A stretch of DNA of 42,006 nucleotides from Prevotella sp. (GTDB lineage Bacteria > Bacteroidota > Bacteroidia > Bacteroidales > Bacteroidaceae), in assembly GCA_017474925.1 (NCBI GenBank), contig JAFVGN010000026.1, forward strand, positions 1 to 42,006, written 5' to 3'. This document shows positions 1-42,006 of this stretch, in pieces; the stretch's first letter is position 1; every line of letters starts with the position of its first letter. Made by a program: the position numbers and the translations under genes. The notes below the pieces were generated by a model, which did not search any database, was not told where the DNA came from, and was given only the letters and a program-made list of their open reading frames with translations.

Positions 1-1
1 A

Positions 2-250
2 GACATCATCGAGTCGACATTCGGATGTTTCAAAGCAAGGATGTCGCCCAACAAGAACAACGGATACACACCACTTGTGCTATTGATTCCGCTGTCACTC
101 AAAGTCAGCACAATTGATGACTGTAGAAATTTTAACGTCAGTCATTTGCTTGCCAGAACTACCATTACCGACATCAAGAAATGGAGAGGGGACAACTTAT
201 TGCCAAACCCCTCCATTAAAAGAATGAATGTGGTTAAAAATATAGCATAA
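2..250 (+). CDS. Transposase, C-terminal fragment (cut by window edge)
   Basis: The reading frame is open from the first bases of the window through an internal ATG at 41 and ends at a TAA at 248-250. The translation begins D-I-I-E-S-T-F-G and continues with S-P-N-K-N-N-G-Y-T and a hydrophobic P-L-V-L-L-I-P-L stretch. This resembles the C-terminal end of DDE-type transposases common in Bacteroidales, where an ESxFG-like segment carries the last acidic catalytic residue. The gene runs off the left edge, so completeness and IS family cannot be judged. A small stem (TAGCATA/TATGCTA, 243-262) follows the stop. The family call is from memory of similar proteins, not from a search. Confidence 0.55.
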   Translation, partial: DIIESTFGCFKARMSPNKNNGYTPLVLLIPLSLKVSTIDDCRNFNVSHLLARTTITDIKKWRGDNLLPNPSIKRMNVVKNIA

Positions 251-280
251 AATGGTATGCTAACTTAACAACCTAGGACA

Positions 281-292
281 GTCCCCGTGTGC
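281..292 (+). repeat. REP-like half-site
   Basis: GTCCCCGTGTGC is identical to one arm of the REP-like palindromes found around the RAYT gene further right (the reverse complement of GCACACGGGGAC). It lies inside a short CCTAG...CTAGG inverted repeat. It sits beyond the 3' side of the higA remnant, so that remnant is bracketed by REP-derived sequence. Confidence 0.5.
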
Positions 293-309
293 TAGGAAAT
301 GAATAAAGA

Positions 310-343
310 AAGACCTCGCTGGGAAAAAACTCAGCGAGGTCTT
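310..343 (-). terminator. Bidirectional intrinsic terminator after higA remnant
   Basis: A 12-bp perfect stem, AAGACCTCGCTG paired with CAGCGAGGTCTT, encloses a 10-base A-rich loop and is followed by T-rich sequence on both strands. It lies 22 bases beyond the stop of the minus-strand higA remnant and after the plus-strand transposase fragment, so it can end transcription from both sides. Confidence 0.8.
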
Positions 344-365
344 TGTTTTGAAGTTTATTCATTGT

Positions 366-668
366 TTAAACTCCGAGCACGATAGCTGGGTCTATATTCA
401 GCTTGCGGCTGATTTCCCTGCCAGTTTTTAGCGACGGCTCACCCTTACCAGTGATGATCTCACTCATACGGGCTGTGCTGAGCCCAAGCATTTCTGCCAG
501 TTTACTCTGAGTCAGTCCCATTTCGAACATTCTGAGCTTGATAGTCTCCACCAGAGTTGGGGCTGCTATGGGGTAATGCTCTTCCTCATAATCAGCAACC
601 AAATCAGAAATCAGGTCAAGTTCCAGCAGGTTCTTGTCATCTGCGGGAGTATCATTATTGACTGACAC
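366..668 (-). pseudogene. higA: HigA-type antitoxin, 5'-truncated by REP/RAYT element
   Basis: About 100 residues with an XRE-type helix-turn-helix in the C-terminal half (L-T-Q-S-K-L-A-E-M-L-G-L-S, then I-T-G-K-G-E-P-S-L). It ends I-D-P-A-I-V-L-G-V, a tail typical of Bacteroidales HigA antitoxins. Full-length relatives have roughly 20 more N-terminal residues before the D-T-P-A-D-D segment. Here the only start is a GTG at 668, which lies inside the REP palindrome. The open frame upstream (to a stop at 711-713) reads through REP sequence and has no ATG. I infer that the REP/RAYT element removed or displaced the real 5' end, promoter and any higB partner. The domain itself looks intact, so a shortened product from the GTG cannot be excluded. 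Confidence 0.65.
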
Positions 669-689
669 ACGGGGACAGACCCCCTGTGC
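666..689 (+). repeat. REP-like palindrome, left copy
   Basis: CACACGGGGACAGACCCCCTGTG is an imperfect palindrome with GGGG/CCCC arms around ACAGA. It is the mirror-oriented partner of the copy at 759-783, forming an inverted REP pair like BIME elements. It abuts the truncated start of higA. Confidence 0.75.
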
Positions 690-744
690 GATAGCATAAC
701 CAAAGGCCTCTCAGGGATTATTCCTTGCGGGGCTTTCTTTGTGA

Positions 745-783
745 CACACGGGGACATCGCACAGGGGGTCTGTCCCTGTGTGC
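745..783 (-). repeat. REP-like palindromes, upstream of RAYT
   Basis: A half copy (CACACGGGGACA, 745-756) is followed by a full inverted copy (GCACAGGGGGTCTGTCCC and on to 783). The full copy is the reverse complement of the left copy except for one or two bases. Between the left copy and this one (700-740) lies an imperfect hairpin with AAAGGCC and GGGGCTTT ends that resembles a terminator. Confidence 0.75.
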
Positions 784-801
784 GATTTTTTTGCTGAATA
801 A

Positions 802-833
802 TTTGGTGGTTTGCGATATCCTTTTTATCTTTG
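802..833 (+). promoter_or_regulatory. Bacteroidetes promoter for the RAYT gene
   Basis: TTTG at 802-805, a 20-base spacer, then TATCTTTG at 826-833 match the -33/-7 consensus of Bacteroidetes housekeeping promoters. The ATG follows 20 bases later, which rules out the longer open frame starting at 725. Confidence 0.75.
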
Positions 834-853
834 TGGAAAATTTGAGAAAGAAT

Positions 854-1642
854 ATGGCACGACGTCCAAGAGAATCCAGCGGAACAGGTATCTATCATGT
901 GATGCTTCGAGGTATAAACAGGCAGAACATTTTCGATGATGAAGAAGATTACACTCATTTAATCTCTGTGCTGTATCAACAAGTATGTCCAACTGACGAG
1001 ATAACGGGTAAGCCACTGCCTTCTCGCTGTATTTTCTATGCTTATTGTTTGATGCCCAACCATGTTCATCTGCTTATCAGAGAATCTTCTGAAAGCCTAG
1101 CTTCAGTTATCAAGAGGATTGCTGTCAGCTATGCGCAATACTATAATAAGAAATATATACGCTTTGGACATCTATTTCAAGACCGTTTCAAAAGTGAGCC
1201 AGTTAACGATAACGCCTATTTCTTTACCCTTCTGCAATACATCCATCAGAATCCTGTTGCTGCTGGCATTTCAGGCGATGTTGCTGGTTATCGGTGGAGC
1301 AGTTGGGGTGAATACGAAAGAGCTGGTGCTGGGATTCAGGAGATATGTTGTACAAAGCATGTTCTGGCAAGAATGCCTTTGGATGAGTTGCGCGAGTTTG
1401 TTAATACTCTTCTTCCTGCTACACAATCAATATTGGATTTCGATAGTGGTAGTAGTATCAAGACAGACGAAGAAGTGAAGGACTTTCTCTCCACACGATT
1501 CTGTATCAAAGCTATGGACATACAAGTGTTAAGTAGGGATAAACAGGGCGAGATATTGAGGGAGTTAAAAGATTATGGTGCTACTTTGCGACAATTGGTC
1601 CGACTTACTGGTCTCTCGTTTTCTGTTGTCAGAAGAGCCTAA
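854..1642 (+). CDS. REP-associated tyrosine transposase (RAYT, IS200-like Y1)
   Basis: A 262-residue single-domain HUH nuclease of the Y1_Tnp superfamily. The metal-binding H-V-H is at residues 70-72 in the context M-P-N-H-V-H-L-L-I. The catalytic tyrosine helix follows (Y93-A-Q-Y-Y-N), then F-G-H-L-F-Q-D-R-F, the usual conserved block. The N-terminus M-A-R-R-P-R and H-V-M-L-R-G-I are typical of RAYTs. The ATG at 854 is chosen because the promoter ends at 833. REP-like palindromes lie directly upstream (745-783) and downstream (1662-1686), as expected for an enzyme that recognises and mobilises its own REP sequences. The residues after about 180 form a C-terminal helical extension also seen in many RAYTs. 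The gene looks intact and probably active. Confidence 0.93.
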   Translation: MARRPRESSGTGIYHVMLRGINRQNIFDDEEDYTHLISVLYQQVCPTDEITGKPLPSRCIFYAYCLMPNHVHLLIRESSESLASVIKRIAVSYAQYYNKKYIRFGHLFQDRFKSEPVNDNAYFFTLLQYIHQNPVAAGISGDVAGYRWSSWGEYERAGAGIQEICCTKHVLARMPLDELREFVNTLLPATQSILDFDSGSSIKTDEEVKDFLSTRFCIKAMDIQVLSRDKQGEILRELKDYGATLRQLVRLTGLSFSVVRRA

Positions 1643-1661
1643 CGTCGCACCCGTACCCATC

Positions 1662-1686
1662 GCACACGGGGACAGACCCCATGTGC
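1662..1686 (+). repeat. REP-like palindrome, downstream of RAYT
   Basis: GCACACGGGGACAGACCCC followed by ATGTGC, in the same orientation as the 666-689 copy. It starts 20 bases after the RAYT stop and defines the right side of the REP/RAYT unit. Confidence 0.75.
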
Positions 1687-1748
1687 TCCTCGGCATAAAA
1701 GACAAGGGGCTGGCGTAAGAAATATTGCGGATGACTAAAATGTGTTTT

Positions 1749-2333
1749 ATGAAGAAGATATTGTTCCTTCACGGATTCTATGCCAGCGGCCAGTGTGTGC
1801 CGGCAGTGGCTTTGAGCGAAGCTTTCGAGGGTCGTGCTGAAGTGATAACGCCTGATTTGCCGATGCATCCCAAGGAGGCTGTCAGATTCATCAGCGAGTT
1901 GATAGCGGTTAATCGGCCTGACCTCCTGATTGGCAACAGCTGTGGGGCGTTCTATGCTCAGATGGTTGCTCCTGTTGCGGGTGTTCCGGCCTTACTGGGC
2001 AATCCGTACTTCAGAATGACGGAGTTCCTGAAGCAGCGCATCGGAGAGCATCAGTACAAGTCGCTACGAAAGGACGGCAAGCAGAACTTCGTCATTGATG
2101 AAGCCCTGATTGAGGAGTTTGCTGAAATGGAGGCTATCCAGTTTGACAATTACAACCCTGAATTACAAGACCGCATCTGGGGCTTGTTTGGCGAGCAGGA
2201 CACGCTGGCACACTTTGAGCCGCTCTTCCTGGAGCACTACAACCACTCGTTCCATTTCCCTGGTGGTCACACTCCGACGGCGGATGAAGTCCGTACTTGG
2301 TATGTACCATTGGCTGACAAAATGTTGGGGTAA
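1749..2333 (+). CDS. YqiA-like alpha/beta hydrolase (esterase)
   Basis: A 194-residue compact alpha/beta hydrolase. The N-terminal strand reads I-L-F-L-H-G-F, with the oxyanion-hole HG. The nucleophile elbow is G-N-S-C-G, an acid is available in F-G-E-Q-D-T, and the catalytic histidine lies in F-P-G-G-H-T-P near the C-terminus. Length and motif spacing fit the YqiA/UPF0227 family of small intracellular esterases; no signal peptide is seen. In-frame starts exist at 1725 (TTG), 1731, 1740 and 1749. I chose 1749 (M-K-K-I-L-F-L-H-G-F) because family members begin just before the first strand. The gene stands alone between the REP element and the GH2 gene. The physiological substrate is unknown. 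Confidence 0.8.
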   Translation: MKKILFLHGFYASGQCVPAVALSEAFEGRAEVITPDLPMHPKEAVRFISELIAVNRPDLLIGNSCGAFYAQMVAPVAGVPALLGNPYFRMTEFLKQRIGEHQYKSLRKDGKQNFVIDEALIEEFAEMEAIQFDNYNPELQDRIWGLFGEQDTLAHFEPLFLEHYNHSFHFPGGHTPTADEVRTWYVPLADKMLG

Positions 2334-2465
2334 AATCATTTTAAGCGTAAAACAAAAATGCCCAATCAGTCCCCGCTGGCATTCTGGCAAGTGGAAGGGA
2401 AAGGGATTCGTTTAAAAATAACTTAAATATCAGCATAAATATAGCGATATTTATGGGATTTTGTG

Positions 2466-2473
2466 TACATTTG
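2466..2473 (+). promoter_or_regulatory. -7 box upstream of GH2 gene
   Basis: TACATTTG matches TAnnTTTG and lies 25 bases before the ATG at 2499. No clear TTTG is present at the expected -33 spacing, so an activator may be needed. It also argues against starting at the upstream codon at 2463. Confidence 0.5.
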
Positions 2474-2498
2474 CCATCAGTTTATATATATTAAAGGG

Positions 2499-4847
2499 AT
2501 GAAGAAGATCATGATTCCATTGATGCTTGTCTTCGCGGCGGTGACGGCATCGGCACAGACGACAAGGCAGCTGTTTGATTTTGGCTGGCAGTTTACTCAC
2601 AACGGAACGACGGTGAACGTGGACTTGCCGCACGATTGGGACATCTTCGAAGGTCCCAACTCTGGCAAAGGAGCTACGGGTACTGGAGGCGGCTGGTTCG
2701 AGGCAGGCAAAGGCGAGTATCAGAAAAAGTTTAGAGTGGAGAGCATAGTGTTGAGAGATAAACTGGTGAAGCTCCACTTCGAGGGTGTCTATCAGAAGGC
2801 TGAAGTCTATGTGAACGGACAGAAGGCAGGGCAGCATCACTATGGCTATACGCCGTTTACTGTTGATGTGACGAAGTTTCTCTATCAAGACAAACGCGAG
2901 AACGAGGTTGTCGTGAAGGTCGATAACTCCGAACAGCCTAATTGTCGCTGGTACAGCGGTTCAGGCATCTACCGCCACGTGTGGTTAGAGACCATGCCTG
3001 CACTACACATTGCAGAGAATGGCGTCTTTGTCACCACGCCCGAGGTGTCGGCAAATAAGGCTAAAGTGCAGGTTGAAGTGACCGTTCAGAACGAGAGCAA
3101 CAATGACCAACAGAGCATCGTTGAGGTGGATGGTCAACAGCAGGAAGTGAAGCTGAATGCTGGTGAGAGCAAGACCGTTACCTTTACCTACACCATCGAC
3201 AATCCCAAACTGTGGTCGCCCGAAACGCCCAACCTGTATGAGGTACACGCGAAATTATCCTCTCAACTCTCAACTTTCAACGCTCAGCTTTCAACTAAAT
3301 TCGGCATCCGCTCGTTCTCGTTCGATGCCGAGCAGGGCTTCGTGCTCAACGGTCAGAAGGTGCTCATCAATGGTGCCTGTGTACACCACGACGACGGCGT
3401 TTTAGGTGCACGCGCTTTCGATGATGCAGAAATCCGTAAGGTGCGCCAGATGAAGGAGGCAGGCTTCAATCTCATCCGCACCAGTCACAATCCCACGACC
3501 CGTGCCTTCCTCGATGCCTGCGACTCGTTGGGCATGCTCGTCATCGATGAGGCCTTCGATGGTTGGCGCACTCAGAAGAATCCATACGACTATTCGACCG
3601 TCATCGACTCCTGCTTCCGCCAGGACATTCATGCAATGGTGCTGCGCGACCGTAATCACCCTTGCGTCATATCGTGGAGCATTGGCAACGAGGTCATTGA
3701 GCGCAAGGATATCCGCGTGGTCTATACTGCTCGACAGATGAAGCAGGCAATCCACGAATATGATACGACACGCCCCGTCACAGAAGCACTCTGCGCGTGG
3801 GACAGCGACTGGGAAATCTATGACCCACATGCCGAGGTGCTCGACGTGGTGGGCTACAACTACATGATTTTCAAGCATGCCAGCGACCATAAGCGCGATC
3901 CCAAGCGCATCATCTGGCAGACGGAGAGCTATCCGCGCGATGCCTTCAGGAACTGGGCTGTAACCTACGACTTCCCATACGTCGTGGGCGACATTGTATG
4001 GACGGGTCTCGACTATCTGGGCGAGAGTGGCATCGGGCGCAACTATTATAAGGGTGAGCGCGAGGGTGAGTCGTGGATTGAAGGAGGACAGCCCGAATGG
4101 CACGGCGCTCCTTGTGGTGATGTGGACATCACTGGCTGGCGCAAGCCTATCAGCCACTATCGAGAGATGTTGTGGAACAAGGACGTGCCTCTCTATATGG
4201 CAGTGAAGGAACCCAATGGCTACGTTGGCGAAATAAAGACCACGATGTGGAGCGTCTGGCCTACATGGGAGTCGTGGACATGGCCAGGCTGGGAGGGTAA
4301 ACCCATTGAAGTTGAGGTCTATACCCGTCAGCCAGAGGTGAAGCTGTATCTGAATGACCAACTCGTCGGCACAAAGCAGGTGAGTCGTGAGACCGAGTTC
4401 AAGGCCGTCTTTACTGTGCCCTACGAACCTGGCGTGTTGAAGGCGATAGCTACCAGTCAGTCTGCTCAATCCACTCAGACTACCACAATTCTAAAGACTG
4501 CAGGCGAACCTGCCCGCTTGCGCCTCACGCCCGACCGTACCGTGATGGCTGCCGACGGTCAGTCGCTTACCTTCATCACCGTCGAGGTTGTTGACAAGGA
4601 CGGCACGCCCGTTCCAGAGGCAGCTATTCCCTGCGAGGCCACAGTCAAGGGGGCTGGTTCGCTGTTAGCCTTCGCCTCTGCCGACCTGAAGGATACGGAG
4701 CCATACACCTCGCCTCGTGTAACAACTTGGAAAGGTCGCGCCCTCCTCGTTATCCGCAGCACAAAGAAGAGAGGTTCCATCAATGTAACCATCAAGAGCT
4801 CGTTGTCTACTCCTAGCCTGAAACTGAAGAGCAAATTATTACCTTGA
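2499..4847 (+). CDS. Secreted glycoside hydrolase family 2 (beta-galactosidase-like)
   Basis: 782 residues. A signal peptide (M-K-K-I-M-I-P-L..A-S-A-Q) targets it to the periplasm or outer surface. It has the GH2 order: a sugar-binding jelly roll (about 25-190, with P-H-D-W and G-S-G-I-Y-R), an Ig-like domain (about 195-270), then the TIM barrel. The acid/base is E398 in S-I-G-N-E-V and the nucleophile is E476 in W-Q-T-E-S. After about residue 590 come a DUF4982-like Ig domain and an invasin-like Ig domain (A-A-D-G-Q-S-L-T-F). This is the architecture of many Bacteroides beta-galactosidases; beta-glucuronidase or other GH2 specificities remain possible. A direct repeat of TCAACTTTCAAC type (3261-3296) is inserted in frame just before the barrel and encodes Q-L-S-T-F-N-A-Q-L-S-T. 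The tandem GH43 gene follows after 33 bases, probably in the same transcript. Confidence 0.9.
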   Translation: MKKIMIPLMLVFAAVTASAQTTRQLFDFGWQFTHNGTTVNVDLPHDWDIFEGPNSGKGATGTGGGWFEAGKGEYQKKFRVESIVLRDKLVKLHFEGVYQKAEVYVNGQKAGQHHYGYTPFTVDVTKFLYQDKRENEVVVKVDNSEQPNCRWYSGSGIYRHVWLETMPALHIAENGVFVTTPEVSANKAKVQVEVTVQNESNNDQQSIVEVDGQQQEVKLNAGESKTVTFTYTIDNPKLWSPETPNLYEVHAKLSSQLSTFNAQLSTKFGIRSFSFDAEQGFVLNGQKVLINGACVHHDDGVLGARAFDDAEIRKVRQMKEAGFNLIRTSHNPTTRAFLDACDSLGMLVIDEAFDGWRTQKNPYDYSTVIDSCFRQDIHAMVLRDRNHPCVISWSIGNEVIERKDIRVVYTARQMKQAIHEYDTTRPVTEALCAWDSDWEIYDPHAEVLDVVGYNYMIFKHASDHKRDPKRIIWQTESYPRDAFRNWAVTYDFPYVVGDIVWTGLDYLGESGIGRNYYKGEREGESWIEGGQPEWHGAPCGDVDITGWRKPISHYREMLWNKDVPLYMAVKEPNGYVGEIKTTMWSVWPTWESWTWPGWEGKPIEVEVYTRQPEVKLYLNDQLVGTKQVSRETEFKAVFTVPYEPGVLKAIATSQSAQSTQTTTILKTAGEPARLRLTPDRTVMAADGQSLTFITVEVVDKDGTPVPEAAIPCEATVKGAGSLLAFASADLKDTEPYTSPRVTTWKGRALLVIRSTKKRGSINVTIKSSLSTPSLKLKSKLLP
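3261..3296 (+). repeat. In-frame TCAACT-rich repeat inside the GH2 gene
   Basis: Near-tandem copies of a TCTCAACT / CTTTCAAC unit occur four times in 36 bases, in a region of otherwise non-repetitive coding sequence. The frame is preserved and the encoded Q/L/S/T-rich linker lies between the Ig-like domain and the conserved K-F-G-I-R-S-F. Confidence 0.7.
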
Positions 4848-4880
4848 TTTAATTGTATCAATGATGATAGAGAAGTGGAT

Positions 4881-6923
4881 ATGAAACGACATCTGATTTT
4901 GGCCGTGTTTATCGGCTTGGCGACTTTTAGCACATCGGCACAACAACAGAAGGGAAACCTGCAGAAGGGTGATTATGGCTATCTGTACTGTCATATGAAC
5001 GACCGTTCGCGAGCCTGGACTGCATACGCCTTGAGCCGCGACGGCTTGCACTATCACGACTTGCTGAACGGCGATTCCATATTTAGCGACAACGAGGTGG
5101 CACAAATAGAGGGAGCCACCCGCGATGCCTATATCTGTCGCAAGCATGACGGGACGGGATACTTGATGGTAACGACGGACATGAACGTTGGCCGATTCAA
5201 GGATTTGAAGAAAAAGGCAGAATGGGACAACTACGGAATTGAACTATTGCGCTCGGATGACTTGATACATTGGGAGAGCAAGACTTTCGACTTTAGGAAA
5301 GGCACGGCCATCTTCTCTGACCCGGAGGCTGAGAGTCCCTACAAAGACTGGACGAAGGTGAATCGCGTCTGGGCCCCACAGGTGCAATGGGATGCGGACT
5401 ATCGGTGGCCTGACGGGCATCGCGGTGGCTATTTTGTCTACTATTCGATGTGGAACCGAGATGAGGAGAAGTATGACCGCATGTACTACTCGTATGCCGA
5501 CGAGTCGTTCACGCAGTTGACACAGCCCAGGCTCCTGTTCGATTGGGGCTATGCTACCATCGATGCCGACATCAACTGGGTGGAAGCCGACCAGCAATGG
5601 CACATGATGATCAAGAAGGAAGGTGGCAAACCAGGTCTCTTCACGGCAACTGCCAAGGAGCTGACGGGACCATGGGGTGAACCTGTGGAAGATGACTACG
5701 TGAGCTTTGAGGGGAATAAGAAGTGTGAGGGCGTGTCGGCTTTCCAGCTGGCAGGTCATGACGACTGGATGATAGGATATATTGAATATTCGTCGCGACC
5801 ACGCAACTATCGCCTTTGCATGGCAGACAAGTATATGCGAAACTTCCAGAAGCCTCGCAACATTGAGGGCGTGAATCGTCCGCAGCATGGCTCGTTCCTG
5901 CGTATCACGAAAGAAGAGTACGACCGCCTGCAGGCATGGAGCGACGGATACGAGTTGGCTACAATGAAGCGCAATGTGAAGAACCCCGTCATTCCCGGTC
6001 TGTATGCCGACCCAGAGATCATGTACTGTGAGCGCGACGGGAAGTACTATCTCTATCCCACGACTGACGGAGAGGAGAACTGGGACAATCACGATTTCCG
6101 CTGCTTCTCGAGCAATGACTTGAAGGAATGGACGTATGAGGGTGTGATATTGGATTTGCAGACTGACTGCGGGTGGGCACACCGCAAGGCATGGGCTCCC
6201 TGTATCATTGAGCGCAAGACGGGTAAAGGCAAGAAGGCCAAGTTCCAGTACTTCTACTATTTTGTTGCTGAGGGACAGATAGGCGTGGCAGTAAGCGACT
6301 TGCCTACGGGTCCTTTCAAGGACGCCTTAGGCAAACCGCTGGTCACTAAGGACATGCCTGTCATGAAAGATGGCGGGGCAACGATAGACCCTGACGTGTT
6401 CTACGATCCGCAGACGGGTAAGTACTATTTGTATTGGGGCAACGGCACTATTGTCTGTGCAGAGCTGAACGACAACATGACCAGTTTCAAGGGGGAGCCG
6501 ACGGTGATACTGCCACGCAAGGACAAGGCACGCTACAACTATAATGAAGGAACATACGTGTTCTATCGTAACGGGCTTTACTACTTCACCTGGTCAGAAA
6601 ACGACACACGCTCCAAGAACTATCGGATACGCTATGCCATCAGCGACTCACCGACGGCACTGGTTCGTAACGGACAGCCCGTGTCGGCTGCAGAGAAAAC
6701 CATTGTGCTGCAGCGCGATGACAAGCAGCAGATATTCGGTACGGGACATCATGCTATTCTGCAGAAACCGGATAGCGACGAGTGGTACATTGTGTATCAC
6801 CGTTTCCAGCGTCCGCATGGGGCCAAGCTCGACTGGAGTGCTGGTTACAACCGCGAGGTGTGCATTGACCCGCTGACTTTTGAAGCTGATGGAACCATCA
6901 GGCCTGTCACGCCAGGACTATAA
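4881..6923 (+). CDS. Secreted tandem GH43 glycosidase
   Basis: 680 residues with a signal peptide (M-K-R-H-L-I-L..T-S-A-Q). Two five-bladed-propeller GH43-like modules lie in tandem. The first is about 30-340 (R-D-G-L-H-Y-H, W-A-P-Q-V-Q-W, T-I-D-A-D-I-N). The second is about 360-675, beginning with the classical Y-A-D-P-E base motif and followed by A-W-A-P and T-I-D-P-D-V-F. GH43 enzymes are inverting arabinofuranosidases, xylosidases or galactosidases. Double GH43 proteins occur in Bacteroides arabinogalactan and arabinan loci, but substrate cannot be assigned here. ATG 4881 is preferred to GTG 4875. Location 33 bases after the GH2 gene suggests the two enzymes act together on a galactose- and arabinose-containing side chain. 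No SusC/SusD pair is in the window. Confidence 0.85.
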   Translation: MKRHLILAVFIGLATFSTSAQQQKGNLQKGDYGYLYCHMNDRSRAWTAYALSRDGLHYHDLLNGDSIFSDNEVAQIEGATRDAYICRKHDGTGYLMVTTDMNVGRFKDLKKKAEWDNYGIELLRSDDLIHWESKTFDFRKGTAIFSDPEAESPYKDWTKVNRVWAPQVQWDADYRWPDGHRGGYFVYYSMWNRDEEKYDRMYYSYADESFTQLTQPRLLFDWGYATIDADINWVEADQQWHMMIKKEGGKPGLFTATAKELTGPWGEPVEDDYVSFEGNKKCEGVSAFQLAGHDDWMIGYIEYSSRPRNYRLCMADKYMRNFQKPRNIEGVNRPQHGSFLRITKEEYDRLQAWSDGYELATMKRNVKNPVIPGLYADPEIMYCERDGKYYLYPTTDGEENWDNHDFRCFSSNDLKEWTYEGVILDLQTDCGWAHRKAWAPCIIERKTGKGKKAKFQYFYYFVAEGQIGVAVSDLPTGPFKDALGKPLVTKDMPVMKDGGATIDPDVFYDPQTGKYYLYWGNGTIVCAELNDNMTSFKGEPTVILPRKDKARYNYNEGTYVFYRNGLYYFTWSENDTRSKNYRIRYAISDSPTALVRNGQPVSAAEKTIVLQRDDKQQIFGTGHHAILQKPDSDEWYIVYHRFQRPHGAKLDWSAGYNREVCIDPLTFEADGTIRPVTPGL

Positions 6924-6940
6924 GGTGTCTTTTACCTTAT
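6921..6940. terminator. Shared hairpin between convergent genes
   Basis: ATAAGGT and ACCTTAT form a 7-bp stem with loop GTCTTTT. It overlaps the stop of the GH43 gene and the end of the convergent glycosyltransferase gene. It is short, and only AT-rich sequence follows it, so its strength as a terminator is uncertain. Confidence 0.45.
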
Positions 6941-9039
6941 TAATATATCGTAAACAATATCTTGTCCATCTGCGTTTCCTGTATGCAGACAATGTGGTCG
7001 GTAACCAGACGGTACAGGCCTGCATTGTTGGTGACTACCAAATAATAGGACACACCAGGTTTTGTCTCGGTTGAGAGAACCGTGTTGGCATTGTTCCTTG
7101 ACTCTTGGTCAGACTGGGATATCGGAGTCTTTTTCAGGGGCAGATACTCGTGGAAGCTGCCGGAGGAGATGGTTTCAAAGATGTTGCTGTCATCGTCCAC
7201 GGCCTTTCCGCAAATGGTCTCTTCGGTGTAGTAGTAGCCGTGGTTGTGGGGAATCTGTCCGGTGAACAGCTTCATACGTGCTGTGGCACCAGAACAATTA
7301 CCCAATCCAAAGGCGACAATGCGCTGCAACTTGGGCCATAGTGCCTTGGCCAGAGGCTCGTCAGACTCGAAGGCACGTTCCACCTCCTTGGCTCTAAGGG
7401 CATCGGTTTCACGGAGATCTGCCAACAAATCCTGACGGTCGGCCATGATATAGTCGAACATGTCAGCCACACGTCGTGTGTCAAGTGCAACAATCTGGTC
7501 TATATCGCGGTCGAGTAGGGCATAGCGGCAGATGGTGTGCATCTCCTGACGTGGCTCGGTCTTGAAGAACGAGTCGTCAGGCATGGAGAACTCAGCACGG
7601 CGCTTGCCACGGGCGTAGTGGTAGTACCACATATATTTTTTTACCATCTGGCCCTCTAACGTCTCTACAGTACAACCGTCATTGGTCTGCTTTTGGCGAG
7701 GACCTACAATGGCCACAAGCAGGTTGTGATGACCGCTGAGCGTAGTGGCGAAGCACTCCATATAGGGGAGCAGATGGCTTTCTGTGCATGGTATGCGCTG
7801 GCCTTTGGCATTGATGAGGTATTGTCGCGTAGGTTCTGTGGTCAGAATGCCGCTCTCACCGATATTTGTCTGAAGTTCGAGAAGCCGCTTGTAGCTCGGA
7901 TAGTCGGACAAAGGCACCTGCTGCTGATAGTCGGCCAGCGTCTCAATCTGGTCGAAATGGTAGTAACGGCCATAGTCGGTATTCATGTTGCTGCGTAGGT
8001 TCTTAATCATGGTGCTCCAACCGTTCAAAGCATCTTTCAGCATGGGGCTTGACATGGGGTCGTCAGGATTGGCCAGAACCTCACGCGGCAAATGATAGTT
8101 TAAGTAGCACTCCTCGGGAGTATGAAGTTTTGAAGGCGTCAGCTTTCTCAATTTCTTGAGATACGGTTGAGCTATTCCGCTCAACTCACGGCGCTGTTCC
8201 AGCGTCAGGTCGGAGGCTAAGTAGTACTGCGTCAACAGGATGAAGAACGTCTGGGCGGTGTCGTTAATGTCGATGCCTACCGACTCGAGGTTGTCGAACG
8301 TCTTGGCTGCGGAAGTAAAACACTCATGCAATTCTTCATAGGACTTCTTTTTGTTTTGGACTATGGAACTGCCATTGATGAAATAGTGATAGCCGATGAA
8401 CTGCGGCAAATAGCACACACGGTCAGCTTTCATCAGGCATAAGGCTGTGTGCCAGGCGTCCTCGAGCCAGAGAATGTCTTCAGGGCACTTGATGTCGTGC
8501 TTGCGCAGGAAGGCCACGTCGAACAAACGAGACGTGGTGAAGCCCCAAAGGCCTGAGAACATTTTCTCCATGTCGTAGTGGTCATGGTCCATAACGATGC
8601 GCCAAGCTATCTGGTTCCACGCTACCTTCTCGGTGTGAGGGTGCAGACTCTCTATTTCCAACTCGTACTCCCGACGGAAGGTTACCACTTGTGACTGGGT
8701 CTCAGCAATCTCACGGCAGGCCACTTCCAAACAATCGAGCGTGTAACTGTCGTCGCCGTCGAGGAAACCCACGTATGGCCCTGTCACGAATTGCAGACCA
8801 TGGTTGCGCGGCATGGCAGGAGAGTGAATGCCGTCGTTCAGCTCCTTGATAATGACGTTCTTGTCGTCCTTGAACAAATCTGTCAGCAGAGGCAAGTAGA
8901 GCGGCTTGCAATTGTGAACCACGATGACCCACTCGATATTCTCGAACCCGATGGTCTGGCAACGCATGCTTTCGATGCACTTATTGAACATGGCCATATC
9001 CACGTTGTGGAACGGCGTAACAACAGATACCTTGTACAT
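6940..9039 (-). CDS. GT2 glycosyltransferase fused to degenerate GH3-like domain
   Basis: 699 residues. Residues 1 to about 230 are a GT-A family 2 glycosyltransferase: V-S-V-V-T-P-F-H-N at the N-terminus, the nucleotide/metal motif F-L-D-G-D-D-S, and W-L-E-D-A-W as the later acidic motif. From about 335 onward the sequence resembles the GH3 acyl-adenylate family (plant auxin amidosynthetases and bacterial homologues). Matching segments in order are D-Y-G-R-Y-Y-H-F-D-Q-I, V-P-L-S-D-Y-P-S-Y, G-E-S-G-I-L-T, A-L-W-P-K-L-Q, Y-Y-Y-T-E-E-T and Y-L-V-V-T-N-N-A-G-L-Y-R. The phosphate-binding S-S-G-T-T loop is not recognisable (L-I-N-A-K-G stands there), and the protein ends where the mobile C-terminal GH3 subdomain would begin. 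The GH3 part may therefore bind rather than adenylate. No membrane segment is evident. The gene starts 3 bases after the UDP-xylose synthase gene stops, so its donor may be UDP-xylose (inference). Confidence 0.8.
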   Translation of the reverse strand: MYKVSVVTPFHNVDMAMFNKCIESMRCQTIGFENIEWVIVVHNCKPLYLPLLTDLFKDDKNVIIKELNDGIHSPAMPRNHGLQFVTGPYVGFLDGDDSYTLDCLEVACREIAETQSQVVTFRREYELEIESLHPHTEKVAWNQIAWRIVMDHDHYDMEKMFSGLWGFTTSRLFDVAFLRKHDIKCPEDILWLEDAWHTALCLMKADRVCYLPQFIGYHYFINGSSIVQNKKKSYEELHECFTSAAKTFDNLESVGIDINDTAQTFFILLTQYYLASDLTLEQRRELSGIAQPYLKKLRKLTPSKLHTPEECYLNYHLPREVLANPDDPMSSPMLKDALNGWSTMIKNLRSNMNTDYGRYYHFDQIETLADYQQQVPLSDYPSYKRLLELQTNIGESGILTTEPTRQYLINAKGQRIPCTESHLLPYMECFATTLSGHHNLLVAIVGPRQKQTNDGCTVETLEGQMVKKYMWYYHYARGKRRAEFSMPDDSFFKTEPRQEMHTICRYALLDRDIDQIVALDTRRVADMFDYIMADRQDLLADLRETDALRAKEVERAFESDEPLAKALWPKLQRIVAFGLGNCSGATARMKLFTGQIPHNHGYYYTEETICGKAVDDDSNIFETISSGSFHEYLPLKKTPISQSDQESRNNANTVLSTETKPGVSYYLVVTNNAGLYRLVTDHIVCIQETQMDKILFTIY

Positions 9040-9042
9040 ATT

Positions 9043-9978
9043 TTATAAAGTTCCTTTGAAATATTCTATTGTCTTTTCTAATCCTTCATCGAGGGGAACT
9101 GTTGGTGCCCAGTCGAGTTTTTCCTTGGCCAGAGAGATGTCAGGCCGACGCATCTTCGGGTCGTCAGAGGGCAATGGGCGGAACACAATCTTGCTCTTTG
9201 AGCCAGTCATAGCTATCACCTTCTCGGCAAGTTCCAACATGGTGAATTCACCAGGATTGCCGATATTCACCGGTCCAAGAAAATCGTCGCCGCTATTCAT
9301 CATGCGTATCATCCCCTCTATCAGGTCTGAGACATATTGAAACGAACGGGTTTGATGTCCGTCGCCATAGATGGTGATATCCTCTCCACGAAGTGCCTGC
9401 ATGATAAAGTTGGATACGACACGCCCATCATGTTGCGCCATGCGTGGTCCATAGGTGTTGAAGATGCGGATGACCTTGATGCGAACGTTATGCTGACGAT
9501 GGTAGTCGAAGAACATTGTCTCGGCACAACGCTTTCCCTCGTCGTAACACGAACGTATACCGATGGTATTTACATTGCCCCAATAGCTCTCAGGCTGTGG
9601 ATGGACTGAAGGATCGCCATACACTTCACTTGTTGAGGTTTGCAGAATTTTACACTTCGTCCTGCGAGCCAGTCCCAACATGTGATAGGCTCCAAATACG
9701 GATGTCTTGGTGGTCTGGATAGGGTCGTTTTGGTAATAAACCGGCGATGCGGGGCATGCGAGGTTGTATATCTCGTCGACCTCGGCCCAGTAAGGCTGGC
9801 ACACATCATGCCTTACGATTTCGAAGTTAGGTCGTCCTATCAGGTGCCATACATTCTCTTTTGACCCAGTGTAGAAGTTGTCAAGACAAATCACGTCGTT
9901 GCCTTCATTCACCAAACGTTCACAAAGATGGGAGCCGATAAAGCCTGCACCACCAGTTACTAAAATACGTTTCATCAT
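9043..9978 (-). CDS. UDP-glucuronate decarboxylase (UDP-xylose synthase)
   Basis: 311-residue extended short-chain dehydrogenase. The NAD-binding G-G-A-G-F-I-G is at residues 9-15. T-S-T-S-E-V-Y-G precedes the catalytic S-C-Y-D-E-G-K-R (the YxxxK pair). C-P-A-S-P-V-Y-Y and R-I-F-N-T-Y-G-P-R are characteristic of the UXS branch rather than of 4-epimerases. The enzyme oxidises, decarboxylates and re-reduces UDP-glucuronate to UDP-xylose in the cytosol. The stop is 3 bases before the start of the GT2-GH3 gene, so the two are translationally adjacent and probably serve one glycan. No UDP-glucose dehydrogenase to supply UDP-glucuronate is in the window. Confidence 0.9.
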
Positions 9979-10042
9979 TTTTTATTATCGTTTTAGGGTT
10001 AAGCAATTGTTTTCATATGTTCCGATATACATGTATATTGGC

Positions 10043-10828
10043 CTACCTGCGTCTGCCAAGGCGACCGGGACCGCCCATGCCACCAGTACCAATAGGTCGG
10101 CCGGGTCCACTTATACCTCCGGGATTCTCAGGGTGATTGGGGTGCTCAGGGACAACGGGGTGCTCAGGGACAACGGGGTGTTCTGGGGTTGCAGGATGTT
10201 CAGGGGCAACGGGGTGTTCAGGACCAACTGGATGATCTGGGTGATTGGGATGGTCAGGACCGACGGGATGTTCAGGACCGACAGGATGATCAGGGTGATT
10301 GGGATGGTCAGGACCGACAGGATGATCAGGACCACCATGAGGTGCCGGACCGTGATGATGATCTGGACCTGCAGGTTTGTGTGGGATACGGCCTGCATAG
10401 AAATCTACAGGTTTGTGATTGTTTCCACCCACGTAGGTTACAAAGACTGTCGGAGGGGCAAAGAAGAAAACGTCTCTCATGTAGTGAGTGTACACGAGGA
10501 ATACCCAGGCATCTGCCTCCCATCCTACTGGGCGATAGAAGTATTCGATGTCCAAGAACTTCTCGTATTGCCAAGGTGAAAGCACAAGGCGGAGGTCTGC
10601 GTTGCGGCGGTCCCACCAGACACCGAAGAGATCATTGTGATCGTTCAGGCACAACATGTAATCGAGGTTAATCTCATATACGGCATCATACTGTTCTGCG
10701 GTGAGGTTCAGCTCGTGAGCCATCTTGTCGCTCAAAAAGAGAGCTTCGCTTTTTGCTTCATTGTAGCTCATTGCGTTAGCAGAGATGGTTATGAGCATCA
10801 TTAGCACCATCATCATCGTTCTTTTCAT
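10043..10828 (-). CDS. Secreted protein with His/Pro/Gly/Asp repeat tail
   Basis: 261 residues from ATG 10828 (an in-frame ATG at 10849 adds 7). A signal peptide (M-K-R-T-M-M-M-V..S-A-N-A) is followed by a folded region of about 125 residues with L-S-D-K-M-A-H-E-L-N-L-T-A-E-Q-Y and many aromatic residues. That pattern is seen in uncharacterised Prevotella/Bacteroides exported proteins. From about residue 150 the chain becomes low complexity: H-P-V-G-P-D-H-P-N-H-P-D units, then H-P-V-V-P-E units, and a G/R-rich end (G-G-M-G-G-P-G-R-L-G-R-R-R). Such a tail could bind metal or the cell wall; no function is known. A clear promoter lies upstream (10902-10932), and the UDP-xylose synthase gene follows after 64 bases, so a common transcript is possible. 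Confidence 0.65.
   Translation of the reverse strand: MKRTMMMVLMMLITISANAMSYNEAKSEALFLSDKMAHELNLTAEQYDAVYEINLDYMLCLNDHNDLFGVWWDRRNADLRLVLSPWQYEKFLDIEYFYRPVGWEADAWVFLVYTHYMRDVFFFAPPTVFVTYVGGNNHKPVDFYAGRIPHKPAGPDHHHGPAPHGGPDHPVGPDHPNHPDHPVGPEHPVGPDHPNHPDHPVGPEHPVAPEHPATPEHPVVPEHPVVPEHPNHPENPGGISGPGRPIGTGGMGGPGRLGRRR
10133..10345 (-). repeat. Tandem repeats coding the His/Pro tail
   Basis: Near-identical units occur with an 18-bp period (six residues), and a larger 54-bp period is visible. GGATGATC(T/A)GGGTGATTGG starts at both 10230 and 10284. All periods are multiples of three, so unit gain or loss keeps the frame. The copy number is likely to vary between strains. Confidence 0.85.
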
Positions 10829-10901
10829 TTTTAAACATTTTTCTTTCATATTCTTCTTATTTTTAGTTATAGTCTTCTGTTTACGGAGTCGATAATGCTT
10901 A

Positions 10902-10932
10902 CAAAGTTATAACTTATTTATGAATTATCAAA
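10902..10932 (-). promoter_or_regulatory. Promoter for His/Pro protein - UXS - GT transcript
   Basis: On the minus strand TTTG (10929-10932), a 19-base spacer and TAACTTTG (10902-10909) match the Bacteroidetes consensus. The ATG at 10828 lies about 70 bases downstream. Confidence 0.7.
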
Positions 10933-10975
10933 CATAAAATGACTAATTTAACGAAAATTCCTCGATTTTTTTTCG

Positions 10976-10983
10976 TAACTTTG
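10976..10983 (+). promoter_or_regulatory. -7 box upstream of GH43 gene
   Basis: TAACTTTG lies 30 bases before the ATG at 11014. No good -33 TTTG is seen at 19-21 bases. The promoter is divergent from the one at 10902-10932. Confidence 0.5.
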
Positions 10984-11013
10984 GCGGCGATAACTAAATA
11001 ATTGTATAAAGTC

Positions 11014-12678
11014 ATGAATAAATTATTTGCATTTTTGTTTTTGAGTATGCTGTGCATCCTGAGTGTGGCACAACCAGTTAGAGAAAAACCGATTAAGAAC
11101 CCAATGCTGTGGGCTGATGTACCAGATCCTGATGTTATCCGCGTGGGTGATACTTTCTATTTGGTGAGCACAACAATGCACCTGATGCCTGGTGCGCCTG
11201 TGATGGCGTCGAAAGATTTGAAGAACTGGGAGACGGTGGGCTATATTTTCGACAAACTGACTGATTCGCCCAAATATGACTTGTCGTTTTCGCTGCCTCT
11301 GGAAGCGCAGAAAGGCGAAGGCGTGGGAACGGTGTATGGACGCGGCCAGTGGGCTACGTCTCTGAAGTTTCATGACGGCAAGTTTTGGGCATTGTTGGCT
11401 CCTAATGAGCAGGGACCGATGGGCGATACCTACATTTTTACAGCGCCTAAGGCTGAAGGTCCTTGGACTATCCACTCCCGCCTGCGTCACTTTCACGACG
11501 CGACATTGTTCTTCGATGATGACGGAACGCCTTATGTGTTCTTCGGGACAGGCGAGGTGTGTCAGTTGACACGCGACATGAAGGGTGTTGTCGAGGGTAG
11601 TCTGCGCCATTATTTTCAGCGTGAAGAGGAAGAACGTGGCTTGCTGGAAGGAACTCGTGTCATCAAGCATAACGGCACATATTATGCCATGCTCATCAGC
11701 CATTCATTTGGCAATGGCTTGAATCGTCGTGAGGTATGCTACCGTACGAAAGACCTGAATGGCAAATGGGAGAAGAACGTTATTTTGGAGAGTCCTTTTG
11801 GTGGCTTCAGCTATTTGGCACAAGGTACTATCGTTGATACCGAGGAGGGCGACTGGTATGGAATCATGTTCCAGGATCGTGGTGGCGTGGGTCGCGTATT
11901 GACGCTGTCACCTGTGCGTTGGATTGACGGTTGGCCGATGTTGGGTGACGAGAACTACAAAGTTCCCGATGTGATGCGGCCATATAAGAGTGGTCAGCCC
12001 GTCAAGCACATCGTTTTGCCTGATGAATTCGACGACACGAAGCTTGGACTGCATTGGCAATGGAACCACAACCCGGTGGATAAGGCTTGGAGCTTGACCG
12101 AAAAATCTGGATTTTTACGACTGAAGACGAGTCGTGTGGTTCCCAATCTCTATCTGGCTCCCAATACGCTGACTCAGCGCATGGAAGGTCCTGCATGTAG
12201 CGGCTATATCTGCATGGATTTGTCGAAGATGGCTAATGGAGACTGCGCTGGTCTCGCGGCCTTCAACGGTGATAGCGGTGTGTTGACGGTGAAGAAGAAG
12301 GGGAAGACTTTGACATTGGAGATGAGTGAGCAGAAGGTGAGTCTGACTGAACGTGAGAAAGCTGTGACAAAGGTTGAAGAAAATGTTGTCGAAAAGGTTG
12401 ACTTAACCAAGCTTGTCAATGCAAAGCAGCCCAAAATTTGGTTGCGCATCGATGGAGATTTCCGTCCAGGCCAGCGTGGTGGACATGATGCTGCCAACTT
12501 CTTCTATAGTCTTGACGGTGAGCAATGGACGCAGATAGGAACGAAAAACTACCGCATGGTGTTCGACTATCGCCGCTTCTTCATGGGTACCAAGTTTGGC
12601 ATCTTCAACTATGCTACAAAGAAAGTTGGAGGTTATGTCGATGTGGATTACTTCAGATATAGCTGTGAGGAGAAATGA
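11014..12678 (+). CDS. Secreted GH43 beta-xylosidase/arabinofuranosidase-like enzyme
   Basis: 554 residues with a signal peptide (M-N-K-L-F-A-F-L..S-V-A-Q). The GH43 propeller spans about 25-320. The base aspartate is in V-P-D-P-D-V-I-R, R-G-Q-W-A-T and H-D-A-T-L-F-F-D-D mark the next blades, and E-G-T-R-V supplies the probable acid. The C-terminal part (about 335-550) is a concanavalin-like beta sandwich (F-D-D-T-K-L-G-L-H-W-Q-W..., F-Y-S-L-D-G-E-Q-W-T), like those appended to GH43_12-type xylosidases. Expected products are xylose or arabinose from hemicellulose; specificity is not readable. ATG 11014 is chosen over TTG 11002 because it directly precedes the signal peptide. The gene appears monocistronic and converges on the HEMIH gene. 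Confidence 0.87.
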   Translation: MNKLFAFLFLSMLCILSVAQPVREKPIKNPMLWADVPDPDVIRVGDTFYLVSTTMHLMPGAPVMASKDLKNWETVGYIFDKLTDSPKYDLSFSLPLEAQKGEGVGTVYGRGQWATSLKFHDGKFWALLAPNEQGPMGDTYIFTAPKAEGPWTIHSRLRHFHDATLFFDDDGTPYVFFGTGEVCQLTRDMKGVVEGSLRHYFQREEEERGLLEGTRVIKHNGTYYAMLISHSFGNGLNRREVCYRTKDLNGKWEKNVILESPFGGFSYLAQGTIVDTEEGDWYGIMFQDRGGVGRVLTLSPVRWIDGWPMLGDENYKVPDVMRPYKSGQPVKHIVLPDEFDDTKLGLHWQWNHNPVDKAWSLTEKSGFLRLKTSRVVPNLYLAPNTLTQRMEGPACSGYICMDLSKMANGDCAGLAAFNGDSGVLTVKKKGKTLTLEMSEQKVSLTEREKAVTKVEENVVEKVDLTKLVNAKQPKIWLRIDGDFRPGQRGGHDAANFFYSLDGEQWTQIGTKNYRMVFDYRRFFMGTKFGIFNYATKKVGGYVDVDYFRYSCEEK

Positions 12679-12695
12679 AACAAAACGGGCAGTAC

Positions 12696-13160
12696 TCACT
12701 GGCGATATCTACGGAGCCTTTCAGACAATGGAAGGGCTGCGTAGGTACGCCATTCTGTACAGCCGTTAGGATGGCGATTCAGGTAGTCAAGGTCATCCAT
12801 GTGGGCATAGGCTTCCATCTCGAACGGGTTGAGCCGATAACCTGCATTCTTGAGGTGACGGCAATAGCGTGATGCCTTGAGCCAGTAGACGAAATATAGC
12901 CAGTAGAAGCAGAGCCACGAATCGTGTGTGCTGCGAGCTTGATAGAGATGAATCATCTCATGGTTTTTCATGGTATTGAACTGTTGGTTAATGGCATCAG
13001 CTTCCTGTTTGCTGTGAGTAATGATATGACCGAAGAATGTCAGTCCGTCGTATCCCTTGCGAATCCAGAAGGGCAGGGCAACGGCCGGCATATCGTGGGT
13101 GCGGCTAGGACGTGCGGCACGCAGCATCATTGGAATTACGAGAAATGGGTTGGACTTCAT
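12696..13160 (-). CDS. Small HEMIH-motif protein (putative zinc metallopeptidase-like)
   Basis: 154 residues. The centre reads M-K-N-H-E-M-I-H-L-Y-Q-A-R, an HExxH motif like that of gluzincin-type zinc proteins. A hydrophobic aromatic stretch follows (W-L-C-F-Y-W-L-Y-F-V-Y-W-L), then N-P-F-E-M-E-A-Y-A-H, where the glutamate about 40 residues later could be the third zinc ligand. I do not recognise a named family; similar short HEMIH proteins occur in Bacteroidales genomes without known function. The start codon overlaps the stop of ligA by 4 bases, so translation is probably coupled. No signal peptide is obvious; the aromatic stretch may associate with the membrane. Confidence 0.6.
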   Translation of the reverse strand: MKSNPFLVIPMMLRAARPSRTHDMPAVALPFWIRKGYDGLTFFGHIITHSKQEADAINQQFNTMKNHEMIHLYQARSTHDSWLCFYWLYFVYWLKASRYCRHLKNAGYRLNPFEMEAYAHMDDLDYLNRHPNGCTEWRTYAALPLSERLRRYRQ

Positions 13161-15169
13161 ACTGAAGATAGGGTGTATTGTGCTACAAAATCGTCCTCGG
13201 AGAGTATGGGTATGCCCAGCTGCTGGGCTTTTTTATTCTTACCCGAGGTGGAAGTGACATCATTATTAATAAGGAACGATGTGCTTCCGCTGACGGCAGA
13301 AGCAACCTTACCACCTTGCGACTCAATATAACTCTTCAGCTCATTGCGATTCTTATAGTGGTGTACTTCACCGGTAATAACGAAAGTGAGACCTTGACAA
13401 AGAGTTCCTGATGGCGTTATGTCGGGTGTCGTGACCTGTAGGTGAGACAACAGGTGCTGGTATCGGACATAGTTGTCTGCGTCGCGGAACCAGCTGACAA
13501 ACTGCGCGGATTTTTCTGGACCAATACCGGGAATGTGGGCGAATACATCCTGTGGATCAGGTTGTGGGTCGAATAGGTCAGCGCCTTGCTTTCTGGCTAT
13601 AGTCACCAATTGTTCAAGGGGATAGGCTGAGAGCAGACGGCGGCAGACATCCAGTCCGCATAATGGGATGTTGAGTGCAAAGAGTAGCCGGTGGGCCTCG
13701 ACTTTGCGCGAACGATCGATACTGTTCATGATGTTGGATGCAGAGCGTTCACCAAATCCATCCATCAAGGCCAGTTGGCGGATATGGCTGCGTAGCGTGT
13801 AGAGGTCGGCATACTCAGAAACCCATCCCAGATTGATGAACTTAGCAAGGGTTTGTTCGGAAATTCCATCAATATTCATGCCTTCCTTGGACACAAAACG
13901 AGCAAACTTCTTGAGTTGCTTGGCTGGACATAATGGATTGGTGCAATGGAGGGTTTGGGTGCCACTAGCTTCGCTCTTGCTTACAACAGCTTCTGCATGG
14001 CAGACTGGGCACTGGCCGGGAACGTAGAAAGTGCCGATGCTTTGTGTAACAGCCACAACCTTGGGGATGATCTTGTTAGCCTTGATAACGCTGATTTGTG
14101 ACCCAGGACCACCGATGCCAAGACGATAACACTCGCTGATATTACATAGAGAGGCTCTACGAACTGTAGTGCCTTCCAACTCGACCGGTTCAAATACTGC
14201 TACAGGCGAAATGGTGGAGGCTGCACACGACCATTCTATTTCCTTTAGCGTGGTTTGCGCCGTTTCGTCTTGCCACTTGAAAGCCAATCCGGCACGGGTG
14301 GCATGATGGCCTGTGACGCTGCCCGTTAAGGCATAGTCTGTATCGTCGAAACAGATGACAAGGCCATCGACAGGAAAAGGATTCTGCTTGGAGGTAACCT
14401 TTGTGGTAAAGGTATGGATGACAGAAGCCACAATATCATCGTCAGGGACTTCTATGTATTGGCGTTCGACTGTATTGAATCCGAGACTATCAAGCCAGGC
14501 CATACGATCACCCCACGAAGGCAGCTCGTGATCGGTATATACCAGGGTGAAGGGAATCCAGCGCAGACGACGTTCCATAATGTCCTGCGAATCTTTGACA
14601 GACAAGGAACCACTGGCCAGATTACGGGGATTGGCATAGTCTTCACCAGTCTCCATGAGATAGCGGTCGAAATCTTCGTAGGAAATGATTGCTTCACCCC
14701 GGATGACTACATGGCCGGAATCCTGTATGGTAGCAGGTATGCCGCTGATTGCCTTGTGCAGGTGGGTGATGTTGGTGCCTACATGTCCGTTGCCGCGGGT
14801 GACGATGCGCGACAGGCGTCCTTCGTCGTAAGTGACAACGAGGGTCAGTCCGTCGAGCTTCCAAGATATCCATATGGGATGATGGTCCGCCCATTTGACG
14901 AGCTCAGCAATCTGTTTGGTCTTCGCCAGCGACAATGCGGGGAATTCGTGTTCTTCCTTTTGACCCTGTGTGCTGTCTTCGCTGACTTTCTGCGTTGGAG
15001 AGTCGGGCAGGGTAGACCCTGTCTCTGTCTCGAGACGGCGTAACTCATCGAAACGCATGTCCCATTCATAGTCTGTCATCAGCTCTGTCCGTCCGTTGTA
15101 GTAGGCATCGCTGGCTTCGTTCAGCTCGTGGATGAGCTGTTGCATACGTAATATCTTGTCTTCTGCCAT
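13157..15169 (-). CDS. ligA: NAD-dependent DNA ligase, divergent LigA
   Basis: 670 residues with the full LigA order: Ia domain, adenylation domain with the AMP-accepting lysine K104 in S-W-K-L-D-G, OB fold, a four-cysteine zinc finger (C-P-V-C ... C-T-N-P-L-C), helix-hairpin-helix repeats (I-P-G-I-G-P-E) and a C-terminal BRCT domain (L-T-F-V-I-T-G-E). It seals nicks using NAD+. Several usually strict positions differ from the housekeeping Bacteroidales enzyme: T-R-G-N-G-H-V-G-T-N-I-T instead of TRGDG..GxDVT, and N-I-P-L-C-G-L-D-V in the HhH region. These variants recall a second LigA clade known from Clostridia. It may be an additional, horizontally acquired ligase. It is preceded by its own promoter and coupled to the HEMIH gene. 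Confidence 0.9.
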   Translation of the reverse strand: MAEDKILRMQQLIHELNEASDAYYNGRTELMTDYEWDMRFDELRRLETETGSTLPDSPTQKVSEDSTQGQKEEHEFPALSLAKTKQIAELVKWADHHPIWISWKLDGLTLVVTYDEGRLSRIVTRGNGHVGTNITHLHKAISGIPATIQDSGHVVIRGEAIISYEDFDRYLMETGEDYANPRNLASGSLSVKDSQDIMERRLRWIPFTLVYTDHELPSWGDRMAWLDSLGFNTVERQYIEVPDDDIVASVIHTFTTKVTSKQNPFPVDGLVICFDDTDYALTGSVTGHHATRAGLAFKWQDETAQTTLKEIEWSCAASTISPVAVFEPVELEGTTVRRASLCNISECYRLGIGGPGSQISVIKANKIIPKVVAVTQSIGTFYVPGQCPVCHAEAVVSKSEASGTQTLHCTNPLCPAKQLKKFARFVSKEGMNIDGISEQTLAKFINLGWVSEYADLYTLRSHIRQLALMDGFGERSASNIMNSIDRSRKVEAHRLLFALNIPLCGLDVCRRLLSAYPLEQLVTIARKQGADLFDPQPDPQDVFAHIPGIGPEKSAQFVSWFRDADNYVRYQHLLSHLQVTTPDITPSGTLCQGLTFVITGEVHHYKNRNELKSYIESQGGKVASAVSGSTSFLINNDVTSTSGKNKKAQQLGIPILSEDDFVAQYTLSSV

Positions 15170-15190
15170 TGTCGGATTGATTTATCTCGG

Positions 15191-15222
15191 CAAAGATACG
15201 AAATGCCCGACAAAATACCAAA
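15191..15222 (-). promoter_or_regulatory. Promoter for ligA
   Basis: On the minus strand TTTG (15219-15222), 20 bases, then TATCTTTG (15191-15198). The ligA ATG is 22 bases after the -7 box. Confidence 0.75.
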
Positions 15223-15237
15223 TTTCTAACTGATTTA

Positions 15238-15269
15238 TTTGGCTGTGACGAAAAAAATGGTTACATTTG
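15238..15269 (+). promoter_or_regulatory. Promoter for the 15300-19986 genes
   Basis: TTTG (15238-15241), 20 bases, then TACATTTG (15262-15269). It is divergent from and close to the ligA promoter. It fixes the downstream start at ATG 15300, because the earlier TTG at 15267 lies inside the -7 box. Confidence 0.75.
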
Positions 15270-15299
15270 CAGACGTTATTTTTATCTATCCATACGAAG

Positions 15300-15998
15300 A
15301 TGCAAAAACTGTTTTTTCAACTGATACAAGTATCCATTGGCCAATTGGACTGTTTGGATCGTGGCCCGTCACCAGAAGAGTGGCATATGCTGTATGACTT
15401 ATCGAAAAAGCACGGTCTTGTTACTACGTGCTATGATGGTGTAGTGCGCCTGTTTGATTTTGGATTGCGTGCCCCCCAGGACTTGAGTATTGACTGGATG
15501 GCCGAGACTGAGACAGAGTCAGAACAGCCTGGGGCAGTGGCTCTTGTTATCAGCAACACCTTGCGTCGCATGCTCTTCGACAGGTGGGTAGCCCGTAACG
15601 GCACATCCCTGTATCAGCGCAAGTCTCAACCACAGCAGTATACCCCTGGGGCAGGCCTTATCGTCAGACTGCTTCAGGCTTTCGAGGATTTCCATCAGGG
15701 AACGCTGACGCTGAATACAGTCGTGGATTGTTGTCTGCTGCTTCGTGAGATGGATGGAAAAATGCCTACTTTCCGCGATGGTTCCACTATACCGCAAATG
15801 CTCCAGACGTTCGGTATCTGGCGCTTCTCTCAGGCCATCATGTGGGTGACGGGCGAGGTGACAAGACTTGACGAACGGCTAATGCCTTGTAAAGCAAGTG
15901 CTTCTGGTGGCCGTTTCGTTTTAGACATACTGATGGCCGAGAAGGTCTCATTGATAACACGAGTAAAGAATCGCCTGTTGACGATGGTAAGATTTTAA
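15300..15998 (+). CDS. Shortened nucleotidyltransferase-family-like protein (uncertain)
   Basis: 232 residues. The N-terminus (F-F-Q-L-I-Q-V-S-I-G-Q-L-D, then P-S-P-E-E-W-H-M-L-Y-D-L-S-K-K-H-G-L) resembles the start of Bacteroidales proteins assigned to the uncharacterised nucleotidyltransferase family PF14907. The second half (L-L-Q-A-F-E-D-F-H-Q-G-T-L-T-L-N-T-V-V-D) resembles their C-terminal helical part. The catalytic core that normally lies between, with its acidic residues, is not visible, and the protein is about 100 residues shorter than usual. It may have lost catalysis or have been misassigned. It is first in a probable operon, with the ABC-F gene starting 2 bases after its stop. 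Confidence 0.4.
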   Translation: MQKLFFQLIQVSIGQLDCLDRGPSPEEWHMLYDLSKKHGLVTTCYDGVVRLFDFGLRAPQDLSIDWMAETETESEQPGAVALVISNTLRRMLFDRWVARNGTSLYQRKSQPQQYTPGAGLIVRLLQAFEDFHQGTLTLNTVVDCCLLLREMDGKMPTFRDGSTIPQMLQTFGIWRFSQAIMWVTGEVTRLDERLMPCKASASGGRFVLDILMAEKVSLITRVKNRLLTMVRF

Positions 15999-16000
15999 AT

Positions 16001-17941
16001 ATGATTTCAATAGAATCTTTGCGTGTAGAATTCGGTATCAAACCTTTGTTTGCTGATGCGAGTTTCGTTGTAAATGACCGTGATCGCATAGCTTTGGTAG
16101 GTAAGAATGGTGCCGGCAAGTCTACATTGCTGAAAATACTTTGTGGACAGCAACAGCCAACATCGGGGACTGTGAGTGTTCCAAATGATACGCGTATAGG
16201 CTATTTGCCACAGGTCATGGTATTGCAGGATGACACTACAGTTAGACAGGAAGCCCAGAAAGCTTTTGCCGATGTGACCAAGATGAAAGAACGCTTGGAA
16301 CAGCTGCAGCAACAGATGGCTGAGCGTACTGATTATGACAGTCAAGAATACATGGCGTTGGTAGACCGTTTCACTCAAGCACATGATCGCTACCTGATGA
16401 TGGGAGCAGAGAACAAAGAGGCGGAATTGGAGCGTACGCTAACAGGATTAGGCTTTTCCAGGACTGACTTTGAACGCCCAACTAGTGAGTTCTCTGGAGG
16501 CTGGAGAATGCGAATAGAACTGGCAAAAATCCTGCTGCAATGTCCAGACGTGCTACTGCTTGACGAGCCTACAAACCATTTGGATATTGAGTCGATACAG
16601 TGGTTGGAACAATTTCTGGCACAGTCTGCCAGCGCCGTTGTCCTAGTTTCGCACGATAGGGCTTTTATCAATAATGTCTGCAACCGAACCCTTGAGATAT
16701 CGTGCGGTCATGTCATCGACTACAAAGTCAAATATAACGAATACATGGTGTTGCGTCGTGAACGTCGTGAACAACAGTTACGTGCATACGAGAATCAGCA
16801 GAAGGAGATTGCTGATATGAAGGCGTTTATTGAACGTTTTCGCTATCAGGCTACCAAGGCAGTACAGGTGCAGCAGAAAGTGAAGCAGCTAGAGAAAATA
16901 GTACCTATTGAGGTGGACGAGGTCGACAATTCCGCTATGCATCTGAAATTTCCTCCGTGCTTGCGTTCTGGCGACTATCCTGTTATATGTGACGAGGTGC
17001 GCAAGGAGTATGCCCATGTGGTATTCGACCATGTCAACCTGACTATCAAACGTGGAGAGAAAGTTGCCTTTGTCGGAAAAAATGGTGAAGGAAAGTCGAC
17101 CTTGGTGAAGTGCATTATGGGAGAAATACCGTTCGATGGTACTTTAAAGATAGGGCATAACGTGCAAATAGGATATTTCGCACAGAATCAGGCGCAACTA
17201 CTGGACGAGAGCCTAACGGTTTTCCAGACTATCGACAACGTGGCCAAAGGTGAGATCCGTCTGCGCATCAATGACATCCTGGGAGCGTTCATGTTTGGTG
17301 GAGAAGCTTCCGACAAACGTGTCAAGGTGCTTAGCGGTGGCGAGCGAACGCGTTTGGCCATGATACGCTTGCTATTGGAACCGGTAAACTTACTGATTCT
17401 CGATGAGCCGACAAACCATCTGGACATGGCATCAAAAGATGTGCTGAAGGAGGCAATCAAGGCTTTCGATGGTACAGCAATCGTTGTAAGCCATGACCGA
17501 GAGTTTCTTGACGGACTGGTGACAAAGGTCTTTGAGTTCGGTGGTGGAAAGGTACGTGAGCATATTGGTGGAATATACGACTTTCTGCAGTCAAAAAAGA
17601 TTTCCGAACTATCGGAACTGCAGAAAGTACAGGACACGAAGACCTCCCAGCCGAGTCAGAAATCGCTAGAGCGTCAGGAAACGCCAAAGAACCAAAGCTA
17701 TGCTGAACACAAGGAACAACAGAAACTATTGCGCAAGGCAGAAAAGGCCGTAGAGGAGTCGGAACGCAAAATTAGCGACATGGAAAGCCGACTGAAGGAA
17801 TTGGACGACTTGCTGATGATTCCAGAGAAAGCTGCAGACATGACATTGGTGACTGAATATACATCTACGAAGGCCATGCTGGACAAAGAAGTAGAACGCT
17901 GGGAACAGCTATCTGAACAACTGGAGCAATTATTGAACTAA
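16001..17941 (+). CDS. ABC-F family ATPase
   Basis: 646 residues with two ABC ATPase domains and no membrane segments. Walker A motifs are G-K-N-G-A-G-K-S-T and G-K-N-G-E-G-K-S-T, signature motifs F-S-G-G-W and L-S-G-G-E, and both Walker B segments read L-L-D-E-P-T-N-H-L-D or L-I-L-D-E-P-T-N-H-L-D. The linker (about 235-320) is helical and rich in charged residues, as in the P-site tRNA interaction motif. A C-terminal coiled coil (about 560-645) follows. ABC-F proteins act on the ribosome as translation factors; this one resembles the Uup/YdiF-type housekeeping group rather than a dedicated resistance protein, though that cannot be decided by eye. It starts 2 bases after the upstream gene and the M13 peptidase starts 17 bases after its stop. 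Confidence 0.9.
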   Translation: MISIESLRVEFGIKPLFADASFVVNDRDRIALVGKNGAGKSTLLKILCGQQQPTSGTVSVPNDTRIGYLPQVMVLQDDTTVRQEAQKAFADVTKMKERLEQLQQQMAERTDYDSQEYMALVDRFTQAHDRYLMMGAENKEAELERTLTGLGFSRTDFERPTSEFSGGWRMRIELAKILLQCPDVLLLDEPTNHLDIESIQWLEQFLAQSASAVVLVSHDRAFINNVCNRTLEISCGHVIDYKVKYNEYMVLRRERREQQLRAYENQQKEIADMKAFIERFRYQATKAVQVQQKVKQLEKIVPIEVDEVDNSAMHLKFPPCLRSGDYPVICDEVRKEYAHVVFDHVNLTIKRGEKVAFVGKNGEGKSTLVKCIMGEIPFDGTLKIGHNVQIGYFAQNQAQLLDESLTVFQTIDNVAKGEIRLRINDILGAFMFGGEASDKRVKVLSGGERTRLAMIRLLLEPVNLLILDEPTNHLDMASKDVLKEAIKAFDGTAIVVSHDREFLDGLVTKVFEFGGGKVREHIGGIYDFLQSKKISELSELQKVQDTKTSQPSQKSLERQETPKNQSYAEHKEQQKLLRKAEKAVEESERKISDMESRLKELDDLLMIPEKAADMTLVTEYTSTKAMLDKEVERWEQLSEQLEQLLN

Positions 17942-17958
17942 CAAAATATGTATGAACA

Positions 17959-19986
17959 ATGAAAAAACTATGGATGATGATGGCATTAGCAATGACAACA
18001 ATGTCGGTGCCAGCCCAACAACGCTCAGGTATCAGTTTAAACGACCTTGACACTAGCGTCAGACCTGCCGATGATTTCTATCAATACGCCTGTGGCGGAT
18101 GGATGAAAGCCAACCCGCTGCCCCCTGCCTATTCGCGCTACGGCAGTTTCGACCGTCTGGGAGAGGACAACAAGAAGAGAATCAACGGTATTCTAAAAGA
18201 ACTTCTTGAGAATACTTACCCACAAGGTAGCGTTGAACAGCAATTGAGCGACCTTTATAAGCTTGCAATGGACTCTGTACGACGTGAGAAAGACGGGGTG
18301 GAACCGGTTATGAGTTCCATCAAAAAACTGGAAGCAGCCAAGACGAAAGACCAGCTTTTTGCTATCCAGCTTGAGATGGCTCCGTATGGAGAGCAAGAGT
18401 TTTTCGGCAGCTATTTTGGCGCTGATGAAAAGAATGCAACCCAGAACATACTAAGTATCAACCAGTCGGGATTGACCCTGGGACAAAAAGACTACTATTT
18501 GGAAACCGACGAGGCAACCACAAAGATTCGCGAGGCATATAAGCAGTTTATCGTTCGCCTGTTCCAGCAGTTTGGATTTAAGAAGTCTGCTGCTCAAAAG
18601 AAGATGAATAACATCATGAAAGTTGAGACTGCATTAGCCAAAGTATCGAAGTCGCGTACTGAGTTGCGCGACCCCATTGCCAACTATCACAAGATGACTT
18701 TGGAGGAATTTAATGCAAAATATCCGCACTTCCAGCTGGAGAAGCAGGCCAATGCTTATGGCATTGGGACGCAATATATTCAGGAAATGGTAGTAGGACA
18801 GCCTGAATTCATGGCAGCTGCAGACCAACTGTTTGCTAACATGAAGGCTGATGTTTATCGCGACATCTTAGAATGGAGCGTGGTGAGTGGTGCAACGGGT
18901 TATCTGAACGATGCAGTCCGTGAGGTTAGCTTTGATTTCTACGGTAAGGTGTTTTCCGGCCGTCAGGAAGATTTCCCCTTGTGGCGCCGTGCCACAAACC
19001 AAGTGGAGGGAACCATGGGTGAGGCATTAGGCCGTATCTATGTCAAGAAGTATTTTCCCGCATCATCTAAGGAACGTATGAAGACCCTTGTGGAGAATCT
19101 TCGCATAGCCCTTGGCGAACGCATCGCTGCCCAGGATTGGATGGACGATTCGACAAAGGTGAACGCACTTCTGAAACTGAATACTTTCTATGTTAAGATA
19201 GGATATCCTGATAAGTGGATGGACATGTCAACCTTGAAGATTGACCCCCAAAAATCTTACTATGAAAACATGAAGGAATGTCAGCGATGGCACATCGCAT
19301 GGCATTTAGACCATACAGTAGGAAAACCCGTTGACCGCGACCAATGGTACATGACTCCTCAGACGGTCAATGCCTACTATAACCCTACCACGAATGAAAT
19401 TTGCTTTCCCGCTGGTATTCTGCAAGTTCCGTTCTTCGATCCTACAGCAGACAACGCATTCAACTATGGTGCCATAGGCGTTGTAATAGGACATGAGATG
19501 ACACATGGTTTCGATGACCAAGGGCGCCGTTTCGACAAGGATGGAAATATGCATGACTGGTGGACGGAAAGTGATGGAAAAAACTTTATTTCTCGAACAG
19601 ATGAATATGCCGATTTCTTCTCGAATATCAAAGTTCTTCCTGACCTCAATGCAAACGGTCGACTGACTCTGGGTGAAAATCTGGCTGACCATGGTGGACT
19701 GCAAGTGGCATGGTATGCATATAAGAATGCTACCAAGAGTAACCAGTTGCCAGTTATTGACGGACTGACTGCCGATCAGCGTTTCTTCCTGGCTTATGCA
19801 GGAGTCTGGGCTGGCAACATAACAGAGGCGGAAATCCGTAACCGCACGAAGAGCGATCCTCACTCACTTGGACGTTGGCGTGTCAATGGTGCTTTGCCAC
19901 ATATAGACATGTGGTATGACGCCTTTGGTGTGAAAGAGGGTGATAAAATGTTTATTCCGAAGTCAAAAAGACTGTCTCTCTGGTAA
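17959..19986 (+). CDS. Secreted M13 family zinc metallopeptidase (neprilysin/PepO-like)
   Basis: 675 residues with a signal peptide (M-K-K-L-W-M-M-M..S-V-P-A-Q). The N-terminal helical domain begins with D-D-F-Y-Q-Y-A-C-G-G-W. The catalytic domain contains N-A-Y-Y-N-P-T-T-N-E-I (substrate-binding NAYY). The zinc site is H512-E-M-T-H516, and the third ligand E573 is in E-N-L-A-D, with the family's H/D pair following. The C-terminus keeps the W-R-V-N-G-A region but ends with S-K-R-L-S-L-W rather than the eukaryotic C-x-x-W. Length is normal for bacterial M13 endopeptidases, which cleave oligopeptides in the periplasm or at the surface. An intrinsic terminator follows. Confidence 0.93.
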   Translation: MKKLWMMMALAMTTMSVPAQQRSGISLNDLDTSVRPADDFYQYACGGWMKANPLPPAYSRYGSFDRLGEDNKKRINGILKELLENTYPQGSVEQQLSDLYKLAMDSVRREKDGVEPVMSSIKKLEAAKTKDQLFAIQLEMAPYGEQEFFGSYFGADEKNATQNILSINQSGLTLGQKDYYLETDEATTKIREAYKQFIVRLFQQFGFKKSAAQKKMNNIMKVETALAKVSKSRTELRDPIANYHKMTLEEFNAKYPHFQLEKQANAYGIGTQYIQEMVVGQPEFMAAADQLFANMKADVYRDILEWSVVSGATGYLNDAVREVSFDFYGKVFSGRQEDFPLWRRATNQVEGTMGEALGRIYVKKYFPASSKERMKTLVENLRIALGERIAAQDWMDDSTKVNALLKLNTFYVKIGYPDKWMDMSTLKIDPQKSYYENMKECQRWHIAWHLDHTVGKPVDRDQWYMTPQTVNAYYNPTTNEICFPAGILQVPFFDPTADNAFNYGAIGVVIGHEMTHGFDDQGRRFDKDGNMHDWWTESDGKNFISRTDEYADFFSNIKVLPDLNANGRLTLGENLADHGGLQVAWYAYKNATKSNQLPVIDGLTADQRFFLAYAGVWAGNITEAEIRNRTKSDPHSLGRWRVNGALPHIDMWYDAFGVKEGDKMFIPKSKRLSLW

Positions 19987-20013
19987 GAATATTAGCAAAA
20001 TTGAAATAATTTG

Positions 20014-20047
20014 CCGTCGTAAATATAAATTTACGGCGGTTTTTTGT
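20014..20047 (+). terminator. Intrinsic terminator after M13 gene
   Basis: CCGTCGTAAA pairs with TTTACGGCGG (one G-U) and is followed by a run of six T. It lies 28 bases after the M13 stop. It ends the 15300-19986 transcript just before the next promoter. Confidence 0.85.
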
Positions 20048-20075
20048 TGTGTTTAAAAATATTTTGTTAACTTTG
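20043..20075 (+). promoter_or_regulatory. Promoter of the kinase/AAA+/FHA/PP2C operon
   Basis: TTTG (20043-20046), a 21-base spacer and TAACTTTG (20068-20075). It overlaps the T-run of the preceding terminator. The predicted transcription start near 20082 leaves a short leader to ATG 20100. No other promoter of this quality is seen in the gaps up to 32392, so one transcript may cover eight genes. Confidence 0.75.
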
Positions 20076-20099
20076 CAACAATTATTACTAATCAGCAAT

Positions 20100-21038
20100 A
20101 TGGCAAACGACAATAATTCAGAATTAGATAGGACACAACGCACTATGCGGCCTCAAGAAAAACAACGTGAGCGTGTACTCGAACACGAGGAGCAGCCCAT
20201 GCAGATGCAACAGCAACAACAGCAAGCAGAAGGCAAAGCGTGTCCCTTTTGTGGAACAATTAACGATCCGGAAGCAATGTTTTGTGCCCAATGTGGCCAG
20301 CCTATCAGCAAAGCAAACTGTCCCCATTGTGGAGCGGAAATAGATCCTGATACAGACTACTGCGAAACTTGCCATCATTATATCCGCAAGGACGTATGTT
20401 CATTTTGTGGTGCTCGACTCACGGGTAATGAAGCATATTGCCCGGAATGTGGAAGTCCCAGAGGCGGATTGGTGTGTCCAACATGTCACACGCTGAACGA
20501 ATTTGCCTTCTGTAAGAAGTGTGGAACAGCCCTGACAGAAGAAGCAAAGAAGATGGTGAAGGAGCTGCAATACAATCCAGACTACAAAAGCCTGATGGAA
20601 ATTGTGCAGGATTTTGCAAAGCTTGAAAACGCATTGCCGTATAATTCCGAACGAGACATAGTTCGCGAGCAGATGAACATCAAGCTCCGTGAAAGGGTGC
20701 TGACTCTGTTGGCTAGAGATGAAGGTGTAGAAAACCCTGTAATTCCTAAGCCTGAAAGTAAGCGCATGACCAAAGAGGAATTGGAAGAACAGCGTTCTGC
20801 TAAGATTAGAGTGCTGTCTACGATATTAGACCGTTTGGCAGTTCCTGCAGGAGCTTCACCGGCTAAGGCCCGCAATTATGCGATGGCAAGTAAACCCGTC
20901 GGAGTCCGTCTGGCATGGGTATGTAATTACAAACATGCCATGCACAGCAGTCCTTGCGGTTGTGCCAAGCCGCAATTAGGAGGCAAATGGGTTGTGTTAG
21001 GAAAAAATAATAATGGCGAAATTAGAGATGACAAATAA
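20100..21038 (+). CDS. Multi-zinc-ribbon protein with T-M-R-P motif
   Basis: 312 residues from ATG 20100; the longer open frame from 20049 starts upstream of the predicted transcription start. Residues 1-45 are polar and include R-T-M-R-P with T15, then a glutamine run. Between about 50 and 145 there are five to six CxxC knuckles in tandem (C-P-F-C, C-A-Q-C, C-P-H-C, C-E-T-C, C-S-F-C, C-P-E-C, C-P-T-C, C-K-K-C), forming double zinc ribbons of the DZANK type. The rest is charged and helical, ending with a small C-x-C-containing segment (S-P-C-G-C-A-K-P). No enzymatic motif is visible. As first gene of the kinase operon it is a likely substrate or scaffold: T15 shares its T-x-R-P context with three threonines in the kinase N-terminus. 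Confidence 0.8.
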   Translation: MANDNNSELDRTQRTMRPQEKQRERVLEHEEQPMQMQQQQQQAEGKACPFCGTINDPEAMFCAQCGQPISKANCPHCGAEIDPDTDYCETCHHYIRKDVCSFCGARLTGNEAYCPECGSPRGGLVCPTCHTLNEFAFCKKCGTALTEEAKKMVKELQYNPDYKSLMEIVQDFAKLENALPYNSERDIVREQMNIKLRERVLTLLARDEGVENPVIPKPESKRMTKEELEEQRSAKIRVLSTILDRLAVPAGASPAKARNYAMASKPVGVRLAWVCNYKHAMHSSPCGCAKPQLGGKWVVLGKNNNGEIRDDK

Positions 21039-21042
21039 TGCT

Positions 21043-24000
21043 ATGGACGAAAACTCTATCAAGCAAGATTTAGAAAGAACAGCTGTCATAAATAAGCCGG
21101 AGGTTGCATCTGCGGATAACGGTGACTCCACCATAAGGCCTGACACTACAGATGCTACCTTGCGTCCTGACAACATGGATGCCACGATACGTCCGGAAAA
21201 ACAATCTTCGCCCAACAAGGGAGGGGATGTGGAGTTTCTGCTCAAGGGACGGATTTATCATAACGTCAAGTGTCTTAGCGACAATTCCGGTGAAGCTCAA
21301 GTATTTTTGGTAGAAGGTGAGGAAGGAGAACGTGTATTGAAGATATATTATCCGAACTTCACCATCAAGAAGACTTTGATACGCATCATCCAAAACATGA
21401 ACATGGAGATGATTGTCAAGGTTGAGGATTATGGCAAAACCTATATAGACGGCAAGAATCGTGACTACGAGCTGATGGAATATTTTCGTGGTGGAACGCT
21501 GGGAGAATATGACCTTGAAGGCGATTTCAACCAGTTCCGCCGTATTGCTCTACAGGCAGCAGCCGCTTTGGCATTATGCCATAATTGCAACATTATTCAC
21601 AAGGATATCAAACCAGGTAATTTTTTCTTCCGCGACAAGACCCACAAGGAAATCGTGCTGGGTGATTTCGGAATTTCCAGCGTTTTGGACAATGACGAGA
21701 AAGTACATCGCACATCTCAGGCCCGCACGCCAGTTTACGCTGCTCCTGAGATGTATAACGACGTGATTGACGGCGAGGTGGAAATAACTCCTGCTGTTGA
21801 CTTCTATTCTCTGGGTATCACCCTGATGACGCTTTGGCTTGGCGAGAATCCGCTTAGTCAGAATGAGCGCGTCATGATGCGCAAGAAGAACGAAGGCCGA
21901 CTGCCCCGCATCAACGAGTTACCCGACCGTGTGAAAATGATTGTCCAGGGTCTGACATCAGTCAATCCTCAGACCAGATGGGGATACGACGAGGTGGAGC
22001 GCTGGTTCCTTGGAGAGAACGTAAAGGTCGACATGTCGTCACCCATCCTGAAATATCGAAGCTTTATTGTTGACCCAGAGCGCAATCTGGTGGCAGACAA
22101 TGTACATGAGCTGATACCGATGTTGCTGGAGAACGAACGCCTTGCCATCAACTATCTTTATAACGGGCGTATTGCCGGTTGGTTGGAACAATGTGGTAAT
22201 GTCAAGTTAAGTTCAGCCGTCAAGGATATTGTGGTGAATCGTTATCCTGCAGATCAAAAGGCAGGATTGATGTCCGCCGTCTATGCTATGGAGCCGACAT
22301 ATCCATATACAGACGTCCGGGGTAATCTTTGCGATGACGTGCATAGTGCAACCATCTCGGTGCTGAGCTATCAGGACGAATATATTCTGGCCTTGAGGAA
22401 TCCTAACGACAGGCTCTACCTGTATTTGGAATACCATTCCAAGGCAGATGTCAATAGAATTCGTTCCTACTTCTCGCCTGACAGCAAGATGGACATGCGT
22501 ATTGCCATCTTGAAACTAGCCTACGAAATAGATCCGGAAATACCATTCCTGGCAAAGTATCCGTCCTCAAATGTGGAAGAGATTATCCGCTCTTTTGGCT
22601 ATGAAGATTGTTCTGATGATGACTGGTGCAGTCTGAGCGACGGACGATTCCTGTCTTGGATGTACAGTCATGAAGACCACATGGCATGTGAAGCATTGCG
22701 TATCATGACGGCCAACAAGAAACCTTCGCGTTCGCTGGGCTATAAGGTCCTCTATAATATAGACCGCGAGGCAGCTTTTGACTTAAAGAGCGCAGATACT
22801 CCTTACAAAGTTGGCGAAGTAATGCGACAGGACCTGATGGATTGGCAGGACCTGGATGAACAGGAATTTCGTCAGAGAATAGCAGATTACAACAGTCCTG
22901 ACGGGCGCTTCTTCTATTTTGCGCAGTTGCATGGTTGGTATGAGCATATCAGTATGGCTCGTGCCTGCTTCGACATGAAGAGCGAAGAAAACAAGGAACG
23001 TTTAGGTGCATACGATCTTCGTACAGCAGCCTACCGGTTCTGTCGGTTGTTAGGTGTTACGCCCTATTACAAGCTTGAAGATGGAAAAGAACTGAAAACA
23101 GCTTACGACGTGGACGATTTAACTTATCGCCCGCAGTTGCTGACTGCCATGAAGCAAGGTTCATTAAGCCAGTGGTTGTCTGTATTTTATCATGAAGATC
23201 CCAACCAGGATTTTAGTGAACCTTATAGCTACGAGAGGAAGCTGGAGGAGTGGATTATCCGTCTTGGAGAAATGGACAAGGGACAGATTTATTACAAGCG
23301 GTATGGAACGGCAAAAGAAGAAACTGCACAGAAGTATGCACAAGTCCGTAAAGGATTCTATCGGGCTAAGGCGAAAGAGAACCGCTGGCGTATCATATTC
23401 TATTCTTTGTGTGGCTTATGGATTCTCTTGCTGTTAATTTGCGGAGTTTCGGGCCGTGAATATATATTCCGCCATTCGATGCTGACCATCGGTTTGCCAG
23501 TTGGTGGCATGACAGCAGTTATCGTTGGACTGCGGGCCTATTTCCGTGGCTACGGCTTTGTCATGTCATGTCTTTGGGGATTGTTGGGAATTCTATCCTC
23601 ATGGATTCCTATTACCATTCTCAAAATGGTGAATGCCTCATATCCCAGCATGTTTGTCCCTGTTGCCATTATCTTAACTTTGATTTATATGGCTGTCTGC
23701 CATGTAACAGATTACCGTAGCGACTCCAAAGGTGACAACCAGTTGATTAATGAGGTCATGGAAGATGACATCAAGTCGACGTTGCTCGAACCCCTCTATT
23801 ATACATTCAAGCAGAAGTCCTTCAAGTTCAAGGGATCCAAATTCGGTATGTTGGACGACGTAACCAATCAAGTGCGTTCTATCAGCGGTGAGTCTGTATT
23901 ACATTATATATTATGGAGTATCATGGTGTTTATCTTGGTGCTGCAGATGATAGTTTTCAGTCCAAAACTGATGAACTACAATAACCCAGACTTTGATAAC

Positions 24001-24054
24001 ATGCGTGTAAGTCCGACAGAAGTTGTGAAACAATTACAAAAGGATGTAGAATAA
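21043..24054 (+). CDS. Membrane-anchored Ser/Thr protein kinase
   Basis: 1003 residues from ATG 21043, 4 bases after the previous stop; in-frame ATGs at 21013 and 21028 would overlap that gene. The N-terminal tail holds three 9-residue repeats with T-[IL]-R-P (T30, T39, T48). A Hanks-type kinase domain follows (about 60-330): V-L-K-I-Y lysine, catalytic loop I-I-H-K-D-I-K-P-G-N with H186, L-G-D-F-G-I, and A-A-P-E. The catalytic HxD is H-K-D rather than the common H-R-D, so activation-loop phosphorylation may matter less. A long helical region without a recognised domain (about 345-780) leads to five predicted membrane helices (about 780-985). The kinase domain is therefore cytosolic with a C-terminal anchor. 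PP2C and FHA partners are encoded in the same operon. Confidence 0.9.
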   Translation: MDENSIKQDLERTAVINKPEVASADNGDSTIRPDTTDATLRPDNMDATIRPEKQSSPNKGGDVEFLLKGRIYHNVKCLSDNSGEAQVFLVEGEEGERVLKIYYPNFTIKKTLIRIIQNMNMEMIVKVEDYGKTYIDGKNRDYELMEYFRGGTLGEYDLEGDFNQFRRIALQAAAALALCHNCNIIHKDIKPGNFFFRDKTHKEIVLGDFGISSVLDNDEKVHRTSQARTPVYAAPEMYNDVIDGEVEITPAVDFYSLGITLMTLWLGENPLSQNERVMMRKKNEGRLPRINELPDRVKMIVQGLTSVNPQTRWGYDEVERWFLGENVKVDMSSPILKYRSFIVDPERNLVADNVHELIPMLLENERLAINYLYNGRIAGWLEQCGNVKLSSAVKDIVVNRYPADQKAGLMSAVYAMEPTYPYTDVRGNLCDDVHSATISVLSYQDEYILALRNPNDRLYLYLEYHSKADVNRIRSYFSPDSKMDMRIAILKLAYEIDPEIPFLAKYPSSNVEEIIRSFGYEDCSDDDWCSLSDGRFLSWMYSHEDHMACEALRIMTANKKPSRSLGYKVLYNIDREAAFDLKSADTPYKVGEVMRQDLMDWQDLDEQEFRQRIADYNSPDGRFFYFAQLHGWYEHISMARACFDMKSEENKERLGAYDLRTAAYRFCRLLGVTPYYKLEDGKELKTAYDVDDLTYRPQLLTAMKQGSLSQWLSVFYHEDPNQDFSEPYSYERKLEEWIIRLGEMDKGQIYYKRYGTAKEETAQKYAQVRKGFYRAKAKENRWRIIFYSLCGLWILLLLICGVSGREYIFRHSMLTIGLPVGGMTAVIVGLRAYFRGYGFVMSCLWGLLGILSSWIPITILKMVNASYPSMFVPVAIILTLIYMAVCHVTDYRSDSKGDNQLINEVMEDDIKSTLLEPLYYTFKQKSFKFKGSKFGMLDDVTNQVRSISGESVLHYILWSIMVFILVLQMIVFSPKLMNYNNPDFDNMRVSPTEVVKQLQKDVE

Positions 24055-24055
24055 T

Positions 24056-27000
24056 ATGATCTGTGAGCATTGTCATAAAGAAAATCGTTCGGTAGCAAAG
24101 TTCTGCAAATGGTGCGGCAAGCCCCTTGTTTCGCAGAATGTGCTTGACCGCATGATAGGTCTGAACGATGTTAAGCAGCAGTTGAAGACGATTGTTGACA
24201 CCTATACCTATTTGCATTCGCGCAAGGACATTATGAAAGTCCGCCTGAGCGTCAATGCCATTATCATTGGTGAGACTGGTACGGGTAAGACTGCTTTAGC
24301 AGAGGTGATACGCGACTATTTCTATCAGCACAATATAATTGATAAGCCGAAGCTGACCATGGTGGATGCTGTGGACTATCAGCGTTTCGTAGACAAGTGG
24401 GACGACAATGTAAAGAAGGCAAAGGGTGGTATCCTGTTTTTTGACAATGTTCAGAAATTACTTCCGGACCGCTATTCAAATCAAGTTAATCCTCTTGACA
24501 AGTTGTTTGTCGAGATGGACAAATGGGATGAGAATCCTATTGTCATGATTTCCGGTCTGCCCAAGGGTTTGGATGATTTTCTGACGACAAACCCTGCGGC
24601 GCAAAACCGTTTTAAATACACATTCCGGCTTCCGACTCCAGGTTTTCAGGAATTGTGTGAGATTTGTAAGCAGGAACTCCGCACCAAGTATGGCATAGCC
24701 GCCTATACCCCAGAAGCCGATCATAAGCTGCAACGATTCTTCCAGTATCAGCTAAAGATTAAGGACGAAACTTTCGGCTTCGCTCATGTGGCAGTCAAAA
24801 CAGCTGAAGACATCTTCACCTCGTTCATTAGCCGTGGCGCTAATGCTGTAATGGTAGAAGAGAGTGATATCCGCGGCTATGTACCTGAGGAACGTTCTTT
24901 AGAGGATATTCTCAGCGACCTTGACCAGTACATCGGTATGGACGAGGTGAAGAAAGCTGTTCGTGAGATTGCCTTTACTGTGTTCAATAATGTGCAACGT
25001 GCCCAGCGAGGTCTGGGAGAGCAGGAAAAGTCCGGCATCCATATCGTGCTGACAGGTAATCCCGGAACAGGCAAGACGACTATTGCGCGGAAACTTGGTG
25101 AGATATTGGAGGCTATCGGCTATCTGGACAGCGGTCATGTTGTGGAAGTTGACCGTTCCAAGATGGTTAGTCCCTATCAGGGTGAGACCCCTAAGGTAGT
25201 TGACCGCTTGTGCGATAAGGCCATAGGCGGCATCTTGTTTGTAGACGAAGCCTATACCTTGGCTCCCGTCAGCCAAAGTGGAGACCGTGACCAGCAAGGT
25301 GCACAGGCTTTGGAGCAGTTGATGAAACGCATGGAGGACGACCGTGGGAAATTTGTTGTTATAGCAGCCGGTTACCGTCAGGAGATGGACAATCTCTTCC
25401 GTATTAATCCTGGTGTACGAAGTCGATTCAGCTATTTCCTGAATATTGACGATTATACTCCTGTCCAGCTCTTTGATATTATGCAACTCTTTGCCAAGGA
25501 GAAGAAATATCAATTCACGAAAGAAGCGGAAGAGTTGGCAAAGAAGATGATCACGGAGCTTTATAATTCCCGTGAGAAAGATTTTGCAAACGGTCGGACT
25601 ATGCGCCAGCTGTTCGACAAAATATGTGCCAAGCAGGCTGAACGTCTTCAGAAGGGCGACATGTCGGCTCTGACAAATGAACAGCTGATGACCATTGACG
25701 TTGCCGACATTCCATACGAGGCACCTAAGGCCGTAGACTATAGGGAGTGTCTGACAAAGCTTAATGGTATGGTTGGCTTGGCAGCTGTCAAGAAGGAAAT
25801 CTCCAATCTTGCTGCCTTCCTGAATTTGCAGATACGTCGTGGAGAAACAAATACTTTCCAAGGCAAGCACTATGTCTTTACTGGTAACCCCGGAACAGGT
25901 AAGACAACCGTTGCACGTATCATGGCTGACGTGTTCCGCACGTTAGGAATCCTTTCGCGTGGACAGTTGATAGAAGCCGACCGAAGCAAGCTGGTAGCGG
26001 GCTATTCAGGACAGACGGCAATCAAGACCAATCAGCTGATAGACTCTGCCATGGGTGGTGTGTTGTTCATTGACGAAGCCTATACTCTAAAGTCGAGCGA
26101 CAATGATAGTTTTGGCGGTGAAGCTATCGATACGCTTTTAAAGCGATTGGAGGATGACCGCGGGAAGTTTATCTGTATCGTGGCTGGTTATACAGACCAG
26201 ATGCACGACTTTATCGATACCAACCCAGGTCTGAAGAGTCGCTTTACACAAACTATTCATTTCGACGATTACACACCAGACGAACTGACTGAGATATTCC
26301 TTAACCTTGCCAAAGGTAAGAATTTCACCGTGGATGAGGAGACCCGGGGAGCTGTTCACCGCCAGTTTGAACAACTGTATTTGCGTCGTGATAAGAATTT
26401 CGGAAATGCTCGTGAGGCGCGTCGCATTTTTGATCAGGCAGTTGAGAAACAGAGCCAGCGTCTGGTCAGCATGATGGGTAATCCTGACTTCAAGGATGAT
26501 GACATGTACAAGATTACCACATCCGATATTGAAGTTACACAAAGCGAGAAGGCCCGTCCCCTTGACGAAGTACTTAACGAGCTTGACGACTTCATCGGTA
26601 TGCGTTCGGTCAAGAATATGATTCGTCGCTTGGCTGTGCAGAGCATGTTTATGAAGCAGCGTGCTGCAGCAGGTGCCGGCAAGGTACAACAGATGGCTAT
26701 GAATTTTGTTTTGACAGGTAATCCTGGAACAGGAAAGACCTCAATAGCCCGTAAGATGGGGGAGGTGCTGCAATCCATGGAGATTTTGCCTACAAACCGC
26801 GTCATCGAAGCAAGTCGCGCCACACTCGTAGGCAAGTACATGGGTGAGACACCTAAGATTGTTAACAACATGTGCGATAAGGCTATGGGTGGTATTCTGT
26901 TCATCGATGAAGCTTACACGCTCTCCTCGGAGAACGACCAGTATGGCAAGGAAGCTATTGACACTCTGATGAAGCGTATGGAGGACGACCGTGGAAAGTT

Positions 27001-27367
27001 TGTTGTCATTGCTGCCGGCTACAAAGACGAGATGGAGACTTTCCTTGCCGTTAATCCTGGTCTGGCCAGCAGATTCACACATAAGATGCATATTGACGAC
27101 TATAATGAAGATGAGCTGCTCGCTATTTACAAGAAGATGGCAAGTAAGGACAATTACAAGTTGTCGCCAGAGGCTGAGTTTAAGCTGATGGATCTCATCT
27201 GCCGCAAGGTTATCAGTAAGAATGAGTCCTTCGGCAATGCCCGTGAAATGCGTAACATGCTAGATGCAACAATACAGCAACTCTCCATGCGTGTCAGTCA
27301 GATGTCACAGTCGGACATCACGCAAGAGACTTATCAATTGATTATGCCAGAAGATATTAAAGAATAA
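24056..27367 (+). CDS. Zinc ribbon plus four AAA+ modules (CbxX/SpoVK-like)
   Basis: 1103 residues. A zinc ribbon (C-E-H-C ... C-K-W-C) occupies residues 1-25. Four AAA+ modules follow, with Walker A motifs at about 72 (G-E-T-G-T-G-K-T), 334, 610 and 888 (all G-N-P-G-T-G-K-T). Modules 2-4 have intact Walker B segments (L-F-V/I-D-E-A-Y-T-L) and arginine-finger-like G-[VL]-x-S-R-F. Module 1 has L-F-F-D-N in place of D-E and lacks the S-R-F, so it probably binds but does not hydrolyse ATP. The three canonical modules are of the CbxX/CfqX type found in Rubisco activase CbbX, SpoVK and EccA of type VII secretion, usually one per protein. It starts 1 base after the kinase stop. I infer a remodelling ATPase under kinase/FHA control; its client is unknown. 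Confidence 0.88.
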   Translation: MICEHCHKENRSVAKFCKWCGKPLVSQNVLDRMIGLNDVKQQLKTIVDTYTYLHSRKDIMKVRLSVNAIIIGETGTGKTALAEVIRDYFYQHNIIDKPKLTMVDAVDYQRFVDKWDDNVKKAKGGILFFDNVQKLLPDRYSNQVNPLDKLFVEMDKWDENPIVMISGLPKGLDDFLTTNPAAQNRFKYTFRLPTPGFQELCEICKQELRTKYGIAAYTPEADHKLQRFFQYQLKIKDETFGFAHVAVKTAEDIFTSFISRGANAVMVEESDIRGYVPEERSLEDILSDLDQYIGMDEVKKAVREIAFTVFNNVQRAQRGLGEQEKSGIHIVLTGNPGTGKTTIARKLGEILEAIGYLDSGHVVEVDRSKMVSPYQGETPKVVDRLCDKAIGGILFVDEAYTLAPVSQSGDRDQQGAQALEQLMKRMEDDRGKFVVIAAGYRQEMDNLFRINPGVRSRFSYFLNIDDYTPVQLFDIMQLFAKEKKYQFTKEAEELAKKMITELYNSREKDFANGRTMRQLFDKICAKQAERLQKGDMSALTNEQLMTIDVADIPYEAPKAVDYRECLTKLNGMVGLAAVKKEISNLAAFLNLQIRRGETNTFQGKHYVFTGNPGTGKTTVARIMADVFRTLGILSRGQLIEADRSKLVAGYSGQTAIKTNQLIDSAMGGVLFIDEAYTLKSSDNDSFGGEAIDTLLKRLEDDRGKFICIVAGYTDQMHDFIDTNPGLKSRFTQTIHFDDYTPDELTEIFLNLAKGKNFTVDEETRGAVHRQFEQLYLRRDKNFGNAREARRIFDQAVEKQSQRLVSMMGNPDFKDDDMYKITTSDIEVTQSEKARPLDEVLNELDDFIGMRSVKNMIRRLAVQSMFMKQRAAAGAGKVQQMAMNFVLTGNPGTGKTSIARKMGEVLQSMEILPTNRVIEASRATLVGKYMGETPKIVNNMCDKAMGGILFIDEAYTLSSENDQYGKEAIDTLMKRMEDDRGKFVVIAAGYKDEMETFLAVNPGLASRFTHKMHIDDYNEDELLAIYKKMASKDNYKLSPEAEFKLMDLICRKVISKNESFGNAREMRNMLDATIQQLSMRVSQMSQSDITQETYQLIMPEDIKE

Positions 27368-27369
27368 CT

Positions 27370-27954
27370 ATGATTATTTGTCCAAGTTGTAAAGAAGAGA
27401 TAGAAGACGATTCCCACTATTGTGACCAGTGTGGACAGGAACTTGTTTATTGCAGTAACTGCGGGCGTGTCGGAATGGGACGCCGTTGTACTTATTGCGG
27501 TGGATTGATGATTAGTGCAGAAGAGATTCATCAACAGCGTATTGCACCCAAGAAAGATTCGCCTTCCGACTTTTCCAGCCTTGCATTTACTTCTGTTAAC
27601 GACCGAATGCAGACTAATAACCCTGCGGGTCCGAACATGCCAGGCAGAAACGGCATTCCTACGCTGACACTTTATAATCCTAGTCTTGACATTAGGATTG
27701 TAGGTATCAATGGTGCCATCATCGGCCGTCGTCAGGGACCATATGCCCAGATGTTTGACGGCAATAAGTATATTTCGGGCGTTCACGCCCAGCTCATCTA
27801 CAAGCTTGATAGCGGCTGGTGTATCATCGACAAGCACTCGTCAAATGGAACCAAACTGAATCAGCGTGATTTGTTGCCAGATGTCCCCATGTCCATCAAG
27901 AGTGGTGATATTGTAACATTGGCCAATATCAATTTGCAGGTGACTATCAATTAG
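27370..27954 (+). CDS. Zinc-ribbon FHA-domain protein
   Basis: 194 residues. The N-terminal 50 residues carry four CxxC knuckles (C-P-S-C, C-D-Q-C, C-S-N-C, C-T-Y-C). A flexible linker (about 55-95, rich in N, P and S) leads to a C-terminal FHA domain (about 97-194) with the phosphothreonine-binding signature: G-R-R-Q-G, Y-I-S-G-V-H-A-Q-L and S-S-N-G-T-K-L-N. These conserved G-R, S-x-x-H and N-G residues are all present, so binding should be functional. It starts 2 bases after the AAA+ gene. The obvious ligands are the T-x-R-P threonines in the kinase tail and in the 20100 protein (inference). Confidence 0.92.
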   Translation: MIICPSCKEEIEDDSHYCDQCGQELVYCSNCGRVGMGRRCTYCGGLMISAEEIHQQRIAPKKDSPSDFSSLAFTSVNDRMQTNNPAGPNMPGRNGIPTLTLYNPSLDIRIVGINGAIIGRRQGPYAQMFDGNKYISGVHAQLIYKLDSGWCIIDKHSSNGTKLNQRDLLPDVPMSIKSGDIVTLANINLQVTIN

Positions 27955-27982
27955 AGAAAAGATAATAGGGATAATAACAGAT

Positions 27983-28729
27983 ATGAGCAGAATTATGTTA
28001 ACGGCTGCAAGCCGTGTCGGATGTATTAGAAGCAACAATGAGGATATGATCCTCGCCTACGATAAATTTGTACGAAGTGATTTATATCGTACAGAATTCA
28101 TGACAGAAAATGTTGATCGTTTTGCCATTGCCTTAGCTGACGGTATGGGGGGACATAATGCTGGCGAGGTTGCCAGCTCCGATGTCCTGACAAATCTTCA
28201 TTTTTTCCTGAACGACCTGCCACGAGGCCTTGCCTCTGGTGAATTTTGTGAAATGATGACCGAATGGCTCCAGTCTGTCAATCAGATTATTGACTCGAAA
28301 GGCCATGTCAATCCTAATATGTCTGAAATGGGAACGACCTTGGTTGGTGTCATATTCTATAATAACAAATATTATTGGATGAATTGCGGTGACAGTCGTT
28401 TGTACCGTTTCCGCAACGGCTGTCTTTCCCAGATAACCACCGACCACTCGATGAACAACATCAAAGGGGAGAAAAAGCATTCGAACATCCTTACCAATTG
28501 CATTGGTGCTGGATGCAGGCACTCTTATATGGATTTATTTGAATTTACCGATGATTTCCTGTCGGGCGACGTCTATCTGGTTTGCTCTGATGGCTTGAAC
28601 GATATGATTAGCGACAATAACATCTGTTCTTTGTTGGCGGAAGGCTGTTCTGCCAATGATTTATGCGAAGCTGCCATTACAGCAGGTGGTTACGATAATG
28701 TGTCAGTATGTGTTTTTAATGTGGAATAA
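27983..28729 (+). CDS. PP2C-family Ser/Thr phosphatase
   Basis: 248 residues. All metal-binding motifs of the PPM family are present in order: R-S-N-N-E-D, A-D-G-M-G-G-H-N-A-G-E, G-T-T-L, N-C-G-D-S-R-L-Y-R, C-S-D-G-L-N-D and Y-D-N-V-S-V. It is a stand-alone cytosolic phosphatase of normal length, with no membrane segment or sensor domain. It lies 28 bases after the FHA gene and 3 bases before metA. It should reverse the phosphorylation made by the kinase of the same operon. An alternative in-frame start at 27995 would shorten it by four residues. Confidence 0.93.
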   Translation: MSRIMLTAASRVGCIRSNNEDMILAYDKFVRSDLYRTEFMTENVDRFAIALADGMGGHNAGEVASSDVLTNLHFFLNDLPRGLASGEFCEMMTEWLQSVNQIIDSKGHVNPNMSEMGTTLVGVIFYNNKYYWMNCGDSRLYRFRNGCLSQITTDHSMNNIKGEKKHSNILTNCIGAGCRHSYMDLFEFTDDFLSGDVYLVCSDGLNDMISDNNICSLLAEGCSANDLCEAAITAGGYDNVSVCVFNVE

Positions 28730-28732
28730 GCT

Positions 28733-29650
28733 ATGCCTTTAAGATTACCTGACAAACTTCCTGCCATAGAGCTGCTGAAGCACGAGAACATTTTTGTAAT
28801 GGATGATTCGCGTGCCCACATGCAGGACATACGTCCGTTGAAGATTGCTATTCTTAACCTCATGCCGCTCAAAATAACGACAGAGACAGATTTGATACGT
28901 CTGCTTTCCAACACTCCGCTACAGTTGGAAATCAGTTTTATGAAACTCAAGAGTCATACGCCGAAGAATACTCCCATTGAGCACATGATGATGTTCTATC
29001 GCGACTTTGAGCAGATGCGTCTGGAGAAATACGATGGTATGATTATTACCGGTGCTCCCGTTGAGACTCTTGATTTTGAGAAAGTCAACTATTGGCAGGA
29101 AATGAAAGAAATATTTGAATGGGCCCGCACGCACGTTACAAGTACCTTATATATATGTTGGGCGGCTCAGGCCGGTCTCTATTATTATTATGGTATTCCC
29201 AAGTATCCGTTGCCCAAGAAAATGTTTGGAGTGTTCCCACAGTATCCTATGGAACCTCAGTTGCCTATTTTCCGTGGTTTCGACGATGTGTTCCAGATGC
29301 CCCACAGCCGGCATACAGAAATACATCGGGAAGATATTCTGGCTCATCCAGACTTGACATTGATAGCCGAGTCGCCTGACTCCGGTGTTTCTATGGTGAT
29401 GGCCCGCAATGGTCGTGAGTTCTTTATCACGGGACATCTGGAGTACGCTCCCAATACCCTTGACAACGAATATAAACGTGACAGGGGTATTCGTGACGAT
29501 GTGGAACTGCCCAAGAACTATTATCTTGACAACAACCCAGACAATATGCCGATGGTTAGCTGGCGCGCTCATGCCAACTTGCTTTATAGTAACTGGATTA
29601 ACTATTACGTCTATCAGGAAACACCTTACGATATTAATCAGATTCAATGA
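28733..29650 (+). CDS. metA: Homoserine O-acyltransferase (MetA family, acetyl-type)
   Basis: 305 residues, full length for MetA. The nucleophile C142 is in Y-I-C-W-A-A-Q-A-G, and the catalytic His/Glu region reads H-S-R-H-T-E and F-I-T-G-H-L-E-Y. It activates homoserine for methionine synthesis. Residue 111 is glutamate (T-G-A-P-V-E). In characterised MetA proteins glutamate at this position selects acetyl-CoA, whereas glycine (as in E. coli) selects succinyl-CoA, so the product is probably O-acetylhomoserine. It starts 3 bases after the PP2C stop and overlaps the next gene by 4 bases, so it seems to share the phosphosignalling transcript. Confidence 0.95.
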   Translation: MPLRLPDKLPAIELLKHENIFVMDDSRAHMQDIRPLKIAILNLMPLKITTETDLIRLLSNTPLQLEISFMKLKSHTPKNTPIEHMMMFYRDFEQMRLEKYDGMIITGAPVETLDFEKVNYWQEMKEIFEWARTHVTSTLYICWAAQAGLYYYYGIPKYPLPKKMFGVFPQYPMEPQLPIFRGFDDVFQMPHSRHTEIHREDILAHPDLTLIAESPDSGVSMVMARNGREFFITGHLEYAPNTLDNEYKRDRGIRDDVELPKNYYLDNNPDNMPMVSWRAHANLLYSNWINYYVYQETPYDINQIQ

Positions 29651-31434
29651 TATCATTAGAGCTGCTTGCACCTGCAAAGAATCTTGAATGTGGCATTGCT
29701 GCAGTTGACCACGGTGCCGATGCCGTATATATTGGTGCCGAACGATTTGGAGCCCGTGCTATAGCAGGAAACACCCTTGAGGATATCCAACAACTCTGCC
29801 GCTATGCTCACCAGTTTGCTGTCAAGGTATACGTGACTGTCAATACTATCATCTATGATGATGAGTTGACGGCGACAGAACAGTTGATTCACCAGCTCTA
29901 TGATATAGGTGTCGATGCTATACTGGTGCAGGATATGGGCATTTTGCGGATGAATCTTCCACCCATAGCCCTTCATGCTTCCACACAGACTGACAATCGT
30001 AGTGCCGACAAGGTCCGATGGCTGCGTGATGTCGGCTTCCGTCGGGCGGTATTGGCTCGTGAGCTCTCGGTCGATGAGATAGCAGACATACATGCTCAAG
30101 TACCAGACATGCCTTTAGAGGTTTTCGTCCATGGTGCTCTTTGTGTCAGCTATAGTGGTCTCTGTTATGCATCGCAGCATTGTTTTGGCCGTTCTGCCAA
30201 TAGAGGGACGTGTGCACAGTTCTGCCGTATGAAGTTTGATCTGCTTGATGCTGATGGTCATGTCTTGGAACAGCAACGTCATCTTCTATCCCTGAAAGAC
30301 CTGAACCAGATAGACCATTTGGAAGAACTTATCAAGGCAGGAGCGAGCTCTTTCAAGATAGAAGGTCGTCTGAAGGACGCTTTTTATGTCAAGAATGTGG
30401 TTGCTGCGTATAACCAGCGCCTCAACAGTATCATCAGCCGTCATCCCAATCAATATTGCCGTGCATCAAAAGGTCACGTCGTCTATTCCTTCACACCCCG
30501 TTTGGAGAAGACTTTCAATCGTGGCTTTACGACCTATTTCCTGCATGGGCGTCAACCGGATATCTTTTCGCCTGATACGCCTAAGGCCATGGGAGAATAT
30601 GTCGGTAAGGTGAAAGAAATACGTCGCGATTCGTTTAACGTTGCTGGTACGGCTTCGTTTGCCAATGGCGACGGACTATGCTTCATCAATCAGGATCGTG
30701 AACTGGAAGGCTTCCGTGTCAACCGTGCTGAGGGCAATCGGCTCTATCCCTATAAGATGCCAGCCCATTTGCGGCCAGGACAGGCATTATATCGTAATAA
30801 TGATCAGGAGTTTGAGCGTCTTCTTTCACGTTCAAGTGCAGAGCGTAAAATTCCTATAACCATGCGGCTGTCAACCGTTGACAATGGTTTTTCCTTGAGT
30901 TGTGGTGATGTTTCTGTTGCCGTCGAGTGCCATCATCAGCAAGCAGAAAAGCCCCCTCGCGACAATATAGTCCGCCAACTGTCAAAGCTGGGTGGGACAT
31001 CTTATGAGTGTGAGGAGGTGGAATTGGCTGATGATTTCAACTATTTCATTCCGAGCAGCGTGTTGGCTGAGTTACGCCGTCAGCTTGTATCACGTCTGTC
31101 TGAGTCTCAACGAAGGCCGGCCGCAGAATCGTACACAACAGATCGGTTCGTTTCTCCGCCTTCCTATTCTTCTCCTTACCTCTATAACATAGCCAACCGG
31201 TTGGCTTCCGAGTTCTATGGTATGAAGGAGACAGCCTATGAACTGAAGGGTGGACGAGGGCCTGTCATGCAATGTCGCCATTGTCTGCGCTATTCGTTAG
31301 GTTATTGTGTGAAGCATGGCGGACGTAAACCCCTGTGGCATGAACCGCTCCGCTTGCGTCTGGGTGACGGACGCCTGTTCCCGCTTGAGTTCGATTGTAA
31401 ACATTGTCAGATGAATGTCTATGCTGAAGATTAA
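29647..31434 (+). CDS. Peptidase U32 family protein (RlhA-like)
   Basis: 595 residues. The U32 core (1 to about 300) starts E-L-L-A-P-A-K and contains G-A-D-A-V-Y-I-G. The cysteine-rich signature is V-F-V-H-G-A-L-C-V-S-Y-S-G-L-C, followed by N-R-G-T-C-A-Q-F-C-R and F-K-I-E-G-R. The conserved cysteines are proposed iron-sulfur ligands in the U32 proteins that hydroxylate 23S rRNA or make cofactors. The C-terminal domain carries a further C-x-x-C pair (C-R-H-C) and ends near C-K-H-C. RlhA (rRNA C2501 hydroxylation) is the closest well-characterised relative I can name; proteolysis is unlikely. The start overlaps the metA stop (ATGA). Confidence 0.88.
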   Translation: MISLELLAPAKNLECGIAAVDHGADAVYIGAERFGARAIAGNTLEDIQQLCRYAHQFAVKVYVTVNTIIYDDELTATEQLIHQLYDIGVDAILVQDMGILRMNLPPIALHASTQTDNRSADKVRWLRDVGFRRAVLARELSVDEIADIHAQVPDMPLEVFVHGALCVSYSGLCYASQHCFGRSANRGTCAQFCRMKFDLLDADGHVLEQQRHLLSLKDLNQIDHLEELIKAGASSFKIEGRLKDAFYVKNVVAAYNQRLNSIISRHPNQYCRASKGHVVYSFTPRLEKTFNRGFTTYFLHGRQPDIFSPDTPKAMGEYVGKVKEIRRDSFNVAGTASFANGDGLCFINQDRELEGFRVNRAEGNRLYPYKMPAHLRPGQALYRNNDQEFERLLSRSSAERKIPITMRLSTVDNGFSLSCGDVSVAVECHHQQAEKPPRDNIVRQLSKLGGTSYECEEVELADDFNYFIPSSVLAELRRQLVSRLSESQRRPAAESYTTDRFVSPPSYSSPYLYNIANRLASEFYGMKETAYELKGGRGPVMQCRHCLRYSLGYCVKHGGRKPLWHEPLRLRLGDGRLFPLEFDCKHCQMNVYAED

Positions 31435-32392
31435 ATATGTCATCCTGTTCGTTGTAAGCACGCTACTGACGGCGTGTTATAATCACCGTCAGCGGACTCC
31501 TGATGCCTGGGACCTTTCCAAACAGCAGATAGACTCCATATCTTTCTTTACGACTCACCATTATTCTCAGAATTACAACTTTGTCGTTTCAGCTTCCAGC
31601 TTGCCGCTTTCTGACGAATTACCCGAAATGGCCTTTGACACCCTCTACGTAACTCGTGGCGAGCGTATTGTCGTTGCTGAAATAACGACAGTACCAACAG
31701 ATACCATTGACTCCGTATGGGTGAAGGTTGCCCGAGATCAGATAACACAAGGTTGGATACGTGAAAGCGAACTGCTTCAGGGTGTTTCACCTGACGACCC
31801 TATTTCTCAGTTTATAGACTTCTTTTCCAATACCCATCTGCTTATCTTCCTTGCCTTTTGTACTGTCGTTGGAAGTGCGTATGCCATGCGTCGCCTGATG
31901 CGTCGTAAGGCTGACATCGTCCACTTCAATGACATTGACTCCTTCTACCCGACGTTACTCTGCCTATTGGTTGCCTCTTCTGCAACGCTTTATGCCACTA
32001 TTCAGATGTATGCTCCTGAGTCGTGGCGACATTTCTACTACCATCCGTCGCTCAATCCTTTTGCGCTACCCAAGCACTTAGGCTTTTTCGTTGCTTCCGT
32101 GTGGGCTATCATCATTGTTGCGTTGGCGGCCATCGACGATGTACGTCACCATCTTTCCGGGGCTGATGCGATACTCTATCTTGCAGGATTGGCTGCGATT
32201 TGTGCTGTCGACTATGTCGTTTTCAGCATTTTCACCTTATATTATATAGGCTATCTGCTACTGCTGGCATATGTGTGCTATGCTTTATGGCGCTATTTCC
32301 GTTATGCACATCATCCCTACACCTGCGGTTCTTGTGGTGCACGTCTTCGTCATAAAGGGCAATGTCCCCATTGCGGCAAGGAAAATGTCTAA
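31421..32392 (+). CDS. Lipoprotein-like membrane protein with SH3-like domain and C-terminal zinc ribbon
   Basis: 323 residues from ATG 31421 (ATG 31415 also possible; both overlap the U32 end). A signal sequence with a lipobox-like L-L-T-A-C is followed by an extracytoplasmic region of about 110 residues containing an SH3-like strand pattern (R-G-E-R-I-V-V-A-E, W-V-K-V, G-W-I-R-E-S-E-L). Then come about five membrane helices (140-300) and a cytosolic-looking zinc ribbon (C-G-S-C ... C-P-H-C) at the C-terminus. The protein is conserved in Bacteroidales as far as I recall, without known role. The terminal ribbon repeats the zinc-ribbon theme of the upstream kinase operon. It converges with, and overlaps by 4 bases, the MFS gene. 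Confidence 0.65.
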   Translation: MLKIKYVILFVVSTLLTACYNHRQRTPDAWDLSKQQIDSISFFTTHHYSQNYNFVVSASSLPLSDELPEMAFDTLYVTRGERIVVAEITTVPTDTIDSVWVKVARDQITQGWIRESELLQGVSPDDPISQFIDFFSNTHLLIFLAFCTVVGSAYAMRRLMRRKADIVHFNDIDSFYPTLLCLLVASSATLYATIQMYAPESWRHFYYHPSLNPFALPKHLGFFVASVWAIIIVALAAIDDVRHHLSGADAILYLAGLAAICAVDYVVFSIFTLYYIGYLLLLAYVCYALWRYFRYAHHPYTCGSCGARLRHKGQCPHCGKENV

Positions 32393-33561
32393 TTGATTTG
32401 CCGTTGCAGGAAGAATGATTGCGACTTGAGGAAATAAAGGGCCACACCTGTAGCATTGACTGCTGCCACAGTCCAGAAGGCGGCAGTATAGCCAAAGTTC
32501 TCGGCAATGATACCGCCCATCAGTATCCCAAGTCCCATGCCTACATCCCATGAAATCAGTATGGTGGAATTGGCTGTTCCCCGCTCGTTGTGGTGAGCCA
32601 TCGAAATCATCATGTTCTGGAATGCAGGCCACATGTGCCCGTTACCCAGCCCGATGAGCAAGGCCGAACAATAGTAGCCAGTCATGGTGGGATAGGCTAT
32701 GAAGAGCGTATAGCCGACAAGCGAGATGAGCATGCCCTCGGCAGCATTATGGGTCAGTCTTCCCTGGCGTAGTGCCTTGCCGCCTTGCAGGCGTGACAAT
32801 ATAAGGCCTATTGAACACAGCATGAACCACGTCCCTGTACCGCCAGTAATGCCGAGTACTTGCTTGCCATAGATAGCCAGATAGTTGCTCAGCACACCAA
32901 AACAGAAACCGAAGAACACCATGTTGAAGCCTATCAGCCAACCTCTTTTCAGGAAGAAGCGGTCTAATGAAATAGCCCGTTTGTTATTCATGACTTGCTT
33001 GTTCTCCAAAGTCACCGTAGCGTCGACTATGAGACCAAAGGTGGCAATGGCAAAGGCCAGCCAGAAAAGCAGTTCGAAATTGTGGAATTGTGAATAAATA
33101 AAGATGGCAAACGTTGGCGAAATAGCCATTGCCAAGTTGTTGGACAATCCATAGTAGCCGATACCCTCGTTGCGTCTTGATGACGGTAGCACGTCAATGG
33201 CTACCGTTGAGTTGGCTACGGTTACGGCTCCGAAAGGTCCTCCATGTAATGTGCGTATGATGGTAAAGAGCAGTAATGACGACGCAGCCAGATAGCCTGC
33301 AAAGAAAATGGCAAATGCGGCGTATGCGATGAGCAGAACCGTCTTGCGGGGAAAGGAATCGACAAAATAGCCGCTGAATGGTCTGAGCAACAGCGCAGTT
33401 ATGGTATAGCCCGAGAGAACCAGTCCGATGACGTCCTTTGTGGCGTCGAAGGTCTCATGCAGATAGAGCGGCAACAGGGGCGTTAGCAAATAGAAGGCGA
33501 AAAACAGCGCGAAATTAGCTGTCATCACCTTACAATAGTTCTTGTTCCACAGCCGTTCCAT
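32389..33561 (-). CDS. MFS transporter
   Basis: 390 residues with twelve hydrophobic segments in two halves. The loop after helix 2 reads G-Y-F-V-D-S-F-P-R-K-T, the usual MFS motif between helices 2 and 3. Helix 4 has R-T-L-H-G-G-P-F-G. The C-terminal half contains G-L-G-N-G-H-M-W-P-A-F. It belongs to the drug/sugar efflux-like MFS group common in Bacteroidales; substrate unknown. It follows hisC by 28 bases on the same strand, so it is probably the last gene of the his operon, in the place where hisB is often found. Its end overlaps the convergent zinc-ribbon membrane protein. Confidence 0.9.
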   Translation of the reverse strand: MERLWNKNYCKVMTANFALFFAFYLLTPLLPLYLHETFDATKDVIGLVLSGYTITALLLRPFSGYFVDSFPRKTVLLIAYAAFAIFFAGYLAASSLLLFTIIRTLHGGPFGAVTVANSTVAIDVLPSSRRNEGIGYYGLSNNLAMAISPTFAIFIYSQFHNFELLFWLAFAIATFGLIVDATVTLENKQVMNNKRAISLDRFFLKRGWLIGFNMVFFGFCFGVLSNYLAIYGKQVLGITGGTGTWFMLCSIGLILSRLQGGKALRQGRLTHNAAEGMLISLVGYTLFIAYPTMTGYYCSALLIGLGNGHMWPAFQNMMISMAHHNERGTANSTILISWDVGMGLGILMGGIIAENFGYTAAFWTVAAVNATGVALYFLKSQSFFLQRQIN

Positions 33562-33589
33562 GAAGTGTCCTTTCCTGCTTGGCGAAGCC

Positions 33590-34624
33590 TCAGAATTGCC
33601 TCAACGCACTCAGGAGCTCCTGATTTTCCGTACGTGTGCCAACTGTTATTCGCAGGCAGTTGTTGCAGAGCTTCACACGCGTACGATTGCGTACAATGAT
33701 TCCCCTGTCAACCAGATAGTCGTAGATCTTCTGTGCATCAGTCATCAGGGCCAGGAAGAAGTTCGCATCCGTCTTATACACCTGTTTGCAGATGGGCAGT
33801 TCCGTGAAGGCCTGAACAAGATAGCTACGCTCCGTCAGTAATATCTTCACGTATTTGTCAATTTCGAACGGGTCCTTCAGCATTTCCATAGCTTGCTGCT
33901 GGGTCAGCATGTTGACATTGTAGGGGTATTTTACCTTGTTGTATATTTGGATCATCTCTTTTGAGGCGAAAGCCATACCCAGACGGATGGCTGCCGAACC
34001 CCACGCCTTCGACATGGTTTGCAAAATAACGAGGTTGGGATATTTGGTCAGCTCCTGACGCATAGACAGCTGCTGGGCAAAGTCGATATACGCTTCGTCT
34101 ACGATGACAATTCCTTCAAATCCTTCTATGACCTTCAGTATCTCGTTGCGGTTCATCGAATTACCCGTCGGATTGTTGGGCGAGCAAATCCAAATGAGCT
34201 TCGTGTGCTGGTCACACGCAGCCAAAAGCCTGTCAGCCTGGAATTCATAGTTCTCGTCCAGCAGGACAGGGCGGTATTCCACGTTGTTGATGTCGGCACA
34301 CACCTTGTACATGCCATAAGTCGGCTCAATGGCGACCACATTGTCGCGCCCAGGCTCACAGAATATGCGATAGGGCAGGTCAATGGCTTCATCGCTGCCG
34401 TTACCCAGGAAAATATTCTCCGCAGGTACCCCCTTCACCTTCTCCAGCATCTTCTTCAAGTCACGCTGTAGCGGGTCAGGGTATCGGTTGTAGGGTGCGT
34501 TATAGGGGTTCTCGTTGGCATCCAGGAATACGTGAGCCTCTTTGCCTGAATATTCATCTCTTGCGCTGCTGTATGGAGCCAAATTCCATATATTGGGACG
34601 TACTAATTGTTGTAACGGCTTCAT
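33590..34624 (-). CDS. hisC: Histidinol-phosphate aminotransferase
   Basis: 344 residues, class I/II PLP aminotransferase of the HisC type. D-A-N-E-N-P-Y near the N-terminus, [25 protein letters not shown] and the Schiff-base lysine in S-K-A-W-G are all present. It converts imidazole-acetol phosphate to histidinol phosphate in histidine biosynthesis. It starts 8 bases after the hisD stop. Confidence 0.96.
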
Positions 34625-34632
34625 CGGTATCT

Positions 34633-35919
34633 TTATTTCTTGATAGAATTAATTCTTACTGTCATTGCATTCTTGTGGGCATCCAGCTGTTCTGCCTCTG
34701 CCATCAGCTCCACGGCATGGCCGATGTGCTGTATACCTTCTTCCGTCAGGTGCTGGAAGGTAATCTTCCTGCAATAGGAATCCAGGTTGACGCCATTGTA
34801 GGCTGTAGCATAGCCATGTGTCGGCAGCGTATGGTTGGTACCGCTGGCATAGTCGCCCGCACTCTCGCAGGCGTATGCTCCGAGGAACACACTACCGGCA
34901 TTGACAACACGCTCAGCCAGCTGTTCGTAGTCCGTGGTTTGAATGACCAGATGCTCTGGGGCATAAAGGTTGGTCAGCGCCATCATCTCGTCTTTGTCCC
35001 TTACCAGCACATAGCAACTGTTCTCCAATGCCTTGGCAGCTATTTCCTTACGAGGCAGCAACTCCAGCTGGCGGTCCAGTTCGGCATGCACCTCGTTCAG
35101 CTTCTCCTCATTAGTGGTGATGAAAAGCACTTGCGAGTCAATTCCGTGCTCTGCTTGTGACAGCAAGTCGGCGGCTACAAATTCAGCTCGTGCGGACTCG
35201 TCTGCCAGGACACACACTTCTGACGGACCGGCAGGCATGTCGATAGCAACCTCGTCCAGCGAGACGTGCTGCTTGGCAGCCATGACATATTGGTTGCCTG
35301 GACCGAAGATTTTGAATACCTTGGGTACTGATTGCGTGCCATAGGCCATGGCACCGATAGCCTGTACACCACCTATCTTGTATATCTTGCTCACTCCGGC
35401 AATACGTGCTGCCACCAGAATGGCAGGATTCACCTTGCCCTCTCTGTTAGGAGGGGTACAGAGTACTATTTCCTTACAACCGGCAATCTTGGCAGGAGCA
35501 GCCAGCATCAGTACTGTAGAGAAGAGTGGGGCAGTACCGCCAGGGATGTAAAGGCCTACACGCTCTATGGCAACGCTCTTCTGCCAGCAGGTCACTCCCT
35601 CCTGGGTCTTCACCTTCTGACCTACAAATCGTTGCGAGATGTGGAACACCTTGATATTGTGATGAGCCAGGATGATGGCATCGCGCAATTCGTTGGACAC
35701 CAGCCCTTCTGCCTCGTCCAACTCCTGTTCGGTGACTAAAAGCGACTTGAGCTCAGCTTTGTCAAACTTCAGCTCGTACTCACGTACGGCTTCGTCGCCA
35801 CGCTCCCTGACATCGGCCAGTACCGTAGCTACGGTTTCGTTCAGCATCGTCAGGTCCAACCGGGGACGTTCGACAATCTTGGCCCACTCCTCTTTGGCAG
35901 GATACTTGAAAATCTTCAT
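34633..35919 (-). CDS. hisD: Histidinol dehydrogenase
   Basis: 428 residues, full length. Characteristic motifs are [34 protein letters not shown] (metal and catalytic His/Asp) and Y-A-P-E-H-L. It oxidises histidinol to histidine with two NAD+, the last step of the pathway. It lies between hisG (23 bases upstream) and hisC (8 bases downstream). Confidence 0.97.
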
Positions 35920-35942
35920 ATCTTATCAGTCTCCTTTGCTTC

Positions 35943-36794
35943 TTATAATATCATCTTCTCAATCGGAGTCACCAAGATGCCTTGTGCTCCCATCTCTTTC
36001 AGCTTCCCTATGATTTCCCAGAAACGTTTCTGGTCGAGTACCGTGTGTACTGAGCACCATTCCTTGTCAGCCAATGGTATGATAGTGGGGCTTTTCAGGC
36101 CTGGCAGCACGTTGATGATCTCCTGCAGGCGAGCCTTGGGAGCGTTCATGCGCACATACTTCTTGTCCTCGGCTTCCTTGACCGCCTTGAAACGGAACAG
36201 CATCTCGTCCAGCGTGGCCATCTTGTCGGAAGACAGTTGTTTGTTGCCAATGAGCAGCGCATCGCTTTGCATCACGATTTCAACTTCACGCAGGTTGTTC
36301 GACACCAAGGTTGAACCAGACGAGACAATATCGAAAATACCATCGGCCAGTCCGATGCCCGGGCTGATTTCCACGCTGCCAGTAATGACATGTATTTCAC
36401 ACTCTACACCCTTCTCCTGCATATACTTGCGAAGGATGTTAGGATACGACGTGGCAATCTTCTTGCCGTTAAACCAGTTGACACCTCTATACTCGATGTC
36501 TTTGGGAATGGCTAACGACAGACGGCACTTCGAGAAGCCCAGATGCGTAATGATGTCTGCATCCTCACCCCGTTCCACGAATTCGTTTTCGCCAACCACA
36601 CCGATGTCAGCTACTCCGCTGGCTACTGATTGGGGAATGTCGTCGTCACGCAAATAAAGCACCTCCAACGGGAAGTTACTCGATTGTACCAGTAATGTGC
36701 GCTTTGAAGCGCTAACCTTGATGTCTGCTTCAGCGAGCAGATTCATGGTGTCGTCGAAAAGACGACCTTTCGATTGTACAGCAATTCTTAACAT
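35943..36794 (-). CDS. hisG: ATP phosphoribosyltransferase, long form
   Basis: 283 residues, so the long HisG form with a C-terminal ACT-like regulatory domain (about 210-283). V-Q-S-K-G-R-L begins the catalytic domain, and the PRPP site reads I-V-S-S-G-S-T-L. It makes the first committed step of histidine synthesis and should be feedback-inhibited by histidine without HisZ. It is the first gene of hisG-hisD-hisC-MFS. A consensus promoter lies 41-71 bases upstream. No histidine-rich leader peptide is seen between promoter and start, so classical attenuation is unlikely. Confidence 0.97.
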   Translation of the reverse strand: MLRIAVQSKGRLFDDTMNLLAEADIKVSASKRTLLVQSSNFPLEVLYLRDDDIPQSVASGVADIGVVGENEFVERGEDADIITHLGFSKCRLSLAIPKDIEYRGVNWFNGKKIATSYPNILRKYMQEKGVECEIHVITGSVEISPGIGLADGIFDIVSSGSTLVSNNLREVEIVMQSDALLIGNKQLSSDKMATLDEMLFRFKAVKEAEDKKYVRMNAPKARLQEIINVLPGLKSPTIIPLADKEWCSVHTVLDQKRFWEIIGKLKEMGAQGILVTPIEKMIL

Positions 36795-36834
36795 ATTTCT
36801 TTTTACCTTATTTGCTATTTTATGATTCAGGGTG

Positions 36835-36865
36835 CAAAGGTAGTGAAAAATAGCGGCATTACAAA
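36835..36865 (-). promoter_or_regulatory. his operon promoter
   Basis: On the minus strand TTTG (36862-36865), a 19-base spacer and TACCTTTG (36835-36842) match the Bacteroidetes consensus. The hisG ATG follows 40 bases later. Confidence 0.78.
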
Positions 36866-36947
36866 ATATAAGGTGTCTTTTTTTGTAATACTCAGATTTT
36901 TATCAATTATCATACAATCATCACATTCCATAAGCCATTAGACATCT

Positions 36948-37095
36948 TCAGTCCCAGCCTTCTTCATCATAGTTCTCCATATATCGGCTCATGCCGTTGT
37001 CCTCCATATCATCCTCAGACGCAGGATCAAAGCCACGCATGTTATCATGCTCATGGGGAGGTCTGCTTTTCCCGTCTTAGGTATTGATGTTCCAT
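36948..37095 (-). pseudogene. Small conserved-looking acidic ORF with one-base frameshift
   Basis: This fills most of the 347-base gap between hisG and the nuclease remnant. From ATG 37093-37095 the frame reads M-E-H-Q-Y-L-R-R-E-K-Q-T-S-P and stops at once. One base over, the frame reads H-E-H-D-N-M-R-G-F-D-P-A-S-E-D-D and ends D-E-E-G-W-D with a TGA at 36948-36950. The span of 148 bases is 49 codons plus one. A single extra C in the CTCCCC run at about 37054-37060 joins the two. The acidic second part also has its own ATG (37040), giving 30 residues. I recall similar acidic G-M-S-R-Y-M-E-N tails in other Bacteroidales small proteins, but cannot verify this. A decayed gene, a frameshift-read gene and a chance ORF are all possible. 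Confidence 0.35.
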
Positions 37096-37141
37096 TTTTC
37101 TTCTCTTTTATTTGGAGATTAAAACAGAATCTGTCCCTTTG

Positions 37142-37891
37142 TCATCCCAACAAGTCTCTCAATCTAACAAAGAAAAAAGGTGCTTTTTGACTTCCCCAAA
37201 CTATTGCAGGAACATTATCCAAATCAAAGATGCGATATCTCAACGACTCATCAGTTCCGTTCTCCTTGCGAATTCTCAACATATAGTACGAAGGATGACT
37301 TACGTTAGGATAACCTTCAGCCAACAGGCGCTCTTTAGTCCATACATCATGCCTTGTTTTGACAATTTTCCTGATGTTGCCAGTCTCTTTTTCATCCCCC
37401 ACAAAGAGCAAGAGATATTTTGCTTGCAAAATTGGGGAATTGGCAATCTTGTCAAGAGGGATGTTGTACCAGCAGTTCTCGAACGTCCAGTTACGTTTCT
37501 CATCGCTACCTGCTCTGGCCACCATGACGAGGTCATCAATCATGCCAGCCTTCTCGTCTTCTGGGATATATGCCAAAGTGCGTTGAGGTTTGGCCTTGGC
37601 TACATGACTCTCCGTAGTTGCCTTCTCCATCAATATTTTGTGCAGATGTTCCCTAAGCAGGCTGCCTTCTTGTTCTTTATTCACATTAGGCAGTAATGGG
37701 AAAGCTCCTATATTCACATCCTCAACACTTTTGCTATAGTATCGGTCTCTGACGCTTTTATCATCTCCACGACCAGGAAATAATATGTATCCACCTATTA
37801 CTTCCTTCGACCGATACTTCTCTTGTTCCTTACTATAGTAGATTGGAAAATCCAAAGGGACTCGAGGGCTCTCGATTCGTCGTTGTTTGTC
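37142..37891 (-). pseudogene. 3' remnant of DUF2357/McrC-like restriction nuclease
   Basis: The open frame runs from a TGA at 37892-37894 and has only a TTG at 37855 as a possible start, giving 237 residues. The beginning (V-I-G-G-Y-I-L-F-P-G, then I-G-A-F-P-L-L-P-N) matches the end of the PD-(D/E)XK domain in DUF2357/DUF524 proteins. Those proteins resemble the McrC subunit of modification-dependent restriction systems. The catalytic D-A-K-Y-R-like core that should precede is absent. The rest may be a PUA/EVE-like C-terminal domain (W-Y-N-I-P-L, Y-L-L-L-F-V-G), which is an inference. No McrB-like GTPase is nearby. Truncation at the 5' end borders the toxin-antitoxin promoter, so the insertion of that unit probably cut this gene. 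Confidence 0.5.
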
Positions 37892-37911
37892 TCATTTTAT
37901 CTTGTTTTTTA

Positions 37912-37942
37912 TTTGTTGATTCAGAAATAATTCGTAATTTTG
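37912..37942 (+). promoter_or_regulatory. Promoter of the toxin-antitoxin pair
   Basis: TTTG (37912-37915), 19 bases, then TAATTTTG (37935-37942). The antitoxin ATG is 28 bases downstream. Confidence 0.7.
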
Positions 37943-37969
37943 CAGCAGAATAGCAAAACGTTTAGAGTT

Positions 37970-38215
37970 ATGACACAGATAGTATTGAATATTGAGGATG
38001 CAAGCCTTGTCCCAAGTTTGAAAAAGATTCTTGGGGCTATAAAAGGTGTGACCATTGATAAAATGATAACATCCTCTAAAGATGTTGAGGCTGAGAAAGC
38101 CTTCATTACTGAAACTATCACAAAAGGCTTCAATGAAGCTCAGGAAGGGCGATTCGCAGGTAAGAATCTGAAATCTCTTGATGCATTGGTTGAGGAACTT
38201 AGATCTGAAGCATAG
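37970..38215 (+). CDS. Antitoxin of a RelE-type pair
   Basis: 81 residues. The N-terminal strand M-T-Q-I-V-L-N-I-E-D is followed by helices and an acidic tail ending L-D-A-L-V-E-E-L-R-S-E-A, the pattern of small antitoxins that wrap around a RelE-fold toxin. No helix-turn-helix is obvious; DNA binding, if any, would be through a ribbon or dimer of the N-terminal part. The start at ATG 37970 fits the promoter; an upstream TTG (37940) lies in the -7 box. The toxin gene begins 4 bases after the stop. Confidence 0.75.
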   Translation: MTQIVLNIEDASLVPSLKKILGAIKGVTIDKMITSSKDVEAEKAFITETITKGFNEAQEGRFAGKNLKSLDALVEELRSEA

Positions 38216-38218
38216 TCT

Positions 38219-38548
38219 ATGGTGACTTTCAACTATACTGAAGAATTCCTTCGTCAAGCCAAACGTTTGGCAAAACGCTATAACTCTCTTGCAGATGATA
38301 TCAATGCGCTTCAATTTGAACTGATGGAGAATCCTGAGACAGGTGTCTCTTTGGGAGGTGGTAAACGCAAAATCCGTCTTGGTGTAAAGAGTAAAGGAGG
38401 AGGTAAACGAGGTGGGCTCAGGGTTATTACGCTGAATGTTGTCTTTGAAACAAACGATACATGCGTTAACCTGCTTACCATTTATGATAAAAAGGAGATA
38501 CCCAACGTATCGGATCAGTACATTGACCAAATTATTAGGAACCTCTGA
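38219..38548 (+). CDS. RelE/ParE-superfamily toxin (probable mRNA interferase)
   Basis: 109 residues. F-L-R-Q-A-K-R-L-A-K-R-Y-N-S-L and the basic middle (G-G-K-R-K-I-R-L-G, K-S-K-G-G-G-K-R-G-G-L-R-V-I-T) are followed by the last strand L-L-T-I-Y-D-K-K-E. These match the RelE-type toxins often annotated next to such antitoxins in Bacteroidales. Basic residues and the terminal Y-D-K-K-E are consistent with ribosome-dependent mRNA cleavage. Both genes of the pair look intact. The pair sits amid remnants, typical of mobile or island-borne modules. Confidence 0.85.
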   Translation: MVTFNYTEEFLRQAKRLAKRYNSLADDINALQFELMENPETGVSLGGGKRKIRLGVKSKGGGKRGGLRVITLNVVFETNDTCVNLLTIYDKKEIPNVSDQYIDQIIRNL

Positions 38549-38645
38549 TTTCGACACCTATGCAGACAAAGGGCGCGGCGGCATGATGGACTCTACGGCC
38601 ATAGATCGGTGGAGGAAGAGAGTGAATAACCGCAAGACTGAGTCC

Positions 38646-38789
38646 GTTACGTTACAGTTGTTACAGATGCAAAAAAGAGATAATAGCTTCTTTTAATAGT
38701 TGTATAACTAATTAATAATCAGATAATTACATTATGTTTAACAGGAGCCTTGCCCCTTCAAAAAGCAATTGTAACAACTGTAACGTAAC
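38646..38789. repeat. 20-bp perfect inverted repeat around a non-coding spacer
   Basis: GTTACGTTACAGTTGTTACA (38646-38665) recurs exactly inverted as TGTAACAACTGTAACGTAAC (38770-38789), 104 bases apart. The spacer is AT-rich and contains no gene. The left arm lies in a short open frame (ATG 38583 to stop 38696, 37 residues, unrecognised). The right arm lies 42 bases before the DUF3987 remnant. The arms could be regulator or recombinase sites. Confidence 0.75.
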
Positions 38790-38831
38790 GCTCGGTCAAT
38801 ATGAATTATTATATTAAATAGTTGAGAATCA

Positions 38832-39214
38832 ATGAAATACGATATTACAAAACCAACGGCACCCAAGATGCCGACCCTAGGAAAGGGCACAGAATGCATA
38901 AAATTGCTGCTCACACAGGCCTTAAAAACATGTTTTACCCCTGGTTCCGATGCTTTTCCCCCCCTCTTGGTGCACATGTCAGCGGCTCAGAATTTCTGTA
39001 CCCAGACAATTCTTGGAAGGAGTTATGTGGTCTAATGGCCAACATTGTAGCCGATTCGGGCTGTAGTAAGGGCCAATTTTCATCTCTCGCGGAAGCTATT
39101 TGCCGTGATTTCCGTCAGCACAACAAGGCTGAAATGAAAAAACTGGTGGAATGGGCGAAACAGGTCAAGATCACCCCGCATGTCAAAACAGGGGCTATTG
39201 CCTGTGCAAAATGA
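38832..39214 (+). pseudogene. DUF3987-like (VirE/primase-associated) gene remnant, frameshifted
   Basis: The first part reads from ATG 38832 (M-K-Y-D-I-T-K-P-T) in one frame to a run of seven C at 38958-38964. The continuation is in the next frame: P-L-G-A-H-V-S-G-S-E-F-L-Y-P-D-N-S-W-K-E-L-C-G, then L-A-E-A-I-C-R-D-F-R-Q-H and L-V-E-W-A-K-Q-V-K. The second frame matches the N-terminal part of DUF3987 proteins common in Bacteroidales (P-A-L-G-A-H-V-S-G..., G-K-G-Q). One added C in the run would restore a single frame. The protein stops at 39214 after about 125 residues, although relatives are several hundred residues longer, so both a frameshift and a truncation are present. Confidence 0.6.
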
Positions 39215-39225
39215 CCTTTGTGGGT

Positions 39226-39286
39226 CAATAACCAACCCTTATTCGCCAATAACCCTGCCTTATTGCGCAATAAGGCAGGGTTATTG
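39226..39286. repeat. 40-bp perfect palindrome with degenerate 21-bp repeats
   Basis: Bases 39247-39286 form an uninterrupted 40-bp palindrome centred on GCGC, with 19-bp arms beginning CAATAACCCTGCC. A related half-unit (CAATAACCAACCCTTATTCGC) directly precedes it at 39226-39246, giving a period of 21 bases. With essentially no loop and no T-run it is not a normal terminator. Bases 39287 to about 39462 hold nothing else recognisable before the -7 box of the next gene. Confidence 0.8.
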
Positions 39287-39462
39287 AACTTTGGCTCTCT
39301 TTCTTTTGCCATTGCGGAAACCTTTATAGCGCAAGGCGCAAGCCTAGGGGCAGGGTGGGGGACGCAAGGACTACCAGCATTTTGAGCTGAAGGAGTAGGA
39401 AAATCAGCAGCGAGACTTTCCTTTTTTTTGAAGTGAGCGGAAGTTATTTGGGATTTTTTGTT

Positions 39463-39470
39463 TATCTTTG
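39463..39470 (+). promoter_or_regulatory. -7 box upstream of DUF3089 gene
   Basis: TATCTTTG precedes the candidate starts at 39491 and 39533. No TTTG lies at the usual distance (TTTG at 39447 is too close). Confidence 0.5.
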
Positions 39471-39532
39471 CAAACAAATTACTAAAACTTATGAATATGA
39501 AACAGAAAACAAACAAAGTCGTTTACGGTAAA

Positions 39533-40531
39533 ATGAAGAAGACACTATCGTTCTATGCTATTTTGAGCGTTATCATCGTAACGGGTATGCTTGCCGGTTG
39601 CAAGGCAAAAACCAACGTCCGCGTCGACTATTCCGACAGGAGCAACTGGTTGCGGATGCCTGAAATAACAAAGGACGTCGATGCCATCTATATTTATCCC
39701 ACGGAATATGCCGACGATTCCGAGGGGGCACCGATGTTCGCCGACATCAACGACAAGACGTTGAGAGAGTTGTGGGAAGAGGTCTATCAGATGCAAGGAT
39801 CGGTTTACGAGGAATCTACCAATGTCTTCGCTCCATACTACAGACAGCTCAATATGGCTGCAGCGGCCAAAATGCCAAGCGAGGAACTTAATGCAGCATT
39901 CGGCAGCACGCCCAAGGAAGATGTGTTTGCCGCACTCGACTACTATTTTGAGAACGTGAATGGCGGCAGGCCTTTCATCCTCGCAAGTCATTCGCAGGGC
40001 TCGGTCATGCAGACCTTTGTACTTGCAGAATATATGAAGAAGCATCCAGATTATCTGAGGCGTATGATTGCAGCCTATGTGATCGGTTACTCGATTACCG
40101 AGGATTATCTGCAACAGAATCCACACCTCAAATTTGCTGAGGGAGCAGACGATACGGGCGTCATCATATCGTATAACACAGAAGGACCTGCTAACGAGGG
40201 TAAGGATAATATCGTTCTGCTGCCAGGTGCCATCAGCATTAATCCCCTGAACTGGAAACGAGATGAGACCTATGCATCGGCAGAAGAAAACCTGGGCGGT
40301 TACATCTATAACGAAAAGAGCGGGAAACTGGAGGTCGTTCCTAATGCTGCTGATGCACAGGTGAATCTGAAAAGGGGTGTTGTCGTTACCACGACCACGG
40401 CTATGGAACCCATACCTGCTGCTGTTTTCGGTCCTGCCAGCTTCCACAATGGTGACTATTCGCTTTATTACAACAACATCAAGGACAATGTGGCCAAGAG
40501 AATAGCGGCGTATATGTCGAAGGCAGAATAA
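39533..40531 (+). CDS. DUF3089 lipoprotein (alpha/beta hydrolase-like)
   Basis: 332 residues from ATG 39533, chosen because it directly begins a lipoprotein signal (M-K-K-T-L-S-F-Y ... M-L-A-G-C); starts at 39491 and 39497 would add an N-terminal polar tail. The mature protein contains D-A-I-Y-I-Y-P-T-E near its N-terminus and the nucleophile elbow L-A-S-H-S-Q-G-S. Both are typical of DUF3089 proteins, which have an alpha/beta-hydrolase fold. Expected location is the outer or inner membrane, with the domain in the periplasm. Substrate is unknown. The next gene begins 12 bases after its stop. Confidence 0.8.
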   Translation: MKKTLSFYAILSVIIVTGMLAGCKAKTNVRVDYSDRSNWLRMPEITKDVDAIYIYPTEYADDSEGAPMFADINDKTLRELWEEVYQMQGSVYEESTNVFAPYYRQLNMAAAAKMPSEELNAAFGSTPKEDVFAALDYYFENVNGGRPFILASHSQGSVMQTFVLAEYMKKHPDYLRRMIAAYVIGYSITEDYLQQNPHLKFAEGADDTGVIISYNTEGPANEGKDNIVLLPGAISINPLNWKRDETYASAEENLGGYIYNEKSGKLEVVPNAADAQVNLKRGVVVTTTTAMEPIPAAVFGPASFHNGDYSLYYNNIKDNVAKRIAAYMSKAE

Positions 40532-40543
40532 ACCGATTGAAGT

Positions 40544-41776
40544 ATGATGAATATCAAAGCTCATAAGATGCCGAAATCATGGGGGAAGGGATTCCTCACC
40601 AGTGTTCTTGGCACCACGGTATCGATTATACTGACATTCGGAACGTCAGCATTGGTTGACAGCAAGCAGAAAGCAGACATCCAGCGGCAGACGGCAATGA
40701 TGGTGATTCACGACATCGACGTGTGTGTCGATCAAATGGAGGAGATGGCCAAGGATGAAGAGGAAACGAACAATGCAGTCAAGTATATCCTGGCACATCT
40801 GGACCAGATAGCGTCATTGCCCAAGGATACACTTGAATTGGCGATGGATATGTTGACCGACTACTATGAAGACAACACCATCTTCGATGACGCCAAGGAG
40901 AATATTTTCAAGAGCAGCCAGGACATCTGGAGCAATCTGGACAACATGGCCTTCATTGATAATATGGAGAGATTCTATCGTGAAAGAAGGAAACTTGAGG
41001 GCTATATGGCGAATAACCCGGTTTTTGCCAAGCCTATCACCTTTGATGAATTTTGTCAGATCAGGATCAACTCTACGTCAAAAATCCACGAAGTTGACTT
41101 CGCTGCCCTCCTGAAAGAAAAACTGCAGGATCGCAAGGTGCGGTTTTGTATCGACTTTTCTGCAGTCCGGACAATGTCTTTGCGCGACTATGCGCAACGA
41201 TGGAGAGACATCAGCGACCGAAACAAGTTCATCATGAATATCAGTGATGAGGAACTGGCCGAATATATCAAGAATAGCCAGCGTAGTGGAAGCTCAGTCA
41301 GTAAGCGTGACCTGATGGGGCAATGGGAATACAAGGCAAGCGGGTATCAAGACAATTTTTATGAATTCCTGGAGAATGATTCTTTCTGCAAAAAGATAAT
41401 GGTGCATTATGCCCATCCAGTTTATAATGACGACATCGTGTTTTCCTATGTATCTACTGGAAAATGGAGTCTCAAGGACGACACGCTGTTTATGGTAAAC
41501 GCTCCCCAATCTTTAGTAGTAGAATTAGACACATCGCGTATCAGTTACAGGCCGGAGATGCGTGATTCCGTAAGGCGTATAATCAGAGAGATGAACATTG
41601 CGGCATGGAAAGAATCACTACAGAAATCCATTGAAAGAAACAGAAGGGATACATTCCCCGTGACGACCAACAAGGCACATGACAAGATAGAAATGGTTAT
41701 GAGCCGAGACAACGATGGTAGTGTAAAAAGCCGATACTTAAAGCGTGTCAAGGATAGTGACCTGTTAAATAAATAA
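40544..41776 (+). CDS. Membrane-anchored protein of unknown function
   Basis: 410 residues (ATG 40547 also possible). A single membrane helix near the N-terminus (G-F-L-T-S-V-L-G-T-T-V-S-I-I-L-T-F-G) is followed by a mostly helical region of about 210 residues with coiled-coil-like stretches (D-Q-M-E-E-M-A-K-D-E-E-E-T). A C-terminal beta-rich part (about 255-340: L-M-G-Q-W-E-Y-K, G-K-W-S-L-K-D-D-T-L-F-M) looks like a lipocalin-type or META-like stability fold. No enzyme motif is seen. I do not recognise the family. It probably forms an operon with the DUF3089 lipoprotein gene. Confidence 0.6.
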   Translation: MMNIKAHKMPKSWGKGFLTSVLGTTVSIILTFGTSALVDSKQKADIQRQTAMMVIHDIDVCVDQMEEMAKDEEETNNAVKYILAHLDQIASLPKDTLELAMDMLTDYYEDNTIFDDAKENIFKSSQDIWSNLDNMAFIDNMERFYRERRKLEGYMANNPVFAKPITFDEFCQIRINSTSKIHEVDFAALLKEKLQDRKVRFCIDFSAVRTMSLRDYAQRWRDISDRNKFIMNISDEELAEYIKNSQRSGSSVSKRDLMGQWEYKASGYQDNFYEFLENDSFCKKIMVHYAHPVYNDDIVFSYVSTGKWSLKDDTLFMVNAPQSLVVELDTSRISYRPEMRDSVRRIIREMNIAAWKESLQKSIERNRRDTFPVTTNKAHDKIEMVMSRDNDGSVKSRYLKRVKDSDLLNK

Positions 41777-42006
41777 GGAATACGCACGACGTACCTTCAG
41801 AGCGTTCTGGGGAACACGGGATATTAGAAGAGAATTTGATAAATAAAGTTAATTCTAATATATTTTATCACTAGTGTCTCTTAAAATTGTTTAAATTCAA
41901 AATTAAATAGTTCATGCACAACATTTTAGCTCTCCGACACCCTGTCCGGGTTTTGAAATGCATACCTTTGCATCCGATTCAAAATAGGAGCAGATATGCA
42001 TATTGG
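41777..42006 (+). other. Right-end intergenic region with hairpin and -7 box
   Basis: No complete gene lies here. ATATTAGAA (41821-41829) and TTCTAATAT (41853-41861) form an inverted repeat after the preceding gene. GACACCCTGTC (41937-41947) is a small hairpin. TACCTTTG (41963-41970) matches a -7 box and is followed by an ATG at 41996 with only four codons before the window ends, possibly the start of another gene. Confidence 0.4.

What the first reader, a model, noticed from the sequence alone, without database searches (positions are those of the whole stretch)
20043..28729. Operon joining a membrane Ser/Thr kinase, FHA reader, PP2C phosphatase, zinc-ribbon protein and a four-module AAA+ ATPase
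Seen: one promoter, then five genes with gaps of 1-28 bases coding for writer (kinase), reader (FHA), eraser (PP2C), a zinc-ribbon protein and a 1103-residue ATPase. Known: kinase/FHA/PP2C triads regulate type VI secretion, and CbxX-type AAA+ proteins serve CbbX, SpoVK and EccA; no secretion structural gene is present here. Inference: a phosphorylation-switched remodelling machine tethered to the inner membrane, with no described function that I know of. Three of the five proteins start with zinc ribbons, suggesting they assemble through them.
Basis: partly seen in the sequence, partly recalled or inferred. Interest (0 to 1): 0.85.

Follow-up and report, generated by a model that had tools for sequence, protein, structure and literature searches.

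The report
Phospho-switched five-gene AAA+ operon
A run of five neighbouring genes, kept in the same order in distantly related bacteria, looks like the parts list of a membrane-anchored protein-pulling machine switched by adding and removing phosphate; no job for it was found in the literature searched.

Summary
The true order is zinc-ribbon protein (ZNR), kinase (KIN), AAA+ ATPase (AAA), FHA protein, PP2C. A Bacteroidota -7 box precedes ZNR in 34 of 40 loci, internal genes in 2 of 170. All five genes keep order and strand in 40 of 45 loci; the other five lie at contig ends. Carriers are Prevotella (beside metA), Bacteroides timonensis, another Bacteroidales family and two families of another class; six loci have no metA nearby. 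Twelve Prevotella genomes have an empty M13 peptidase-metA site.

New here: (1) the kinase's N-terminal tail carries repeats of D-x-T-[IVLM]-R-(P), about 190-fold denser than in the rest of KIN; the motif recurs in some ZNR and FHA proteins, a plausible phosphorylation and FHA-docking array. (2) AAA module 1 has lost its Walker B glutamate (Asn in 43 of 44), while 3-5 further modules keep it; chains hold 4, 5 or 6 modules.

Best reading: a membrane-tethered, phosphorylation-gated protein remodeller, logically like the T6SS PpkA-Fha-PppA-ClpV pathway but not tied to T6SS. Substrate unknown. Eight literature searches found no description.

The parts
20013..20040 (+). Terminator-like hairpin of the upstream M13 peptidase gene
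   Evidence: 12 pairs, T tail; a consensus match only
20043..20075 (+). Bacteroidota-type promoter; -7 box TAACTTTG at 20068-20075
   Evidence: TAnnTTTG upstream of ZNR in 34 of 40 loci, 2 of 170 internal starts; the consensus is recalled
20100..21038 (+). ZNR: four zinc ribbons, helical linker, C-terminal conserved W-C...H..P..C..P..GG.W motif (312 aa)
20142..20153 (+). TMRP motif in the N-terminal tail of ZNR, candidate phosphothreonine/FHA site
   Evidence: T[ILMVF][RK]P in 12 of 39 ZNR tails; shuffled mean 0.2
21043..24054 (+). KIN: Ser/Thr kinase with N-tail, kinase domain, unassigned middle region, C-terminal hydrophobic segments (ATG 21013 and 21028 are alternative starts)
21124..21195 (+). 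DSTIRP - DATLRP - DATIRP repeats in the KIN tail, candidate autophosphorylation/FHA-docking array
23392..23961 (+). Five hydrophobic (probable transmembrane) segments of KIN
   Evidence: Kyte-Doolittle 19-residue window
24056..27367 (+). AAA: N-terminal zinc ribbon and four CbxX-type AAA+ modules (1103 aa)
24143..24880 (+). AAA module 1 (approximate bounds): Walker A intact, Walker B FFDN (Glu to Asn), no Y-x-G pore loop
24893..27355 (+). AAA modules 2-4 (approximate bounds): Walker A, Walker B DE, arginine-finger motif and Y-x-G pore loop present
27370..27954 (+). FHA: two zinc ribbons, linker, FHA domain (194 aa)
27983..28729 (+). PP2C: protein phosphatase, catalytic motifs kept (248 aa)

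Best explanation
The five genes encode one machine: a protein-remodelling AAA+ ATPase whose recruitment is switched by threonine phosphorylation at the inner membrane. C-terminal hydrophobic segments anchor KIN, leaving its kinase domain and N-tail in the cytoplasm (inferred from sequence). KIN phosphorylates threonines of its own D-x-T-[IVLM]-R tail array, and of the same motif in ZNR and in some FHA proteins (inferred). The FHA protein binds these phosphothreonines and brings in AAA, probably through zinc ribbons (inferred). AAA modules 2-4 hydrolyse ATP and pull a polypeptide with their pore loops, as CbbX does, while module 1 binds ATP without hydrolysing it and acts as a regulatory or anchoring module (inferred). 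PP2C removes the phosphates and resets the complex (inferred). Shown by sequence: the conserved gene set and order, one promoter-like box, intact catalytic motifs, the motif array, and the lost Walker B glutamate of module 1. Not shown: phosphorylation, binding, threading, substrate.
For: Same five genes, order and strand in 40 of 45 loci, the other five at contig ends. Six loci lie away from metA, and no protein is shared between loci among 64 neighbouring ORFs of nine loci at blastp E 1e-3, so the five travel as a unit. One promoter box. Empty site in 12 operon-less Prevotella genomes; AAA and KIN searches of them gave only partial, lower matches. Kinase catalytic Lys, HxDxKPxN, DFG and the P-E of APE invariant in two alignments; FHA GR, S..H and S-x-N-G, and the PP2C acidic motifs, kept across classes. 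Tail array: 78 strict sites [DE]xT[ILMV][RK] in 3125 aa of 40 KIN tails (31 of 40 tails; shuffled 1.2 sd 1.1, maximum 5 in 1000), against 5 in 38219 aa of the rest of KIN, 3 in 47377 aa of AAA, 0 in 10056 aa of PP2C, 7 in 7774 aa of FHA and 6 in 20507 aa of 64 neighbouring ORFs. Nine tails fetched after the motif was first seen hold 23 sites; shuffled 0.29 sd 0.54. FHA proteins of L160-L164 end in [DE][KA]T[IV]R[ILV]. AAA modules match CbbX (E 7.5e-67) and EccA1 (E 3.1e-65) in the PDB; pore loops; CbbX pore-loop mechanism in PMC5385338 (passages). Precedent: Fha1 is needed for ClpV1 focal recruitment and PpkA and PppA act in opposite directions (PMC3953482, passages).
Against: No substrate or phenotype is known. 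The motif was chosen after being seen; 9 of 40 tails, and 3 of the nine later ones (L101, L103, L165), have no strict site; tails depend on start codons picked by script. FHA specificity for this motif is unknown. In P. [quoted passage not shown] Some active modules in distant members have F-x-G, H-x-G or lack the glycine of Y-x-G. The operon is patchy (12 of 35 same-genus relatives; 7 of 395 sampled genomes of the phylum had the full AAA N-terminal match), so it is not generally essential.
Confidence: 0.55

Rival explanations
1. It is a regulatory and motor annex of a secretion system (type VI threonine-phosphorylation pathway, or type VII EccA-like) encoded elsewhere in the genome.
For: Kinase, FHA, PP2C and an AAA+ ATPase work in T6SS of Proteobacteria. 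FHA matches TagH weakly (E 1.4e-6, 28 bits against cut-off 120); AAA matches the EccA model.
Against: TssC PF17541 was found in only 4 of 21 operon-bearing genomes (G018, G020, G025, G454) and in 2 of 5 operon-less ones; VipB PF05943 in 0 of 25 (poor test for this phylum). EccD TIGR03920 in 0 of 21, but no control genome rang either, so that is no proof of absence. No secretion gene among 20 flanking proteins of six distant or differing loci put to Pfam. Some genomes are incomplete.
Confidence: 0.06
2. It is an anti-phage or stress-conflict system in which the phosphorylation relay triggers the AAA+ effector.
For: Patchy presence. The best PADLOC match of KIN is the kinase mad6 (E 2.1e-32, kinase domain only) and AAA matches IetA, TRIP13 and mad8 among others. 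KIN, FHA, PP2C and ZNR diverge faster than AAA. SMI1/KNR4 (SUKH-1) proteins lie beside or inside the operon in L160 and L161; the first also matches candidate defence family PDC-M40A at 28 bits.
Against: No PADLOC family fits ZNR, FHA or PP2C; KIN and AAA matches cover the generic kinase or ATPase parts, and KIN scores 74.5 bits against the 460-bit cut-off for MAD6. In Prevotella it sits at one fixed housekeeping site, with two changes on the tree. No nuclease, protease or toxin domain in the five proteins.
Confidence: 0.17
3. It is an envelope-growth controller like the mycobacterial PknB-FhaA-PstP set, the AAA acting on membrane or cell-wall complexes.
For: Membrane kinase with FHA and PP2C; FHA matches FhaB/FipA weakly (E 6.2e-6, 26 bits against cut-off 125). 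The mycobacterial set is recalled.
Against: No PASTA domain in KIN; no cell-wall synthesis gene among the 20 flanking proteins put to Pfam; absent from 23 of 35 same-genus relatives by the AAA search and flank check.
Confidence: 0.15

Closest known systems
T6SS threonine-phosphorylation pathway (PpkA-Fha1-PppA with ClpV1)
   Same: Ser/Thr kinase, FHA reader, PP2C-type eraser and an AAA+ motor whose focal recruitment needs the FHA protein (PMC3953482, passages)
   Different: Motor is CbxX-type with 4-6 modules in one chain, not ClpV; a fifth zinc-ribbon protein; TssC not found in 17 of 21 carriers
CbbX / CfxQ red-type Rubisco activase
   Same: CbxX-type AAA+ module with AAA_lid_6 and pore loop
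   Different: Four to six fused modules, the first without the Walker B glutamate, plus a zinc ribbon; Rubisco large subunit found in 0 of 21 carriers
SpoVK and T7SS EccA
   Same: Four stretches match TIGR02881 and TIGR03922
   Different: The high whole-protein scores are sums over four stretches; organisation and partner genes differ
Kinase-PP2C-vWA neighbourhoods of GAP1-N2 conflict systems (Kaur et al. 2020, PMC7159879, passages)
   Same: Kinase, often with a zinc ribbon or TM helices, next to PP2C
   Different: Actinobacterial, with vWA and GTPase parts; no FHA protein or CbxX AAA with them in the passages seen

Membership tests
T6SS threonine-phosphorylation pathway | Kinase, FHA protein and PP2C together | tested here: met
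T6SS threonine-phosphorylation pathway | Goes with T6SS structural genes | tested here: not met
   TssC PF17541 in 4 of 21 carriers and 2 of 5 non-carriers; PF05943 in 0 of 25
CbbX Rubisco activase | CbxX-type AAA+ module with pore loop | tested here: met
   (modules 2-4)
CbbX Rubisco activase | Occurs with Rubisco | tested here: not met
   PF00016 in 0 of 21 carriers; control rang in 5 of 14 genomes
EccA / type VII secretion | ESX genes present | tested here: inconclusive
   TIGR03920 EccD in 0 of 21, but in 0 of 14 controls too
Described anti-phage defence system | Specific PADLOC or NCBIfam defence family matches | tested here: not met
   none for ZNR, FHA, PP2C; generic-domain matches for KIN (mad6) and AAA (TRIP13, IetA, mad8), KIN far below the MAD6 cut-off
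Described anti-phage defence system | Protection from phage | not testable with these tools
   needs a phage assay

The most novel reading that the evidence does not exclude
A stand-alone bacterial machine of a new kind: a single-chain array of 4-6 CbxX modules, the first ATP-locked and the active ones of two pore-loop types that tend to alternate, arranged as a dynein- or Rea1-like partial ring, and held at the membrane by multivalent FHA binding to a phosphothreonine-repeat tail whose occupancy is set by the operon's own kinase and PP2C.
Probability: 0.25. Interest if true: 0.9.

Novelty: new variant of a known kind. Interest (0 to 1): 0.72.

Why it matters
A kinase-FHA-PP2C switch that works with an AAA+ motor is known from type VI secretion. 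Here the same logic seems to stand alone with a different motor, conserved across two classes of one phylum, and the sequence names its own candidate phosphorylation sites. That makes an unstudied machine testable with short phosphopeptides and single-residue changes in gut bacteria.

Tried and rejected
Structure prediction of AAA and KIN was planned, to see ring or stack arrangement and the unassigned KIN middle region; the tool was off, so no fold search was made. KIN middle and C-terminal region: no meaningful Pfam or PDB match (only PDB row E 0.007, over a membrane stretch). ZNR: no PDB match at E 0.01. Other proteins with the tail array, one tail as query in 11 genomes: five of the eight matches are KIN of the operon (G454, G056, G000, G125, G129) and one is a second B. 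timonensis kinase (L222) without the other four genes in the 20 kb read; the remaining two (L221, L223) showed no frame with two or more motifs. One query, not exhaustive. T6SS link. A sixth shared gene: the first comparison printed only its best 80 rows, all of the five genes, and could not show this; repeated without the five genes it gave no pair among 64 ORFs at E 1e-3. Pfam nevertheless finds SUKH-1 in one neighbour each of L160 and L161. Loci L105-L159 (55 of 80) match at most residues 1-135 of 290 at 26-35% identity and were dropped. In one search, 41 of 48 matching genomes match from residue 15-30 on, without the zinc ribbon; they were not counted as members, and 14 regions of 13 of them were checked for partners: no ZNR, KIN, FHA or PP2C found (L166-L179).

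Rows dropped: KIN of L082 (start mis-called by the script) and ZNR of L099 (short open frame) from tail counts; identical tails collapsed.
Full report
What is there. The window is a Prevotella-type chromosome segment: its closest named relatives (L080-L103) are mostly Prevotella or Prevotellaceae, and the AAA, KIN and M13+MetA trees place the window among them. Between an M13 peptidase gene and metA lie five genes on one strand: ZNR, KIN, AAA, FHA, PP2C. A terminator-like hairpin closes the peptidase gene and a Bacteroidota -7 box (TAACTTTG) follows (the consensus is recalled). A TAnnTTTG box lies within 110 nt upstream of ZNR in 34 of 40 loci, and before internal genes in 1 of 43 (KIN), 0 of 44 (AAA), 0 of 42 (FHA) and 2 of 42 (PP2C). 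The KIN case is L082, whose start the script mis-called, so 2 of 170. One promoter is therefore more than chance. PP2C and metA are 3 bases apart in the window, so metA may share the transcript.

Conservation in the genus. AAA was searched in 60 genomes, the window's own included. Of 35 same-genus genomes, 10 have a full-length AAA and G033 has it split over two contigs; G031 has PP2C beside metA at a contig end, making 12 of 35. Of the other 23, 12 have M13 and metA directly adjacent (60-301 bases), G008 has the ABC-F gene 59 bases from metA, G012 and G014 have other inserts (2264 and 4545 bases), G010 and G029 have metA without M13 in the stretch read, and six gave no metA match. KIN gave only partial matches over the kinase domain in those searched. 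On a tree of M13 plus MetA from 24 genomes (11 with, 13 without), presence needs two changes against 8.2 for shuffled labels. This fits vertical inheritance at one site with gain or loss of the whole cassette.

Beyond the genus. In 395 sampled genomes of the phylum, 7 (the window's own included) match the whole AAA N-terminal region, zinc ribbon included. The five-gene order is complete in G175, G129, G322 and G275, from two families of another class (not named by the tool), and in G056, another family of the order. In G125 the set seems split over two contigs. Named genomes with all five include P. aff. ruminicola Tc2-24 and Bacteroides timonensis AP1; Candidatus Minthousia equi is cut by its contig end after ZNR-KIN-AAA. 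Of 45 loci, 40 hold all five in one order on one strand; the other five (L041, L046, L094, L099, L164) lie at contig ends, L046's AAA frame closing 44 bases before the end. Extra ORFs occur in L161 (between ZNR and KIN), L042 (an AAA-module fragment between AAA and FHA) and L046 (between KIN and AAA). No metA was found in the stretches read around L042, L104 and L160-L163; L101 keeps metA but not the M13 gene. Neighbouring ORFs of nine loci (64 of them) share no pair at blastp E 1e-3. Pfam on 20 of the neighbours of L042, L104, L160-L163 and L101 gives ordinary enzymes (IMP dehydrogenase, GidA, aconitase, a sulphate permease, a family 20 glycosidase and others), unknowns, and SUKH-1 in one neighbour each of L160 and L161. 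AAA is the slowest of the five: 70-89% identity to the window within the genus, where KIN is 51-71%, and 47-51% to the other class, where KIN is 27-30%.

The kinase tail. KIN has a tail of 34-286 residues before the kinase domain. In 40 distinct tails, T[ILMVF][RK] occurs 106 times in 3125 aa (36 of 40 tails; shuffled mean 7.8, sd 2.7, maximum 16 in 500) and 71 times in the other 38219 aa of KIN. Among the 106 sites, position -2 is D or E in 83, +2 is R in 99 and +3 is P in 43. The strict form [DE]xT[ILMV][RK] occurs 78 times in tails (31 of 40; shuffled 1.2), against 5 in the rest of KIN, 3 in AAA (47377 aa), 0 in PP2C (10056 aa), 7 in FHA (7774 aa) and 6 in 64 neighbouring ORFs (20507 aa). 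The motif was chosen after being seen. Nine tails fetched later give 23 sites against 0.29 expected, though three of the nine have none. It also occurs in ZNR tails (strict form in 10 of 39; T[ILMVF][RK]P in 12 of 39), at the very C-terminus of the FHA proteins of L160-L164 and in the FHA linker of L104. The simplest reading is a set of kinase sites read by the FHA domain; no phosphorylation has been shown.

The ATPase. Modules 2-4 of the window protein have Walker A, Walker B DE, an arginine-finger motif and a Y-x-G pore loop; module 1 has Walker A but FFDN in Walker B and no such loop. In distant members some active modules have F-x-G, H-x-G or no glycine there. Asn replaces the Walker B Glu of module 1 in 43 of 45 loci; L046 has Glu, and L041 lacks the module because of its contig end. 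Of the loci examined, chains have 4 modules in Prevotella, L101, L104, L042 and L163, 5 in L160-L162 and 6 in L164. Active modules fall into two pore-loop types (ETPK-like and QTxxKTN-like) that tend to alternate; by best module matches the order is swapped in L104 and L042. Solved relatives are CbbX and EccA1; CbbX is thought to pull the Rubisco large-subunit tail into its pore with Tyr/Ile/Gly loops (PMC5385338, passages).

Mechanism. Writer, reader and eraser are intact by motif, the kinase has C-terminal hydrophobic segments, and the motor is of a polypeptide-pulling family. I therefore favour a membrane-tethered remodeller whose assembly is set by threonine phosphorylation. The nearest working model is T6SS, where Fha1 is needed for ClpV1 focal recruitment and PpkA and PppA act in opposite directions; there, however, Fha1 phosphorylation itself is not needed for ClpV1 recruitment (PMC3953482, passages). 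It does not look like a T6SS part: TssC PF17541 was found in 4 of 21 carriers and 2 of 5 non-carriers. Nor like a Rubisco activase: PF00016 in 0 of 21 carriers. A type VII test with EccD was inconclusive because no control rang. A defence role stays open: the best PADLOC match of KIN is mad6 by its kinase domain, and AAA matches mad8, IetA and TRIP13 by its ATPase modules.

Novelty. Eight searches of the held paper library for this set or its parts gave no paper that describes it; passages of PMC7159879, PMC12419801 and PMC1887533 were seen and concern other systems. Two further searches were for the T6SS and CbbX precedents. Most subscription papers are outside that library. The domains are known kinds; the combination, the tail array and the multi-module ATPase with a Glu-less first module were not found described.

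Noticed in passing
window 28729-29650: metA (homoserine O-acetyltransferase type) starts 3 bases after PP2C and the next gene (U32 family) overlaps metA by 4 bases, so methionine synthesis may be co-transcribed with the operon.
   Followed up: partly
window 31415-32392: A probable membrane protein with a C-terminal zinc-ribbon-like CxxC pair follows the U32 gene; a similar-looking gene follows in L101 (17836-18885). No NCBIfam match at E 1e-5.
   Followed up: no
L224 7640-10129 (B. timonensis, G454:C90): A second, shorter KIN paralogue with its own DKTLRP tail (L222); no ZNR, AAA, FHA or PP2C found within the 20 kb read.
   Followed up: partly
L166-L172, L176, L177: Other members of the phylum carry 1008-1371-residue multi-module CbxX proteins (open frames) without ZNR, KIN, FHA or PP2C homologues in the stretches read.
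   Followed up: no
L160 10445-10966; L161 4288-5082: SMI1/KNR4 (SUKH-1) proteins lie directly after PP2C in L160 and between ZNR and KIN in L161; the first also matches candidate defence family PDC-M40A at 28 bits.
   Followed up: partly
L205 628-5172 and L204 2153-4416: Two Prevotella genomes without a detected operon carry other inserts between M13 and metA, so this junction tolerates insertions.
   Followed up: no
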